From positions 1-64,000 of the forward strand of contig CAIQPK010000021.1 in NCBI GenBank assembly GCA_903873705.1: a stretch of 64,000 nt of DNA. The letters are read 5' to 3'. The stretch comes from an uncultured Acidobacteriota bacterium (GTDB lineage Bacteria; Acidobacteriota; Terriglobia; Terriglobales; Acidobacteriaceae). The translations under genes were made by a program, and so were the position numbers. Below are positions 1 to 64,000 of the stretch, in pieces. The notes under the pieces were generated by a model that ran no database searches, was not told the origin of the DNA, and saw only the letters and a program-made list of their open reading frames with translations. Positions within the stretch are counted from its first letter, which is position 1. The number at the start of each line of letters is the position of its first letter.

Positions 1-237
1 ACCCGCGCCCGCCTCGCCGCCATCCGCCTCCTCTACGAGCCCCACGCCGAAGCCCTCTCCGAGTTCCTCTGCATGGACCTCCCGCTCTGGGTCTCGCCGC
101 CTCGCGCCAAGCCCGACCAGTGGACCACGGTAGCCAACCTCCGCACCCCCCTGACCGCCCGCTCCGAGTTCTCTCAGCACATCAGCTCCCAATCGGCCGC
201 CTCCAGCCTCAACGACGACGCCTCTCACCCCCTCTAA
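1..237 (+). CDS. C-terminal fragment of an unidentified protein (truncated by window edge)
   Basis: Frame 1 is open from base 1 to TAA at 235-237 (...ARSEFSQHISSQSAASSLNDDASHPL*). Confidence 0.55.
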   Translation, partial: TRARLAAIRLLYEPHAEALSEFLCMDLPLWVSPPRAKPDQWTTVANLRTPLTARSEFSQHISSQSAASSLNDDASHPL

Positions 238-314
238 TTGCTGGAGTGCCGTGCAGGCCATCACTATCCGAAAATTCTTCAAAGGGGCGCGTGCGTTCAT
301 GTGCGCTAAAACCG

Positions 315-342
315 GAAGGCCCTCCGTCCTCGGAGGGCCTTC
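315..342. terminator. Intrinsic terminator-like hairpin
   Basis: Perfect 12-bp stem GAAGGCCCTCCG-TCCT-CGGAGGGCCTTC. Confidence 0.7.
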
Positions 343-358
343 ATGATGTCGAATCTCT

Positions 359-434
359 TGGAGCACCGGATGGGATTTGAACCCATGAATACTGGTTTTG
401 CAGACCAGCGCGTTAGCCACTTCGCCACCGGTGC
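359..434 (-). tRNA. tRNA-Cys (GCA anticodon)
   Basis: Reverse complement GCACCGG...CTGGTCTGCAAAACCAG...GGGTTCAAATCCC...CCGGTGCTCCA: paired acceptor, anticodon GCA, T-loop and encoded CCA. Confidence 0.93.
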
Positions 435-483
435 TCATGCGCGTGCCCTTACTGCCACGCGCAAACTTTGAAGCACCAGATTA

Positions 484-1140
484 CTACTTCGGCTGGGGCG
501 TTGTGCGCAGGTAAGGCTTCACCGTTTTGTAGCCGGGGAAGATCTTGTCTGCGTCCTCATTGGAAACCGCGCCGGTGATGATCACATCGTCGCCCTGCTT
601 CCAGTTCGCCGGGGTCGCCACCTTGTGCTTTGCGGTCAGCTGCATCGAGTCGATCACGCGTAGGATCTCGTCAAAGTTGCGGCCGGTCGTCATCGGGTAA
701 GCCAGCTGCAGCTTGATCCGCTTGTCCGGCCCAATCACGAACACCGTGCGCACGGGAGCGTTGTTTGCAGGGGTGCGGCCTTCGCAGCTATCGCCTTCGT
801 CGGCGGGCAGCATGTCGTAAAGCTTGGCAATCTCCAGCTTCGGGTCGCCGATGATCGGGTAGTTGACCTTATGGCCGCCTACGTCTTCGATGTCCTGCGT
901 CCACTTGCCATGGCTGTCGACCGGGTCGACCGAAAGGCCGATCACCTTGACGCCACGCTTGGCAAAGTCGCCTTCAAGGGCCGCAACGGCGCCCAGTTCG
1001 GTCGTGCAGACCGGCGTGAAGTCCTTCGGATGAGAGAAGAGTACCGCCCAGCCATCGCCAATCCACTCGTGGAAGTGAAGGGTGCCCTGCGTGGTTTCTG
1101 CGGTGAAATCGGGAGCTACGTCGTTGATGCGGAGTGACAT
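484..1140 (-). CDS. 1-Cys peroxiredoxin (AhpC/TSA, Prx6-like)
   Basis: PVCTTELGAVAALEGDFAKRGVKVIGLSVDPVDSHGKW typical of the Prx6 subfamily. Confidence 0.93.
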   Translation of the reverse strand: MSLRINDVAPDFTAETTQGTLHFHEWIGDGWAVLFSHPKDFTPVCTTELGAVAALEGDFAKRGVKVIGLSVDPVDSHGKWTQDIEDVGGHKVNYPIIGDPKLEIAKLYDMLPADEGDSCEGRTPANNAPVRTVFVIGPDKRIKLQLAYPMTTGRNFDEILRVIDSMQLTAKHKVATPANWKQGDDVIITGAVSNEDADKIFPGYKTVKPYLRTTPQPK

Positions 1141-1238
1141 CGTTTTGCCTCGTCTTGGCTTTCCAGCCTGGATTTATCAGCGTTGAGGTTCTTACTGCGG
1201 TCCGATGGTTGAAATGTGTCGCTGGCCCCTCAAGGAAA

Positions 1239-1266
1239 AACCCACCCGGCTTGGCCTGGGTGGGTT
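1239..1266 (-). terminator. Intrinsic terminator in the leader of the peroxiredoxin gene
   Basis: Minus strand AACCCACCC-A-GGC-CAA-GCC-GGGTGGGTTTTT: about 12 bp with one bulge, then a T tract. Confidence 0.75.
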
Positions 1267-1304
1267 CTGACTTCGAGCTTCTTGACGCTTACCGTCTTGA
1301 CTCT

Positions 1305-1391
1305 CTAAATCGACTCACCCGCGCAGGGGCCACAGCAACAGCAGCCACAGCAGCAGCGTGAAAGAGTCGAGATGGAGTTGACAGTCGTCAT
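1305..1391 (-). CDS. Putative polycysteine leader peptide (28 aa) MTTVNSISTLSRCCCGCCCCGPCAGESI
   Basis: Minus strand ATG at 1391-1389 to TAG at 1307-1305; 8 Cys in 11 residues; upstream of the leader terminator and prx start. Confidence 0.6.
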   Translation of the reverse strand: MTTVNSISTLSRCCCGCCCCGPCAGESI

Positions 1392-1521
1392 CGCTTGAAA
1401 ACTTTAGAACCGCCACCAGCGCTCAGCGCTAGCATAGAAGCAGGTTTGCTCCACTGCGGTGATTCCAAAACTACGCTTCGCCGCTGCGTCGTGTCAAACC
1501 CGAGCCTGAACGGAGTCCACC

Positions 1522-2430
1522 ATGCCCCCACGCACGCTGCCGTACTCGGTCGTCGACGTCTTTGCCGAGCACGCGCTCGAAGGCAACCCCCTCGCCATCT
1601 TCCATGATGCCCGCTCGCTCTCGACGCAGGAGATGCAGGCGCTCGCGCTCGAAACCAACCTGGCCGAAACGACCTTCATCCTCCCCGCAAAAGACGAAAG
1701 CGACGGCGTCCGTGTCCGCATCTTCACTACGCAGGAAGAGCTGAAGTTCGCCGGCCACCCCACGCTGGGCACAGCGAGCTGGCTCTACTGGAACCACCCC
1801 ATGCTGCGCGGAGCCGAGAGCATCACCCTGGCGCTCAACGTAGGGCCTATCACGGTGCGTTTCACGCCTGCGGTTGGGGGCGAACTCGGCATCCGCGGCA
1901 CGATGCAGCAAAACGACCCCACGTTCGGTACCACGCATGATCGCGCCGCCATCGCCGCTGCGCTGGGTTTCACCATCGACGACCTTGACCCGCACCATGC
2001 CCCGCAGACCGTTTCCACCGGCATGGCGTTCTGCGTTGTGCCGCTGCGTTCGCTGGAGGTTTCGCGCCGCCTCCAGATTGCACAACGCGAGGCGCAGCGC
2101 TACCTTGACGCCTCTGACGCCAAGTTCTTCTACTGCATCGCTCCTGCCGAAACCCAAGCGCAAGCTGAAGGACCGCACTGGCACGCCCGCATGCAGTTCT
2201 ACGGCGGCGAGGACCCCGCGACCGGGTCGGCCTCCGGCTGCTGCATCTCCTGGCTGGTACGCCACGGGCTCGCTCTATCGGAGACGCCGGTCATCATCGA
2301 GCAGGGCATTGAGATGCGACGACCGAGCCGTATCACAACGCAAGCGAAATGCGTTGGAGAATCTGTGTCAGAAGTTCGTGTCGGGGGCCGCACCATTCCC
2401 GTGGCAACGGGATCGTTTTTCCTGCCGTGA
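1522..2430 (+). CDS. PhzF family phenazine biosynthesis-like isomerase
   Basis: YSVVDVFAEHALEGNPLAIF...LAETTFI...EELKFAGHPTLGTA...GGEDPATGSASG. Confidence 0.92.
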   Translation: MPPRTLPYSVVDVFAEHALEGNPLAIFHDARSLSTQEMQALALETNLAETTFILPAKDESDGVRVRIFTTQEELKFAGHPTLGTASWLYWNHPMLRGAESITLALNVGPITVRFTPAVGGELGIRGTMQQNDPTFGTTHDRAAIAAALGFTIDDLDPHHAPQTVSTGMAFCVVPLRSLEVSRRLQIAQREAQRYLDASDAKFFYCIAPAETQAQAEGPHWHARMQFYGGEDPATGSASGCCISWLVRHGLALSETPVIIEQGIEMRRPSRITTQAKCVGESVSEVRVGGRTIPVATGSFFLP

Positions 2431-3167
2431 CGGCGGCGATTCCCACAGGCCTTATCGCGCAATCGCCAATGTTAACGCACGGTTAAGATTCAACGGTGGA
2501 AGCGCCATGCCTATCGCGGTGTCAATTCGCTTAAATTTTGCTGTTGCCACGCGCTCAACTCGCGCCTATGCTCGGCAAATCGTCAGCAAAGGAACTCCCT
2601 TAGCGACACACTACTTTCGCCAGAATTACCGTGCTTTACCAAAGTTTTAATTAAGTTCTTTCGCCAGCTTTACCAACAACCTGAACTGAACCGGACGATC
2701 CACTTACGCCGCTGTTCGTCCTGCGCCTAGAGCTGTTTCGAGCGCACCACGAGCATCCCCGTCAGCCACCGTCCTGTTCAAAAACCCGCGGCCCGACTGC
2801 GCTTTTCTTCTGCGTCCAGGCTTCAGGGGCACCGCTCCATGCAGGAGCGGACAGGAGAGCCTCGCTCTTCGTCCGACTTTCCCGCACCCACGGAGCGACG
2901 CATGCCTTGGTGTGACGCGTTCGCGTCGGCAAGGCAGCGGCCCCGCCTGCGCATGAAAGCGGCAGCATCGTCGTCGCGACCCACCAAGCGATCGCCCGCA
3001 CCCGTGCCTTTGCGCGCGTCAGCCCTTGATCGCCTCATTTTCGCTTTCGTTCTCATGCTCTCGCCGCAGCGACTCCGTTCACGCACGGCATTGAGCGCTT
3101 CATTCACCAGGACCCCAAAGGCCCCGCAATAGCCGGCCCCCCAACCGGCAGGGAGAAGTACAGCACT

Positions 3168-3602
3168 ATGCGCCCACGCAAAACCATTCTCTGCGTCGAA
3201 GACAACGAACAGATTCTCTCCATCCGCAAGTTCATGCTGGAAACCCGCGGCTATCGCGTGGTCACCGCGATCTCCGCCGCTGAAGCGCTTGACCAGATCC
3301 ACGCCGCCGCCCCCGGCGCCATCGACCTTCTGCTGTCGGATCTGATCATGCCGCAGATGGACGGCAACGAGCTTGCCCGCCGCGCCAAGCAGCACAACCC
3401 CGCGTTGCCGGTGCTGCTGGTCTCCGGCACCGTCACCAACTTTGACCGCGCCACGGCCGCGGACGCTTTTCTCCCCAAGGGAGCCTGCACGCCGGTCGAA
3501 TTGCTCGATCGTATCCGTTTGCTGGTCGCACGCAAACGCGGGCCCAAGAAGCAGCCCGCGTCAGTTCCGGTTCCAGGCGTAGCGATGCGTGCAGCCGGAT
3601 AG
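3168..3602 (+). CDS. Response regulator receiver domain protein
   Basis: ILCVEDNEQIL...DLLLSDLIMPQMDGNEL...LLVSG. Confidence 0.9.
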   Translation: MRPRKTILCVEDNEQILSIRKFMLETRGYRVVTAISAAEALDQIHAAAPGAIDLLLSDLIMPQMDGNELARRAKQHNPALPVLLVSGTVTNFDRATAADAFLPKGACTPVELLDRIRLLVARKRGPKKQPASVPVPGVAMRAAG

Positions 3603-3629
3603 TGCGTTCGGCGTGCTGGCTTGGTTGCG

Positions 3630-4070
3630 CTACACGCGGTCGTGGTCGGCGCGCCAGGCCACGATGGCCTGCTTGATTTGCGACCGCGTCATCTTCTCGC
3701 GCACCGCACGTCGTGCCAAATCAGGCAGTTCGGGGTTTGAAGCAAACCGGAGACCGACGTATTGGTCCACCGTCAGCGATTCGAGCTCAACCAGCTCCGA
3801 GTGGCTCACCAGCGAAGCGAGCCGCAGCCGCTCTTCCAGCCGGATCAAGCGGTCCTGCACTTTCAATGCGTTCGACCGTGACTTGATCGCCAGTATCAAT
3901 AGCGCCATCGACAGCAGCACCAGCCACATGCCGCTGTGCACGTGCTGAGCATAGTGCCGGTAGTACCAGACGCTGACGGCAACCACATTCAGCAGCATCA
4001 CCGGCGCAACGAAGAAGTGAAACGCAGGGTCCCAGCGGGCATGGCTCTTATAGCTTTGAACAGCGGACAT
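3630..4070 (-). CDS. DUF6526-like membrane protein
   Basis: MSAVQSYKSHARWDPAFHFFVAPVMLLNVV...; start set at internal ATG 4070. Confidence 0.7.
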   Translation of the reverse strand: MSAVQSYKSHARWDPAFHFFVAPVMLLNVVAVSVWYYRHYAQHVHSGMWLVLLSMALLILAIKSRSNALKVQDRLIRLEERLRLASLVSHSELVELESLTVDQYVGLRFASNPELPDLARRAVREKMTRSQIKQAIVAWRADHDRV

Positions 4071-4169
4071 GGAAGACTCGCTTTCGGAGAAAGATTTTGG
4101 GTGGTTAGATTCGGCCCTGGGGAAGTTGACTCGAAATATACACTCCGCCGAATGCGATAGGCTCACAAA

Positions 4170-5036
4170 ATGGCAACAACTAGAAAACGGATTGGCGTAC
4201 ACGTCAGCACCAGTGGCGGCGTGTGGACGGCTATTGGCCGCGCCGTCGAGGCCGGCGCCAACACTCTGCAAATCTTCAGCTCCAGCCCTCGCGCCTGGAA
4301 GTCCGGCACGGTCAAGCCGGCGGACGCCCTCAAGCTCAATGCGCTCCGGGCTGAGTACGACGTGCATCCGCTCGCCATCCACGCCAGCTTCCTCATCAAC
4401 CTCTGCTCCCAGACGGAAAGCATCCGCGTCAGCTCCATCGACGCCTTCCGTGCGGAAGTGCAGCAGGCGCTAGCCCTCGGCGCCGAGTACCTGGTCGTCC
4501 ACACCGGAAGCTGGAAAGGCCTCACCCGTGAAGAGGGCCTGCGCCTGGCTGCGCAGTCCATCGAGCGCGCGATCGACGGCCTCCCATGGCAGGACGCCAA
4601 CTTCAAAATACTGATCGAAAACGCTCCCGGCGCGGAGTTTGCGCTGGGCTCCACGCTCGAGCAGGTAGCCGAGCTGGTCGCCTGCCTGCGCACCTGCGCT
4701 CCCGTCGATGTCTGCCTCGACACCTGCCATCTTCACGTCGCCGGCTACGACCTCGTAACCCCTGAGGGCTACGCAGCAACGACCGGACTTATCGGCAGCA
4801 CGGTTGGCTTTGACTCCGTCCGCGTGTGGCACTGCAACGATGCGAAGGCGCCGCTGGGCTCAAAGCTCGACCGCCACGAGCACATCGGCGAAGGCACCAT
4901 CGGCGCCGAAGCCTTCCGCCGCCTGCTGCATGACGACCGCTTCAGCCACTCTGCCTTCATCGCAGAGACTCCCGCAGATGACGAAGGTGACAATCTGCGT
5001 AATGTCATGACCCTGCGCGCACTCTCCGCAGGCTGA
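4170..5036 (+). CDS. nfo: Deoxyribonuclease IV (endonuclease IV, AP endonuclease)
   Basis: RIGVHVSTSGGVWTAIGRAVEAGANTLQIFSSSPRAWK...CLDTCHLHVAGYD...HIGEGTIG. Confidence 0.95.
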   Translation: MATTRKRIGVHVSTSGGVWTAIGRAVEAGANTLQIFSSSPRAWKSGTVKPADALKLNALRAEYDVHPLAIHASFLINLCSQTESIRVSSIDAFRAEVQQALALGAEYLVVHTGSWKGLTREEGLRLAAQSIERAIDGLPWQDANFKILIENAPGAEFALGSTLEQVAELVACLRTCAPVDVCLDTCHLHVAGYDLVTPEGYAATTGLIGSTVGFDSVRVWHCNDAKAPLGSKLDRHEHIGEGTIGAEAFRRLLHDDRFSHSAFIAETPADDEGDNLRNVMTLRALSAG

Positions 5037-5059
5037 GCAGTCACGATAAGCTGTTAGCC

Positions 5060-6394
5060 ATGCGCGCTTCCTTCGTTGCCTCAATCGCCGCTCTCGCCAT
5101 CAGCCTGCCCGCTGCCTCGCAATCGAAAGGCTCGGCCTACCCCGCGATCAACCTGCCCACGTGGTCGCAGCAGATTGCCATCCGCGAAGGCTGGCTGGTC
5201 AAGCGCCACGCTGCGCTGCTCGAGATGATGCGCCGCCACCAGATCGACATGTGGATCGTCGTCAATGAAGAGTTCCACAACGATCCCCTCACCGAGTACA
5301 TCGCTCCGCCGCGCCCGTACACCGGCAACCGCGATATCTTCGTCTTCATCGACACGGGCACCGCTCTCCGCAAGGTGGCTGTGACCGGATACGCGGAAGA
5401 GAACGTGCAGCGCTTCTTTGAAGCACCCGACGATCCCAAGCCCGCCGATCAAACGCTTCACGCGCTATACGAGCAGTACCATCCGAAACACATCGGCCTT
5501 GCTATCGACGCTCGCCGCGGCGTCCAGCGCTCGCTCACGCGTGACGCTTATCTTTTTCTTGCAAAAAGCATGGGCGGCGATGCCGAATCACACTTTGTAC
5601 CGGCTGCGGATCTGATCGAGGAGTACAGCGACACCCGCCTTCCCGATGAATTCGAAACCTACAAGACCCTGGTCGCACTCACCGATCAGCTAACGAAACG
5701 CGCCTTCTCCAATGAGGTCGTCACGCCCGGCAAGACCACCGTCGGCGACATCCGCCGCTGGCTCTATGACCAGATGGGTGCGCACAACGTTTCGACGTGG
5801 TTCCAGCAGGACATCCGCCTGCAGCGCCGAGGCCGCAATCCGTCGAAGTCGCGCGGCTTCCTCGCCGTCGAGCCTGAAGAAACCGTGATCCAACGTGGCG
5901 ACGTCCTGCACCTCGACTTCGGCATCACGGCGATGGGCCTCAACACCGACTGGCAGAAGGAAGCCTACGTTCTGCTACCCGGTGAAAAGGATGCACCTGC
6001 GGGCCTTAAGCTTGCGCTCGCTCACACTAACGCGCTGCAGGAGTCGCTGATGACGCGGTCCCGCCCCGGCCGCCTTGCCGGCGACGTTTACAACGACATC
6101 ATGGCCGACATGAAGCAGCAGGGAATCGAACCCATGGTCTACTCCCACCCCATTGGCGACCAGGGCCACGGTCTGGGCGCGGGCCTCGACTATCGCGCGT
6201 CTCAGCAGTCCGCCGCGGAAGGCAAGCGCATGCGCAAGGGCTCCTACATCTCCATCGAGCTCAATTCAGCAACGCCTGTGCCGGAGTGGGACAATCAGAA
6301 GGTCTACATCATGGAAGAGGACGATGCCTACCTCACCGACGACGGCTTCAAGACCTTCCTCCCCCGCCAGACCAGCCTTTACCTCATCCACTAG
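5060..6394 (+). CDS. Secreted M24 family metallopeptidase (Xaa-Pro aminopeptidase-like)
   Basis: Signal peptide; GDVLHLDFGITAMGLNTDWQ; HPIGDQGHGLGAG; SIELNSATPV. Confidence 0.85.
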   Translation: MRASFVASIAALAISLPAASQSKGSAYPAINLPTWSQQIAIREGWLVKRHAALLEMMRRHQIDMWIVVNEEFHNDPLTEYIAPPRPYTGNRDIFVFIDTGTALRKVAVTGYAEENVQRFFEAPDDPKPADQTLHALYEQYHPKHIGLAIDARRGVQRSLTRDAYLFLAKSMGGDAESHFVPAADLIEEYSDTRLPDEFETYKTLVALTDQLTKRAFSNEVVTPGKTTVGDIRRWLYDQMGAHNVSTWFQQDIRLQRRGRNPSKSRGFLAVEPEETVIQRGDVLHLDFGITAMGLNTDWQKEAYVLLPGEKDAPAGLKLALAHTNALQESLMTRSRPGRLAGDVYNDIMADMKQQGIEPMVYSHPIGDQGHGLGAGLDYRASQQSAAEGKRMRKGSYISIELNSATPVPEWDNQKVYIMEEDDAYLTDDGFKTFLPRQTSLYLIH

Positions 6395-6414
6395 CCTTAG
6401 CCATTGAGGGCCTT

Positions 6415-8340
6415 ATGACTATCCTCCGCTACGCCGCCATCGCTTCGATTCTCTTCTCCACCGCAGCCCTTGCGCAGAATGTCCCTGCCGACCAACTCGC
6501 CAAAGACTTCAAGGCCCCTCCCACAACTGCGCCCGACTACGACAAGCGCGTCGTCATGATTCCCATGCGCGACGGCGTCAAGCTCTACACCGTGATCGTG
6601 GTCCCGAAAAACGCCAAGGGGGCGCCTATCGTGCTCACGCGCACCTGCTACAACGCCGCTGCGCGCGCCACGCGCTCCAACTCGCCGAAGATGATTGAAG
6701 CTCTGCCTCTCTCGGACGAAGACTTCGTGAAGGCCGGCTACATTCGCGTCTACCAGGACGTGCGCGGCAAGTACGGATCCGAAGGCCCGTACCTCATGAC
6801 CCCGCCACCCGTAAACTCCGGCTTCAACCCCAGCGGGGCCGACGACACCACGGATGCCTGGGACACGCTCGACTGGCTCAGCAACCCGAAGAACCTGCCG
6901 GAGTCCAACGGCCGCATCGGCATGATCGGCTCGTCATACGAAGGCTTTACCGTCGTCATGGCGCTGCTGCACCCGCACCCGTCACTGAAGGTCGCCGCGC
7001 CTGAGTCCCCCATGGTGGACGGTTGGATGGGCGATGACTGGTTCCACTACGGCGCTTTCCGCCAGCCCAACCTCGACTACATCGTCGGCCAGACCACCCA
7101 GCGTGGCTCCGGCACACGTGTCCCGCATCCGCAGCGCGACGATTACGCCGGCTTCCTCTCGGTCGGCTCGGCAGGCGACATGGCGCGCCTGCTCGGCGAA
7201 GAGCAGCTGCCCTTCTGGAAGCTGATGGAAGCCCACCCCGCCTACGACGCCTTCTGGCAATCGCAGGCGCTCGACAGGCTTATCGCCAAATCCGTCCTAA
7301 CCGTTCCCACCCTCTGGGAGCAGGGTCTCTGGGACCAGGAAGATATGTGGGGCGCCATCCACAGCTATCGTGCGCTCGAAGCCGTGAAGAAAGGCGACCC
7401 GCTCAATCACATCGTGATGGGCCCCTGGCGGCACTCGCAGATCAACCGCGAAGGCCGCACGCTCGGCCCGCTTACGTGGGCCAACGACACCGCCCTGCAG
7501 TGGCGCAAAGACTACCTCGTACCTTTCTTCAACGAGCACCTCAAGCCGGGCTCACCCAAATCCAACCTGCCCAAAGCTATGATCTACAACCCCGGCGAAG
7601 ACCGCTGGGAGTTCCCCAAAAACTGGCCTGAAGCCTGCGATTCCGGCTGCCCCACACAGGATAAGCCGCTCTACTTCTCGGCCGCCGGCATGCTCAGCTT
7701 CACCCCGCCCACCGCGGCCACTTCGCAATTCGACGAGTACACCTCCGACCCCGCCCATCCCGTCCCCTATCGCCCGCGCCCGACCGCCGGCGATGATGGC
7801 CAGTGGGGCAACTGGCTGGTCACCGACCAGCGCTTCGTCGATGGCCGCCCGGACGTGCTGACCTACGAAACCGCTCCGCTGACCGAGCCGCTCAAGCTCT
7901 GCGGCGAACCCGTCGCCCATCTCTTTGCCAGTACGTCTGGCACGGACTCCGACTGGGTCGTCAAGATCATTGACGTCTATCCCGACACCTACCCTGACCA
8001 CACCCCCGCGCCCGGCGAGTTGATCGGCACGGAGCTCCCGATCGGCATCGACATCTTCCGCGGCCGCTACCGCACCAGCTTCGAGCACCCCACTGCCATC
8101 ACGCCGGACAAGCCGCTCGAATACACCTTCGGCATGCCGATGATCAACCACACCATCCAGCCCGGCCACCGCATCATGGTTCAGATCCAGTCCACCCTCT
8201 TCCCCCTTTACGACCGCAACCCGCAGACCTTCGTCCCCAACATCTTCAACGCAAAGCCAGCCGACTATCAGAAGGCGACGCAACACATCTGGCACACGCC
8301 TGCAACGGCAAGCTACATCAGCTTACCGGTGATGCCGTAG
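6415..8340 (+). CDS. CocE/NonD family hydrolase (X-Pro dipeptidyl-peptidase S15-like)
   Basis: MRDGVKLYTVIVVPKNAKGAPIVLTRTCY...GRIGMIGSSYEGF...; signal peptide; ATG at 6415. Confidence 0.9.
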   Translation: MTILRYAAIASILFSTAALAQNVPADQLAKDFKAPPTTAPDYDKRVVMIPMRDGVKLYTVIVVPKNAKGAPIVLTRTCYNAAARATRSNSPKMIEALPLSDEDFVKAGYIRVYQDVRGKYGSEGPYLMTPPPVNSGFNPSGADDTTDAWDTLDWLSNPKNLPESNGRIGMIGSSYEGFTVVMALLHPHPSLKVAAPESPMVDGWMGDDWFHYGAFRQPNLDYIVGQTTQRGSGTRVPHPQRDDYAGFLSVGSAGDMARLLGEEQLPFWKLMEAHPAYDAFWQSQALDRLIAKSVLTVPTLWEQGLWDQEDMWGAIHSYRALEAVKKGDPLNHIVMGPWRHSQINREGRTLGPLTWANDTALQWRKDYLVPFFNEHLKPGSPKSNLPKAMIYNPGEDRWEFPKNWPEACDSGCPTQDKPLYFSAAGMLSFTPPTAATSQFDEYTSDPAHPVPYRPRPTAGDDGQWGNWLVTDQRFVDGRPDVLTYETAPLTEPLKLCGEPVAHLFASTSGTDSDWVVKIIDVYPDTYPDHTPAPGELIGTELPIGIDIFRGRYRTSFEHPTAITPDKPLEYTFGMPMINHTIQPGHRIMVQIQSTLFPLYDRNPQTFVPNIFNAKPADYQKATQHIWHTPATASYISLPVMP

Positions 8341-8552
8341 TCCATGCGTCGCGACGGTGGCCGAGGGCGCTACTCCACCCTTGGCCACTTTTATTTGCAC
8401 AATATTGACTGCTGCACCTTGTGCCACAAAAGCCTGTAGGCAAAGGCCTTGCGGGCAGACGTCACTCGCGCCTTCACTGGATTCATGCTGCATTAACTCC
8501 CTGTAACCCTCCATTGATGATGCCGTCCGCAGCCTTCGCTAGGCTGCGAGGT

Positions 8553-11500
8553 ATGAACCTCTTACCGAGAAAATTCCTGCTGGGTGCGATGCTGTTCGCC
8601 GCAACCCTCCTCTCTGCCCGTGCGCAGACCAGTACCGCGCGCGTCTCCGGCACCGTTACTGACAGCACCGGCGCCACCGTCACCGGCGCCACCGTCACCG
8701 CGCACAACGAGCAGACCGGCGTAGACCGGACCGCCACCGCCGGTGCGGGCGGGGCTTTCGTCTTCTTCTCACTTCAGCCCACGGAATACACCCTCAGCGC
8801 CACCGCGACCGGCTTCAACAACGTCCAGCTCAGCAAACTCGCGCTGAAGGTCGGCCAGGAGTTCATCTGGAACCCCTCGCTCTCGGTCGCCTCAGATAAA
8901 TCCGTCGTTACCGTCAGCGCCGATGACATCTCCGAGCTCGACACCTCTTCCGCGCGCATCGGAGGCAATGTTTCCAGCCGAGAAGTGGAGCAACTGCCTA
9001 TCAACGGCCGCCAGATCTCGCAGCTCTACCTGCTCATCCCCGGCGCCACCAACACCGGCGTCGGCAACTTCGACAATATCCACTTCAGCGGCCGCGCTAC
9101 CGAGCAGAACATCATTCGCCTCGACGGAATCGAAGCCACGTCCATCATCGATACGTCCCCGGGCAATCTCAACGGCGAGCTGACCTCGATCTTCCGCCTG
9201 CAGCAGTCGCTTGAGGCGGTGCAGGAGTTTCGCGTCGATTCCTCCAGCTACCCCGCTGAAATGGGTACGGGCACCGGCGGCCAGATCAGCTTCGTGACCA
9301 AGTCCGGTTCGAACAACCCGCACGGCTCCGTGTTCGAGTACCTCCGCAACGACGTGTTCGACGCACGCAACTTCTTCAATGCGGCTCCTAAGAGCACCAA
9401 GTTCCGGCTCAACCAGTTCGGCGGTTCCTTCGGCGGCGCACTCATCAAGGACAAGCTCTTCGGCTTCGCCGCGTATGAAGGCCTCCGCCAGGTTTACGTC
9501 GCTCCTTATACTCAGGCGACGCTCAGCAATTATTCGCGGTCGCTCATTCCCGCGGGTTCGCCGATCCTGAACCTGCTGGCCGCTTACCCGAACGATCCCA
9601 ACAGCCTCGCCTCCGAAACCGTCCCAGCCACTCCCTCGGTTACGGTGAGCGTCAACGGGCAGAACCGCATCCAGGAAGACTTCGGCGACATCCGGTTTGA
9701 CTACAACATCAGTGACCGCTTCCACCTGTACGCGCGCTACAATCGCGACCAGGGCACGTCCGCGCAGATCCAGGACGCCTCGCTCAGCAAGTTCGGCCAG
9801 GTTGAAGTTCCGCAGAACGCCGTGCTTGCGCTCAACCAGGTGTGGTCTTCGCGCATCTTCAACGAGACCAAGTTCGGCTTCAACGGTATCAAGATGCGTG
9901 TGCAGGGTATCGCCGGTCCCAGCCCCAACGCTGACCTCAGCCGCTCGCGTATCGCCGTCGCCGGCCTAACCAACATTGGCGCGCTCATCTCGCTGTCGAG
10001 TTCCTTCAACGGTGTCGGCGCTCCCTACACCGGCCAGACCTACTCGTACATCGACAACTTCTCCTACGTTGCTGGCCGCCACAATATGAAGTTTGGCGGC
10101 GAAATCCGTCCGCTTGGTCTTTACAACGATCAGATCGGCGGACAAACCTACACCTACACGAGCATTGCGGACTTCATCAATAACCGTAACTCGACGATCG
10201 CCTTCTACGGTAACCTCAGCGACAAGAGCCCCTTCACTGGACTCAGTGGCAATGCGTACGTCAAGCAGGCGTATTACATCGGCTACGCGCAGGACGAGTG
10301 GAAGGTGCTGCCTAACCTGACCGTCAGCTACGGCATGCGCTACGAGTTCTACTCGCCGCTGCATGAAACCCGCAACAAGGACGTGGTCTTCAACATAGCT
10401 TCCGGCACCATCTCTCCCGGATTCACCGGCGACTGGTATCACAGCTCAATGAAGAACTTCGGACCGCGCATCGGCATCACCTACGCGCCCAGCCTGTTCG
10501 CGCTGAAGACCGTCATCCGCGCCGGCGCCGGCCTCTACTACGGCCCCGGACAGACCGAAGACCAGATCCAGCCCGAAGCCAACGACCGCGTCTCGACGAC
10601 GTTTTCGGCCAGCTCCGGCAAGATCTATCCCATCGATCCCGTCGCCATCACCGCGGCGTATAACGTCAACGATCCCAACCTCGGCTACCAGCCCCGGGCC
10701 TACACCAGCAACTACACCATCCCCGAGCGCGTCGGCACGTACACGTTCTCGGTCGAGCAGGAGCTGCCCGCCAAGTTCCAGCTCATGGTCGGCTACGTCG
10801 GCTCGGGTGGCCGCAACCTCTTCCTGCGCGCCATCACCAACACCATCACCGGTGTTTATCAGAACCCCACCACCGGCGCTGGCACAGCCATCCGCCAGTT
10901 CACTGTCGGAGGCACGCCCACGACTTCGACGGTTGCCGGCGCTCCCGGCACTAACCGCTTCGCCGAAATCGACTACAAAACGTCCGGCGGCAGCGACAAC
11001 TACAACGCTCTGCAGTCCACACTGCAACGCCGCTACAACTCCGGGGTCTCCTTCGGTGCACAGTATACTTTCGCCAAGGAGCTGGGCACCTCCAGCGGTT
11101 CCAACGAAGCCACCACCGCGCAGAACCCCTTCGACCTCAGCACGGAGTTCGGCCGCGGCACCAACGATATCCGCCATAACCTGAACGCCACCGTGCTGTA
11201 TGACCTCCCGTGGGGCCACGGCAAGCGCTACTCGTTGAGCGGCCCGGCAGACATGCTGCTCGGTGGCTTCCAGATTGGCGGCGTGGTGAATGCGCGCAGC
11301 GGTCTGCCCATCGACGTTCTGATCACGCGCCCTGACCTCGCCTACGTCGGCAACGCCGGCAGCGCGATCGCCGGCCAGGTCTTCAGCTCGCCGGTCGTCA
11401 CCGCTGGCGTCGTCCAGACCACGGCTGTCGTCAACGTCCCTGGCGGCGGCAACACCCGCAACATTAGGCGTCCCAACGTCGTGCCCGGAGTAAGCAAGTA

Positions 11501-11909
11501 CCTCGGCTCGCGCGGCCAGTTCATCAACCCCGCAGCCTTCTCGGTGCCTGTACCCGGCACCTTCGGTAACGCCCGACGCAACGACACCACCGGCCCCGGC
11601 CTCACCCAGTTCGACCTCACGCTCTCCAAGAAGTTCTCGCTTTACGAGCGCGTCCACGCCGAATTCAAGGCCGATGCCTACAACATCTTCAACCACCCCA
11701 ACTTCGCCAACCCCGGCACGGTCCGCCTCTCGCAGGGCATCCCGTCGGCGCCCGGAGCAGCCAACAGCCTGCAACCCGGAACGCCGTTCCCCAACGGTAA
11801 CAACGCCACCGCCGGCAGCGCCTTCGGTGCGCTCAGCGCCACCGTCGGCAACCAGGTCGGCCTTGGCACCAACCGCCAGCTTCAGCTTTCGCTGCGCGTC
11901 AGTTTCTAG
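8553..11909 (+). CDS. TonB-dependent receptor-like outer membrane protein (Oar/CarboxypepD_reg-like)
   Basis: MNLLPRKFLL...ARVSGTVTDSTGATVTGATVTAHNEQTG...; C-terminal LQLSLRVSF. Confidence 0.9.
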   Translation: MNLLPRKFLLGAMLFAATLLSARAQTSTARVSGTVTDSTGATVTGATVTAHNEQTGVDRTATAGAGGAFVFFSLQPTEYTLSATATGFNNVQLSKLALKVGQEFIWNPSLSVASDKSVVTVSADDISELDTSSARIGGNVSSREVEQLPINGRQISQLYLLIPGATNTGVGNFDNIHFSGRATEQNIIRLDGIEATSIIDTSPGNLNGELTSIFRLQQSLEAVQEFRVDSSSYPAEMGTGTGGQISFVTKSGSNNPHGSVFEYLRNDVFDARNFFNAAPKSTKFRLNQFGGSFGGALIKDKLFGFAAYEGLRQVYVAPYTQATLSNYSRSLIPAGSPILNLLAAYPNDPNSLASETVPATPSVTVSVNGQNRIQEDFGDIRFDYNISDRFHLYARYNRDQGTSAQIQDASLSKFGQVEVPQNAVLALNQVWSSRIFNETKFGFNGIKMRVQGIAGPSPNADLSRSRIAVAGLTNIGALISLSSSFNGVGAPYTGQTYSYIDNFSYVAGRHNMKFGGEIRPLGLYNDQIGGQTYTYTSIADFINNRNSTIAFYGNLSDKSPFTGLSGNAYVKQAYYIGYAQDEWKVLPNLTVSYGMRYEFYSPLHETRNKDVVFNIASGTISPGFTGDWYHSSMKNFGPRIGITYAPSLFALKTVIRAGAGLYYGPGQTEDQIQPEANDRVSTTFSASSGKIYPIDPVAITAAYNVNDPNLGYQPRAYTSNYTIPERVGTYTFSVEQELPAKFQLMVGYVGSGGRNLFLRAITNTITGVYQNPTTGAGTAIRQFTVGGTPTTSTVAGAPGTNRFAEIDYKTSGGSDNYNALQSTLQRRYNSGVSFGAQYTFAKELGTSSGSNEATTAQNPFDLSTEFGRGTNDIRHNLNATVLYDLPWGHGKRYSLSGPADMLLGGFQIGGVVNARSGLPIDVLITRPDLAYVGNAGSAIAGQVFSSPVVTAGVVQTTAVVNVPGGGNTRNIRRPNVVPGVSKYLGSRGQFINPAAFSVPVPGTFGNARRNDTTGPGLTQFDLTLSKKFSLYERVHAEFKADAYNIFNHPNFANPGTVRLSQGIPSAPGAANSLQPGTPFPNGNNATAGSAFGALSATVGNQVGLGTNRQLQLSLRVSF

Positions 11910-11929
11910 TCCACCCCCCTGTACCTCTT

Positions 11930-11952
11930 GGCCCGGCGCTCGTCGCCGGGCC
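11930..11952 (+). terminator. Intrinsic terminator after the receptor gene
   Basis: GGCCCGGCG-CTCGT-CGCCGGGCC then TTACTTTTTCC. Confidence 0.75.
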
Positions 11953-12126
11953 TTACTTTTTCCAGTTGACTTTAGCCGCCCCGCTTCCTTACCGTTACCT
12001 CAGGCGCTAAGGGCGCATCCGGTCCGCGGAAAGGGCAGTGCCCACCTCAGCCGTTCCCAATCCGACGAACTTCTTTCCAGCCTGACAAGTGCGGACACCC
12101 AGGCAAGCAACCGAAAGGAGCTTCGT

Positions 12127-13749
12127 ATGTTTGAACAGCAACTCCCCGCCCACCCCAGCATCGAGCAATACAAAAATCAGGCCAAAGACCTTCTCCGCGA
12201 TGCGCGGCTCGGCCTCGCCGAAACCCTCGCACGCCTGCAGCGCAATCATCCGCGCTTCCATCCGCTCTCCGCGGAAAAGCTCGCCGCCGAACCCGTCTCT
12301 CTCACGGATGCCCAACTCATTCTCGCCCGCGAGCACGGCTTTCTCAGCTGGCCCAAGTTCGCCGCGCACATCGAAACCCTTCGCCTTATCCGCGAAGTCG
12401 AAGCCATCACTGACCCGGTAGCCGCCTTCATCGACGTCGCCGTCATCCCCCGCCACACCGGCCACGCAACCGGTACGCTGGAGCACGCCGAGCTCATCCT
12501 CGCCCGCTACCCGGACGTAGCCACCGCCAGCATCCACACCGCCGCCATCCTGGCCGACGAGGACGCCGTCCGCCGCTTCCTCACTGCCGAACCCAGCGCC
12601 GCAACGGCGAAAGGTGGTCCGCTAGGCTGGGACCCGCTGACTCACCTCTGCTTCTCCCGCTTCCTGCGCCTCGACGCCAGCCGCTCCGAAGCCTTCGTCC
12701 GCACCGCCGGCGCACTGCTGGATGCGGGAGCAAGCGCCAACACCGGTTGGACCGAACTCATCGACCAGCCCACTCCCCGCGAGACCATCGAGCGCGCCAT
12801 CTATGGCGTCGCCGCGGTCGCCCAGCACGTCGAGCTCACCCGCCTCCTACTGGAGCGCGGCGCCGACCCCAACGACGAAGAGACGCCCTACCACGTCCCT
12901 GAAAACTACGACAACGCCGTCCTGGAGCTGCTGCTCCAGAGTGGTAAGTTCACCCCCGCCAGCCTCGCCATCATCCTCATCCGCAAAGCTGACGTCCACG
13001 ATTTCGCTGGAATGAAGCTGGCTCTCGAACACGGCGCCGATCCCAACCTGCAGTCCCGCTGGGGGATCACCGCGCTCCACCAGGCCCTGCGCCGCGATAA
13101 CCAGCTCGCCACCATCGCGCTGCTCCTCGATCACGGCGCGGACCCCGCCCTCATCACGCGTGAAGGCTTCTCCGCCACCTTCATCGCCGCGCACCGCGGC
13201 CGGGGCGACGTCCTCCGTCTCTTCGAAGAGCGGCAAATTCCTCTCGGCCTCTCCGGCCCCGCCACTCTCCTCGCGGCCCTCGCCCAAGGCGACCGCGACG
13301 GCATCAGCACCCTCCTCTCCGAGCAACCCGCGCTCCGCACCCAACTCCTCGCTTACGGCGGCTCGCTTCTCGCGCCGTTCTCCGGCAACGGCAACCTCGA
13401 AGGCGTCCGCTGTCTGCTCGAACTCGGAGTCCCAGTCGACGCGCTCTATACGGAAGGCGACGGCTACTTCGAAGTCGCCCGCAACAGCACCGCTCTCCAC
13501 GTAGCCGCCTGGCGAGCCCGTCCCGCCGTGGTCACCGAGCTCATCGCCCGCGGCGCCGACGTCAACGCCCTCGACGCCCGTGGCCGCACCCCACTCCAGC
13601 TGGCCATCAAGGCCGCAGTCGACTCCTACTGGACCGACCGCCGCACCCCCGAGTCCATCGCCGCTCTCCTCACCGCCGGCGCTACCACCTCCAACATCAC
13701 CCTTCCCACCGGCTACGAAGAGGCGGACAACCTCCTCCGCAACTGCTAA
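12127..13749 (+). CDS. Ankyrin-repeat protein
   Basis: Repeated ankyrin units (LLLERGADPNDEETPYH, LALEHGADPNLQSRWGITALHQAL, ELIARGADVNALDARGRTPLQLA); ATG at 12127. Confidence 0.88.
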   Translation: MFEQQLPAHPSIEQYKNQAKDLLRDARLGLAETLARLQRNHPRFHPLSAEKLAAEPVSLTDAQLILAREHGFLSWPKFAAHIETLRLIREVEAITDPVAAFIDVAVIPRHTGHATGTLEHAELILARYPDVATASIHTAAILADEDAVRRFLTAEPSAATAKGGPLGWDPLTHLCFSRFLRLDASRSEAFVRTAGALLDAGASANTGWTELIDQPTPRETIERAIYGVAAVAQHVELTRLLLERGADPNDEETPYHVPENYDNAVLELLLQSGKFTPASLAIILIRKADVHDFAGMKLALEHGADPNLQSRWGITALHQALRRDNQLATIALLLDHGADPALITREGFSATFIAAHRGRGDVLRLFEERQIPLGLSGPATLLAALAQGDRDGISTLLSEQPALRTQLLAYGGSLLAPFSGNGNLEGVRCLLELGVPVDALYTEGDGYFEVARNSTALHVAAWRARPAVVTELIARGADVNALDARGRTPLQLAIKAAVDSYWTDRRTPESIAALLTAGATTSNITLPTGYEEADNLLRNC

Positions 13750-13758
13750 CCTACCGAC

Positions 13759-13922
13759 GGGCAGCGAAGCACTCCAAGCCTGAACCGGCAGCTTCGGCTC
13801 GTCGTTCTCTCCGGGGATACCCCGGGGTATCGTGGTGACTGACACTTCGTCGCGGCGGGGACCTGCGCTTACAGCGCAACATCCAGCCGCAGAGTGAGAC
13901 TCGTTGGAGCGCTTCGCTGCCC
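13759..13922 (+). ncRNA. Putative retron msr-msd ncRNA
   Basis: a1 GGGCAGCGAAGCACTCCAA (13759-13777) and a2 TTGGAGCGCTTCGCTGCCC (13904-13922) pair 18/19; AGC directly after a1; hairpins GGC.AGC-UUCG-GCU.C.GUC, CUCCGGGG-AUA-CCCCGGGG and TGCGCT-TAC-AGCGCA nested in GCGGC/GCCGC; directly upstream of a retron-type RT. Confidence 0.78.
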
Positions 13923-14066
13923 ACTGCGCGCGTCAACCCGGTTGCTGTTGAGGTCATCGCCGCCGCGCTCCTCTCAGCCGGCACGGACCCGGACGCCGCC
14001 TGGACTCTACTCGCAGCGACCCTCGGCACCGACCGCCCCTGGATTCGTCCCCTTGTCCGTCGCTTC

Positions 14067-15293
14067 ATGGCCCACTTTGGCGATCGGTTGCGCCCCCGCG
14101 AAAGCGAAGTCGTCGCCTTCCTCAAAAGGGACACCGGCTTCCGCCGCATCAACGCAAGACATCCGGGCCACCTGCACATCGCGCACTGGATCACAGCCGC
14201 CGCCCCCATGCAGCCGATGCCCGCAGTTGCGACGTGGGCCCTTCCCGCGCTCGTCACCGTCGATGACCTGGCCGCGCACCTCCGCCTCAGCCCCGCTGAG
14301 CTCGCCTGGTTCGCCGATCTCAAAAGCCTCACCCGCAAGCCCCGCGTCTCTGCTCAGCTCCAGCACTACCACTACCGCTGGCTCACCAAGTCCACCGGAG
14401 CGCTCCGTTTGATCGAGTCGCCCAAAGGCCTCCTCAAAAAATTCCAGCGCCACATCCTTACCACCATCCTCAACTGTGTTCCTCCCCACCCGGCCGTACA
14501 CGGGTTCGTTGCCTGTCGCTCCATCAAGACCTTCGCATCGCCGCACACCGCGCAAGCCATCGTTCTTCGCCTCGACCTCCAGGACTTTTTCCCCTCCATC
14601 CGGCGTGCGCGCGTGCAAAGCATCTTTCGCACCCTCGGCTACCCGGAAACCGTCGCCGACCTGCTCGGCGGCCTCTGCACCAACGCCGCTCCCAGCGCCA
14701 TCTTTCAAGACCAGCCATCCTCTCGCGACCTCCGCGACCTCTACGCCCAGACCCACCTTCCCCAAGGCGCTCCCACCTCTCCCGCGCTCGCCAACATTGC
14801 TGCCTACCGCATGGACTGCCGCCTTTTCGGCCTCGCGCAGGCCTCAGGCATCACCTACACCCGTTACGCCGACGACCTCGCCTTCTCCGGTTCCGTCACC
14901 TTCGCGCGAAGCGCCGACCGCTTCGCAACCCACGTTGCCTCCATCGCCATGCAGGAAGGCTTCGCCATCAATCACCGCAAGACCCGCATCATGCGCAGCG
15001 GCTCCCGCCAACACCTGGCCGGCCTGGTCGTCAATCAACACCCCAATATCGCCCGGCCCGACTTCGATCGCCTCAAGGCCACCCTCCACAACTGCCTTCG
15101 CAACGGCCCCACTGCCGAAAACCGCGAAAACATCCCCCACTTCCGGTCCCATCTCCTGGGCCGCATCGCCTTCGTCGCCATGGCCAACCCCACCCGCGGC
15201 GCCCGGCTGGCCCGTCTCTTCGAAGCGATTGCCTGGAGCGAAGACCGCACAGAAAACCATCTTGCCGAAGGCCTTCCTAACGATCGCGCTTGA
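14067..15293 (+). CDS. Retron-type reverse transcriptase (frame open upstream to 13839, N-terminus uncertain)
   Basis: VLRLDLQDFFPSI; LPQGAPTSPALANI; YTRYADDLAFSG; EGFAINHRKTRIM; RQHLAGLVVN; LLGRIAFV. Confidence 0.92.
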   Translation: MAHFGDRLRPRESEVVAFLKRDTGFRRINARHPGHLHIAHWITAAAPMQPMPAVATWALPALVTVDDLAAHLRLSPAELAWFADLKSLTRKPRVSAQLQHYHYRWLTKSTGALRLIESPKGLLKKFQRHILTTILNCVPPHPAVHGFVACRSIKTFASPHTAQAIVLRLDLQDFFPSIRRARVQSIFRTLGYPETVADLLGGLCTNAAPSAIFQDQPSSRDLRDLYAQTHLPQGAPTSPALANIAAYRMDCRLFGLAQASGITYTRYADDLAFSGSVTFARSADRFATHVASIAMQEGFAINHRKTRIMRSGSRQHLAGLVVNQHPNIARPDFDRLKATLHNCLRNGPTAENRENIPHFRSHLLGRIAFVAMANPTRGARLARLFEAIAWSEDRTENHLAEGLPNDRA

Positions 15294-15314
15294 CGCCTTC
15301 TCTACAATGGAAGC

Positions 15315-17900
15315 ATGTCCGAAGTCGTCAGCACTGCGTTACAAAACGAGCGCGAAGAACCCGTGCGCTACACCCCCGCCGAAATCGAAACCCGCTGGCA
15401 GGCCCGCTGGGACGCCGACCCCACCCTCTACGCCGCCGAGCCCCACTCCTCCGGCAAGCCGAAGTTCTACTGCCTCGAAATGCTGCCGTACCCCTCCGGC
15501 GCGCTGCACATGGGCCACGTCCGCAACTACTCCATCGGCGACGCCCTGGCGCGCTTCATGTGGATGCGCGGTTATAACGTCCTGCACCCCATGGGCTGGG
15601 ACGCCTTTGGTCTCCCCGCGGAAAACGCCGCGCTCAAAAACAACACGCCACCCCGCGAGTGGACCCTCCGCAACATCGAGCAGATGAAGGTGCAGATGCG
15701 CCGCATCGGCCTCAGCTACGATTGGGCCGGCACCGAAGTCGCCACCTGCCTGCCCGACTACTACCGCTGGAACCAGTGGTTCTTCCTCAAGATGTATGAG
15801 AAGGGCCTCGCCTACCGCAAATCCTCCAAGGTCAACTGGTGCCCCCAGTGCGCCACCGTCCTCGCCAACGAGCAGGTCGTCGGCGGCTGCTGCTGGCGTC
15901 ACGAAGACCAGCTCGTCGAGCAGCGCGAGCTCGAGCAATGGTTCTTCCGCATCACCAAATACGCTGATGAACTTCTCGACGGCCTCGACACCATGCCCGG
16001 CTGGCCCGAAAAAGTCCGCACCATGCAGCGCAACTGGATCGGCCGCAGCGAAGGCACCCACGTCGACTTCGCCGTCGCCGCCACAGCCGACACGCCGCCC
16101 ATCCGCGTCTTCACCACCCGCGTCGACACCATCTTCGGTGCCACCTCCGTCCAGCTCGCCCCCGAGCATCCGCTGGTCAAGCAATGGGCGCAGACCGATC
16201 CCACCCTCGCCACCGCCGTCGAAGAAATGATTGCCCAGCAAAAAGCCGCACGCGAAACCGGCGACATCGGCAACATCGAAAAGCACGGCGTCTCCACCGG
16301 CAAGAAGGCCATCAACCCCTTCAACGGCGAAATGGTCCCCATCTGGGTCGCCAACTACATCCTCGCCGACTACGGCACCGGCGCCATCATGAGCGTTCCC
16401 GCCCACGACGAGCGCGACTTCGAGTTCGCCCAGAAGTACGGCCTGCCCATCGTCCGCGTCATCGCCCCCAGCCTCTCCGGAGGAGCAGGAGACGACACCG
16501 AAGACCTAGCCCTCCCCTACACCGGAGAAGCCGAAGCCGTTCTCATCGACTCCGGCGAGTGGACCGGCGAAGCCTGCCTCGAAGCCCAGCAGAAGATGGC
16601 CGCCTTCGCCCAGCAAAATGCCTTCGGCGAAAAGACCACCACCTTCCGCCTGAAGGACTGGGGCGTCAGCCGCCAGCGCTACTGGGGCACGCCCATCCCC
16701 ATGATCAATTGCCCCGATCATGGCCTCGTCCCCGTCCCCGAAGACCAGCTCCCCGTCCTTCTTCCCGAAAAAATCGAGATCACCCAGGAAGGCGGCAGCC
16801 CGCTCTCCAAGGTGCCTTCCTTCGTCAACGTCCCCTGTCCCGTCTGCGGCAAGCCCTCCCGCCGCGAGACCGACACGATGGACACCTTCGTCGACTCCAG
16901 CTGGTACTTCTACCGCTACACCGACGCCCGCAATACCCGGGCACCGTTCGATAGCGAGAAGGCCAACTACTGGTTTCCCATCGACCAGTACATCGGTGGC
17001 GTCGAGCACGCCATCCTGCACCTCATCTACTCGCGCTTCTGGACCAAGGTCATGCGCGACATCGGCCTCATCCACAACGGCGAGCCCGCCGAGCGTCTCT
17101 TCACCCAGGGCATGGTCATCAAAGACGGCGCCAAGATGTCCAAATCCAAGGGCAACGTCGTCTCGCCCGATCTCATGATCGAAAAGTATGGCGCCGACTC
17201 CACCCGCATGTACGCCCTCTTTGCCGCCCCGCCCGACCGCGACCTCGAGTGGCAGGAAGAAGGCGTCGCCGGCATCAGCCGCTTCCTTTCGCGCGTCTAT
17301 CGCCTCACCACAAAATTCTCTCCCGCCATCCGCGCGCTCCACACCCAGACCCACGGTGACGAAATCCCCGCCGCAGGCTTCGCCAATCAAACACCCAAAG
17401 GCGAGGCCCTCCTCCGTCTGCTCCACCAGACCATCGCCAAGATCACCGAAGACTTCAGCGGCCGCTGGCACTTCAACACCTGCATCGCGGCCATCATGAT
17501 CCTGATGAACGAAATCAGTGCGCAGGAAGCGGCGCTCGAGAACGGCGAAATCCCCGCCGCCACCATGGCCGAAGTCTTCCGCACCCTCATCCTGTTGCTC
17601 TCGCCCTTCGCTCCCTTCCTCGCCGCTGAACTCTGGGAGCAGATCGGCCACTCCGGCGTCCTCTTCCGCCAACCCTGGCCCGTCGCCGATGCCGACCTCG
17701 CTCGCGAAAGCGAAATAGAGATCCCCGTCCAGGCCAACGGCAAGCTCGTCACCGTCATCCGCGTCCCCGCCGGCGCTGACGAGGAAGCCATCAAGACCGC
17801 CGCCCTCGCCGACGAAAAAGTCCTCTCCCGCATCGCGGGCAAAACCATTGCCAAGACCATCGTCGTCAAGGGCAAGCTGGTGAACCTGGTGGTGAAGTGA
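15315..17900 (+). CDS. leuS: Leucyl-tRNA synthetase
   Basis: PYPSGALHMGHVRNYSIGD (HIGH-type) and KMSKSKGNVV (KMSKS). Confidence 0.97.
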   Translation: MSEVVSTALQNEREEPVRYTPAEIETRWQARWDADPTLYAAEPHSSGKPKFYCLEMLPYPSGALHMGHVRNYSIGDALARFMWMRGYNVLHPMGWDAFGLPAENAALKNNTPPREWTLRNIEQMKVQMRRIGLSYDWAGTEVATCLPDYYRWNQWFFLKMYEKGLAYRKSSKVNWCPQCATVLANEQVVGGCCWRHEDQLVEQRELEQWFFRITKYADELLDGLDTMPGWPEKVRTMQRNWIGRSEGTHVDFAVAATADTPPIRVFTTRVDTIFGATSVQLAPEHPLVKQWAQTDPTLATAVEEMIAQQKAARETGDIGNIEKHGVSTGKKAINPFNGEMVPIWVANYILADYGTGAIMSVPAHDERDFEFAQKYGLPIVRVIAPSLSGGAGDDTEDLALPYTGEAEAVLIDSGEWTGEACLEAQQKMAAFAQQNAFGEKTTTFRLKDWGVSRQRYWGTPIPMINCPDHGLVPVPEDQLPVLLPEKIEITQEGGSPLSKVPSFVNVPCPVCGKPSRRETDTMDTFVDSSWYFYRYTDARNTRAPFDSEKANYWFPIDQYIGGVEHAILHLIYSRFWTKVMRDIGLIHNGEPAERLFTQGMVIKDGAKMSKSKGNVVSPDLMIEKYGADSTRMYALFAAPPDRDLEWQEEGVAGISRFLSRVYRLTTKFSPAIRALHTQTHGDEIPAAGFANQTPKGEALLRLLHQTIAKITEDFSGRWHFNTCIAAIMILMNEISAQEAALENGEIPAATMAEVFRTLILLLSPFAPFLAAELWEQIGHSGVLFRQPWPVADADLARESEIEIPVQANGKLVTVIRVPAGADEEAIKTAALADEKVLSRIAGKTIAKTIVVKGKLVNLVVK

Positions 17901-18769
17901 TGCCCGGCCCGCAGCTCGTCCGGGCCGGTTCCAACATACGGGGAACGCAATCCTTCGTGCACATCATGGCGTCGGTGTGGCGCCGTCCTGCGCTCGTCGC
18001 GCTGGAGCTCGCCTGGCGCTGGATCTTCGGCATCATCCTGCTCCGTCTTCTCTGGACCAGGAACCCCGACCTCCACGACAAGCTCTTCGACGCCTCCTGG
18101 TGGAGCCAGCTTGGCGACCACTTGCTGCACCACACCGCCGTCCTCGATACCAACACCGGCGGCCCGCTGTCGCTCCTCGCCCTTCTCATCATCTGGGCTG
18201 CGCTTTCGGCGCTGAGCCGCGACAGCATCCTGCGCAAACTCGACCCCCGCCTGCAGCAGCGCAACGCTACCGTTGTGGTGCTCGCGATCCTTCGCGTTCT
18301 CGCCTTCAGCGCTGTCCTTGCCATCTGGGTGGCCGCCTTCGCCAGCACCTCTTCCAGCATCGTCCAGCAAAGCGACCCCAACTACGTCCTCGGCTTCGGC
18401 CTCATGGTCACCTGCACTCTGCTGCTCTTCATGCTCTGGAGCGTGGTCAGCTGGATCTTCCCCATCGCGACCGTGCTGGCCATGTCTCGTAACCTGTCCC
18501 TGGCGGCCAGCCTTCGCGCAGCAGCCCGCAGCGGCCCGCTGCGCGGCAAGCTGATTGAAATCAACCTCGTCATGGGCATCGTCAAGGTCGCCCTCATCGT
18601 TCTGGCGATGGTCTTCTCAGCCACCCCGCTACCCTTCCAGAGCTATACGACCGATGGCTTCCTGCACTCGTGGTGGATCGGCATCGCCATCCTTTATCTG
18701 CTCGCGTCAGACTACTTTCATGTCGTCCGCCTCGCCTCCACCGTCGCGCTCTGCCGCGCCTATGACTAA
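17900..18769 (+). CDS. Multi-pass membrane protein of unknown function
   Basis: Long ORF with several hydrophobic segments; ATG overlaps the leuS TGA by one base. Confidence 0.7.
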   Translation: MPGPQLVRAGSNIRGTQSFVHIMASVWRRPALVALELAWRWIFGIILLRLLWTRNPDLHDKLFDASWWSQLGDHLLHHTAVLDTNTGGPLSLLALLIIWAALSALSRDSILRKLDPRLQQRNATVVVLAILRVLAFSAVLAIWVAAFASTSSSIVQQSDPNYVLGFGLMVTCTLLLFMLWSVVSWIFPIATVLAMSRNLSLAASLRAAARSGPLRGKLIEINLVMGIVKVALIVLAMVFSATPLPFQSYTTDGFLHSWWIGIAILYLLASDYFHVVRLASTVALCRAYD

Positions 18770-18861
18770 TCCGTCATTCTTCCGACACCACCGCTGAAAA
18801 CTGCATCCTATGGCCCATGTAGCCCCCAGGGCGCTGCATTCAAGGTTACGGAGGTAGTGCG

Positions 18862-19032
18862 ATGTCATTTGGAATTTACGCAATTGGAACGCTCATTCTG
18901 CTCGCAGGGGTCGTCTACGTCGCCCACCTCGCGCACGTGCCCGAAAAATGGATCGTCGCCATGGCCCTGCTCGTTCTCGGCGCCGGCATCATGGGCGGCG
19001 TTTCTTCCACCCGCCAGAAGGACCCCAGCTAA
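18862..19032 (+). CDS. Small (56 aa) two-helix membrane protein
   Basis: MSFGIYAIGTLILLAGVVYVAHLAHVPEKWIVAMALLVLGAGIMGGVSSTRQKDPS preceded by GGAGGTAGTGCG. Confidence 0.7.
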   Translation: MSFGIYAIGTLILLAGVVYVAHLAHVPEKWIVAMALLVLGAGIMGGVSSTRQKDPS

Positions 19033-19096
19033 CGTCACCGGGAGCCAAGGCGAAATCCTCAACAGGTACCGAAACCGCCCGCATTAGACTGTAAGC

Positions 19097-20680
19097 GTGC
19101 CCACACTGCCTGATACGAACGCGACCTCGACCATCGTCATCCTCGACTTTGGCTCCCAGTACACCCAGCTCATCGCGCGCCGCATCCGCGAGTTCAACGT
19201 CTTTTCCGTGGTGCTCCCGTGCACCACGCCGCTCGATACCATCCTGGCGCTCCAGCCGAAGGGCATCGTTCTCTCCGGTGGCCCGTCCAGCGTTTATGAC
19301 GCTGACGCTCCCAAAGCCGACCCCGCCATCCTGCAGGCAGGTCTCCCCATCCTCGGCATCTGCTACGGCCTGCAATTCATCACGCACCACCTCGGCGGCA
19401 AGGTCGTCCCCGCCGCCGCGCGCGAGTACGGCCATGCGGAAGTCGAAGTAACCGATCCAGCTCTAATCTTTCATGGCTTACCAAAGAGGCTCGAAGTCTG
19501 GATGTCCCACGGCGACCACGCCGAAACCCTTGCCCCTGGCTTCCGCGTCACGGCCCGTACTGCCAACGCCGTCGCCGGTATAGCCGACGAATCCCGCCGC
19601 ATGTGGGCCGTGCAGTTCCATCCCGAAGTCGTCCACACCAAACACGGCATGGCCCTGCTCAAGAACTTCGCCGTCACGATCTGCGGCGCCACCCAGGACT
19701 GGACCCCCGCCCACTTCATCACGAGCACCATCGCTAAAATCCGCGCCCAGGTAGGCGAAACCGGCCACGCCATTTGCGGCCTCTCCGGTGGCGTCGACTC
19801 CTCCGTCGCCGCCGTCCTTGTCGCTCGCGCGATCGGCGACCGCCTGACCTGCATCTTCGTCAACAACGGCGTCCTGCGCAAAGACGAGTTCGAAAAAGTT
19901 CAGAAGACCATGCGCGAAGGCCTCGGCCTCAATGTCGTCGCCGTCGACTCCAGCGCCCGCTTCCTCGCCAAACTAGCCGGCGTCACCGACCCCGAACAAA
20001 AGCGCAAAGCCATCGGCAACGAGTTCATTGCCGTCTTCGACGACGAAGCCAAAAAAATCTTCGAAGCTGAACAATCATCCGGTGAAGAAGTAGCCTGGCT
20101 GGTCCAGGGCACGCTCTATCCCGACGTCATCGAATCCGCCAGCGTCCACGGCCCGTCGCATGTCATCAAGTCGCACCACAACGTCGGCGGCCTCCCCGCC
20201 GACATGAAGCTCAAACTCATCGAGCCCCTCCGCGACCTCTTCAAGGACGAAGTCCGCCGCATCGGCCGCGACTTGCGGATGCCCGAAGAAATCCTTGAAC
20301 GCCAACCCTTCCCCGGCCCCGGCCTCGCCGTCCGCATCCTCGGCGAAGTCACCCCCGACCGCGTTGCGATTCTGCAGGAGGCGGACGCCATCTGCGTCGA
20401 AGAGATCAAGCGCGCCGGTCTCTACAGCAAAGTCTGGCAGAGCTTCGCCGTCTTACTTCCGATCAAAACGGTAGGCGTCATGGGCGACCAGCGCACTTAC
20501 GCTTACACCTGCGCCATCCGCGCCGTAGAAAGCGAAGACGGCATGACCGCCGACTGGGCCGCGCTACCCTACGACGTCCTCCGCACCATCTCCAGCCGCA
20601 TCGTAAGCGAGGTCCGCGGCATCAACCGCGTCGTCTACGACATCACATCCAAGCCCCCCGGCACCATCGAGTGGGAATAA
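19097..20680 (+). CDS. guaA: GMP synthase (glutamine-hydrolysing)
   Basis: [41 protein letters not shown]-terminus. Confidence 0.97.
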
Positions 20681-20689
20681 GAGTTCGCG

Positions 20690-21511
20690 ATGGACAAGCT
20701 GATAGCGATTGTCGCCATACTCGCAGCAGGTCTAACGAATGCAGCTGAGGCGCAGGGCATCGACCAATCCAGATCGTCCCATCCGGCTCATCAGGGGAAA
20801 ACACTGGACCTGACCAAACCATTTCACACCCGCTCCTCCTGGCGTTTGGTCGTGACCGAGGGTACCCCAGTAAGGGACTTCGGAGACAATGAAGCACCCG
20901 GTGCGCTGACTCTATGTCTATACAAAGTCTTGAGAGGGCCCTGCCTATCTGACCCAGTTACCCTTCCCCTCCACCCGCCGGACCCCGATTACGCCGTTGC
21001 GTGGGAACCCCACTACCTGATCAAGGCAGCGATCGTTTACCCGCATGGTCCGGCCGCCGCTCCGTTCCTGTTGCTTGTTACCGGCAGTCTTTATTCAGGA
21101 GACGGCGACCAACTAAGGTCTACCCAGCTGGTTAGCTACGACGCCGACAAGGATATGTTTCAACGCGTCTATGGCCAAAGTACCGGTCACAACAACAACC
21201 AGGAAATCCGCTTCGTAACCGACGGCCCACTGCGGGGAAGCGTGATCTCCGCTGAGCCACAGGAGCATTTGCCCTACGGCTTCTGGATCGTAGTCAATCA
21301 GTTGACGCCGCAGGGAACCTACCACCAGGTCCTGCGCTACGCCAGCGCTACGCGCTACAACGACGGCAACCCACTCGCCGTGATCGACTCCGAAATGCCC
21401 AACATCCAGAACCGTCTCGCCATGTGGAAGCCCGGCGAGCCAATCCGTACCCCCAAAAGCAAACCCTGCCCCAAGCCGTCATTACGCAATACCGAGTTGT
21501 GGTGCCGCTGA
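20690..21511 (+). CDS. Hypothetical secreted protein
   Basis: 822-nt ORF with signal-peptide-like N-terminus. Confidence 0.55.
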   Translation: MDKLIAIVAILAAGLTNAAEAQGIDQSRSSHPAHQGKTLDLTKPFHTRSSWRLVVTEGTPVRDFGDNEAPGALTLCLYKVLRGPCLSDPVTLPLHPPDPDYAVAWEPHYLIKAAIVYPHGPAAAPFLLLVTGSLYSGDGDQLRSTQLVSYDADKDMFQRVYGQSTGHNNNQEIRFVTDGPLRGSVISAEPQEHLPYGFWIVVNQLTPQGTYHQVLRYASATRYNDGNPLAVIDSEMPNIQNRLAMWKPGEPIRTPKSKPCPKPSLRNTELWCR

Positions 21512-21575
21512 AGTCCCGCGGACACAAATTCGGTCAAGCTTCCATCTCCTTCAAAGTCATTCCGTCTCAAGCCAG

Positions 21576-22868
21576 CTAGCGAACATTGATCACGGTTCGA
21601 TTGAGCGTCAACACCACCTCAACCGTATGCGTATTCGGATCGGCAATCGCCTTATAGCCGCCGCTATAACCTTCAAGGCTCTTCACGGCCGTGTTGTTCT
21701 TCAGAAAATTCGCCACATACTCCGGATTGAAAACATCACCCGGCTTAATCTGAAACGTCCGATCAAAGTCCGCCTTCGCCACCGCATCCAGGCCATCTGC
21801 CGTAAACGTCTTAAGGCGATACTGCTCACCCGGCTCAACCGTAACCGCGTAAGCCACCTGTTTCGCCGCAGCATCCAGCGCCGCGCCCGAGTGCACCATC
21901 ACATCCAGGTACCCTCGCCGCCGGTAAGCCGCATCCAGCGGCGCCAGTGTCTCCAGCAGCGCCAGCCGCGAAGCCAGATCGCCCTCATGCAGCTTCTGCG
22001 TCGCGGCAAACGCCTCCGCACTCATCAATGGCGAGCCGGCGAAACTCAGATGCGACACGTGATAAATTTCCCCCGGCGTCAGCGTCCCTGACACCACCAG
22101 CGCCACATCGCCGTTCGCCCCCGCCGTAGGTTCCAGCGTCACGCCGGTCAGCTTCGCATCGGCATAACCCGCATCCAGCAGCGGTGCAAGAATACTTTCC
22201 GACGTCAGCCGACCGGCGAGTCCGTCGTTGTAAGGCGTTCGCGCCACTGCATTCACTGACTTCTGCACCAGGGGCACCAGTTCCGTACTGACGCCGCTCA
22301 GGTGGATATTGGCCACCCGCACCGGTGGCCGCACTACGCGAAACTCCATCGCGCGTTCGGGATGCAGCAGTGTCGACTCCATCGTCTCGTGCGTCACCTC
22401 GGCTTTGATGCCCTTTGTGGCCAGTGCCCTGGTGAGAGCATCGGCGATGCCGTCCGGCTGTATCGTGCTCTCGATCACATAACCGCCGAAGAGCGGAGCC
22501 GTCGCGTGAATGGCGGTGGTTATCTCGTCTGGCGTCAGCCACACGAAATTTTCGAAACCCACACGCACCATGCCCTTTTGAGCACGCGGTTTCAACTCGA
22601 AGTCGACAGTGAATCCGTCCTTGACGGGAGCCAGAGACACACTCACATCGTCAAAGTAAGCCGTATCGGCGAGCCGTTGTGCCGCTGCGGCCAACGATTC
22701 GTTGGTGACCGTCTGGCCCACATGCACCTGCGCCACAGCCTCGAGCTGCTGCTGCTGATACGGCCCGGGATGTTCGAACACGATCTTCTTCGCCAGCCAT
22801 CCTTCGGCACTGGCAGGCACGGAAAGAAGACTCAACAGGAGCGCAGGCAAAGCACGGTAGAAGGACAT
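21576..22868 (-). CDS. Secreted POTRA-domain protein (BamA/surface antigen-like)
   Basis: Signal peptide plus serial POTRA-like segments (YFDDVSVSLAPVKDGFTVDFELKPR; YRRRGYLDVMVHSGAALD). Confidence 0.7.
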   Translation of the reverse strand: MSFYRALPALLLSLLSVPASAEGWLAKKIVFEHPGPYQQQQLEAVAQVHVGQTVTNESLAAAAQRLADTAYFDDVSVSLAPVKDGFTVDFELKPRAQKGMVRVGFENFVWLTPDEITTAIHATAPLFGGYVIESTIQPDGIADALTRALATKGIKAEVTHETMESTLLHPERAMEFRVVRPPVRVANIHLSGVSTELVPLVQKSVNAVARTPYNDGLAGRLTSESILAPLLDAGYADAKLTGVTLEPTAGANGDVALVVSGTLTPGEIYHVSHLSFAGSPLMSAEAFAATQKLHEGDLASRLALLETLAPLDAAYRRRGYLDVMVHSGAALDAAAKQVAYAVTVEPGEQYRLKTFTADGLDAVAKADFDRTFQIKPGDVFNPEYVANFLKNNTAVKSLEGYSGGYKAIADPNTHTVEVVLTLNRTVINVR

Positions 22869-22909
22869 TGGCGCTGATCATAGCTGCGGCGGAAGCGCAT
22901 CGCAACTGC

Positions 22910-23215
22910 CTATCGCACACGCTGAGTGCTCAATAACTTTGCCTCCACCTGCTCCCGCGTCACCCCGGCGATGCGCAGCGTCTTCGTCCTGCTCGAGGCG
23001 CCGGTAACCAGGGTGATTCTCGCTCGCGGCACGTCCAGTAAATCCGCAAGAAACGCCACGAGCGCGGCATTGGCCCGGCCATCCGCCGGCGGCGCGCTCA
23101 GCGATACCCTTAGAGCGCCGTCATGCACGCCGTTGATCGCGTCCTTCTTTGCCCCCGGGTGAACCCGCACTGGGAGTACGCATCCGCCCTCCCCATCACG
23201 CAAAGCAAGCGTCAC
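22910..23215 (-). CDS. DUF167 (YggU) family protein
   Basis: LPVRVHPGAKKDAINGVHDGALRVSLSAPPADGRANAALVAFLADLL; GTG start overlaps upstream stop by 4 nt. Confidence 0.88.
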   Translation of the reverse strand: MTLALRDGEGGCVLPVRVHPGAKKDAINGVHDGALRVSLSAPPADGRANAALVAFLADLLDVPRARITLVTGASSRTKTLRIAGVTREQVEAKLLSTQRVR

Positions 23216-23907
23216 GCGAAAACGCGCTTTCCGAAGATCGCTGTTCCCACCCGGACCACCGTGGACCCCTCTTCGATCGCCACGCGGAAGTCTCCGGACA
23301 TCCCCATCGATAGCTCCGCCAGCTTCGGAAACCGCGCCGCTTGCGCGTCCCGCAGCTCCCGCAGCGCACGAAAGTAAGGCCGTGCTGTCTCCGCATCCTC
23401 GCTCCACGGCGGCACCGTCATCAGCCCCCGCGCCTCCACGTGCGACAGCGCCGCCATCGCCTCCAGCAGCGCAGGCAGCTCGGCTGGCGCCAACCCATGT
23501 TTCGACTCCTCATGCGATAGCTTCACCTCGATCAGCACCGGCAGTACCTTACCCAGCGCCTGCGCTGCGGCATTCAGTCTCTCCGCGGTCTTCAGCGAGT
23601 CCAGCGTATCCACAGCATCGAACAGTTCCGCAGCCTTCGCCGTCTTGTTGTTCTGCAGCGGCCCAATCAGGTGCAGCTTGATCCCCGCGAGTCCCGCTAC
23701 CGCGGCATGTTTCCCCTGCATCTCCTGCACGCGATTTTCGCCAAACAGCCGTTGTCCCGCTACATGCGCTTCCACGATAGCCTCGGCCGGGTGCACCTTT
23801 GACACCGCCATCAACGCGACATCCTCAACACGCCGTCCCGCCCGCCCACAGGCGTCCGCTATCTCGGCGCGAACCCGCTCCAGATTTTCCGCAATAGACA
23901 TCGTCAT
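23212..23907 (-). CDS. YggS family PLP-binding protein
   Basis: ALMAVSKVHPAEAIVEAH..FGENRVQE...LHLIGPLQNNK...LSMGMSGDFRVAIEEGSTVVRVGTAIFG. Confidence 0.94.
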   Translation of the reverse strand: MTMSIAENLERVRAEIADACGRAGRRVEDVALMAVSKVHPAEAIVEAHVAGQRLFGENRVQEMQGKHAAVAGLAGIKLHLIGPLQNNKTAKAAELFDAVDTLDSLKTAERLNAAAQALGKVLPVLIEVKLSHEESKHGLAPAELPALLEAMAALSHVEARGLMTVPPWSEDAETARPYFRALRELRDAQAARFPKLAELSMGMSGDFRVAIEEGSTVVRVGTAIFGKRVFA

Positions 23908-23946
23908 CCAGTGTAACGACCCACCCGCTGGTGCATCCTAGTACCC

Positions 23947-24276
23947 ATGTGGACAATCCTCCTGCTCATCGGCTCCAACATCTTCATGACCTTTGCCTGG
24001 TACGGCCACCTGAAGTACAAAGAGGTTGCGTTATGGAAGGTCATCCTCGTCAGCTGGGGCATCGCGCTCTTCGAGTACTGCCTGCAGGTGCCCGCCAACC
24101 GCATCGGTTCACGCACCTTCTCGCCGGATCAGCTCAAGGTCCTGCAGGAAGTTATTACCCTCAGCGTCTTCGGTGTCTTCAGCGTGTTCTACTTCGGCGA
24201 CAAGCTTCACTGGAACCACGCCGCCGCCTTCGCCTGTCTCATCGCCGGCGCCTTCTTCATGTTCCACAAGTTCTGA
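23947..24276 (+). CDS. DMT-like family protein (DUF486)
   Basis: MTFAWYGHLKY...FEYCLQVPANRIG; short multi-pass. Confidence 0.9.
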   Translation: MWTILLLIGSNIFMTFAWYGHLKYKEVALWKVILVSWGIALFEYCLQVPANRIGSRTFSPDQLKVLQEVITLSVFGVFSVFYFGDKLHWNHAAAFACLIAGAFFMFHKF

Positions 24277-24280
24277 AGCG

Positions 24281-25804
24281 TCAGTGCTTGCTGACCATCT
24301 CCGCGACATCCTTGTGCAGTCCGGCCTGGCTCGACGCGCGCGAGTAGAACATGTGGCCGCCCGGATACTCATGAACCTGCACGCGGTTCGCGTCGCCCAT
24401 GACCGGCATCTGGTCCACCGTGAGGACGGACCCCATGAACGGGCACGAAAGATCGTTCCATCCATGCGCAATCACCACGCGCAGCTTTGGATCGGCTGCC
24501 ACAGCGGACCGCAGATCCTGCACCGCACCCCGGCGCAAATCTTCGCCACGGTCCCATTGCCGGTTCACGTCATACGAAAGCGCGTTGTAGCGCGCGTCGG
24601 TCTTCCATCCCACCACGTGGGTAATGAAGTCCACCATTGCCGTCGTTGTCGGCGCAATGATGCTCTCCAGCAGCGGATCGCCACTGCGCTGCTCCGGCGC
24701 ATACGGGAACGGATCGAAGCTCGTCACATTCGAGTCATACACTGACCCCAGCTTGCCTTCCGAACGATGCACCTCGCGCAGATAAGCACCGGTCTCCAGC
24801 CGCCCACCCGAGTACTTCACAAATGTCGGATCGAGTCCGGTCATCTCCGTTACCCGCTTCACCATTCTGTCCGTCGCTGCCTGGTCGGAGCGTCCTTTCA
24901 GAATGTCCGATGCATACTCGCTTCGGGTGTAGGCGATCACCTCGGCCATTGCCTCCGGCGTCAGCTTGCCCTGGCGCTCCAGGTTCGCGGCCGTGATAGA
25001 CGGCAGGGTCACCATCCACGGAATCGGCGAAAGCTCCGGATAATCATCCAGACCGGGGTTCAGATATGGGCTGACCAGCACCACACCGTTCATCGCCACA
25101 CCGAGCTGCGACTGCAGGTAGTGCGTAATGCGCGGCCCGCGATAGCCGCCGTAACTCTCGCCCACCAGGTACTTCTTCGACATCAGGCGATCGCTCTTCA
25201 CGAGCCAGTCGTAGATCACCATCGACAGGTACTGGATGTCCGGCGTCGGCGCAAAGAACAGCTTCCTGGTCTCTGCCTCATCCACCAGCGACCGTGAAAA
25301 TCCTGTGCCAATGGGATCGATGAAAACCAGGTCCGTAAAGTCCAGCCAGGTTCCGGGATTGTCATGCAGCGTTGCGGGGTCGGAAGGGCTGTCGCCTTCA
25401 TTGCCAAAGTTCACGCGCTTGGGCCCGATGGCGCCCAGGTTCAGATATACGGAGCTTGCTCCGGGCCCGCCATTGAGCGCGAAGGTCACTGGACGCGCCG
25501 CCGCATCGCCGCCCTTCGGCACATCGAGCGTGTAGGCGGTGTAGAGAACGTCGCCCGTAGCCTTGCCGTCGCGATTGTGCAGCGTGATGGTGCCCACGGT
25601 CGCCGTATAGTGCAGCGTCTTCCCGTTCACGTCGATCGTCTGTGCCACATGCGCATCGGCAGGGAACGGGGCAGGCGTCGTTGCCGCTGGTTTAGGAGCG
25701 GCCGCGGGTGCAGCGGGCGGCGCTTTAGGTGCGTCATCCGATTGCGCAATAGCAGGGAAGGCAAACAGCACGGTAGACAGCAGCAGAGCCGGGCGAAAGT
25801 TCAT
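24281..25804 (-). CDS. S10 family peptidase (serine carboxypeptidase-like)
   Basis: ALNGGPGASSVYLNLGAIGPKRV; LVGESYGGYRGPRI; GGHMFY. Confidence 0.9.
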   Translation of the reverse strand: MNFRPALLLSTVLFAFPAIAQSDDAPKAPPAAPAAAPKPAATTPAPFPADAHVAQTIDVNGKTLHYTATVGTITLHNRDGKATGDVLYTAYTLDVPKGGDAAARPVTFALNGGPGASSVYLNLGAIGPKRVNFGNEGDSPSDPATLHDNPGTWLDFTDLVFIDPIGTGFSRSLVDEAETRKLFFAPTPDIQYLSMVIYDWLVKSDRLMSKKYLVGESYGGYRGPRITHYLQSQLGVAMNGVVLVSPYLNPGLDDYPELSPIPWMVTLPSITAANLERQGKLTPEAMAEVIAYTRSEYASDILKGRSDQAATDRMVKRVTEMTGLDPTFVKYSGGRLETGAYLREVHRSEGKLGSVYDSNVTSFDPFPYAPEQRSGDPLLESIIAPTTTAMVDFITHVVGWKTDARYNALSYDVNRQWDRGEDLRRGAVQDLRSAVAADPKLRVVIAHGWNDLSCPFMGSVLTVDQMPVMGDANRVQVHEYPGGHMFYSRASSQAGLHKDVAEMVSKH

Positions 25805-25855
25805 GCTTGTACTTTATCGCGGGATGCGCCCCGCCGTTCATTGTTAGTGACAAAG

Positions 25856-26812
25856 CTAAGGCGCCGTCGTCCCGTGGAGGTCCTTCGCCGCCTGCGCCGC
25901 CACCTTCGCGCGATGTTTCCGGACGTAATGCGCCGCGATATCCGGATAGAACTCCCGGATCGAGGTGATCGCCACATCGCGCATCGCCGAATAACCAAAC
26001 TTCGTGGCCAGCACGCTGAAGTCGCTCGACCCAGCCGGGTAATACCGCCGCGAAACCACCTGCGTGAGCACCTTGCCGCCCAGCGCGGCAATGTTCGGTG
26101 TCGGCCGTCCGCCATACGTACGCGCGACGGCCTGCCGGCTGATGACATACAGCACCCGAACGGTGGGGCTGTGCTTATTGCCCATCGCGTAGAAGCGCGT
26201 ATCTTCATGCAGCAGGCTGGCCAGGAACCACGATCCAATGTAGGTCTGGTCTGTTTTGTCCAGGAAACCCCGCCAGCTATACGCCCACATTCCGGGAACG
26301 CCTTTGCCCAGGGCGGGATGCGAGTTGATGCCTTCCGCGGAAAGCGATGTGATACCCAGAAAGACGAACGCCGAGTAGTCAAACGCCTGCCGCGTCGCCA
26401 CGGTAAAGTTGTACTTCCACCCCGGCGGATGCGCCACGGCGCCGCCGGAAACAGAACGAAAGTTCGGCATGAAGCCCAGGATGCGTTTCGGCTGCTGCCG
26501 TTCCAACGGAATCGGGTTACCATCCGCATCCACTTCAGGCGCTTCAGCCGCCTGCTCTTTCTGCTTCTTGTCATCCCCATTTTGCAGCGGGTCTACAGCA
26601 ACCTCTCCGTCGATGGCGGAGTTGCTAAACAGCATGGCGTACGCCCCGGGATTCAGGGCAGCAGCAGTATCCGCATCCGCAGGAGACCGCAAAGTAGCAG
26701 ACGGCGCATCGGGAAGGGAAGCAGCCGTTGCCGTCTCTGCTAAAGCAGAAACAGCGCACGTAACCACAGCAAACATGCTGAGCAAAACAGAGTGACGACC
26801 GAGCTTGGACAA
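25856..26812 (-). CDS. Hypothetical secreted protein
   Basis: 318-aa ORF with signal peptide. Confidence 0.6.
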   Translation of the reverse strand: MSKLGRHSVLLSMFAVVTCAVSALAETATAASLPDAPSATLRSPADADTAAALNPGAYAMLFSNSAIDGEVAVDPLQNGDDKKQKEQAAEAPEVDADGNPIPLERQQPKRILGFMPNFRSVSGGAVAHPPGWKYNFTVATRQAFDYSAFVFLGITSLSAEGINSHPALGKGVPGMWAYSWRGFLDKTDQTYIGSWFLASLLHEDTRFYAMGNKHSPTVRVLYVISRQAVARTYGGRPTPNIAALGGKVLTQVVSRRYYPAGSSDFSVLATKFGYSAMRDVAITSIREFYPDIAAHYVRKHRAKVAAQAAKDLHGTTAP

Positions 26813-26821
26813 AAGGAGTTC

Positions 26822-27931
26822 CTATTTCTTAATAACCGGACGAGGGCTAACGCAGCGAACGGTAGGCACGCGATTCAGAGGCTTTGCAGGATTAGACGCG
26901 CCCGTGCGGGCAGAGTTTCGCGAAAGTGACAATCCGCCAACTCTGCCCGCAGTGCCGGCTTTTAGCGCCCCCGGCTCTTCCAGGTACCGTTCCACCTCAA
27001 GCGCCGCCATGCAGCCCGTCCCGGCGGCCGTGATGGCCTGCCGATACCGCCGGTCCTGCACATCGCCGCAGGCATAAACGCCGTGCAGCTGAATGCCTTG
27101 CTGCGTTACAAACACATTGTGTTCGGTCTTGATGTAGCCGTCGCCGTCCAGGTCGATCTGCCCCTTGAACATGGTTGCGTTCGGTTCATGCCCGATGCCG
27201 AGGAACATGAACTGCACCGGCAACTCCCAGCGCTCGCCCGTCTTCCTGTTCATCAGCTTCAACCCGCGGACGTCCTTCTCTTCCACGCCCAGCACTTCTT
27301 CAACGACCGTATTGTGCAGGAACGCGATCTGCGGATGCGCAATGGCGCGCTCCAACATGATCCGCGACGCGCGAAAATCCTCGCTGCGGTTGATGATCGT
27401 CACCTTGGTCGCAAAGCGCGTCAGGAACAGCGCTTCCTCCATCGCCGAGTCACCGCCGCCAATCACGGCGATCTCCTTGCCCGATGCGAAGAAGCCATCG
27501 CAGGTTGCGCACGAGCTCACGCCGAACCCAATCAGCGCCTGTTCGCTTGGCAACCCCAGCCAACGCGCCGATGCACCCGAAGCGATAATCAGCGACCGCG
27601 TCTTGATCACCTCGCGCCCCACCGTGAGTTCGAACGGGCTCTTAACCAGGTCAACCGACGTCAGGTGCGCCATGCGCAGCTCCGCACCAAAGCGGGTCGC
27701 CTGCTTCTTCATGTTTTCGATCAGCTCCGGCCCCTGCACACCATCCGGCCAACCGGGAAAGTTCTCCACCAGCGTCGTAATCGAGAGCTGCCCACCGGGC
27801 TCATGGCCTTCCAGGACCAGCGGCTTCAGGTTGGATCGCGCAGCATAAATGGCAGCAGTAAGTCCTGAGCAGCCAGAGCCCAGGATTACAGTGTCGCGGA
27901 CGGTTTCAAAAGAGGTGTTCTGATCAGACAT
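26822..27931 (-). CDS. trxB: Thioredoxin-disulfide reductase with C-terminal extension
   Basis: ILGSGCSGLTAAIYAARS; SSCATCDGFFASGKEIAVIGGGDSAMEEA; GVYACGDVQDRRYRQAITAAGTGCMAALEVERYL. Confidence 0.93.
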   Translation of the reverse strand: MSDQNTSFETVRDTVILGSGCSGLTAAIYAARSNLKPLVLEGHEPGGQLSITTLVENFPGWPDGVQGPELIENMKKQATRFGAELRMAHLTSVDLVKSPFELTVGREVIKTRSLIIASGASARWLGLPSEQALIGFGVSSCATCDGFFASGKEIAVIGGGDSAMEEALFLTRFATKVTIINRSEDFRASRIMLERAIAHPQIAFLHNTVVEEVLGVEEKDVRGLKLMNRKTGERWELPVQFMFLGIGHEPNATMFKGQIDLDGDGYIKTEHNVFVTQQGIQLHGVYACGDVQDRRYRQAITAAGTGCMAALEVERYLEEPGALKAGTAGRVGGLSLSRNSARTGASNPAKPLNRVPTVRCVSPRPVIKK

Positions 27932-28222
27932 AACCGTTTGATTGTACCGGGATGGCAAAGGGTTCAGCTGGCCCGGATAGCCGATTCGCCAGCCGAATGT
28001 CGTAGGCCAGTTCGGCGGAATACCCGGGCCTCGCGGTTTTCGGTTCGACAGCCGGGGTCAATGGACCTGACTCGAACTTTTGGGCAGGCGCGGCGAGAAA
28101 CCGGCCGGAGGTCGATCAAGTCGAAGGCAAAGTCATAGAATGGAAGGGTCAATGGTGCAGCGCGCATCGGTGGAGCCGACTGGCGTGCGCACCTGTCATG
28201 AGTGAGGAGCTAAGGGAACGCT

Positions 28223-29773
28223 ATGGTTCAGGTGCAGCAGGACGATCTCATCGAAAGCGTGCGGGCGGCGCTGCAATACATCAGTTTTTATCACCCGGTG
28301 GACTATATCGAGGCGCTTGCCAAGGCTTACGAGCTTGAAGAATCGCCGGCGGCGAAGGACGCGATGAAGCAGATCCTGGTGAACTCGCGGATGTGCGCCG
28401 AGGGCCATCGTCCGATCTGCCAGGACACGGGGATTGTGACGATTTTCATCAAGCTGGGCCTGGAGTGCCACCTGGTTAGCGCGGACGGCGGACCGGCGAC
28501 GATGAGCTTGCAGCGCATGTGCGACGAGGGCGTTCGGCGCGCGTGGCTGGACCCCGACAACAAGTTGCGCGGCAGCATCCTGGCGGATGCGGCGTTCTCG
28601 CGTAAGAACACCAAGGACAACACGCCATGTGTTGTTGAGGTGGCGCTCGTTGAGGGCAGCAAGGTGGATGTGACCGTGGCGGCCAAGGGCGGCGGCAGCG
28701 AGGCGAAGTCCAAGTTTGTGATGTTGAATCCTTCTGACTCGATTGTGGACTGGGTGGTGAAGACGGTGCCCACTATGGGTGCGGGTTGGTGTCCTCCGGG
28801 GATGTTGGGTATTGGTATTGGTGGGACGGCGGAGAAGGCGATGCTGCTGGCCAAGCAGGCGTTGATGGAAGACATCGACATGCAGGAGCTGAAGGCAAAG
28901 GGCCCGCAGACCAACATTGAGAAGCTGCGGGTTGAATTGTTCGACAAGGTAAATGCTTTGGGCATTGGAGCTCAGGGCCTGGGTGGATTGACTACCGTGC
29001 TGGACATCAAGATCAACGAGTGGCCGACGCACGCGGCGAACCTGCCGGTGGCGATGATTCCCAACTGTGCGGCTACGCGGCACGCGCATTTCGTGATGGA
29101 CGGCAGTGGGCCGGTGTATCTCGATCCTCCGTCGCTGGAGCACTGGCCGAAGCTGACCTATGACGTCCACGGCGCGCGGCGCGTGAACCTTGATAGCGTG
29201 ACGCGTGACGAGGTGAAGACGTGGAAGCCCGGTGAAGTGCTGCTGCTGAACGGCAAGCTGCTGACCGGCCGCGATGCGGCTCATAAGCGGATGACCGACA
29301 TGCTGGATAAGGGCGAGAAGCTGCCGGTCGATTTCAAGGGACGGTTTATTTACTACGTCGGGCCTGTGGAGGCCGTTCGCGATGAGGCGGTTGGGCCGGC
29401 GGGGCCGACGACGGCGACGCGGATGGATAAGTTCACGCGGCAGATGCTGGAGCAGACTGGCCTGCTGGGCATGGTAGGCAAGGCTGAGCGTGGTGTGGCT
29501 GCGATTGATGCTATTCGCGACAACGAAGCGGTGTACCTGATGGCGGTTGGCGGTGCGGCTTACCTGGTGTCAAAGGCTATCAAGCACTCGCGGCTGCTGG
29601 CGTTTGAAGACCTGGGCATGGAGGCGATCTACGAGTTCGACGTGGTGGATATGCCGGTGACCGTTGCGGTGGATAGCAAGGGAACCAGTGTGCACGTTAC
29701 GGGGCCGGCGGAGTGGAAGGAGCGCATCGCCCACAGCATGGAAGTGGGTGGCGTCGCGATCCTGGGGCAGTAA
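28223..29773 (+). CDS. Fumarate hydratase, class I
   Basis: RPICQDTGIVTIFIKLG; CPPGMLGIGIGGTAEKAMLLAKQ; GPTTATRMDKF. Confidence 0.94.
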   Translation: MVQVQQDDLIESVRAALQYISFYHPVDYIEALAKAYELEESPAAKDAMKQILVNSRMCAEGHRPICQDTGIVTIFIKLGLECHLVSADGGPATMSLQRMCDEGVRRAWLDPDNKLRGSILADAAFSRKNTKDNTPCVVEVALVEGSKVDVTVAAKGGGSEAKSKFVMLNPSDSIVDWVVKTVPTMGAGWCPPGMLGIGIGGTAEKAMLLAKQALMEDIDMQELKAKGPQTNIEKLRVELFDKVNALGIGAQGLGGLTTVLDIKINEWPTHAANLPVAMIPNCAATRHAHFVMDGSGPVYLDPPSLEHWPKLTYDVHGARRVNLDSVTRDEVKTWKPGEVLLLNGKLLTGRDAAHKRMTDMLDKGEKLPVDFKGRFIYYVGPVEAVRDEAVGPAGPTTATRMDKFTRQMLEQTGLLGMVGKAERGVAAIDAIRDNEAVYLMAVGGAAYLVSKAIKHSRLLAFEDLGMEAIYEFDVVDMPVTVAVDSKGTSVHVTGPAEWKERIAHSMEVGGVAILGQ

Positions 29774-29855
29774 GGGGGGTGTCCCCCCCGTACTTTGTAC
29801 GTAAAGTATGTGAAATAAAGGATGAAGTATCGCGATACTGCGATACCGGTATAGG

Positions 29856-29890
29856 AAAGGCCGCTTGCCCTCGGGGGCGAAGCGGCCTTT
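29856..29890. terminator. Intrinsic terminator-like hairpin
   Basis: AAAGGCCGCTT-13 nt-AAGCGGCCTTT. Confidence 0.7.
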
Positions 29891-30078
29891 CTTGATCTCT
29901 ACTTCCATTTTAGTGGATTGAGGTTAATAACTACGCCAAATTTCTTGGGGAATTTGGTGTTTGTTTTGTGGGGGTTGCGGGAGGTTTGAGGGTTTGGGGG
30001 GTTGACAGGTTTTGGGGTGCAACGTGGGCTGGCTTGTGAGAGTTGTTAGGCGCGTTTCAGTTTAGTGGGGGCTGGGAA

Positions 30079-30154
30079 GAGGGCATACCCCAGGGGCTAA
30101 AGCCCAGGTTGCGGCTGTCCCCTATGAGACCCGAGCCTAAAGGCTCGGGGTACC
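30079..30154. repeat. REPIN-like dispersed repeat, copy 1
   Basis: GAGGGCATACCCCAGGGGCTAAAGCCCA...GAGACCCGAGCCTAAAGGCTCGGGGTACC; homologous to 62076-62149. Confidence 0.8.
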
Positions 30155-30159
30155 TGTAA

Positions 30160-30296
30160 GCAACGGCAACGGCAACTGCAGCGGCAGCGGCAACTGCAGC
30201 GGCAGCGGCAACTGCAACTGCAATTGCAATTGCAACTGCAACTGCAACTGCAACTGGAACGGCGACGGCAACTGCAACTGCAAATGCACGGCAACT
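30160..30296. repeat. Degenerate hexanucleotide tract (CAACGG/CAACTG/CAGCGG)n
   Basis: About 22 imperfect 6-nt units read directly. Confidence 0.88.
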
Positions 30297-30346
30297 ACGC
30301 GCGTTGGCTGGAAGGTACGAGCGGGCTTGCTGGTGTCAGCGGTGTC

Positions 30347-30390
30347 GGGGTCCTTCGACTGCGCTGCGCTCCGCTCAGGATGACAAATTT
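30347..30390. repeat. Dispersed repeat of the TCCTTCGACTGCGCTGCGCTCCGCTCAGGATGACA type
   Basis: Motif read directly; degenerate second copy at 51727-51751. Confidence 0.6.
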
Positions 30391-30651
30391 GTGGGGGTGC
30401 GGAGGATGGTAGGTTGTGGCGCGCGGCGGATGACCCATTTGTTGGTTCAGGTGGCAAATTTGCGGTTGCGGGGTGAGGTTCGGGGCAGAACGGTGGATGG
30501 GGCTGTCGGGTTGTCTCTGAGGGCAACTTTTTATTACGCGGTGTTGGGACTACTCCGCCGATGCCGACCGCATCGGAAGTTGTGGGGCCTTCTCTGAGAA
30601 GAGAACGCGGGCGGTGCCTATGCGGCTGCCGCTTCACAACAGGAGAAAAAC

Positions 30652-32250
30652 ATGCACGTAAATGGACGTAAGTTAGCTGGCATTCTGCCGATGGCAATGC
30701 TGCTTGGGATGGGACTGGCTTCAGCGCAGGAGGCGAATCCGACGGCGATTGCGCCGGGCTCAACGAAAGCGGATGTCGTTGCGGAAGGACCGAACGGGAT
30801 TTACATCTACCACGTGAAGGTGGTGCAGAGAGAGCTTGGGGCGGTGAACTATCTGAACCGCCGGGGCGCAACCCACGTTGGATTCATCGGAACGGAATTG
30901 ATGCCCGCCGCCAAGGGCGACGCGAAGGTTGACTCGCAGACGGGCAAGACCGCGATTGAAGTGAAGTTCTCCGGACTGACGCCGGCGAATGGTTTTGGGC
31001 CGGAGTATCTGACCTATGTTCTGTGGGCGATTTCTGCCGATGGACGTCCGCAGAATCTGGGTGAGCTAGAACTGGCCGGCGACAAGGCGAGCCTGCAAGT
31101 CTCGTCGGGTTATCAATCGTTCGGGATGATCGTTACGGCGGAGCCCTACTTTGCGGTTTCGCAGCCGAGCGATGTGATCGTGCTGAAGAATGTGTTCGAC
31201 GACCGCACGCAGGGCGTGTTGCAAACGGTGAATGTGCATTACCAGCTTCTGCCGCGTGGCCTTTATGCGAATACCAACGGTGCGCGGTCGGTGGATATGC
31301 CGGTGACGGATCGCGAGCACTATCCGCTTGCACTCTATGAAGCGCACAACGCCGCGCGCATTGCGCGTAACGCTGGCGCCGACAAGTATGCGGCCGACAT
31401 TATGCAGGAAGTGGCAACCAACCTGCGGAATGCTGACGATATGCAGGCTTCGAAGCACCGCGATGTGAAGATGCTGTTCACCGAGGCGCGTGAGGCTGTG
31501 CAGCGTTCTGAGGACGCACGCATCACTACCCTGCGCAAGCAGGCTGCTGAACGCGATCGCCAGAATGTAGAAGCTCGTGAAGCAGCGCAGGCCCAGGCCG
31601 CAGCGGCGCAGCAGGCCGCTGCTGATGCCCAGGCAAAGGCGTCGGCGTCGCAGATTGCGGAGGCCAATGCTCGTGCCGATGCCGATCGAGCGGCGGCGGA
31701 ACGCGCGAAGGCTGATGCTGAACGTGCGCGCGCGGAAGCTGAGGCGGCAAATGCTCGTGCTGAAGCGGCGGCGGCGAATCAGAGTGCGCAGAAAAGTGCT
31801 GAAGATGCGGCCTCGGTTCGCGAAAAACTGCGGTCACAGCTGAATGCGATCCTGGCTACGAGTGAGAGCGCGCGGGGCCTGATCGTGAACATGAGCGACG
31901 TGCTGTTTGATACCGCGAAGTACACGCTGAAGCCGGGGACGCAGGTGAGCCTGGCCAAGGTGGCTACGATCCTCGAGCTCTATCCTGGGTTGAGGATTCA
32001 GGTTGAGGGCTACACCGACTCGGTTGGTGGGGACGACTATAACCAGAAGCTGAGTGAGAACCGTGCGAACGCGGTGCATGATTTCCTGGTCGCTAACGGC
32101 GTGCCGGCCGCGAATGTGACGGCGGCGGGCTATGGCAAGAGCAATCCCGTAGCCGATAACAGCACTTCCGCCGGCCGCCAGCAGAATCGGCGCGTGAACA
32201 TGGTGGTGTCTGGCGATGCGATCGGCGTTCAAACCAGTGGTCCCCAGTAA
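30652..32250 (+). CDS. OmpA family outer membrane protein with Ala/Glu-rich coiled coil
   Basis: LIVNMSDVLFDTAKYTLKPG...IQVEGYTDSVGGDDYNQKLSENRANAVHDFL...GYGKSNPVADNSTSAGRQQNRRV. Confidence 0.92.
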   Translation: MHVNGRKLAGILPMAMLLGMGLASAQEANPTAIAPGSTKADVVAEGPNGIYIYHVKVVQRELGAVNYLNRRGATHVGFIGTELMPAAKGDAKVDSQTGKTAIEVKFSGLTPANGFGPEYLTYVLWAISADGRPQNLGELELAGDKASLQVSSGYQSFGMIVTAEPYFAVSQPSDVIVLKNVFDDRTQGVLQTVNVHYQLLPRGLYANTNGARSVDMPVTDREHYPLALYEAHNAARIARNAGADKYAADIMQEVATNLRNADDMQASKHRDVKMLFTEAREAVQRSEDARITTLRKQAAERDRQNVEAREAAQAQAAAAQQAAADAQAKASASQIAEANARADADRAAAERAKADAERARAEAEAANARAEAAAANQSAQKSAEDAASVREKLRSQLNAILATSESARGLIVNMSDVLFDTAKYTLKPGTQVSLAKVATILELYPGLRIQVEGYTDSVGGDDYNQKLSENRANAVHDFLVANGVPAANVTAAGYGKSNPVADNSTSAGRQQNRRVNMVVSGDAIGVQTSGPQ

Positions 32251-32362
32251 AGAACGCTGCTCAGTTGGAAGTTGAAGCATTATCGGCCGCGAGAAATCGC
32301 GGCCGATGTGCGTGTGCGTCGTGTTCAGTTGTGATTAGCTAGAAGAGACAGGTGGAGGGGAC

Positions 32363-33139
32363 GTGAGCGTTTCGATGAAGGGTAAGACAGTGTTAGTAAC
32401 CGGAGCCAGCGCGGGGATTGGCGCGGCTACGGCGATGGCGTTCGCCGGCGAGGGGGCGCGTGTGTTGGTGTGTGCGCGGCGGCTGGAGAGATTGCAGGCG
32501 ATGGAGGCGGTACTGCTTGAAGCGGGTGCGGCGGAGGTGTTCAGCTTTGAGCTGGATGTTCGTGATCGCGATGAAGCAGAAGGAACGTTGAATACGCTGC
32601 CGGATGGTTGGGGCGATATCGATGTGCTGGTGAACAACGCTGGCCTGAGTCGGGGACTGACGAAGTTGTGGGAAGACGATGTTGAGAATTGGGAAGAGAT
32701 GATCGATACGAACATCAAGGGGCTGCTGTACGTGACGCGCGCGGTGGTGCCGAAGATGGTGAAGCGCGGGAGCGGGCACGTGATTGGACTGGGGTCGGTG
32801 GCGGGCTACATTACGTATGCGAATGGCGCCGTTTATTGCGCGACGAAGGCGGCGGAGAAGGCGATTTCAGAGGGGTTGAAGCTGGACCTGATGGGGACGC
32901 CGGTTCGCGTGACGAGTGTGGACGCTGGAATGGTGGAGTCGGAGTTCAGCGTGGTGCGGTTTCGCGGGGATGATGAGCGGGCCGCGAAGGTGTATCAGAA
33001 CATTACGCCGCTGCAGCCGGAAGATGTGGCGGATGCGATTGTGTGGGCGGCGACTCGGCCGGCGCACGTGAATGTGCACAGCGTGGTTGTCACGTCTATC
33101 GATCAGGGGAATTCGGTGACGTTCAACCGGCGGGCTTAG
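32363..33139 (+). CDS. SDR family NAD(P)-dependent oxidoreductase
   Basis: VLVTGASAGIGAATA; LVNNAGLSRG; YCATKAA. Confidence 0.95.
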   Translation: MSVSMKGKTVLVTGASAGIGAATAMAFAGEGARVLVCARRLERLQAMEAVLLEAGAAEVFSFELDVRDRDEAEGTLNTLPDGWGDIDVLVNNAGLSRGLTKLWEDDVENWEEMIDTNIKGLLYVTRAVVPKMVKRGSGHVIGLGSVAGYITYANGAVYCATKAAEKAISEGLKLDLMGTPVRVTSVDAGMVESEFSVVRFRGDDERAAKVYQNITPLQPEDVADAIVWAATRPAHVNVHSVVVTSIDQGNSVTFNRRA

Positions 33140-33396
33140 AGCTTGATGAGGATGCCGAGCTGCTGGAGCTCGCGCTCGATATCAGCGAGGGCGAGTTCGA
33201 GAGCGGAGCGGCGATGGGGGCTTGAGGTGCGCTCGGAGAGGACGCGTTCGCGCTGCATTTCGAGTGCCTGGATGCGGCGTTTGCGGTCGGCTTCAGCCTG
33301 GATGGAAGCCTGATCGGCGGCCGGAGCTGCGGGTTTGGCCGCGCTTGCTTCGGCCTGCTGTTCTTCGACGCTCTTCGATTCCCAGCCTTTGGACAT
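33136..33396 (-). CDS. Small charged coiled-coil protein, unknown function
   Basis: MSKGWESKSVEEQQAEAS...LELALADIERELQQLGI; stop overlaps the SDR stop convergently. Confidence 0.6.
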   Translation of the reverse strand: MSKGWESKSVEEQQAEASAAKPAAPAADQASIQAEADRKRRIQALEMQRERVLSERTSSPHRRSALELALADIERELQQLGILIKL

Positions 33397-33511
33397 ACCG
33401 ATATTTTACGCCGAGTCGGGACCGGGCGGAGGATTTCGTGAGATACAGCACGGGGTGTGCCGGGGGGGAGTGGTGCGCGCTCCTATAATCAGTGAGAGTA
33501 AGGCGCCGGCG

Positions 33512-34468
33512 GTGAGTGTTTTGGAAGCGATTGTCGAAGTTCGCGGATTGAGAAAAGTGTATGCGGCCAAGCCGCCGGTGGTTGCCGTTGATGGCATCGA
33601 TCTCAGCGTGAAGGACGGCGAGATTTATGGGCTGCTGGGGCCGAACGGTGCGGGTAAGACGACAACTATTTCGATAGCGACGACGCGTGCGGTGGCGACG
33701 TCGGGTTCGGTGTGCATTGCGGGGGTCGATGTGCTGAAACATGCGGCTCTGGCGCGGCGGTCGATCGGCGTGGTGCCGCAGTACAACACGCTGGATCGCT
33801 CGTGCACGGTGGAGGAGAATATCCAGTTCCACTGCTTGTATTTCGGCATGTCGCGGGCTGAGGCGCGGACGCGGACGGCGCAGCTGCTGGACCAGTTTCG
33901 GCTGACGGACAAGGCGAAGGCGTATCCGGCCTCGCTGAGCGGGGGGCTGGCGCAGCGGTTGCAGATTGCGCGTGCGATTGCGCATCGGCCGCGGGTGTTG
34001 TTCCTGGATGAGCCGAGCGCGGGGCTCGATCCGCAGAGCCGGATTGCGATGTGGGAAGCGGTGCGCGGGTTGCGGGATGAAGGGATCACGGTGGTGCTGA
34101 CGACACACTATATGGAAGAAGCGGATGAGTTGTGCGATCGGCTGTCCATTATCGACCACGGGAAGATTTTGATTGAGGATACGCCGGCTGCTTTGAAGGC
34201 TCGGATTGGCGGCGAGAAGATGGTGGATTTGAAGCTGGCTTCTACGGCGACGGCGCGCGATTTGATTGCCAAGCTGCAGTCGGTTGCGGGGGTGACCGGG
34301 GTGGAGACGACGGCTGATGGCGTTCGGGTGCTGGTGAAGGCGGAGGACGGGATTATTGAGCGGGTGGTGACGGCGTCTGCTGGGTTTGGGGTGCGGGACC
34401 TGGCTACGACCGAGCCTACGCTGGAGACGGTGTTCATCAAGATGACGGGTAGAGAGTTGCGCGAGTAA
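33512..34468 (+). CDS. ABC transporter ATP-binding protein (ABC-2/daunorubicin-type)
   Basis: GLLGPNGAGKTTTISI; LSGGLAQRLQIARAIAHRPRVLFLDEPSAGLDP; GTG start. Confidence 0.94.
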   Translation: MSVLEAIVEVRGLRKVYAAKPPVVAVDGIDLSVKDGEIYGLLGPNGAGKTTTISIATTRAVATSGSVCIAGVDVLKHAALARRSIGVVPQYNTLDRSCTVEENIQFHCLYFGMSRAEARTRTAQLLDQFRLTDKAKAYPASLSGGLAQRLQIARAIAHRPRVLFLDEPSAGLDPQSRIAMWEAVRGLRDEGITVVLTTHYMEEADELCDRLSIIDHGKILIEDTPAALKARIGGEKMVDLKLASTATARDLIAKLQSVAGVTGVETTADGVRVLVKAEDGIIERVVTASAGFGVRDLATTEPTLETVFIKMTGRELRE

Positions 34469-35313
34469 TGGCGATAGATCAGGCGATGATGGGACGAAGG
34501 GTGAGCTACTCGCGGGCGTTTGCGGGGCTGATGATGCGCGACCTCTACGTGCTGCGGCGGGAGATTGGGCCGTTCCTGGTGCGGGTGTGCATGAACCCGC
34601 TGCTGTTCCTGTTCGTGTTTACGTACATCATGCCGCACATGTCGGGTGGAGCGGCACTGAACCCGACGGCGTCCATGGCGGCTTCCGCGGGGGCTAACTT
34701 CTCTACCGTGTTGCTGCCGGGATTGATGGCGGTGGCGATCATGTTTTCCGGGATTGCGGCGGTGGCGCTGCCGCTGGCGCAGGAGTTCGGGGTGACGCGG
34801 GAGATTGATGACCGCGTGATGTGTCCGCTGCCAATTGAGGCGGTGGCGATAGAGAAGATCGTGTTCAGCGCGGTGCAGAGCCTGATTGCGGCGGGTATCG
34901 TGTTTCCGCTGGCTTACTATGTGCCGAGCACGCCGGTGGCGGCGCATGTGACGAGCTGGTGGTTCCTGGCGGTGGTGCTGGTGCTGGCTAGTCTGCTGGC
35001 GGGAGCGCTGGGGTTGACGATTGGGACGGCGGTGAATCCGAAGCAGATTGGGCTGATCTTTGGCGTGGTGTTGATGCCGATCACGTTCCTGGGATGTGTG
35101 TATTATCCGTGGACCGCGCTCGAGCATATTCACTGGCTGCAGCTTGGCGTGCTGGTGAATCCGATTGTGTATATGAGTGAAGGACTGCGGGCTTCGCTTA
35201 CGCCAGCGCTGGGCCACATGAATGAGGCAATCATTCTGGGGATGCTGGTTTTCTTTCTGGTGCTGCTGACGTGGCTGGGGTTGAAGGGATTTCGGCGGCG
35301 CGTGGTGGGGTGA
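34468..35313 (+). CDS. ABC-2 type transporter permease
   Basis: Six-helix permease; start overlaps the ATPase stop. Confidence 0.92.
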   Translation: MAIDQAMMGRRVSYSRAFAGLMMRDLYVLRREIGPFLVRVCMNPLLFLFVFTYIMPHMSGGAALNPTASMAASAGANFSTVLLPGLMAVAIMFSGIAAVALPLAQEFGVTREIDDRVMCPLPIEAVAIEKIVFSAVQSLIAAGIVFPLAYYVPSTPVAAHVTSWWFLAVVLVLASLLAGALGLTIGTAVNPKQIGLIFGVVLMPITFLGCVYYPWTALEHIHWLQLGVLVNPIVYMSEGLRASLTPALGHMNEAIILGMLVFFLVLLTWLGLKGFRRRVVG

Positions 35314-35316
35314 GGC

Positions 35317-35344
35317 AGTGAATAGTGAAGAGTGAATAGTGAAT
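35317..35344. repeat. Heptanucleotide tandem repeat AGTGAAT/AGTGAAG x4
   Basis: AGTGAAT AGTGAAG AGTGAAT AGTGAAT. Confidence 0.85.
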
Positions 35345-35352
35345 AAGGCGTG

Positions 35353-36393
35353 CTACTCGGCGGCGTAGGTGTGGGTGGGGGCAGTGGGGGTGGTGACGGG
35401 GGCTTGCTTCATTTTGGTGGCGAGGTCGGCGGCGATCTGGTCGCCGTGGAAGCGGCCGTTTTCGATGAAGATTTCGTTGGTGCGCTCGCCGGCTACGACG
35501 ACTCCGGCGACGTAGAGGCCGGGGACGTTGGATTCGAGGGTGGTGGGGTTGCAGATGGGGCAGCGGGCGTTGGCGGCGTCGAGGTGGATGCCGAGGGACT
35601 CGATGAAGGCGAAGTCGGGCTGGTAGCCGGTGAGGGCGAAGACGAAGTGGTTGGGGATGGTTTTTTCGCCTGAGGGGGTGGCGAGGGTGACGGTGTCGTG
35701 GGCGATGTGGGCTACGGTGGTGTTGAAGTGGGCGGCTACTTCGTTGTTCTTGATGCGGTTCTCGATGTCGGGCTTGATCCAGTACTTGATGTTGCGGTGG
35801 AGTTCGGCGCCGCGGTGGACGAGGGTGACGCGGGCGCCGTGGCGGTAGAGGTCTAGCGCGGCGATGGCAGCGGAGTTTTTGCCGCCGATGACGAGGACGT
35901 CCTGGTTGAAGTAGGGGTGGGGCTCGTTGTAGTAGTGCTTGACCTTGGGGAGGTCTTCGCCGGGGATGTTGAGGTAGTTGGGGAGGTCGTAGTAGCCGGT
36001 GGAGACGATGAGCTTGCGGGCGTTGTGGGTGAGACGGCGGCCGAATTTGTCGGTGGTGTGGACGTGGAAGGCGCCGTCGGTTCCGGTGACGGAGTCGACG
36101 TTCTCGTACTGGCGGACGTCGAGGTTGTAGTGCTGGGTGACCTTGCGGTAGTACTCGAGGGCTTCGGCGCGGGTGGGTTTCTGGTTGGGGGAGCTGAAGG
36201 GCATGTTGCCGATCTCGAGCAGCTCGGGTGTGGTGAAGAAGGTCATGTGGGCGGGGTAGTGGAAGAGGGAGTTGGTGAGGCAGCCCTTGTCGACGAGCAT
36301 GACGCGGAGGCCGATGTTTTGCGCGGCGATGGCGCAGGCGAGGCCGGTGGGGCCAGCGCCGATGACGAGGACGTCTGCTGGTTGATCGGTCAT
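35353..36393 (-). CDS. YpdA family putative bacillithiol disulfide reductase
   Basis: DVLVIGAGPTGLACAIAAQ...GCLTNSLFHYPAHMTFFTTPELLEIGNMPF. Confidence 0.92.
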   Translation of the reverse strand: MTDQPADVLVIGAGPTGLACAIAAQNIGLRVMLVDKGCLTNSLFHYPAHMTFFTTPELLEIGNMPFSSPNQKPTRAEALEYYRKVTQHYNLDVRQYENVDSVTGTDGAFHVHTTDKFGRRLTHNARKLIVSTGYYDLPNYLNIPGEDLPKVKHYYNEPHPYFNQDVLVIGGKNSAAIAALDLYRHGARVTLVHRGAELHRNIKYWIKPDIENRIKNNEVAAHFNTTVAHIAHDTVTLATPSGEKTIPNHFVFALTGYQPDFAFIESLGIHLDAANARCPICNPTTLESNVPGLYVAGVVVAGERTNEIFIENGRFHGDQIAADLATKMKQAPVTTPTAPTHTYAAE

Positions 36394-36491
36394 GTGGCCC
36401 CTCCCCCCTCCAGATCAGGTCTGCAAAGTCTCAGATTCTATTAGGCGAGGTCTGGGGAGACCCTTGCCCTGGTTTGCTGCGGTCAGAAAAG

Positions 36492-36513
36492 AAGGCCCGG
36501 GTGTCCGGGCCTT
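36492..36513. terminator. Intrinsic terminator-like hairpin
   Basis: AAGGCCCGG-GTGT-CCGGGCCTT. Confidence 0.65.
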
Positions 36514-36560
36514 TGCCTCTTGGCTTAATTGTACGTGGTGCGTCAAGAGGTGGCTCTGAG

Positions 36561-36619
36561 GCAACGGCAGCAGCTTTGACGCAACGTTCGCGAAGTTTAA
36601 ACGCCAAGTTTCGCGAAGA
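36561..36619. repeat. Dispersed TTCGCGAAG-type repeat, copy A
   Basis: GCAACGGCAGCAGCTTTGACGCAACGTTCGCGAAGTTTAAACGCCAAGTTTCGCGAAG. Confidence 0.7.
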
Positions 36620-36711
36620 GGTTGTGCTGTCGGGTGTGGATCAACGGCAACTTAAAATCGTAAGCCGCCGGTTAGGGCGGCTCACTTGGATGGGTGGAGA
36701 TCTTCTATTAC

Positions 36712-37446
36712 CTAGACTTCGATGGCTACCAGCTTGTGGCTGATGGCGAAGAGGGCTAGTTCCAGGCGGGTGCTTACGCCGGTTTTGTCGAAGATGTTGG
36801 ACAGGTGGCGCTTTACGGTTTCTTCGGAGATGGTGAACTGCTTGGCTACGTCCTTGTTGGAGCAGCCTTCTACGATGCAGGTGACCACTTCGAGCTCACG
36901 GGGGGTCAGGCCGAAGGTTTTCTTTTCGGGGACGGCGGCGGCCTTGGCCATGAGGCCGTGGAGGGCGGTGAGGAGGTTGGCTACGCGCTGGCCACCGATC
37001 CAGTAGTCGCCGGAGAGAACGGCTTTCAAGGATTCGCCGAGGTCGCCGGCTACGGAGTCTTTGAGGACGATGCCGCGGGCGCCGATCTGGAGGGCTTCGA
37101 TGATCTGCTGGGTGCTGATGGTGCTGGTGAGCAGGATGATCTTGACGCGGGGGGATTTGGTCATGATGGCGCGCATGGCTTCGAGGCCGGGGAGGCGCGG
37201 CATCTGGAGGTCGAGCAGGAGGATGTCCGGCTCGAGGTCCAGGGTCTGGGTGATGGCGGTATCGCCGTCTTCGGCCTCGCCGACGACTTCAAAGCCGGGC
37301 TCGGCGTGGAGCATATTCTTGACGCCAAATCGCACGACGGGATGATCGTCTGCCACGACGATGCGGATGTTGGGGGCGTGCGTGGCGAGGGGTGTCTGCG
37401 GCTTATCGGATGCGTTGTTCTTGGGTGAAGCTACTGCCATTTTCAA
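36712..37446 (-). CDS. LuxR/NarL family response regulator
   Basis: IVVADDHPVVRFGVKNML...LTPRELEVVTCIVEGCSNKDVAKQFTISEETVKRHLSNIFDKTGV. Confidence 0.95.
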   Translation of the reverse strand: MKMAVASPKNNASDKPQTPLATHAPNIRIVVADDHPVVRFGVKNMLHAEPGFEVVGEAEDGDTAITQTLDLEPDILLLDLQMPRLPGLEAMRAIMTKSPRVKIILLTSTISTQQIIEALQIGARGIVLKDSVAGDLGESLKAVLSGDYWIGGQRVANLLTALHGLMAKAAAVPEKKTFGLTPRELEVVTCIVEGCSNKDVAKQFTISEETVKRHLSNIFDKTGVSTRLELALFAISHKLVAIEV

Positions 37447-37473
37447 GCCCCTTTCGGTCGACGGTATGTACAG

Positions 37474-38295
37474 CTAAGGTAAGGGATCGACGCGCTGCTC
37501 TACAGGACCATCCAACCGTTCTTTAAGAATACGACGAAGACGCTCAAAAGCCTGCTCGAAATCATTAAGCAGGGGGGAACATGCCAAGCCACCTGTCTCC
37601 AACTGACTGGCGATAAAGTGAATCTCCGTGGCGCCCAGCATACCGCACCCGCCCTTGATGGCGTGGGCTTCGCGGGAAAAGGTGGCTGCATCGTTAATGG
37701 CGGCGGCGGCCTGCATACGGGCGACACGGGCGGGAGCGTCCTCCAGAAAGAGGGCGTAGAGCTGGGGCAGTTGCTGGGGGCCCATGAGTGTGACGAGGGT
37801 GGAGAAGGTGGTTTCGTCGAGCGGGGGAACCTCGACTGGGGCGGCCTTGCGACCGGCGCGGGAGGTCCGCGGCGGGCGCTGCTTTGCGGCCGGCGGGGCC
37901 GGGGGTGGCTGCAGGCGGTTGAGGGCGGCTTCGAATTGCTCGACGGTGAAGGGTTTGCTGAGGAAGGCGTCGAAGGGGACGACAGGGCCGGCGTCGGGGT
38001 CGCTGCCGCTCATGGCGATGAGTAGCGCGGGTGGCGGGCAGAGGAGGCGGAGACGCAGGCCGAGCGCGCCGGCGGTGAGGCCGGGCATGCGGAGGTCGGA
38101 GAGGATGACGTTGGGGCGGACGGCGGGGGCGAGGCTGTCGAGGTATTTGAGGGCCTGTTCGCCGTCTTCGGCGGAGGAGACGGAGCGCGCGGGGGAAGCG
38201 AGCAGGAGGGAGAGCAATTCGCGCATGACGACGTCGTCGTCGATGACCAGGATGCGTTCGTTCGGGGGCGGGGCCGCGTGCATGGGTGGTTTCAT
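37474..38295 (-). CDS. Response regulator with C-terminal Hpt domain
   Basis: ILVIDDDVVMREL...VILSDLRMPG; AHAIKGGCGMLGATEIHFIASQLE. Confidence 0.88.
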   Translation of the reverse strand: MKPPMHAAPPPNERILVIDDDVVMRELLSLLLASPARSVSSAEDGEQALKYLDSLAPAVRPNVILSDLRMPGLTAGALGLRLRLLCPPPALLIAMSGSDPDAGPVVPFDAFLSKPFTVEQFEAALNRLQPPPAPPAAKQRPPRTSRAGRKAAPVEVPPLDETTFSTLVTLMGPQQLPQLYALFLEDAPARVARMQAAAAINDAATFSREAHAIKGGCGMLGATEIHFIASQLETGGLACSPLLNDFEQAFERLRRILKERLDGPVEQRVDPLP

Positions 38296-38394
38296 TATCA
38301 ACCTAATTGGATGCGGGGACTGGGTGGCGCGGCGGCTCGCGGGAAAGCGTGTGATCAGGGACGCACGGAGGGCATCCACGATAAAGTAGGGGCC

Positions 38395-41319
38395 ATGCAT
38401 GACGCAGAGCGGGATAAGCAGCAGGCAGAGCTGGAACGGCGGCTGGATGCGGTACAGGCGGCGCTGGAGGGGCAGCGGAAGGAAGTACTGGCGCTGCAGG
38501 CGGAGTTGCGGGGGTTGCGAGAAGATGCGCCTGGCGAGAATTATTTTTTGCAGCCGCGGTCGAAGCTGTTGGCGCAATCGCGACGGGCTGGTGTTGAGGC
38601 GACTGCGGCGACGCCCCCGTTTGTGGCGGCGGAATCGCCAAAGCCCAATGTCGGCACGCTGGCGGAATGGGGAGCAACTGCGGAGTCGATCGCGCGAGAG
38701 ACGGTAAAGGGGGAAGAGAAGCCGTCTGTGCGCGTTCCTGCTCCACCGTCGCCTGTTGAATCGCGCGTCCCTGCCGGTACGCAGGAGGGAGTGGAGCGGC
38801 CGCCGGCCCCACCGCCGCCCGCGTTCACAAGGACGGCCATCTTCACCGAAACTGCTGCTGAGGCGGCACCAGAGGTACAGCGGTCGCTGGAGAATCGGCT
38901 GGGCTCAACCGTGTTCAACCGGGTGGCGATTCTTTCGCTGCTGATCGGCGTGGCGTTATTTTTGAAACTCGCTTTCGATAACCACTGGATTCATCCTTCG
39001 CCGACGGGGAAGGTGATCTCGGGGCTGCTGCTGGGGGCCGGGATTGTGTTGTGGTCGGAGCGATTCCGGCGGAAGGGTTATGGTGCGTTCTCGTACTCGC
39101 TGAAGGCGGTGGGGACGGGGACGCTGTACATGGCGCTATGGGCGTCGTTCCAGCTTTATCACCTGTTGCCGGCGGGCGTGGCGTTGACGCTGATGGTGGG
39201 TGTGACGGCGTGGAATGCGGCGATGGCTTGGACGCAGGATTCGCAGTTCCTGATGACGTATGCGCTGGTGGGCGGGTTTGCGACGCCGGTGCTGCTGGGG
39301 TCGGGCGGAAACCATGAAGTGTTTCTGTTTTCGTACCTGCTGGCGATGGATGTGGCGGTGCTGTTGCTGCTTGCGAAGAAGCCGTGGCAGCGGCTGCTGC
39401 TGGGGTCGTTCCCAGCTACGGTGTCGTACTTCATCGGTTGGTACGCCACGTTCTGGTCGGCTGATCAGGCTGGCGTGACGGGGCTGTTTGCGGTGCTGCT
39501 GGCGATGCCGTTTGCGGGGATGGCGCTGTTTGGGAAGCAGAGGGAGGATTTCGGCGAGGGGTTGCTGGCTCCTCTTGGGGCGGCTGGGTTTGCGTCGCTG
39601 GCGTTGTATTCGGTGCTGGAGGACAGCGGCCGGCATGGATGGCTGGCCTGGGCAGCGGTGGCGATGGCGGCGGTTTATCTGCTGCTGATGCGGTTTCGGC
39701 GCAACGGGATTGCGGAGGCGGTGCACCTGGCGATTGTGGTGGGGCTGCTGACGGTTGCTATTCCGTTGAAGGCGGAGGGGCGATGGATCACGGTGGGATG
39801 GCTTGCCGAAGGTGTGGCGCTGCTGTGGGTGGCGGCACAGATGCTGGGGCCGGAGGTGCAGGCGCGGGTGCGCGGGCTGATGCGCTGGATGGGTTGCGGG
39901 GCGCTGGTGCTGGGTGTGGCGCAGTCGTTGATTTACTGGGTGAGCGAGCCGGCGGCCAAGGCTTTCTGGAACGCTCGGTTTGCTACTGAGATGGTGGCGG
40001 TGGGCGCACTGGCACTGACGGCGTGGCTGGCGCGTCATGCGCGACGCGACGTCGACGGGGGACTGAGTGTGCCAGAGTGGCCGGCGATTGGGACGATCTG
40101 CGTGCTGGTGGCGCATGGCGTGGCGCCGCTGGCGGTGTCGCGCGAACTGGCGGCGTTCTGGTCCGGCGGAGCGGAGCGGGAGTGGGCGTATCGGCAGGAG
40201 CTGAGCGCGTTTTCGATTGCGTCGTTTGTGATGGTTTATGCGGCTTGCCTGGTGGCTTGGCTGGCGTTCGGTAAGCGGGATGAGACCGACAAGGAACGGG
40301 GACGGCTGGTCGGGGTGGTTGCGGTGGTTTACCTGGTTCTGGCGTTTGTGGCGATGGCGGTGACGCCGACGGTGGGGGATGGCAATCCGGCGAGGGTGTT
40401 TTTCAATGAGCGGTTGATTTTCGAATTGTGCGGTGTGGCGGGGCTTGCGCTGGTGGCATGGATGGCGCGGCTGGTGCGCCGCGGCGAAGAGTCGAATACG
40501 ACGCTGAACTGGTCGCTGGTGAATGTGGCGAGCTTGTTGGCGGTGCATCTGCTGGCGGCGCTGGCTGGTGTGCGGGAGGTTTCTGCTTACTGGACGCAGG
40601 GGCAGCTGGAGGTGGTGGCTTATCGCGAGCAGCTGCATGTGATTTCGGTGGCTGCGTTTCTGATGGTCTACGGTGCGGTGGTGGTGGGGCGGGTGGCGTG
40701 GCGGCAGCGGGGCGATGTGGTGTCGGGCGACAAGGTGATGGCGGGGCTGCTGGGGACGGCTTACCTGGCTGCGGGATCGCTGCTGATGATGGCTACGCCG
40801 ATTGTGGGCGATGGCGGACCGACGCAGGTGTTCTGGAATGCGAGGCTGTTGCTGGAGGTGATTGGCGCGGTGACGCTGGCGGTGACGGCGTTGATAGCCT
40901 GGCGGGCGGCTCGCGCTGGTGGCGATGAGCGGTGGCGGGAGATGGCTGCCGGGTGTTTCGTGGTGTTCAATCTGCTGCTGGTACTGACGGGTGTGCACGA
41001 GATTGTGGCGTACTTTGGTGTGCGGGCGACGGGTGATGCGGGGCTGGCTGAAGGCTTTTCGATTTCAGCATGGCTGATGCTTTACGCAGCGGCGCTGCTG
41101 GTAGCGGGGTTCTGGAAACAGATGGCGTTTGTGCGCTGGCAGGGGTTGGGGTTGCTGGTGTTTACGGTAGGGAAGGTATTTTTGTATGACACGCGGAACT
41201 TGAGCTCGGGGTACAGGGTGGTGAGTTTTATGGGTCTGGGGGTGGTGTTGATGGCGGTGAGCTTTGCTTATCAGCGTGACTGGCTGCGGCTGAAAGATGC
41301 GGCGGAGGATGCGCAGTGA
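38395..41319 (+). CDS. DUF2339 domain multi-pass membrane protein
   Basis: Coiled-coil N-terminus then many TM segments (NRVAILSLLIGVALFLKLAFDNHWI); adjacent DUF3999 partner. Confidence 0.88.
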   Translation: MHDAERDKQQAELERRLDAVQAALEGQRKEVLALQAELRGLREDAPGENYFLQPRSKLLAQSRRAGVEATAATPPFVAAESPKPNVGTLAEWGATAESIARETVKGEEKPSVRVPAPPSPVESRVPAGTQEGVERPPAPPPPAFTRTAIFTETAAEAAPEVQRSLENRLGSTVFNRVAILSLLIGVALFLKLAFDNHWIHPSPTGKVISGLLLGAGIVLWSERFRRKGYGAFSYSLKAVGTGTLYMALWASFQLYHLLPAGVALTLMVGVTAWNAAMAWTQDSQFLMTYALVGGFATPVLLGSGGNHEVFLFSYLLAMDVAVLLLLAKKPWQRLLLGSFPATVSYFIGWYATFWSADQAGVTGLFAVLLAMPFAGMALFGKQREDFGEGLLAPLGAAGFASLALYSVLEDSGRHGWLAWAAVAMAAVYLLLMRFRRNGIAEAVHLAIVVGLLTVAIPLKAEGRWITVGWLAEGVALLWVAAQMLGPEVQARVRGLMRWMGCGALVLGVAQSLIYWVSEPAAKAFWNARFATEMVAVGALALTAWLARHARRDVDGGLSVPEWPAIGTICVLVAHGVAPLAVSRELAAFWSGGAEREWAYRQELSAFSIASFVMVYAACLVAWLAFGKRDETDKERGRLVGVVAVVYLVLAFVAMAVTPTVGDGNPARVFFNERLIFELCGVAGLALVAWMARLVRRGEESNTTLNWSLVNVASLLAVHLLAALAGVREVSAYWTQGQLEVVAYREQLHVISVAAFLMVYGAVVVGRVAWRQRGDVVSGDKVMAGLLGTAYLAAGSLLMMATPIVGDGGPTQVFWNARLLLEVIGAVTLAVTALIAWRAARAGGDERWREMAAGCFVVFNLLLVLTGVHEIVAYFGVRATGDAGLAEGFSISAWLMLYAAALLVAGFWKQMAFVRWQGLGLLVFTVGKVFLYDTRNLSSGYRVVSFMGLGVVLMAVSFAYQRDWLRLKDAAEDAQ

Positions 41320-42626
41320 GGGCGGTGGTGTTGGGGTTGGCGATGCTCGCTCTACAGAGCGGGTATGAGCATGCCGACGAGGTGGATGCGGTGCCGGGAC
41401 ACTTTCGGTATCAGCGGGCGCTGCGTGTGCCGGCGGGGGTGCAGGGGCAGGCGTGTGTGGTGGTGGATGGCGCGATGTATACGCACACTGACGGGAAGCT
41501 GAGTGCGCTGCGGATTTATTCCGGTGGGCAGGAGGTGCCGTTTGCGCTGACCGAGAGTGGACAGGCGGGTCAGGAGGAAGAGCCGGCGCGGGTGATGAAC
41601 CTGGGGTCGCGGGGCGGCGCGATTGTGTTTGACCTGGCGATGCCGGCGCGGGCTTATACGCAGGTGGTGCTGGGTATTGGGGCGCATGATTTTTATGCGA
41701 CGGCGAAGGTGTCGGGTGGGAGTGCGGTGGGGGAGACAAAGACGGAGCTTGGGAAGTTTGGGCTGTTCGATCTGCGCTCGCAGGGTCTGGCGCGGTCGAC
41801 GACGCTGGGGCTGCAAGAGTCGACGTTTGCCGTGCTGCACGTGGAATTGACGATGACGGATATTTCGTCATGGGGAAAGGCGCATGAGACGGCTTTCGAA
41901 CCGGGGATCGTGAGCGGGGCGAGTGTGCCTCCGAGCCGCGAGGCGCAGACGCTGTATACCGTGGTGGCGGAGACGGGGGCGGTGGAGCAGCGGGGGCGCG
42001 AGAGTGTGGCGCAGATGAGGGTGGCGGCGCATGTGCCGATCGAGCGGGTGCATATGGGTGTGGATGCGGGGTTCAAGCGGGACTTTTTGCGGGCGGTGAC
42101 GGTTACGGGGAAGCCGGATGGAGGGGGGCCAGAGGAGACGGTGGAGGGAGAGATTTCGCGGGTGCAACGGGCGGCGCCGGGTGATGGGGTGCCTGCGATT
42201 CGAGCCGAGAAGATGGATGTGGATGCGCTGCTGGGGTCGGATTTAAGGCAGGCGGCTACGGTGACGGTGGCGATCAGGAATGAGGATGATGCGGCGCTGC
42301 CGGTGCGGAGTGTTGCGTTGATGATGCGGCAGCGAAAGATTTGCTTTGAGGCGGTGGCGGGCGCGGAGTATGTGCTGCGGTACGGCGATCCGGCTCCGGT
42401 GCGGGCTCCGGTGTATGACTATGCGCGGCTGTTCCGGGCTAGCGCGGCGGCGGCGAATGTGACGCTGGGGCCGGAGTTGATGAATGCGGATTTTCGGGAT
42501 GACGTGGCGCCGAAGGGTTTTCTGGAGCGGTATCCGCAGGTGTTATGGGTGGTGTTGCTGGCGGTGATTGCGGCGCTGGGGAGTGTGGCGCTGCGGAATG
42601 GGCAGCGTATGGGGCGGCGAAGATGA
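41316..42626 (+). CDS. DUF3999 family protein
   Basis: FRYQRALRVPAGVQGQACVVVDGAMYTHTDGKLSALRIYSGGQEVPFALTES; overlaps the DUF2339 stop. Confidence 0.85.
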   Translation: MRAVVLGLAMLALQSGYEHADEVDAVPGHFRYQRALRVPAGVQGQACVVVDGAMYTHTDGKLSALRIYSGGQEVPFALTESGQAGQEEEPARVMNLGSRGGAIVFDLAMPARAYTQVVLGIGAHDFYATAKVSGGSAVGETKTELGKFGLFDLRSQGLARSTTLGLQESTFAVLHVELTMTDISSWGKAHETAFEPGIVSGASVPPSREAQTLYTVVAETGAVEQRGRESVAQMRVAAHVPIERVHMGVDAGFKRDFLRAVTVTGKPDGGGPEETVEGEISRVQRAAPGDGVPAIRAEKMDVDALLGSDLRQAATVTVAIRNEDDAALPVRSVALMMRQRKICFEAVAGAEYVLRYGDPAPVRAPVYDYARLFRASAAAANVTLGPELMNADFRDDVAPKGFLERYPQVLWVVLLAVIAALGSVALRNGQRMGRRR

Positions 42627-43405
42627 AGGCTTGTAAGCGAGGTTTTTGGATGAAGCGGATGATGCTATTGCTGTGGGTTCTGATGGCATTGAGTGCTGCG
42701 GGGCAGGGAGGTGCGCCGGGGGAGTCTCCGCTGGTGGCGGGGAAGCGGGCGTTGGCGGCCAAGAAGTTTCGGGAGGCGAAGGCGATCTATATGTGGTACG
42801 TTCGTGCGCATTGGAAAGATGCGCAGGGTCAGCTGGGGCTGGCGGATGCTGAACTAGGACTGCATGAGTACGAGGCGGCGGAGTCGTCGTACCGGAATGT
42901 AGTGACGCTGGAGCCGTTGAACTGGGCGGCGCATAAGAACCTGGTGATTGTGGAGGCGGCGCTGGGGCGGTGGGAGGATTTTGATGGCGAGCGTAAGGTG
43001 CTGCGGGCGGCTCGGGAGCGCGGGGCGGCGGGGATTTCGGCGCATGAGAGCGATGTGATTGATGTGATCTCGGTGCGCGGCGAGCGGTGGATTGTGCGGG
43101 ATTACTTTGAGCCGCTGGGACGGGCCCGGGCGCGGTATAACTTTGAGCGGTTTTCGGCTGAGGGCAAGGTGGTGGCTTATGTTTCGCTGGAGTCGGCTGA
43201 TGCGTTCAAGGCGCAGAAGGTGGGGGAGGGCGTAGTGGTGGGGCCGGCGGTGAAGGGTGGGGAGGATGGTGGGTTTGCGCTGGACTGGTATGACGGGAAG
43301 GCGCATGGGGTGGTGGCTACTTATGGGGTCGAGCCGAGGTATGAGAAGGTGAGGGGAGATTTTTTGAAGTGGGTGCGCTCACGGCGGCCCTCGTCAGCGT
43401 ATTAA
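42623..43405 (+). CDS. TPR-like secreted protein
   Basis: KRALAAKKFREAKAIYMWYVRAHWKDAQGQLGLADAELGLHEYEAAESSYRNVV; ATG at 42623. Confidence 0.75.
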   Translation: MKACKRGFWMKRMMLLLWVLMALSAAGQGGAPGESPLVAGKRALAAKKFREAKAIYMWYVRAHWKDAQGQLGLADAELGLHEYEAAESSYRNVVTLEPLNWAAHKNLVIVEAALGRWEDFDGERKVLRAARERGAAGISAHESDVIDVISVRGERWIVRDYFEPLGRARARYNFERFSAEGKVVAYVSLESADAFKAQKVGEGVVVGPAVKGGEDGGFALDWYDGKAHGVVATYGVEPRYEKVRGDFLKWVRSRRPSSAY

Positions 43406-43470
43406 GTGCCGCTCGGTAGCGATGCGTTTTGATTTCCGGTGTCTAATGCTGAGAAACAGGAGAGCCGTTC

Positions 43471-44280
43471 ATGCGTCGCATTCTATTGCTCATTCTTTTT
43501 GTTGGTTGTCTTCGCGTCGCCGCTCAATCGGCGCCTGCGAGGATCGCTGTGCCGAAGCAGGGTGCAGGGTCAGAAGATCCGCTGGCGATGGGAAAAAATG
43601 CCATGCAGCACGGCAGTTTTGAGCAGGCCCGCAGCTTCTTTGCTGATTTTGTGAAGGACAATCCGGAGTCGACGGAGGCGTGGGTCCTTCTGGGTCGATG
43701 TGAGATTGAGTTGAAGGATTTTGACGCTGCGATTGCGGATCTTCAGAGGGTGGTTGTGGCTGTGCCGAGCCAGTGGGCGGCGCATAACTATCTTGCGCTG
43801 GCTTACGCGAAGAAGAACGACTGGGCTGATTTCGATAAGGAGCGCGCGCTGATCAAGGATGCGCGTGACAAGAATCTGGCGGGCGTTGATAAGGACCATG
43901 GAGACGTCGTCGACCTGCTGACGGTTAAAGGCGAGGAGTACGAGGTTCGCTATTTTTACAAGCTTTTTGGCTCACACAATGTCCGGTATGTTTTTCTGCA
44001 TTTCGGCAAGGATGGGAAGGTGGACCACTGGATCGAGATCGAGTCGCTGGATGTAGACCAGGCGATGTTTGCCGAGAATCATCCGAAAGAGGCGGCGGCG
44101 GGGAAGCGTGTTTATTCGATGGACTCGATGACGATGACGCCGAGTGGCTTTCCTAATCAAGCGTTGTTCAAGTTCTATGAGGGTGAGCCCACCTACGAGA
44201 CGTTGCGTGCGGATGCGATCAAGGCGCTGGGTGGAGAGGCGAAGGTTTCTGCTGCGATGACGCCGGGGGCGAAGAAGTGA
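43471..44280 (+). CDS. TPR-like secreted protein, paralogue of the preceding gene
   Basis: HGSFEQARSFFADFVKDNPESTEAWVLLGRCEIELKDFDAAIADLQRVV; shared W.DFD.ER motif. Confidence 0.8.
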   Translation: MRRILLLILFVGCLRVAAQSAPARIAVPKQGAGSEDPLAMGKNAMQHGSFEQARSFFADFVKDNPESTEAWVLLGRCEIELKDFDAAIADLQRVVVAVPSQWAAHNYLALAYAKKNDWADFDKERALIKDARDKNLAGVDKDHGDVVDLLTVKGEEYEVRYFYKLFGSHNVRYVFLHFGKDGKVDHWIEIESLDVDQAMFAENHPKEAAAGKRVYSMDSMTMTPSGFPNQALFKFYEGEPTYETLRADAIKALGGEAKVSAAMTPGAKK

Positions 44281-44297
44281 TGCATGGTGAACGCGAA

Positions 44298-45317
44298 TCA
44301 GTTGAGGTAGAAGTTCACGACGATGGTGGTATCGAAGACGACGGGTGCGCCGTTTAGAAGGTAGGGCTTGTAGCGCCAGGTGCGGACGGCGTCGAGGGCG
44401 GCGGTCGACAGAGAAATATCGGGAGTTGAAAGGACGCCGAGGCGGCGGATGCGACCATCGCGACCGATGAGGGCGTGGAGAGTAACTGTGCCTTGTATGT
44501 GGCTTGCTCGCGCTTCGCGGGGATAGACGGGGTTGTCGCCGGCCAGCTTGATGCCTGCGCTGACACCGCTGGAGATGCGGGTCCGGCGTACCTGAGCGAG
44601 GGGCAGATCCGGGCGCAGGGCGAAGAAGTCCGGAGTGGGCGTGAAGGCACTCATTTCGGTGACGTTTCCGTGGGCCATTAAGAAGCCGTTTTCGCCCAGC
44701 GAGAAGTCGACCGGGACGATGTGGTCCTGAAATTTTCCGCTGCGATCAATAGCGAACTGGCCGTCGCCGGGGGTGAAGGCGAGATTCAGATTGCCGCTGG
44801 TGGGATTGAGGCAGTAGGTAGTAAACGGCTCGAACGGCCGGCTTTGCCTATCAGGATGCTGTGGCGCTAGAACCAGGCAATCGAACGGCGCTTTCTTGAG
44901 GGTCTGCTTGACCAGGGACAGGTTGGCGAGGGCGGATTCAGCGGCGACGGGCGTGGGATGGAGGAAGATGGCGATGAAGTCTTCCGCGGCATCTGTGGTG
45001 TCGGACGAAACAGGTTGTGCGAAGAACTTATTGTCCTGTTCGAGGACCGTGTATGTGATATCGCCCAACGTGGTGTTGCGCAGGGAATTCTTGCCATCGC
45101 GCCAGTACTCTACTGATCCTTCGATGGGGTTCTTTCCGTTGGCGTCGAATATGGTGATGGCGAGCTTGAGGTGCCATGGGCGCTGGATGCTGGTGAGGTC
45201 GGTTTCGGCAGATATTCTTGCGAGGAGATCGGCGGGTGTGGATTGGGCCGCGGCGGCGATAGTTGCTATGAAGAGAAGGGTCGCGATGAGGCAGCGGCGA
45301 TAGTGCGTGGTGGGCAT
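44298..45317 (-). CDS. Secreted protein with TonB C-terminal-like domain
   Basis: NPVYPREARASHIQGTVTLHALIGRDGRIRRLGVLS...ALDAVRTWRYKPYLLNG. Confidence 0.88.
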   Translation of the reverse strand: MPTTHYRRCLIATLLFIATIAAAAQSTPADLLARISAETDLTSIQRPWHLKLAITIFDANGKNPIEGSVEYWRDGKNSLRNTTLGDITYTVLEQDNKFFAQPVSSDTTDAAEDFIAIFLHPTPVAAESALANLSLVKQTLKKAPFDCLVLAPQHPDRQSRPFEPFTTYCLNPTSGNLNLAFTPGDGQFAIDRSGKFQDHIVPVDFSLGENGFLMAHGNVTEMSAFTPTPDFFALRPDLPLAQVRRTRISSGVSAGIKLAGDNPVYPREARASHIQGTVTLHALIGRDGRIRRLGVLSTPDISLSTAALDAVRTWRYKPYLLNGAPVVFDTTIVVNFYLN

Positions 45318-45389
45318 GGGGTGGAGTATAAATCCGGGCCCTGGTGATGGCGACGCCCGGGGGATTTGCCTGGGTTGTGCGGACGACAA

Positions 45390-46955
45390 CTACTCTGCAG
45401 GATTGAGCTGGATGAGGATGGGGGACGTCTTTGCTCGCGGTGCCCACTGAGGGTAGACCAGCTCGGGCATGGGTTTGGCCTGGAAGATTTTGCGGGTTTG
45501 GCGGGCTAGCCAGCGGGCGGAGATTTTTGCTTTTTTGCGGCGGGCGCTGTCGGTGGAGATGCCGGTGCCGGCGTACATCTGGCGGTAAAGCTTGGAGAGC
45601 AGCACGAAGGCCAGGCGGGCGCGCAGGGTGGGGGTGCAGGCGGAGCGCTTCCAGATGGCGGGGAAGGCGTAGAAGCGGTCCCACACGGCCTGGGTGCGTT
45701 GACTGATGTCGGACGCGGCCATGGTGGGGTGGGGCGTGAACATCTTGGGGCGGACGGCTGTGGGGATGAGCCAGTAGCGGGTGAGGGGGACGTCGCCCAC
45801 CGCTTCGATGACTTCTTTTTCGGATTGTGATTTTTCCCAGCGGCCGAAGTCGACCGTGCCGGGGAAGGGGGTCATCATGACGAATTGCGCGAAGGTGACG
45901 CCGGCACGCATGGCTAGTTCTACGGTGGCGTCGAAGGTGCTGGGCTTGTCGGTGGGGAGGCCGAAGATGAAGGATCCGAGAACGTGCAGGCCGTGTTTGC
46001 GGAACATCTGGAGTTGCTCTACGAGGCGCTCGCCGGAGTAGTTGAAGTCCTTGTAGACGGCCTTGAGGCCTTCGGGTGTGACGGCTTCTACGCCGACGAG
46101 GGCGCCCTTGATGTTGGCGCGGCGCATGGCGTCGAGGTACTCGCCGTCTTCGGCGGACTCCATGGTGATCTGGGTGAAGAAGACCATGTCCTTGGGGAGC
46201 TTGGCTAGCTCGTTCATGAGCAGGAAGCGCTCGTTGCGGGTGGCGAGGAGGCTTTCGAGTTTTTCGGTGTTGCCTTGTTCGCGGGCGAGGCGGAGGTCGG
46301 TGAGGGTGACGGGGTAGAAGTTGTCGTCGGCGAGCGCGATGAAGCGGAAGCCCTTGCGGCGGAGGTCGATGATCTCGTCGATGACGCGCTCGAAGGAACG
46401 CTGGCGCGGCTTTTGGCCGTCGGTGCGCCATACGGAGCAGAAGGAGCAGTGCTTGGGGCAGCCGCGGATGGTCTGGACGGAGGCCCACATGTACTTGTCG
46501 GATTGCATGAGGTCCCAGCGGGCGGAGAGGAACTCGTCGCCTTCGATTTTGCCGCCTTCGTAGATGCGTGCGGCGGTGCCGTGCTGAAGGTCGTTGAGGA
46601 GCTTGCCCCAGGCTATGTCGCCGTCGCCTTTGACGACGTGATCGGCGTGGCCCCGGTCGAAGGACTCTTCCGGGAAGAGGGTGGCGTGGATGCCGCCGTA
46701 GGCGACGGTGGCGCCGCGCTCGTGGGCGATGCGACCGACCTCGTAGCCGCGGAGGGCGTTGCCGGTGTGGACGCTGATGCCGACGACGTCGCCGGGGGCG
46801 ATGGTGGCGGGGTCAAGGGCCTCGATGGACTCGTCTACGAGGATGGGGTCGCCGAAGGACGCGGGTGTCGCTGCTGCGAGCACGAAGAGCCAGCGCGGGG
46901 TGATGACGGCGGTGCCGAAGGAGTTGTCGCTTGGGTTGATTAAATGTACGGCCAT
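45390..46955 (-). CDS. B12-binding domain radical SAM protein
   Basis: GGIHATLFPEE; VQTIRGCPKHCSFCSVWRTDG. Confidence 0.93.
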   Translation of the reverse strand: MAVHLINPSDNSFGTAVITPRWLFVLAAATPASFGDPILVDESIEALDPATIAPGDVVGISVHTGNALRGYEVGRIAHERGATVAYGGIHATLFPEESFDRGHADHVVKGDGDIAWGKLLNDLQHGTAARIYEGGKIEGDEFLSARWDLMQSDKYMWASVQTIRGCPKHCSFCSVWRTDGQKPRQRSFERVIDEIIDLRRKGFRFIALADDNFYPVTLTDLRLAREQGNTEKLESLLATRNERFLLMNELAKLPKDMVFFTQITMESAEDGEYLDAMRRANIKGALVGVEAVTPEGLKAVYKDFNYSGERLVEQLQMFRKHGLHVLGSFIFGLPTDKPSTFDATVELAMRAGVTFAQFVMMTPFPGTVDFGRWEKSQSEKEVIEAVGDVPLTRYWLIPTAVRPKMFTPHPTMAASDISQRTQAVWDRFYAFPAIWKRSACTPTLRARLAFVLLSKLYRQMYAGTGISTDSARRKKAKISARWLARQTRKIFQAKPMPELVYPQWAPRAKTSPILIQLNPAE

Positions 46956-47103
46956 GGGCCCCATTCCCTGTTGCAGGATCACTGGGCCCTTGCGGGCGAT
47001 CTTCCAGTGGGATGGGGCTACGCTTGTGTGTCTATGTAGATCCGGGGCCGCAAGCGTAGGTTGATTGTACGCGAGAGGACATTGGGGGCGGGTGCAGAGG
47101 GGC

Positions 47104-47195
47104 CACGGCAACCGCAAGAGCAAGAGCAACAACCTTGACGCAACGTGCGCGGAGTTTAAGCGCTAAGTTTCGCAAAGTAGAACAGGCAATAGCAA
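47104..47195. repeat. Dispersed TTCGCGAAG-type repeat, copy B (degenerate)
   Basis: CACGGCAACCGCAAGAGCAAGAGCAACAACCTTGACGCAACGTGCGCGGAGTTTAAGCGCTAAGTTTCGCAAAGTAGAACAGGC. Confidence 0.65.
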
Positions 47196-47283
47196 GTGCC
47201 AATGCGGGGATCTCTCGACGGCGCATTGCATAAAGCAGCTATGCTGCGGTCGAGATGGACGACCGTAGCGGGTTTGAAGCTGG

Positions 47284-50013
<2,730 letters not shown>

Positions 50014-50155
50014 GTGGTGGGCGGGCGCGGGGCTCTGCGCGTCTGCCCGCGCGGGTGGCGTGGGGACGAGACAGAGCCGGAACCTCCAGAGCTCTTTCAT
50101 TGTTTCAGGGGGTGGGGTTGTGTGGGTGAGGGGGAATCAGGGTAGGTAAGAGCGA

Positions 50156-50183
50156 GGGCCCAGGGTCCAGGGCTCAGAGTCCA
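50156..50183. repeat. Heptanucleotide tandem repeat (GGGCCCA-type) x4, intergenic
   Basis: GGGCCCA GGGTCCA GGGCTCA GAGTCCA then GAAGGCTTG. Confidence 0.75.
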
Positions 50184-50583
50184 GAAGGCTTGTGGGCGGT
50201 AATGGGAGATGATGTCCAAGAATCGGAACCCTCGGATAAGCGCGGGCAGGCGAGGCGCACCTAGGTGGTGAGGCTCGGGTCGAGAAGACAAAGCGATGGC
50301 TCCCGGTGGAGGGGCAGGGCGCGGTGGGTGGCTGTTGGGGCAGATGAGGGCGAATGTGAACAAAATGTCATGCGGGTGGACGCGGGGATGGTTTTGCGCA
50401 TCTATCAGTGCGGAAGGGTTTACGGAGCGGATAGCGCGTGAACCTGGGGATGCGAGCAGCAGGGGAATGGGATTTTCGCGATTTCTCCTGTTTGCTGCCG
50501 GTGAAGGAGAATCGCTGCAGCCGGCAGACCCTGCTATCGCTAAAACGCACGCTTAATACGGAAGTAGAGAGGGCCTGGCAATC

Positions 50584-51054
50584 ATGATTGAAAATGGATC
50601 GGACAAGAACAAAGAGATGGAACGCGTGCTGATCGATGTGATCACCACACTGCAGGATGGACAGAAGGGTTTTGCCGATATTGGCGAGCACCTGCAGGAC
50701 GACACGCTGAAGCGCTACTTCCTGGCGGAGAGCCTGAAGCGGGCGAGCTTCCGGGCTGACCTGGAGGCGGAGCTGCATCGGGCGGGCATTCACGATGTGA
50801 AGGACTCGGGGTCGGTTGCGGGAACGCTGCACCGGACCTGGGGTGACTTCAAGGCGTCGCTGGGCGGCGGGGATCATACGCTGCTGGAGACGGCTGAGCA
50901 GGGTGAGGATGTCGCGAAGAAGACGTATAAGGAAGCGCTGGAGCAGGATCTGCCACTGCCGATTCGGCAGCTGCTGACCGAGCAGCAAGCGCATGTGCTG
51001 ACGTCTCACGATTTTGTGAAGCGGCATCGGGATGAGTTGAAGGAAGCGGCTTAG
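50584..51054 (+). CDS. PA2169/DUF2383 family four-helix-bundle protein
   Basis: VLIDVITTLQDGQKGFADIGEHLQDDTLKRYFLAESLKRASFRADLEAEL...GTLHRTWGDFKASL. Confidence 0.9.
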   Translation: MIENGSDKNKEMERVLIDVITTLQDGQKGFADIGEHLQDDTLKRYFLAESLKRASFRADLEAELHRAGIHDVKDSGSVAGTLHRTWGDFKASLGGGDHTLLETAEQGEDVAKKTYKEALEQDLPLPIRQLLTEQQAHVLTSHDFVKRHRDELKEAA

Positions 51055-51109
51055 CGAGCGGTAATGGAAACCCATGTCCGAGAATCCGGACCTGGGCACC
51101 CTGAGCATT

Positions 51110-51135
51110 GGGCGGTGAGGGAGACCTCGCCGCCC
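51110..51135 (+). terminator. Intrinsic terminator-like hairpin
   Basis: GGGCGGTGAGG-GAGA-CCTCGCCGCCC then TTTGCTGTTT. Confidence 0.7.
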
Positions 51136-51162
51136 TTTGCTGTTTGAGGGTATGGTGGTGCG

Positions 51163-51543
51163 ATGAGAGTTGGGCGCGTGGTGATGGGGGTGTTGTATGT
51201 GGGCGCGGGGGTGGCGCACTTTCTGCTGACGCGGACTTACGAGAGCATCGTGCCGGATTATCTGACTTATTACACGTCGGCGCGGACGCTGGTGGTGGTG
51301 AGTGGCGTGGCGGAGATTGCGGGCGGCCTGGGGGTGATGGTGCCGGCTACTCGGAAGGCGGCGGCTACGGGGTTGGTGATGCTGCTGGTTTGTGTGATGC
51401 CGGCGAATGTCTGGATGGTGCAGCATCCGGAGCGGTTTCCGGGGGTGCCGGTTTGGGCGATGTGGTTGCGGCTGCCGTTGCAGTTGCCGCTGATCTGGTG
51501 GGCTTGGCGGTATCGGCGGGGGGATGCGGTTGCGGCGGGTTGA
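51163..51543 (+). CDS. DoxX-like membrane protein
   Basis: Four-helix hydrophobic ORF; VVSGVAEIAGGLGVMVPATRKAAATGLVMLLVCVMPANVWM. Confidence 0.8.
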   Translation: MRVGRVVMGVLYVGAGVAHFLLTRTYESIVPDYLTYYTSARTLVVVSGVAEIAGGLGVMVPATRKAAATGLVMLLVCVMPANVWMVQHPERFPGVPVWAMWLRLPLQLPLIWWAWRYRRGDAVAAG

Positions 51544-51547
51544 GGAA

Positions 51548-51620
51548 GAGCAACTGCAAAAGCGTTTCACGCAAAGTTCGCCAAGAAGGGCAAGTGCACG
51601 CAAAGGGCGCGAAGGTTTCT
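51548..51620. repeat. Dispersed ACGCAAAG/TTCGC-type repeat, copy C (divergent)
   Basis: AGCAACTGCAAAAGCGTTTCACGCAAAGTTCGCCAAGAAGGGCAAGTGCACGCAAAGGGCGCGAAGG. Confidence 0.5.
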
Positions 51621-51775
51621 GTGGTGGATCAGGAAGGCGGCTGCGCTTGGTTCGGTGGCCCATCCTTTCGCAAAGGGCGCGAAGGGATGGGCTGTATGGA
51701 TTCGTGCGGGTACGAGCGAGAAGCAGATCCTTCGCGGTGCTCAGGATGACAATGTTGAAAGTTGGTGCCTGATCG

Positions 51776-52713
51776 CTAGTAGCCGCGGTGGTTGAGGTAG
51801 AAGACGACGGCGCTGGCGGCCAGGCAGTAGATGCCGAAGAGGTACCACTTGCCGCTTTCGAGCCAGGAGCTTAGCCAGCGCAGGGCGGCCAGTCCGGCTA
51901 CGAAGGCGAGGACCATGCCTATGAGAGCGGCTACGATGCTGCCGTGGAGGTCGAGGGGGGTGCCGCAGGCGGTGGCTAGCTGGGAGGCTTTGTGGAGGCG
52001 CATGGCTTCGCGGGCGATTGCGGGGGGGTGAGGATGACGGCGAGGGCGAAGCTGAAGCGCTCGGCGCGTTCGCGGGTGGAGCCGGTGAGCAGGCCGGCGG
52101 AGATGGTGGCGCCGGAGCGGGAGAAGCCGCGGAAGGGGAGGCAGAGGCCCTGGATGGCGCCGATCCAGCCGGCCTGGGCGAAGGTGACGTTGTCTCCGGA
52201 GCGGGAGGCGGCGCGGTCGTAGGCCGTGACCGAGCGGGCGACGGCGTTGCGCTCCTTCATGCCGGCCCAGAGGATGATGGGTCCGGCGGCCAGCAGGGCG
52301 GGGGCGACGAAGGAGAGGTGGGAGAAGATTTCTTCGATGTCGGTGGTGGCTGTGGAGCAGAGCGCGACGGTAGTGGCGGCGCTGGCGGCGGTCTTGAGGG
52401 AGTGCTCGATGAGCTTGATGATGGGGTAGCCGATGACCGCCGTGAGCGCGCTGGACCAGATGGCGCGGATGGCGAAGCGCTTGAAGGCGTCGGCGGTGGA
52501 GAAGTAGGCGCGCTTCCACTGGTTCCAGAAATAGACGATGACCGCAAACATGGTGCCGGTGTGGAGCATGACGAGGAGGAGCGTCATGTCGGGGGCGGAG
52601 GGGTCGAGTGCGAGGAGCTTTTCGGCTACGACGACGTGCGCGGAGCTGGAGACGGGGAGCAGTTCGGCGAGGCCCTGGACGATGGCCAGGATGAGGACTT
52701 TCCAGAGAGGCAT
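51776..52713 (-). pseudogene. uppP: Undecaprenyl-diphosphatase, frameshifted at a G7 run
   Basis: N-part MPLWKVLILAIVQGLAELLPVSSSAH...FSFALAVILTPP (52713 to about 52028), C-part AIAREAMRLHKASQ...FYLNHRGY in another frame (to 51776); one added base at 52022-52028 joins them. Confidence 0.85.
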
Positions 52714-52740
52714 GTTGTGATTTTAGCGGAGGTGGCGAAG

Positions 52741-52800
52741 GGCAAGGGCCTTGACGCAGAGTTCGCGAAGTTTAAGCGCCAAGTTTCGCGAAGTAGAACG
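52741..52800. repeat. Dispersed TTCGCGAAG-type repeat, copy D
   Basis: GGCAAGGGCCTTGACGCAGAGTTCGCGAAGTTTAAGCGCCAAGTTTCGCGAAGTAGAACG. Confidence 0.7.
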
Positions 52801-52821
52801 CGTGCGCGGAACGGTTGGGGG

Positions 52822-53832
52822 TTAGTCGCGGTCGTTGCCGAAGACGGGGATGCCCTGGGAGACGCGGAAGGCTATGGAGAGGGCGCGGGTGGTGTAGTCG
52901 GATTGGGGGTATTGGGTTTTTAGCTGGTCGGCTATGGACTGGCAGTTGCGGGCGGCGTTGTCGGCGCGCCTTTTGTCTTCCTGGACGGTGTACATGGTGA
53001 CGAGTACGCCCTGGCGATAGGCGGCGTTGTAGAGGGCTTCGGCGGATTTGGGGCCGTTGGGGAATTTGTCGGCGTACTTCTGGTAGAGGCTGGATTCGAT
53101 TTCGGGGCAGTGGGGGAGGCCCTGCCAGTCGCCGCAGAGCTTGTTGTCGATGAGTGCGTAGGCGGCGCGGGCGGCGAAGGGGGTGTTGGGATAGAGCTTG
53201 ATGACGCGCTTGAACTCGCCTTCGTAGAGAGCGGGGCGGAGGCTGGGGTCCTGCTCGCGGGCGCTGGGGAGGTCGGAGTTGGCGGCCTTGTCGAGCTGCC
53301 AGCGGATGTCGGCGGAACGGAAGAGAGCTTCAGCGGCGAGGGGGGAGTCGGGAAAGTAGTCGCCTGCCCGGCGATAGAGTAGGTGGGCGGCGGTGGCTGC
53401 GCCCTTGGGGGCGTGGGGTTCGGCTGCTTGCGCCTCCAGCTCGGCGGCCAGACCATAGATGAGGGCGTCGCCGCCTGGGGTGGTGGGGCCGACGACGCCC
53501 TTGTCGTGGATCCAGCCGGTGATGGGGTTTTCGGTTTCGTCGGAGAACTCGGGTTCGGTGTCTTCGTCCTGGGCGTCCTTGCTGTCTGTGTTAGCGAAGA
53601 CGCGGACCCAGGGGCCGTTGCGGCTGGTGACGACGACTTCGTGGCCGGGGGAGACGGTGGTGAGGGGAGGGGCGCCGGTGTCGGCTGTGGCGTAGACGTT
53701 GGCGGTGTGGAGGACGGTGGCGCGGGCGGAACGCTCGTAGCCGCTGCGGTTGTCCTTGGGCTTCTTCTGGGCGTGGAGGAGCGTAGGTGTAAAGAGGATG
53801 GTGGCTAGGGCGATGGTGTGGGCGGATCGCAT
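52822..53832 (-). CDS. Secreted SH3-like/TPR-like protein
   Basis: Signal peptide; ATVLHTANVYATADTGAPPLTTVSPGHEVVVTSRNGPWVRVFA; helical repeat C-terminus. Confidence 0.65.
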   Translation of the reverse strand: MRSAHTIALATILFTPTLLHAQKKPKDNRSGYERSARATVLHTANVYATADTGAPPLTTVSPGHEVVVTSRNGPWVRVFANTDSKDAQDEDTEPEFSDETENPITGWIHDKGVVGPTTPGGDALIYGLAAELEAQAAEPHAPKGAATAAHLLYRRAGDYFPDSPLAAEALFRSADIRWQLDKAANSDLPSAREQDPSLRPALYEGEFKRVIKLYPNTPFAARAAYALIDNKLCGDWQGLPHCPEIESSLYQKYADKFPNGPKSAEALYNAAYRQGVLVTMYTVQEDKRRADNAARNCQSIADQLKTQYPQSDYTTRALSIAFRVSQGIPVFGNDRD

Positions 53833-53937
53833 GGCTGTCAGTTTAGACGGTGCAAGCGGGGGTTGCGGGTGTGGGAAGTTTCACGCGAAGAAAAGCGAAG
53901 GGGGAAAGCACGCAGAGAAAAGCGAAGGCTTCTGGGG

Positions 53938-54999
53938 TTAGGCGAGGATTTCGGCGCGGAGGGTGGGGTCGAGGTTGCCGCCGGAGAGGATGGCGGCGAT
54001 TTTGCTTGCTTTGGGGAGCTCGTGGGCGTGGAAGAGGGCGGCGGCGAGGGTGACGGCGCCGGAGGGCTCGGCGGTGAGGGCGGTGGCGGTGAGGATGATC
54101 TTGAGGGCGGCGCGGATTTCGACTTCGGTGACGGTGACGATGCCGTCGACGAAGTGGAGGATGTGGTCGAAGTTGCGCTGGCCGAGAGATTGGGTGCGGA
54201 GGCCGTCGCAGAGGGTGCGGGTGGTCTTGGAGGCTGGCCACTCGACGAGAGTTTTCCTGGTGAAGGACTCGGCTGCGTCGGCGGCTAGTTCGGGTTCGCA
54301 GCCGAAGATGCGGGGGTCCAGGGCCCAGGGCCCAGGGCCCAGGGGGCTTGCTGAACTGTGAGCAGGGGACTCTGAGCGCTCGGCGGTGAGGAGCTTGATG
54401 GCGGTGGCGGTGCCGCTGAGGAGGCCTCCGCCGGAGACGGGGGAGAGGACGAGGTCGACGTTGGGGAGCTGTTCGAGGATTTCGAGGCCGCAGGTTGCCT
54501 GGCCGGCGATGATGGCTTCGTGGTCGTAGGGGGGGACGATGGTGTAGCCATGGGTGACGGCGAGTTCTTCTGCCTTGAGGCGGCGGTCGCTGGAGGCGTT
54601 GCCGACGATGACGATTTGGGCGCCGAGGGCGAGGGTGGCGTCGCGCTTAATTTGCGGGGAGTTATCGGGCATGACAATAACGGCTTTGGCGCCGAGGGCG
54701 CGGGCGGACCAGGCTACGCCCTGGGCGTGGTTGCCGGAGCTGTAGGTAATGACGCCGCGACGGAGCTGGTCGGGGGTGAGCTGGGCGATCATGTTGTAGG
54801 CACCACGGAGTTTAAAGCTGCCGATGGGCTGTGCGGACTCGTCTTTTAGATAGATGTCAGGGGCGTTGTCGGCGAGCTCGGGGAAGCCTGCGAGGCGTAG
54901 CCGGGCACGGCTCAGGCGGACGAGCGGGGTGCGGACTGCAGCGGGGGCGATGCGGTTTTGGGCGGCCCGGATATCGGCTAGGGTGATGAATTGCGGCAT
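53938..54999 (-). CDS. PLP-dependent threonine/serine dehydratase
   Basis: DIYLKDESAQPIGSFKLRGAYNMI; TYSSGNHAQGVAWSARALGAKAVIVMP; LSPVSGGGLLSG. Confidence 0.93.
   Translation of the reverse strand: MPQFITLADIRAAQNRIAPAAVRTPLVRLSRARLRLAGFPELADNAPDIYLKDESAQPIGSFKLRGAYNMIAQLTPDQLRRGVITYSSGNHAQGVAWSARALGAKAVIVMPDNSPQIKRDATLALGAQIVIVGNASSDRRLKAEELAVTHGYTIVPPYDHEAIIAGQATCGLEILEQLPNVDLVLSPVSGGGLLSGTATAIKLLTAERSESPAHSSASPLGPGPWALDPRIFGCEPELAADAAESFTRKTLVEWPASKTTRTLCDGLRTQSLGQRNFDHILHFVDGIVTVTEVEIRAALKIILTATALTAEPSGAVTLAAALFHAHELPKASKIAAILSGGNLDPTLRAEILA
54314..54341. repeat. GGGCCCA-type heptanucleotide repeat inside the dehydratase CDS
   Basis: GGGTCCA GGGCCCA GGGCCCA GGGCCCA then GGGGGCTTG; encodes PLGPGPWALDP. 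Confidence 0.88.
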
Positions 55000-55033
55000 G
55001 GGTGTTCAGTATAGTGGCGATAACGGGGTCCCT

Positions 55034-55351
55034 GTGACGAAGAAAGTCTGGCATGGAGTTCAGGGCAAGGTGACTGAAGCGACGGCGCGGATTACACGCG
55101 GACGAGTTCAGTATGCGGTGAAGTTCGCGTACGAGGTGCAGGACCGGAGTTATACCGGGTCGTTTTATACCTTCGCGGCGTATGAAGCGGGCGATCCGGT
55201 GGTGGTGAGGTATGACCCGGATCGTCCGGAGTGGAACAACTTTGCAGCGCAGGGGAGAGGCAGGAGGGTTGTGACGTTTGGGGTGGTCTGCTTTCTGCTG
55301 CTGCTGCTGTTGGCTCTGGCGGGGGTTTATCTGCGGCTGAAAGGGCGGTAG
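55034..55351 (+). CDS. DUF3592-like membrane protein
   Basis: VKFAYEVQDRSYTGSFYTFAAYEAGDPVVVRYDPDRPEWNNF plus C-terminal TM; GTG start. Confidence 0.75.
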   Translation: MTKKVWHGVQGKVTEATARITRGRVQYAVKFAYEVQDRSYTGSFYTFAAYEAGDPVVVRYDPDRPEWNNFAAQGRGRRVVTFGVVCFLLLLLLALAGVYLRLKGR

Positions 55352-55375
55352 GTTTTGGTGTTCGCCGCCCTCGCT

Positions 55376-56656
55376 TCAGGGTTGGTGGGCGGCGTTGAGG
55401 ATGAGGGCGAAGAAGTGGACGAGGCTCCAGCGGTCTTTGAGGGTGGGGTTTGCGCCGTCGAGGTTGATGTGGGAGAGGACGGGGGAGATCAGGACCGACT
55501 TCAGGGTGGTGGAGGGAAGCTCGGAGGCCATCCAGAGGGTTTCTGAGGCGGGACTGATGTTGTCGCCGGCGCCGTGGAGGAGGTAGACGGGGGTGGTGAG
55601 ACGGGCGAGGTGGTTGTGGGGACTGACGCCGGCCATGGCTTCGATGTGTTTGGTTTCGGCGGCGGCGAGCAGGGCGCGGGTGGTGTCGGAGGTGGTGTTG
55701 AGGAGTTGGCGGGACTCGGCTAGCTGGGTGGGCGTGAGGGCGGCTACGGCGGCCTTTTCGGCGGGGCCGTCTTCGTAGAGATGGGCGCGGAGGACGGCGC
55801 GGAGCGGTGTGGTATCGGCGGCTGGGACGAAGTCTTCGATGTGCTCGTACTCGAGGACGAGGGCGCCGTACTCGTGGGGCGGAAGGAGCTCGGGTGGGCC
55901 GGTGGGGCGGGGGTCTTCGCCAGTGCGGTAGTAGCGGGCTACGCGGGACATCTCGTCCTGGGAGCCGATGGCGACGACGAACTTGATGCTGGGCTGGTAG
56001 GCGGGGTCGGCGGCGGCGAGGAGAGCGAGGCCTCCGGAGAAGCTGAGGCCCATTACGCCGACGGGACTATGAGTGCGGTAGGGCATGCCAAGCCACCGGA
56101 CGAGGAGGGCGCGGGGGTAGAGAGCAAGGTTGTTACTGAATTTTTGCGTGGAGAGCCAGGAGGCGGCGTCGCCGATGGTGCGGACGGATTCGGCGGAGAC
56201 CTGGTAGTCCTTGATGCCGGGGAGCTCGGGGGTGAGGACGACGAGGCCGGTGGCGGCCATGGCGGAGGCGAAGGCGATGAGGCGGGGCTCGTCCATGCCG
56301 AGATGGTGGACGCCGTGGAGGACGATGAGGGCGGGGGCGTCAGGGTGGTTGGTGGGGGTGTAGAGGCGGGCGCGGATGGGGCCGTTAACGGTGGGGAGGG
56401 TGAGGTCGCGGGTGGTGACGGGCTCGTGGGCGACGGGGCGGAGGAGCGCGGGTAGGGGCTGGTTGGCGACGAGGTCGAGTACAGCGGCGGCCTGGAGGTG
56501 GGCTCGGACGACGGGCCAGGCGACGGTGGCCAGGAGGGCGGCGGCGACGAGAGCGATGAGCGCGGCGATACGGCGACGGCGGCGCGGCAGTTCGCGGCGC
56601 TGGCGGAGGTTGTCGGCCAGGTGGTGGAGGCCGTCGGGTGGGGGTGGGTGGCTCAA
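55376..56656 (-). CDS. Alpha/beta hydrolase
   Basis: ALIVLHGVHHLGMDEPRL; VGVMGLSFSGGLALLAAA; VYLLHGAGDNISP. Confidence 0.85.
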   Translation of the reverse strand: MSHPPPPDGLHHLADNLRQRRELPRRRRRIAALIALVAAALLATVAWPVVRAHLQAAAVLDLVANQPLPALLRPVAHEPVTTRDLTLPTVNGPIRARLYTPTNHPDAPALIVLHGVHHLGMDEPRLIAFASAMAATGLVVLTPELPGIKDYQVSAESVRTIGDAASWLSTQKFSNNLALYPRALLVRWLGMPYRTHSPVGVMGLSFSGGLALLAAADPAYQPSIKFVVAIGSQDEMSRVARYYRTGEDPRPTGPPELLPPHEYGALVLEYEHIEDFVPAADTTPLRAVLRAHLYEDGPAEKAAVAALTPTQLAESRQLLNTTSDTTRALLAAAETKHIEAMAGVSPHNHLARLTTPVYLLHGAGDNISPASETLWMASELPSTTLKSVLISPVLSHINLDGANPTLKDRWSLVHFFALILNAAHQP

Positions 56657-56667
56657 GGGAAGTTTGG

Positions 56668-57060
56668 TTAGCGGTTGTGGAGGAAGATGGCGATGGAGAG
56701 GCCCAGGGTAATGATGAGCAGCAACGTGGCGGCCAGAAGGAGGGTAGCGATGCGGTCGAGGCGGCGCTCCAGGTTTTCAACGCGAGCCTCAGAGGCGGCT
56801 ATGGCGGCGGTAGTGGAGCGGACGTCGATGGCGATGGTGGCGAGTTTTTCGGACTGGTCGTTGAGCTGGCGGTAGAGACCGGCGTGGGAGGCGGTGACCT
56901 GGCCGAGGTCGCCGCGGAGGCCTTCAGCCATGGCTTCCATGGCGCGACGGTTGGCTTCTTCGCCGGCGGTCTTCGACTGGAGGAAGCGGTCGAGGAGCGG
57001 GACCAGGCGGGAGGCGTGGGGAAGGAGCTCGATGAGCTGCGCGAGAACTTTAGGCCACAT
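56668..57060 (-). CDS. Coiled-coil, C-terminally anchored hypothetical protein
   Basis: ATIAIDVRSTTAAIAASEARVENLERRLDRIATLLLAATLLLIITLGLSIAIFL. Confidence 0.65.
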   Translation of the reverse strand: MWPKVLAQLIELLPHASRLVPLLDRFLQSKTAGEEANRRAMEAMAEGLRGDLGQVTASHAGLYRQLNDQSEKLATIAIDVRSTTAAIAASEARVENLERRLDRIATLLLAATLLLIITLGLSIAIFLHNR

Positions 57061-57079
57061 GGGTTTTATTGTAGGGGCT

Positions 57080-57559
57080 TCACTCGGCTACGACGACGGC
57101 GGAGTGGGCGAAGCGACGTTTGCGGCGGTGGTCGAGAATGAGGGCGACGATGGTGGCGAGGACGATGGCGGCGATGATGGCTTGCGACCAGACGCAGTAG
57201 ATGCACCACTTTTCGATGACGAAGGCTTCCATGTAGGAGAGGAAGGCAGCGAAGGCAAAGCCGATTTCGGCGGCCTGCAGGGTGAGCCAGAGACGATTGG
57301 CGAGGGCGAGACCGAGGATCAGGAGATAGCCGACGATGCCGAGTGCGGCGACGGGGAGGTGGATCTTTGAGGTGGTGGCGTCGTCGTTGAAGGAGGTGGG
57401 GGGGAAGACGGCGAATCGGGAGTGATTGACGGCGCCGCAGTCCCATTTTTCGGTGACGGCGCAGGGCGGGGCAGCGCTGGGGTCCTGCAGGTGGATGCGG
57501 AGTGCGAGGGCGGAATCGATGATGCCGGCAAGAGCGAGTAGAGCGATGAGATAGCGCAT
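57080..57559 (-). CDS. Vitamin K epoxide reductase family protein
   Basis: MRYLIALLALAGIIDSALALRIHL...WDCGAVNHSRFAVF...EKWCIYCVWSQAIIAAI. Confidence 0.9.
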   Translation of the reverse strand: MRYLIALLALAGIIDSALALRIHLQDPSAAPPCAVTEKWDCGAVNHSRFAVFPPTSFNDDATTSKIHLPVAALGIVGYLLILGLALANRLWLTLQAAEIGFAFAAFLSYMEAFVIEKWCIYCVWSQAIIAAIVLATIVALILDHRRKRRFAHSAVVVAE

Positions 57560-57623
57560 GGCTTTGGCTATTGTAGCCGGGCGCCCGTGTGAGATCGGGC
57601 AGGAACGGGGCTTAAAAGGAAAA

Positions 57624-57648
57624 GGCGGCAGCGATGAACGCTGCCGCC
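57624..57648. terminator. Intrinsic terminator-like hairpin
   Basis: GGCGGCAGCG-ATGAA-CGCTGCCGCC. Confidence 0.65.
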
Positions 57649-57665
57649 CTAGGTGTTGGTTTGGA

Positions 57666-59801
57666 TTACTGAGGCTGGGTGAAGTTGCCCAGCGGAAGCA
57701 GGGGCCAGGTGGGAGCCGCCACGCCGATGACCTGAAGCATGGCGCTGCTGCCGGGGATGGTGGCCCACATTGAACCGGTGGAGTCGAGTGCCACACTGCT
57801 GATACCGGTGTAGGGGGCCGTGTTGCAGGTGGCGTTGCCTGTGGTGGTGGCGTAGTGGCAGGGATTGAGTATGACCGTGGTTGAGGTGGCCGGGATGTAC
57901 TTGACCAGCTGGCTTCCATCCGCGGCAAAGACCGTGCCGCTGCCGTCGACGCGGTCAGCCACTACGGCGTTGCCAGCCGTAGAGATGCTGCCTACGGTGC
58001 CACCGGTGACGGTGTCGCCGGTGAGGGTGGGATTGATGGGGGTAAAGCCCGATGAAGGACCGGCGGTGGATACATATGCGGTGTAGCTTCCGGCGCCGTT
58101 ATCCTTGAAGGCGATTCCCGAAGCGAAGGAATCGGGGATGCCGAAGAATACGAAGTTGGGACCTGAGTAAGAGGGAGAAGCGACGGTGCCGGTGTTCTGA
58201 AGGACTTGAACGCCGTTCTCACCCGCTACCGACGAACCGGCGACTGCCCAGATGTTCTGGTGAGCGTCGACCGCGATGGCGGTTGCCGCACCCTCAAGAC
58301 CGGTGATCAGCGATTCGTTCACGCTGCCGGCGGGGATCTCGACGATGGTCCTGTTCGAGGTGGTGGAGTACCAGAGGTTGTTCTTGGCGTCGATTGCTGC
58401 CGCGATCGGGGTGTCTGTCCCTTCGTGGAAGGTGAGCGGGGTGGGATTGATGGCACCGGACGTGGTGTCGATGCTTTAGCGGGCGATTGCGGTACCGGAG
58501 GTGCCGGTGGGGCTACCGAGAACGAAGAGATTGCCGATGGAGTCGACGGCCGCGGCTGATGCGGTGGGGTCGACGGTGTTATCCGGGGTGAAGCTGACGA
58601 GCGTGCCGTTGCTGGTGAGGGAGGCGACGTTGTACTTGGTCTTAGCCGACGAGTTGTAGTTGCCGATGTAGACGTTGTCGTTGATATCGAGCGCCGCCGA
58701 GTAGGGGTAGGTAAAGCCCTGTACGCCGGTGGTCTTGCCGAAGGTGCTGGCGTAGATGATGGCCACGCTGTAGTCGTGGGGGGCCACGGTCAGAGTCGGC
58801 TGATAAAAGCTGGTCTGGGGTGTGGCGGCGTTGAAGAAGTCCGGCGTGGTGTGGCCGCTGCCTGCGAGGGTCGGGTTCTTTGCCAGGTTGACTGCCACCT
58901 GGAAGATGTTGCCTGTGGTGGCGGTCTGGGTTGAGGCGAAGATGGCCGTGCAGGAGGCACTGGTGCCGTTGCTGTTGACGCAGGCGACCAGCGAGTTGGC
59001 GATGGAGTTGATCAGCTGCAGGGGAACGCGTGCCAGGGGTGTTCCCGGCAGACTGGAGGCGCCGTCTACGGTGAAGGGATTGACGAGGTTGGCGGCGTTG
59101 AGGAAGGCGTGACGGAGACCGGCTGCCTTGGTGGTGGCGCATGTGGAGCCGTTGGCAACGCAACCTACTGAAGCGTTGTTCGCGTCGGGCGCTCCGATGC
59201 TAACGACGGCGGCTGCACCGGTGCCGGTGACAGCAGAGAAGCTACCGAGGGCGTAGGCTGTGGCGACGGTGGTGCGCTCGTTCATGAAGATGAAGCCGCC
59301 GGTGCACTGTCCGGCGGTGAAGAGGTCTTCGCAACGGCCGAGTGCGGCAACGAGTGCGGCCTTGGAGTTGAAGCCGGAGCCGGTATCGCCGCCGGTTCCG
59401 ACGACGTAGAGGAACTGCCCAGCCGGGCAGGAATAGCCGCCGGCAAACTGGAAGGCGCCGTCAGCGCCGGTATCCTGGCCGGCGGATGCGCCGACCTGGT
59501 TGGCTTCCTGCACCATGTGGGCTACGCCGTAGCCGCCGTTGGTGCCGTCGGCATTTCCAGTGACATAGAGCTTGATTGTTGCACCTGAGATCGGGTTAGG
59601 ACCGCCGTACAGCTTGCCGCCCATAGCTGCGGCAGAGATTGTTCCTGTCGAAGTGGCAGTACCGCCGATTCCGCAACCGGCAATCAGTACTGAGCCAGCG
59701 ACGCCAGCGACCGCGGCTAAAACGAGGCGGCCACGAAAAGTGAGGGAATGGGAATGGGAGGTCATGTCGGCTCCTGAATGCAGGGATGTCAAGCAAATCA
59801 A
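57666..59801 (-). pseudogene. Secreted NHL/beta-propeller-like protein interrupted by an in-frame TAA at 58476-58478
   Basis: ORFs 58476..59801 and 57666..58322 share a frame; sequence between reads SIDTTSGAINPTPLTFHEGTDTPIAAAIDAKNNLWYSTTSNRTIVEIPAGS with no other stop. Confidence 0.75.
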
Positions 59802-60041
59802 TAGAATTGGCAGAATTGGCCTGCCTATGAGGCTAGGCTAATAATGCAGTGCCGTAAAGGGAATTCGACCGCGAAAATAAAAATGGCTGGGCTTACGGTG
59901 AACAGTCACCGGCGCTCACGAGTGGAGTTCCGTCTCCGTAAACGCGCAGAGAGATGAAAAAAATCTCACTGCGGGGCCGGAGCGAGATTCTTCCGACATT
60001 GCGGTAGGATTCGGAAATCGACAAAGGGAGCTTGGGCGGGT

Positions 60042-62057
60042 ATGCACACATTGGAAACGTTAAAGATTACGGACGGTCTGCACGCTTGGATTGGTGAAGG
60101 AAGCGCGGAGGTTGTACGGCAGTGGACGGAATATCATTTGTCCTCGTCGCGGGAGCTGGTGGCAGGGCTGCTGGGGGTTGAAGGGCAGCGGACGGTGGAG
60201 AATACGCTGGCAGCGTTTGACCGGGCGCAGTGGCATTTGCGGATGGCGGGAAGCCAGACGGGCGTGATGTTCATGGTGCATCCGGCGGCTGATGTGCGGG
60301 ACGCAGCGCAGGAACTGGCGCAGGCGATCAGCGCGGAAGGCGTGGCGTTGAGCCTGAATCGCGAGGTGTACCAGGCCCTGGAGTCGGTGGACGTGAGCGG
60401 CGAGGACGCGGCGACGCGGTACTACATGGAGCGGACGCTGCTGGGGTACAAGCTGGCGGGCGTGGATCGCGATGACGCGACGCGGGAGAAAGTGCGGGAG
60501 CTGGCTGACCGGATGACGGAGCTGAGCATGATCTTCAGCCGGACGGTGCAGGACGACGTGCGGCGGATCACGGTTGAGGACCCGAACGATCTGGCGGGGT
60601 TGCCGGAGGACTTCCTGGTTCGGGTGGGGGTGAAGAAGGTCGACGGAAAGCTGACGGCGGCGGAGGCGGTGGTGCTGACGACCGATCCGCCGGATATGTC
60701 TCCTGTGATGGCCTATGCGGGGAGCGCGAAGCTGCGGCGGAAGATGTACCTGGCTTATAACGACCGGGGCTATCCGGCGAACAAGACGGTGCTGCATGAT
60801 TTGCTGCATCTGCGGCAGGAGATGGCGGAGCTGCTGGGCTTCAGGAGCTGGGCGGATTTGGCTACGGTGGACCAGATGATGGGGTCGGCGGCGAAGATGC
60901 GGAGCTTCCTGGGTGAGGTTGAAGTGGCGGCTCGGGAGACGGCGAAGCGTGAGTTCGCGGAGTTGGAGGCGTTTGTGGCGGTGCATGACCGCGAGGCTCT
61001 GCCCCTGACGCTGAGCGATGCGCGCTTCTGGGAGGAACAGTTCCGGCGGTCGCGGTATGACTTTGACTCGCAGAGCGTGCGGCCTTATTTTCCTTATGCG
61101 CAGGTGGAGGCCGGGATCCTGACTACGGCGGGCAAGCTGTTTGGGGTGCGGTTTGAGGCGGCTCCGGAGGCTGGGGTCTGGGCTGAGGGAGTGAAGGCGT
61201 TCGATGTGGTGGACGCGCTGGGGACGGATGGCGTGGTGGGGCGGATTTATCTGGATATGCATCCGCGGGAGGGGAAGAGCAAGTGGTTTTCGGAGTGCTC
61301 GCTGGTGGGTGGGGTGATCGGGATGCAGATTCCGGAGGCTTCGCTGGTTTGTAATTTTCCGGAGCCGAAGGAGGCTGATCCGGGATTGATGCAGTACTCG
61401 GATGTGGTGACTTACTTCCATGAGTTCGGGCACCTGATGCATGAGGTTCTGGGTGGACGGCAGCGGTGGGCGGGGCAGTCGGGGATTGCCACCGAGGGGG
61501 ATTTTGTTGAAGTGCCGTCGCAGATGCTGGAGGAGTTTTTTGAAGACCCTGAGCTGTTGCGGACATTTGCGAAGCACTACCAGACGGGGGAGCCGATTCC
61601 TTATGAGACGGTGGCGCGGATGACGCGGGCGGCGGCGCATGGGCGGGCGTTGAGCACGTTGACGCAGGTGATGTATGCGACTTACTCGATGGAGACGCAT
61701 GACCGGCGGGCGCAGGAGCTGGACCTGGATGTGTTGCTGAAGGAAGGGTACGACCGGTTCTCGATGTATGAGTTTGTTGAGGAGAACCGGATGTATGCGG
61801 CGTTTACGCACCTGGTTGGGTACACGTCGAATTACTACACGTATCTGTTCGACAAGGTGATGGCGCTGGAGTTCTTTGCGGAGTTTGCGAAGAGTGGGGA
61901 GAAGAGCTCGCTGGGTGGGGAGACGGCTATGCGGTATCGGCGGCAGGTGCTGGAGCCGGGTGGGACGAAGCCGGCTCGGGAGCTGGTGACGGCATTTTTG
62001 GGACGCGAGGTGAGTATGGAGGCGTTGCGGGGGTGGATTGGGCAGTCGGTGGGGTAG
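60042..62057 (+). CDS. M3 family metallopeptidase (oligopeptidase-like)
   Basis: VVTYFHEFGHLMHEVLGGRQRWAGQSGIATEGDFVEVPSQMLEEFF (HEFGH zinc motif). Confidence 0.95.
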   Translation: MHTLETLKITDGLHAWIGEGSAEVVRQWTEYHLSSSRELVAGLLGVEGQRTVENTLAAFDRAQWHLRMAGSQTGVMFMVHPAADVRDAAQELAQAISAEGVALSLNREVYQALESVDVSGEDAATRYYMERTLLGYKLAGVDRDDATREKVRELADRMTELSMIFSRTVQDDVRRITVEDPNDLAGLPEDFLVRVGVKKVDGKLTAAEAVVLTTDPPDMSPVMAYAGSAKLRRKMYLAYNDRGYPANKTVLHDLLHLRQEMAELLGFRSWADLATVDQMMGSAAKMRSFLGEVEVAARETAKREFAELEAFVAVHDREALPLTLSDARFWEEQFRRSRYDFDSQSVRPYFPYAQVEAGILTTAGKLFGVRFEAAPEAGVWAEGVKAFDVVDALGTDGVVGRIYLDMHPREGKSKWFSECSLVGGVIGMQIPEASLVCNFPEPKEADPGLMQYSDVVTYFHEFGHLMHEVLGGRQRWAGQSGIATEGDFVEVPSQMLEEFFEDPELLRTFAKHYQTGEPIPYETVARMTRAAAHGRALSTLTQVMYATYSMETHDRRAQELDLDVLLKEGYDRFSMYEFVEENRMYAAFTHLVGYTSNYYTYLFDKVMALEFFAEFAKSGEKSSLGGETAMRYRRQVLEPGGTKPARELVTAFLGREVSMEALRGWIGQSVG

Positions 62058-62075
62058 ATCGTTTCCGGATTTGAG

Positions 62076-62149
62076 GAGGGCATACCCCAGGGGCTAAAGC
62101 CCATTTTGTGGTGGGCATGTGAGACCCGAGGCTGAAGCCTCGGGGTACC
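62076..62149. repeat. REPIN-like dispersed repeat, copy 2
   Basis: GAGGGCATACCCCAGGGGCTAAAGCCCA...GAGACCCGAGGCTGAAGCCTCGGGGTACC. Confidence 0.8.
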
Positions 62150-62198
62150 TTCAGGCAACGGCAAGAGCAAGAGCTAAGTCGTGGTGGGTTGGGTTTTG

Positions 62199-63815
62199 TT
62201 AGTCGAGGCGGGTGATGCGGTTGGTGGGTGCTGGGGTCGCGGGGGAGTGGGCTTTGATGTAGGTGACAAAGGCGTCGACGTCTGCGGGGCCGATGGTGGG
62301 GTCGGTGGCTTCGCGGAAGACGGTGAGGCCTTCGGCGCCGGCCGAGAGGAAGTCGCTGGCGGCGATGCGGAGCTTGTCGGTGGGGGCGATGGGGCGGCCG
62401 TTGAGCTGCATGGCGACGATGTGTTCGCCGGGTTCGGCGTTGATGCGGTAGGTGTAGGTGAATCCGGCGGAGATTTGCATGATGTTGGGGTTGGTGCTGC
62501 CGGGGTGGAATTGCTGCTCGAGGACGCGCTTGAGCTGGTCGCCGGTGAGGGTGTGGGTGGTGAGGGTGTTGCCGAAGGGCTGGACGGCGTAGAGGTTGGC
62601 GAAGGTGACGGGAGTCGGGTTGGTAGCGCCGGTTGGCTGGGTGAGGTCGGCGCGGATGCCGCCGGAGTTCATGACGGCGATCTGGGCGCTGCCGTTGGCA
62701 GGGGAGGACATGATGTCGAGCTCCGCGTCGGCGATGAGGTCTCCGAGGGTGGACTCGCCCGCGGGGTTGTGGGTGCGGGTGAAGCTGGCGGCGATGGTGC
62801 CGGCGGGTTGGCTGGCTATCCTGGCGACCTGGGGCCGGTAGCGTTCGAGGATGGCGGTTTGCGCGGGGTCTTTGGGGACGTCGCGAGTGACGATTTCGTT
62901 AGTGGCCTCAATGCGGAGGGGCTTGCCGGTGGCGAGGCCGATGCTGAGGTGGATGCGCGTGAAGAGGCGGCCGTAGGATCCGGCGCTGGTGACGCGGTGG
63001 CCGGCGATCTCGCAGTTGTAGAAGTTGTGGGTGTGGGCGCTGAGGACGAGCTGGATGGAGGGTGAGAGCTTCGGGGCGAGGTCCTTGATTTCGCCGCCGA
63101 AGTTTTCGCAGGCGTTGGGGTCGATGGGGGCGAGGGAGCCGTCGGGGAGGCGCGGCGGGCGCTGGAAGCCGCCTACGTGAATGAGGAGAACGATGGTGTG
63201 GACGCCCTGGCGTTCGAGGCGGGCGGCGGCGGCGTTGGCGACGCGAGATTCTTCTTCGAAGCGGAGGTCTTTGATGGAGTTGGTGGCGATGATGGCGGGG
63301 GCGTCGTGGAGGATTTCTCCGATGAAGCCGATGCGGACGCCGCCGATGGAGCGGATGGCGATGGGTGGGAAGAGGGTGTGGGTGGGGTCGGCGGCGAGGA
63401 CCGTGTTGGCGGCGAGGAAGTGGAATTTTGCGGCGCGTAGCTGGGTGCGGAGGGCGGCGGGGCCGTGGTCGAGCTCGTGGTTGCCGAGGGCGTTGAGGTC
63501 GAGGTGGAAGGCGTTGGCGGCCTCGATGGTGGGCTGGTCTTTGAAGAGGCTGGAGAGGAGCGGCGAGGCGCCGAAGAGGTCGCCGGAGCTGACGACGAGG
63601 GTGTGGAGGTTGGTGCGGCGGGCCCGGGCGAGGTGGGTGGCCAGGTACTCGACGCCGCCGGCGGGGGTGGAGTTGACCATGCCGGCAGGGCCGCTGGGGG
63701 GCTCGAGGTTGCCGTGGAGGTCGTTGATGGCGAGGAGCTGGATTTTTACGTTGCGCTGGGCGTGGGCGGTGAGAGTGAGGAGTGCGGCCAGGGCGAGGAT
63801 GGCGGGTTTGGGCAA
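62199..63815 (-). CDS. Secreted 5'-nucleotidase/metallophosphoesterase
   Basis: IQLLAINDLHGNLEPP; LNALGNHELDHG; VLSAHTHNFYN; MNSGGIRADL. Confidence 0.93.
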   Translation of the reverse strand: MPKPAILALAALLTLTAHAQRNVKIQLLAINDLHGNLEPPSGPAGMVNSTPAGGVEYLATHLARARRTNLHTLVVSSGDLFGASPLLSSLFKDQPTIEAANAFHLDLNALGNHELDHGPAALRTQLRAAKFHFLAANTVLAADPTHTLFPPIAIRSIGGVRIGFIGEILHDAPAIIATNSIKDLRFEEESRVANAAAARLERQGVHTIVLLIHVGGFQRPPRLPDGSLAPIDPNACENFGGEIKDLAPKLSPSIQLVLSAHTHNFYNCEIAGHRVTSAGSYGRLFTRIHLSIGLATGKPLRIEATNEIVTRDVPKDPAQTAILERYRPQVARIASQPAGTIAASFTRTHNPAGESTLGDLIADAELDIMSSPANGSAQIAVMNSGGIRADLTQPTGATNPTPVTFANLYAVQPFGNTLTTHTLTGDQLKRVLEQQFHPGSTNPNIMQISAGFTYTYRINAEPGEHIVAMQLNGRPIAPTDKLRIAASDFLSAGAEGLTVFREATDPTIGPADVDAFVTYIKAHSPATPAPTNRITRLD

Positions 63816-63847
63816 GGGAGGACCTCTGGGGTCATCTTAGCCGGTGA

Positions 63848-64000
63848 TCATTTTTTGAGGTTGAGGAGTTCGAGGGCAGTGCGGCAGACGGTGTTGGGGA
63901 AGGCGTAGCGCTCGGCGAGGAGGGTTGGGGTGGGGGTGCGGGTGTAGGCGAGGATGGGGTCGTTGTAGGCGAGGCCGCCGTGTTCGGTGGCGATGATCCA
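63848..64000 (-). CDS. C-terminal fragment of an unidentified protein (truncated by window edge)
   Basis: Minus frame open to edge: WIIATEHGGLAYNDPILAYTRTPTPTLLAERYAFPNTVCRTALELLNLKK*. Confidence 0.6.
   Translation of the reverse strand, partial: WIIATEHGGLAYNDPILAYTRTPTPTLLAERYAFPNTVCRTALELLNLKK

Follow-up and report, generated by a model that had tools for sequence, protein, structure and literature searches.

A bacterial retron with an msr-msd RNA and a reverse transcriptase, and no linked effector gene detected, in an uncultured member of the Acidobacteriaceae

Retron RNA and reverse transcriptase at the locus

The window is a 64,000-nucleotide stretch of DNA from an uncultured Acidobacteriota bacterium (family Acidobacteriaceae; contig CAIQPK010000021.1). 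It contains a predicted retron RNA followed by a gene for a reverse transcriptase (RT) (Table 1). The neighboring genes encode an outer-membrane beta-barrel (TonB-receptor-like) protein, an ankyrin-repeat protein, a protein that we take from its sequence to be the product of leuS, and a GMP synthase.

Table 1. Features of the retron locus. Coordinates are positions in the window unless given as RT residues.
Feature	Position	Strand	Remarks
Probable retron promoter region	13728-13758	+	Weak -10 TAACCT at ~13747-13752, TGC just 5'
a1 strand of a1/a2 stem	13759-13777	+	Pairs with a2; covarying helix 1
Predicted branching guanosine	13778	+	Context CCAAGC, directly 3' of a1
msr	13778-13837	+	Hairpins 1 and 2; 3' border with msd approximate
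msd template region	13831-13903	+	Hairpin 13852-13890; conserved 3' tail AGACTCG
a2 strand	13904-13922	+	Carries GGAG ribosome-binding-like site and putative CTG start
Retron RT	13917-15293	+	~458 aa if CTG 13917 is the start
RT N-terminal helical domain	residues ~8-138		AlphaFold2 model
RT domain	residues ~150-440		LPQGAPTSP and YADD

The a1 and a2 repeats have the sequences and positions described in an earlier sequence-only reading of this DNA, and they pair at 18 of 19 positions, as described there. In the whole 64 kb window, they are the sole pair of 19-mers within 300 nt of each other with at most one mismatch. The same reading had predicted G13778 as the branching guanosine. We confirmed that this residue immediately follows a1 and lies in an AGC context (A13777-G13778-C13779); AAG is invariant among 38 aligned sequences (below).

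The minimum-free-energy fold of 13740-13940 is a closed multi-branch structure (-90.6 kcal/mol; z -3.65 versus dinucleotide shuffles) that includes both msr hairpins and the msd hairpin. The msr hairpins were recovered where they had been proposed, at 13787-13803 and 13809-13827. The first is variable in sequence among relatives, whereas the second, CUCNN-GGGG-NUA-CCCC, is almost invariant. The msd stem is formed by GCGGC/GCCGC (13852-13856/13886-13890), GGG/TCC, and TGCGCT/AGCGCA (13864-13869/13873-13878). The proposed msd hairpin thus stood in part: its GCGGC/GCCGC and TGCGCT/AGCGCA pairings are in the fold, but its outer CACT/AGTG pairing (13843/13896) is absent from both the fold and the family consensus. 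The curated Rfam models matched a tRNA alone in the window, and Rfam is therefore silent on the retron RNA; no family fits it.

The downstream RT contains both LPQGAPTSP and YADD, in agreement with the sequence-only reading. All catalytic residues and motifs are intact and the frame is unbroken. This frame is open far upstream of its first ATG (14067), and homology begins near 13935. Because the open frame begins well before 14067, the RT is ~50 residues longer than the ATG-based ORF; a start at 14067 would give 408 aa, with the first 50 residues and the N-terminal helical domain lost. There is no in-frame ATG, GTG or TTG between a2 and 14067. There is an in-frame CTG at 13917, inside a2 and 7 nt 3' of GGAG. 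Three relatives (L025, L034 and L039) have an in-frame CTG at the same place in a2, 6-7 nt past GGAG, and also lack ATG, GTG and TTG after a2; the sole such start in L039 is an in-frame TTG within GTTGGAG itself. In most other relatives, an ATG lies ~22-26 nt past GTTG. The lack of a conventional start before 14067 and the same arrangement in three relatives indicate that CTG 13917 is the likely start of RT translation.

In an AlphaFold2 model of the RT (mean pLDDT 86), a helical domain at the N-terminus is followed by the RT domain. Retron RTs fill the top 18 places among the PDB fold matches, with Ec86 (7v9x, E 4e-19) in first place, and the PDB sequence matches are likewise all retron proteins. 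The N-terminal domain modelled alone had a mean pLDDT of 86, with no Pfam match above the cut-off and no significant fold match in the PDB. The Pfam domain of the RT is RVT_1. The best PADLOC models were RT_other (491 bits) and RT_outgroup (463 bits). These two models match all 26 family members scanned, nearly end to end and including most of the N-terminal domain. They are, however, catch-all labels with no named effector or mechanism.

Two conserved positions carry altered letters in the window RT. Region X, typically NAXXH, reads FASPH, and region Y, typically VTG, reads LAG; the Burkholderiales relatives have VTG. Such substitutions occur in some validated retrons (PMC6868368). Judged by sequence, FASPH and LAG reduce the fit of this RT to the retron-specific motifs. 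Apart from these letters, the window locus has the retron-defining features that could be tested.

Conservation of the RNA and its linkage to the RT

Of the 301 host-family genomes, about 20 encode a relative of the RT, at ~50-55% identity. Further relatives are present in Massilia/Duganella and their relatives, Hahella, and Burkholderia. In a FastTree analysis, the placement of the window RT among the host-family RTs was weakly supported (0.276), and the Burkholderiales RTs were grouped with strong support (0.995). A repeat scan that tolerated G-U pairs found a1/a2, with ends CUCCAA|G...UUGGAG, upstream of the RT in most of the family genomes, and the remaining cases were recovered by inspection and then by a model. 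Burkholderiales, Hahella and Burkholderia share the same RNA layout.

The pairing of the RNA is supported by covariation. We aligned 38 ncRNAs by MAFFT without structure information. Among the 20 host-family sequences in this structure-unaware alignment, two-sided changes occurred at 25 of 40 pairs, compared to 10.0 in shuffles. There were 62 cells with two-sided changes, compared to 16.4 in shuffles, and none of 500 shuffles reached 62. When the partner columns were slid by 1-3 positions, paired cells fell from 92% to 36-48%.

We also found that the RNA and the RT occur together. We built a covariance model from 29 relatives, leaving the window out; it scored the window RNA at 97.5 bits (E 9e-25) and had one weak chance match elsewhere in the 64 kb. 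The retron RNA model matched a single locus in the whole genome, that in the window. All 20 strong RNA matches (at least 97 bits) in the 301 host-family genomes adjoin an RT; three more matches, taken up below, were weak. The sequence-only reading had proposed examining RT homologues for the a1/a2 repeat and for covariation. Both were found, and its retron interpretation survived.

These results bear on the notion that the RT belongs to another system (a group II intron, DGR or DRT) that happens to lie next to a chance inverted repeat. The RVT_1 domain is common to all of these systems, and DRT and intron models do match the RT weakly. However, the retron models are ahead by hundreds of bits, the structure matches put retrons first, and the relatives show covariation across the a1/a2-msr-msd plan. 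The covariation and the co-occurrence of RNA and RT refute this explanation, and we give it virtually no weight. Our results strongly support the conclusion that the window locus is a true retron, complete with a1/a2, msr, msd and RT, an identification made from sequence evidence throughout, with msDNA as its predicted product.

The searches also revealed incomplete and diverged loci. One genome (G083) contains a solitary msd-like hairpin (L135:1978-2050; G083:C11:222175-222248, - strand) without msr, a2 or RT. It scored 51 bits (E 1.3e-8; R2 positions 1-74) against R2, an msd-only model that spans 13831-13902 and was built with the window included. This genome had no RT of the window family at E 1e-20. 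The hairpin is a candidate for a retro-inserted msDNA copy, with decay of a whole retron as the alternative. A partial and likely retrotransposed msDNA copy has been described in Nannocystis (reference 89 in PMC6868368). A similar but weaker msd-like case is found in G108 (L137:1491-1544). Another locus (L136:1539-1685; G143:C345) is a retron relic in which a1 and msr are recognizable, msd is deleted and there is no RT. In Massilia rubra (L018), the RNA (1160-1327) and the RT (4656-5996) are ~3.3 kb apart with a gene for a metal P-type ATPase-like protein between them; apparently, an insertion has split this retron. Finally, a Tsukamurella plasmid record (L124) has a strong inverted repeat and a hairpin with a GGTAACC loop at ~3528-3682, upstream of a related RT (45% identity). 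The model missed both; this is probably an actinobacterial member of the family that has diverged.

Neighboring genes and transcription

No gene other than the RT recurred beside the RT, within a few kilobases, in 31 loci. As no neighboring gene is conserved, we see no linked effector. Several ORFs that did recur across many loci were rejected as neighbors, since they are shadow frames of the RT. PADLOC analysis of eight neighbors gave no defense-gene match apart from a generic ankyrin-repeat resemblance. An effector encoded with or fused to the RT, a feature of tripartite defense retrons, was not found at the loci examined. An anti-phage role for the window retron is an inference, and nothing that we found supports it.

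The TonB-like receptor gene, the ankyrin gene and the retron make up a block (8421-15293) directly upstream of leuS that is missing from same-genus genomes. Upstream of leuS, 11 other congeneric genomes have none of these three elements, and leuS retains a TACAAT box of its own. By this comparison of sequences, the retron occupies a variable insertion site.

We considered whether the ankyrin-repeat protein (~12118-13749) could be the effector of a tripartite retron. Its gene is on the same strand and ends 10 bp 5' of a1, and both it and the retron are absent from the same-genus genomes searched. However, homologues at 47-61% identity are present in 13 other family genomes, and the three genomes that have both keep them on different contigs or ~1 Mb apart. 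At the other retron loci examined, there is no ankyrin neighbor. Because the ankyrin gene is unlinked to the retron in other genomes, we rejected it as the effector; such a role is very improbable. We favor the interpretation that the complete retron is one ncRNA and one RT with no effector gene linked, to which we assign a probability of about 0.93.

A scan for strict-consensus promoters found none; comparison of relatives was more informative. In 19 of 20 host-family homologues, a -10-like hexamer lies 24-38 nt 5' of the branch G (10% expected), mostly at 26-32 nt. Relatives carry TATNAT at the position of TAACCT in the window, and the Burkholderiales loci have a TTGAC...TACTGT promoter 5' of a1. 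The window box matches the consensus at 3 of 6 positions and is the weakest of the 20; the 19 relatives match at 4 or more. With so poor a -10 box, transcription of the window retron could be weak or driven from upstream.

The weak promoter might also indicate that the retron, working in relatives, has decayed in this strain and lost its transcription. Relics with a decayed msr and no msd or RT exist in the family (G143, L136), and other genomes of the genus are without a close copy of the window RT. On the other hand, the RT reads through without a break and keeps every catalytic motif, and the RNA, which scores strongly against the model, has lost neither a1/a2 nor any hairpin. We think decay unlikely. 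The earlier proposal that the retron is functional gains indirect support from the intact catalytic residues and conserved RNA, but no member of the group has a weaker -10 box.

Predicted product and comparison with known retrons

It is well established that retrons produce branched msDNA and that a conserved guanosine primes its synthesis (PMC6868368). Based on the family anatomy and known retron chemistry, we suggest the following model. The transcript most likely begins close to a1 and is folded by a1-a2 pairing, which covariation supports. The RT would bind the msr hairpins and prime from the 2'-OH of G13778. The cDNA would start opposite G13903 and run back to roughly 13831-13850, and the product would be a branched msDNA of ~55-75 nt. 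The RT is probably translated from a start within a2 or shortly past it, and the folded RNA should therefore limit production of its own RT. As no effector gene is linked, the likeliest working form would be an RT-msDNA particle, with a partner that may be encoded elsewhere or may be the RT's own N-terminal helical domain.

A bolder version is that these are widespread single-gene retrons in which the N-terminal helical domain provides the RT's own effector or partner-binding activity and the RNA switches between mRNA and template. The switching is suggested by the burial of the RT ribosome site, sometimes with a CTG start, in the a1/a2 stem. We hold this version tentatively and consider it doubtful.

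The closest solved structure to the window RT domain is that of Eco1 (Ec86, type II-A; 7v9x). The Ec86 RT, at ~320 aa, has no N-terminal helical domain like that of the window RT, and its partner is an N-deoxyribosyltransferase-like effector. In contrast, the window RT has the helical domain and its retron is without a linked effector. To our knowledge, Mx162, Sa163, Mx65 and Ne144 also have no recognized linked effector. These retrons share with the window an extended RT N-terminus (here a helical domain of ~138 residues) and the msr-msd-RT order, and Mx162 and Sa163 also share the AGC branching context (PMC6868368). The window retron resembles this published group, the myxobacterial retrons with an extended RT N-terminus, most closely, as judged from their description (PMC6868368). 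It differs from Mx162 in msd length (162 nt in Mx162 versus the predicted ~55-75 nt) and from the Mx162 type in host phylum. A literature search on acidobacterial retrons and msDNA found no paper.

Together, the compact ncRNA and RT are a candidate scaffold for making DNA inside cells. The main interest is a retron family that, unlike most defense retrons, has no known effector. The 38 aligned ncRNAs, with their strongly conserved hairpin and tail, and the natural presence and absence of the retron within one bacterial family are a resource. They make it possible to test whether retrons with no linked effector function in phage defense, act with an unlinked partner, or have some other role.
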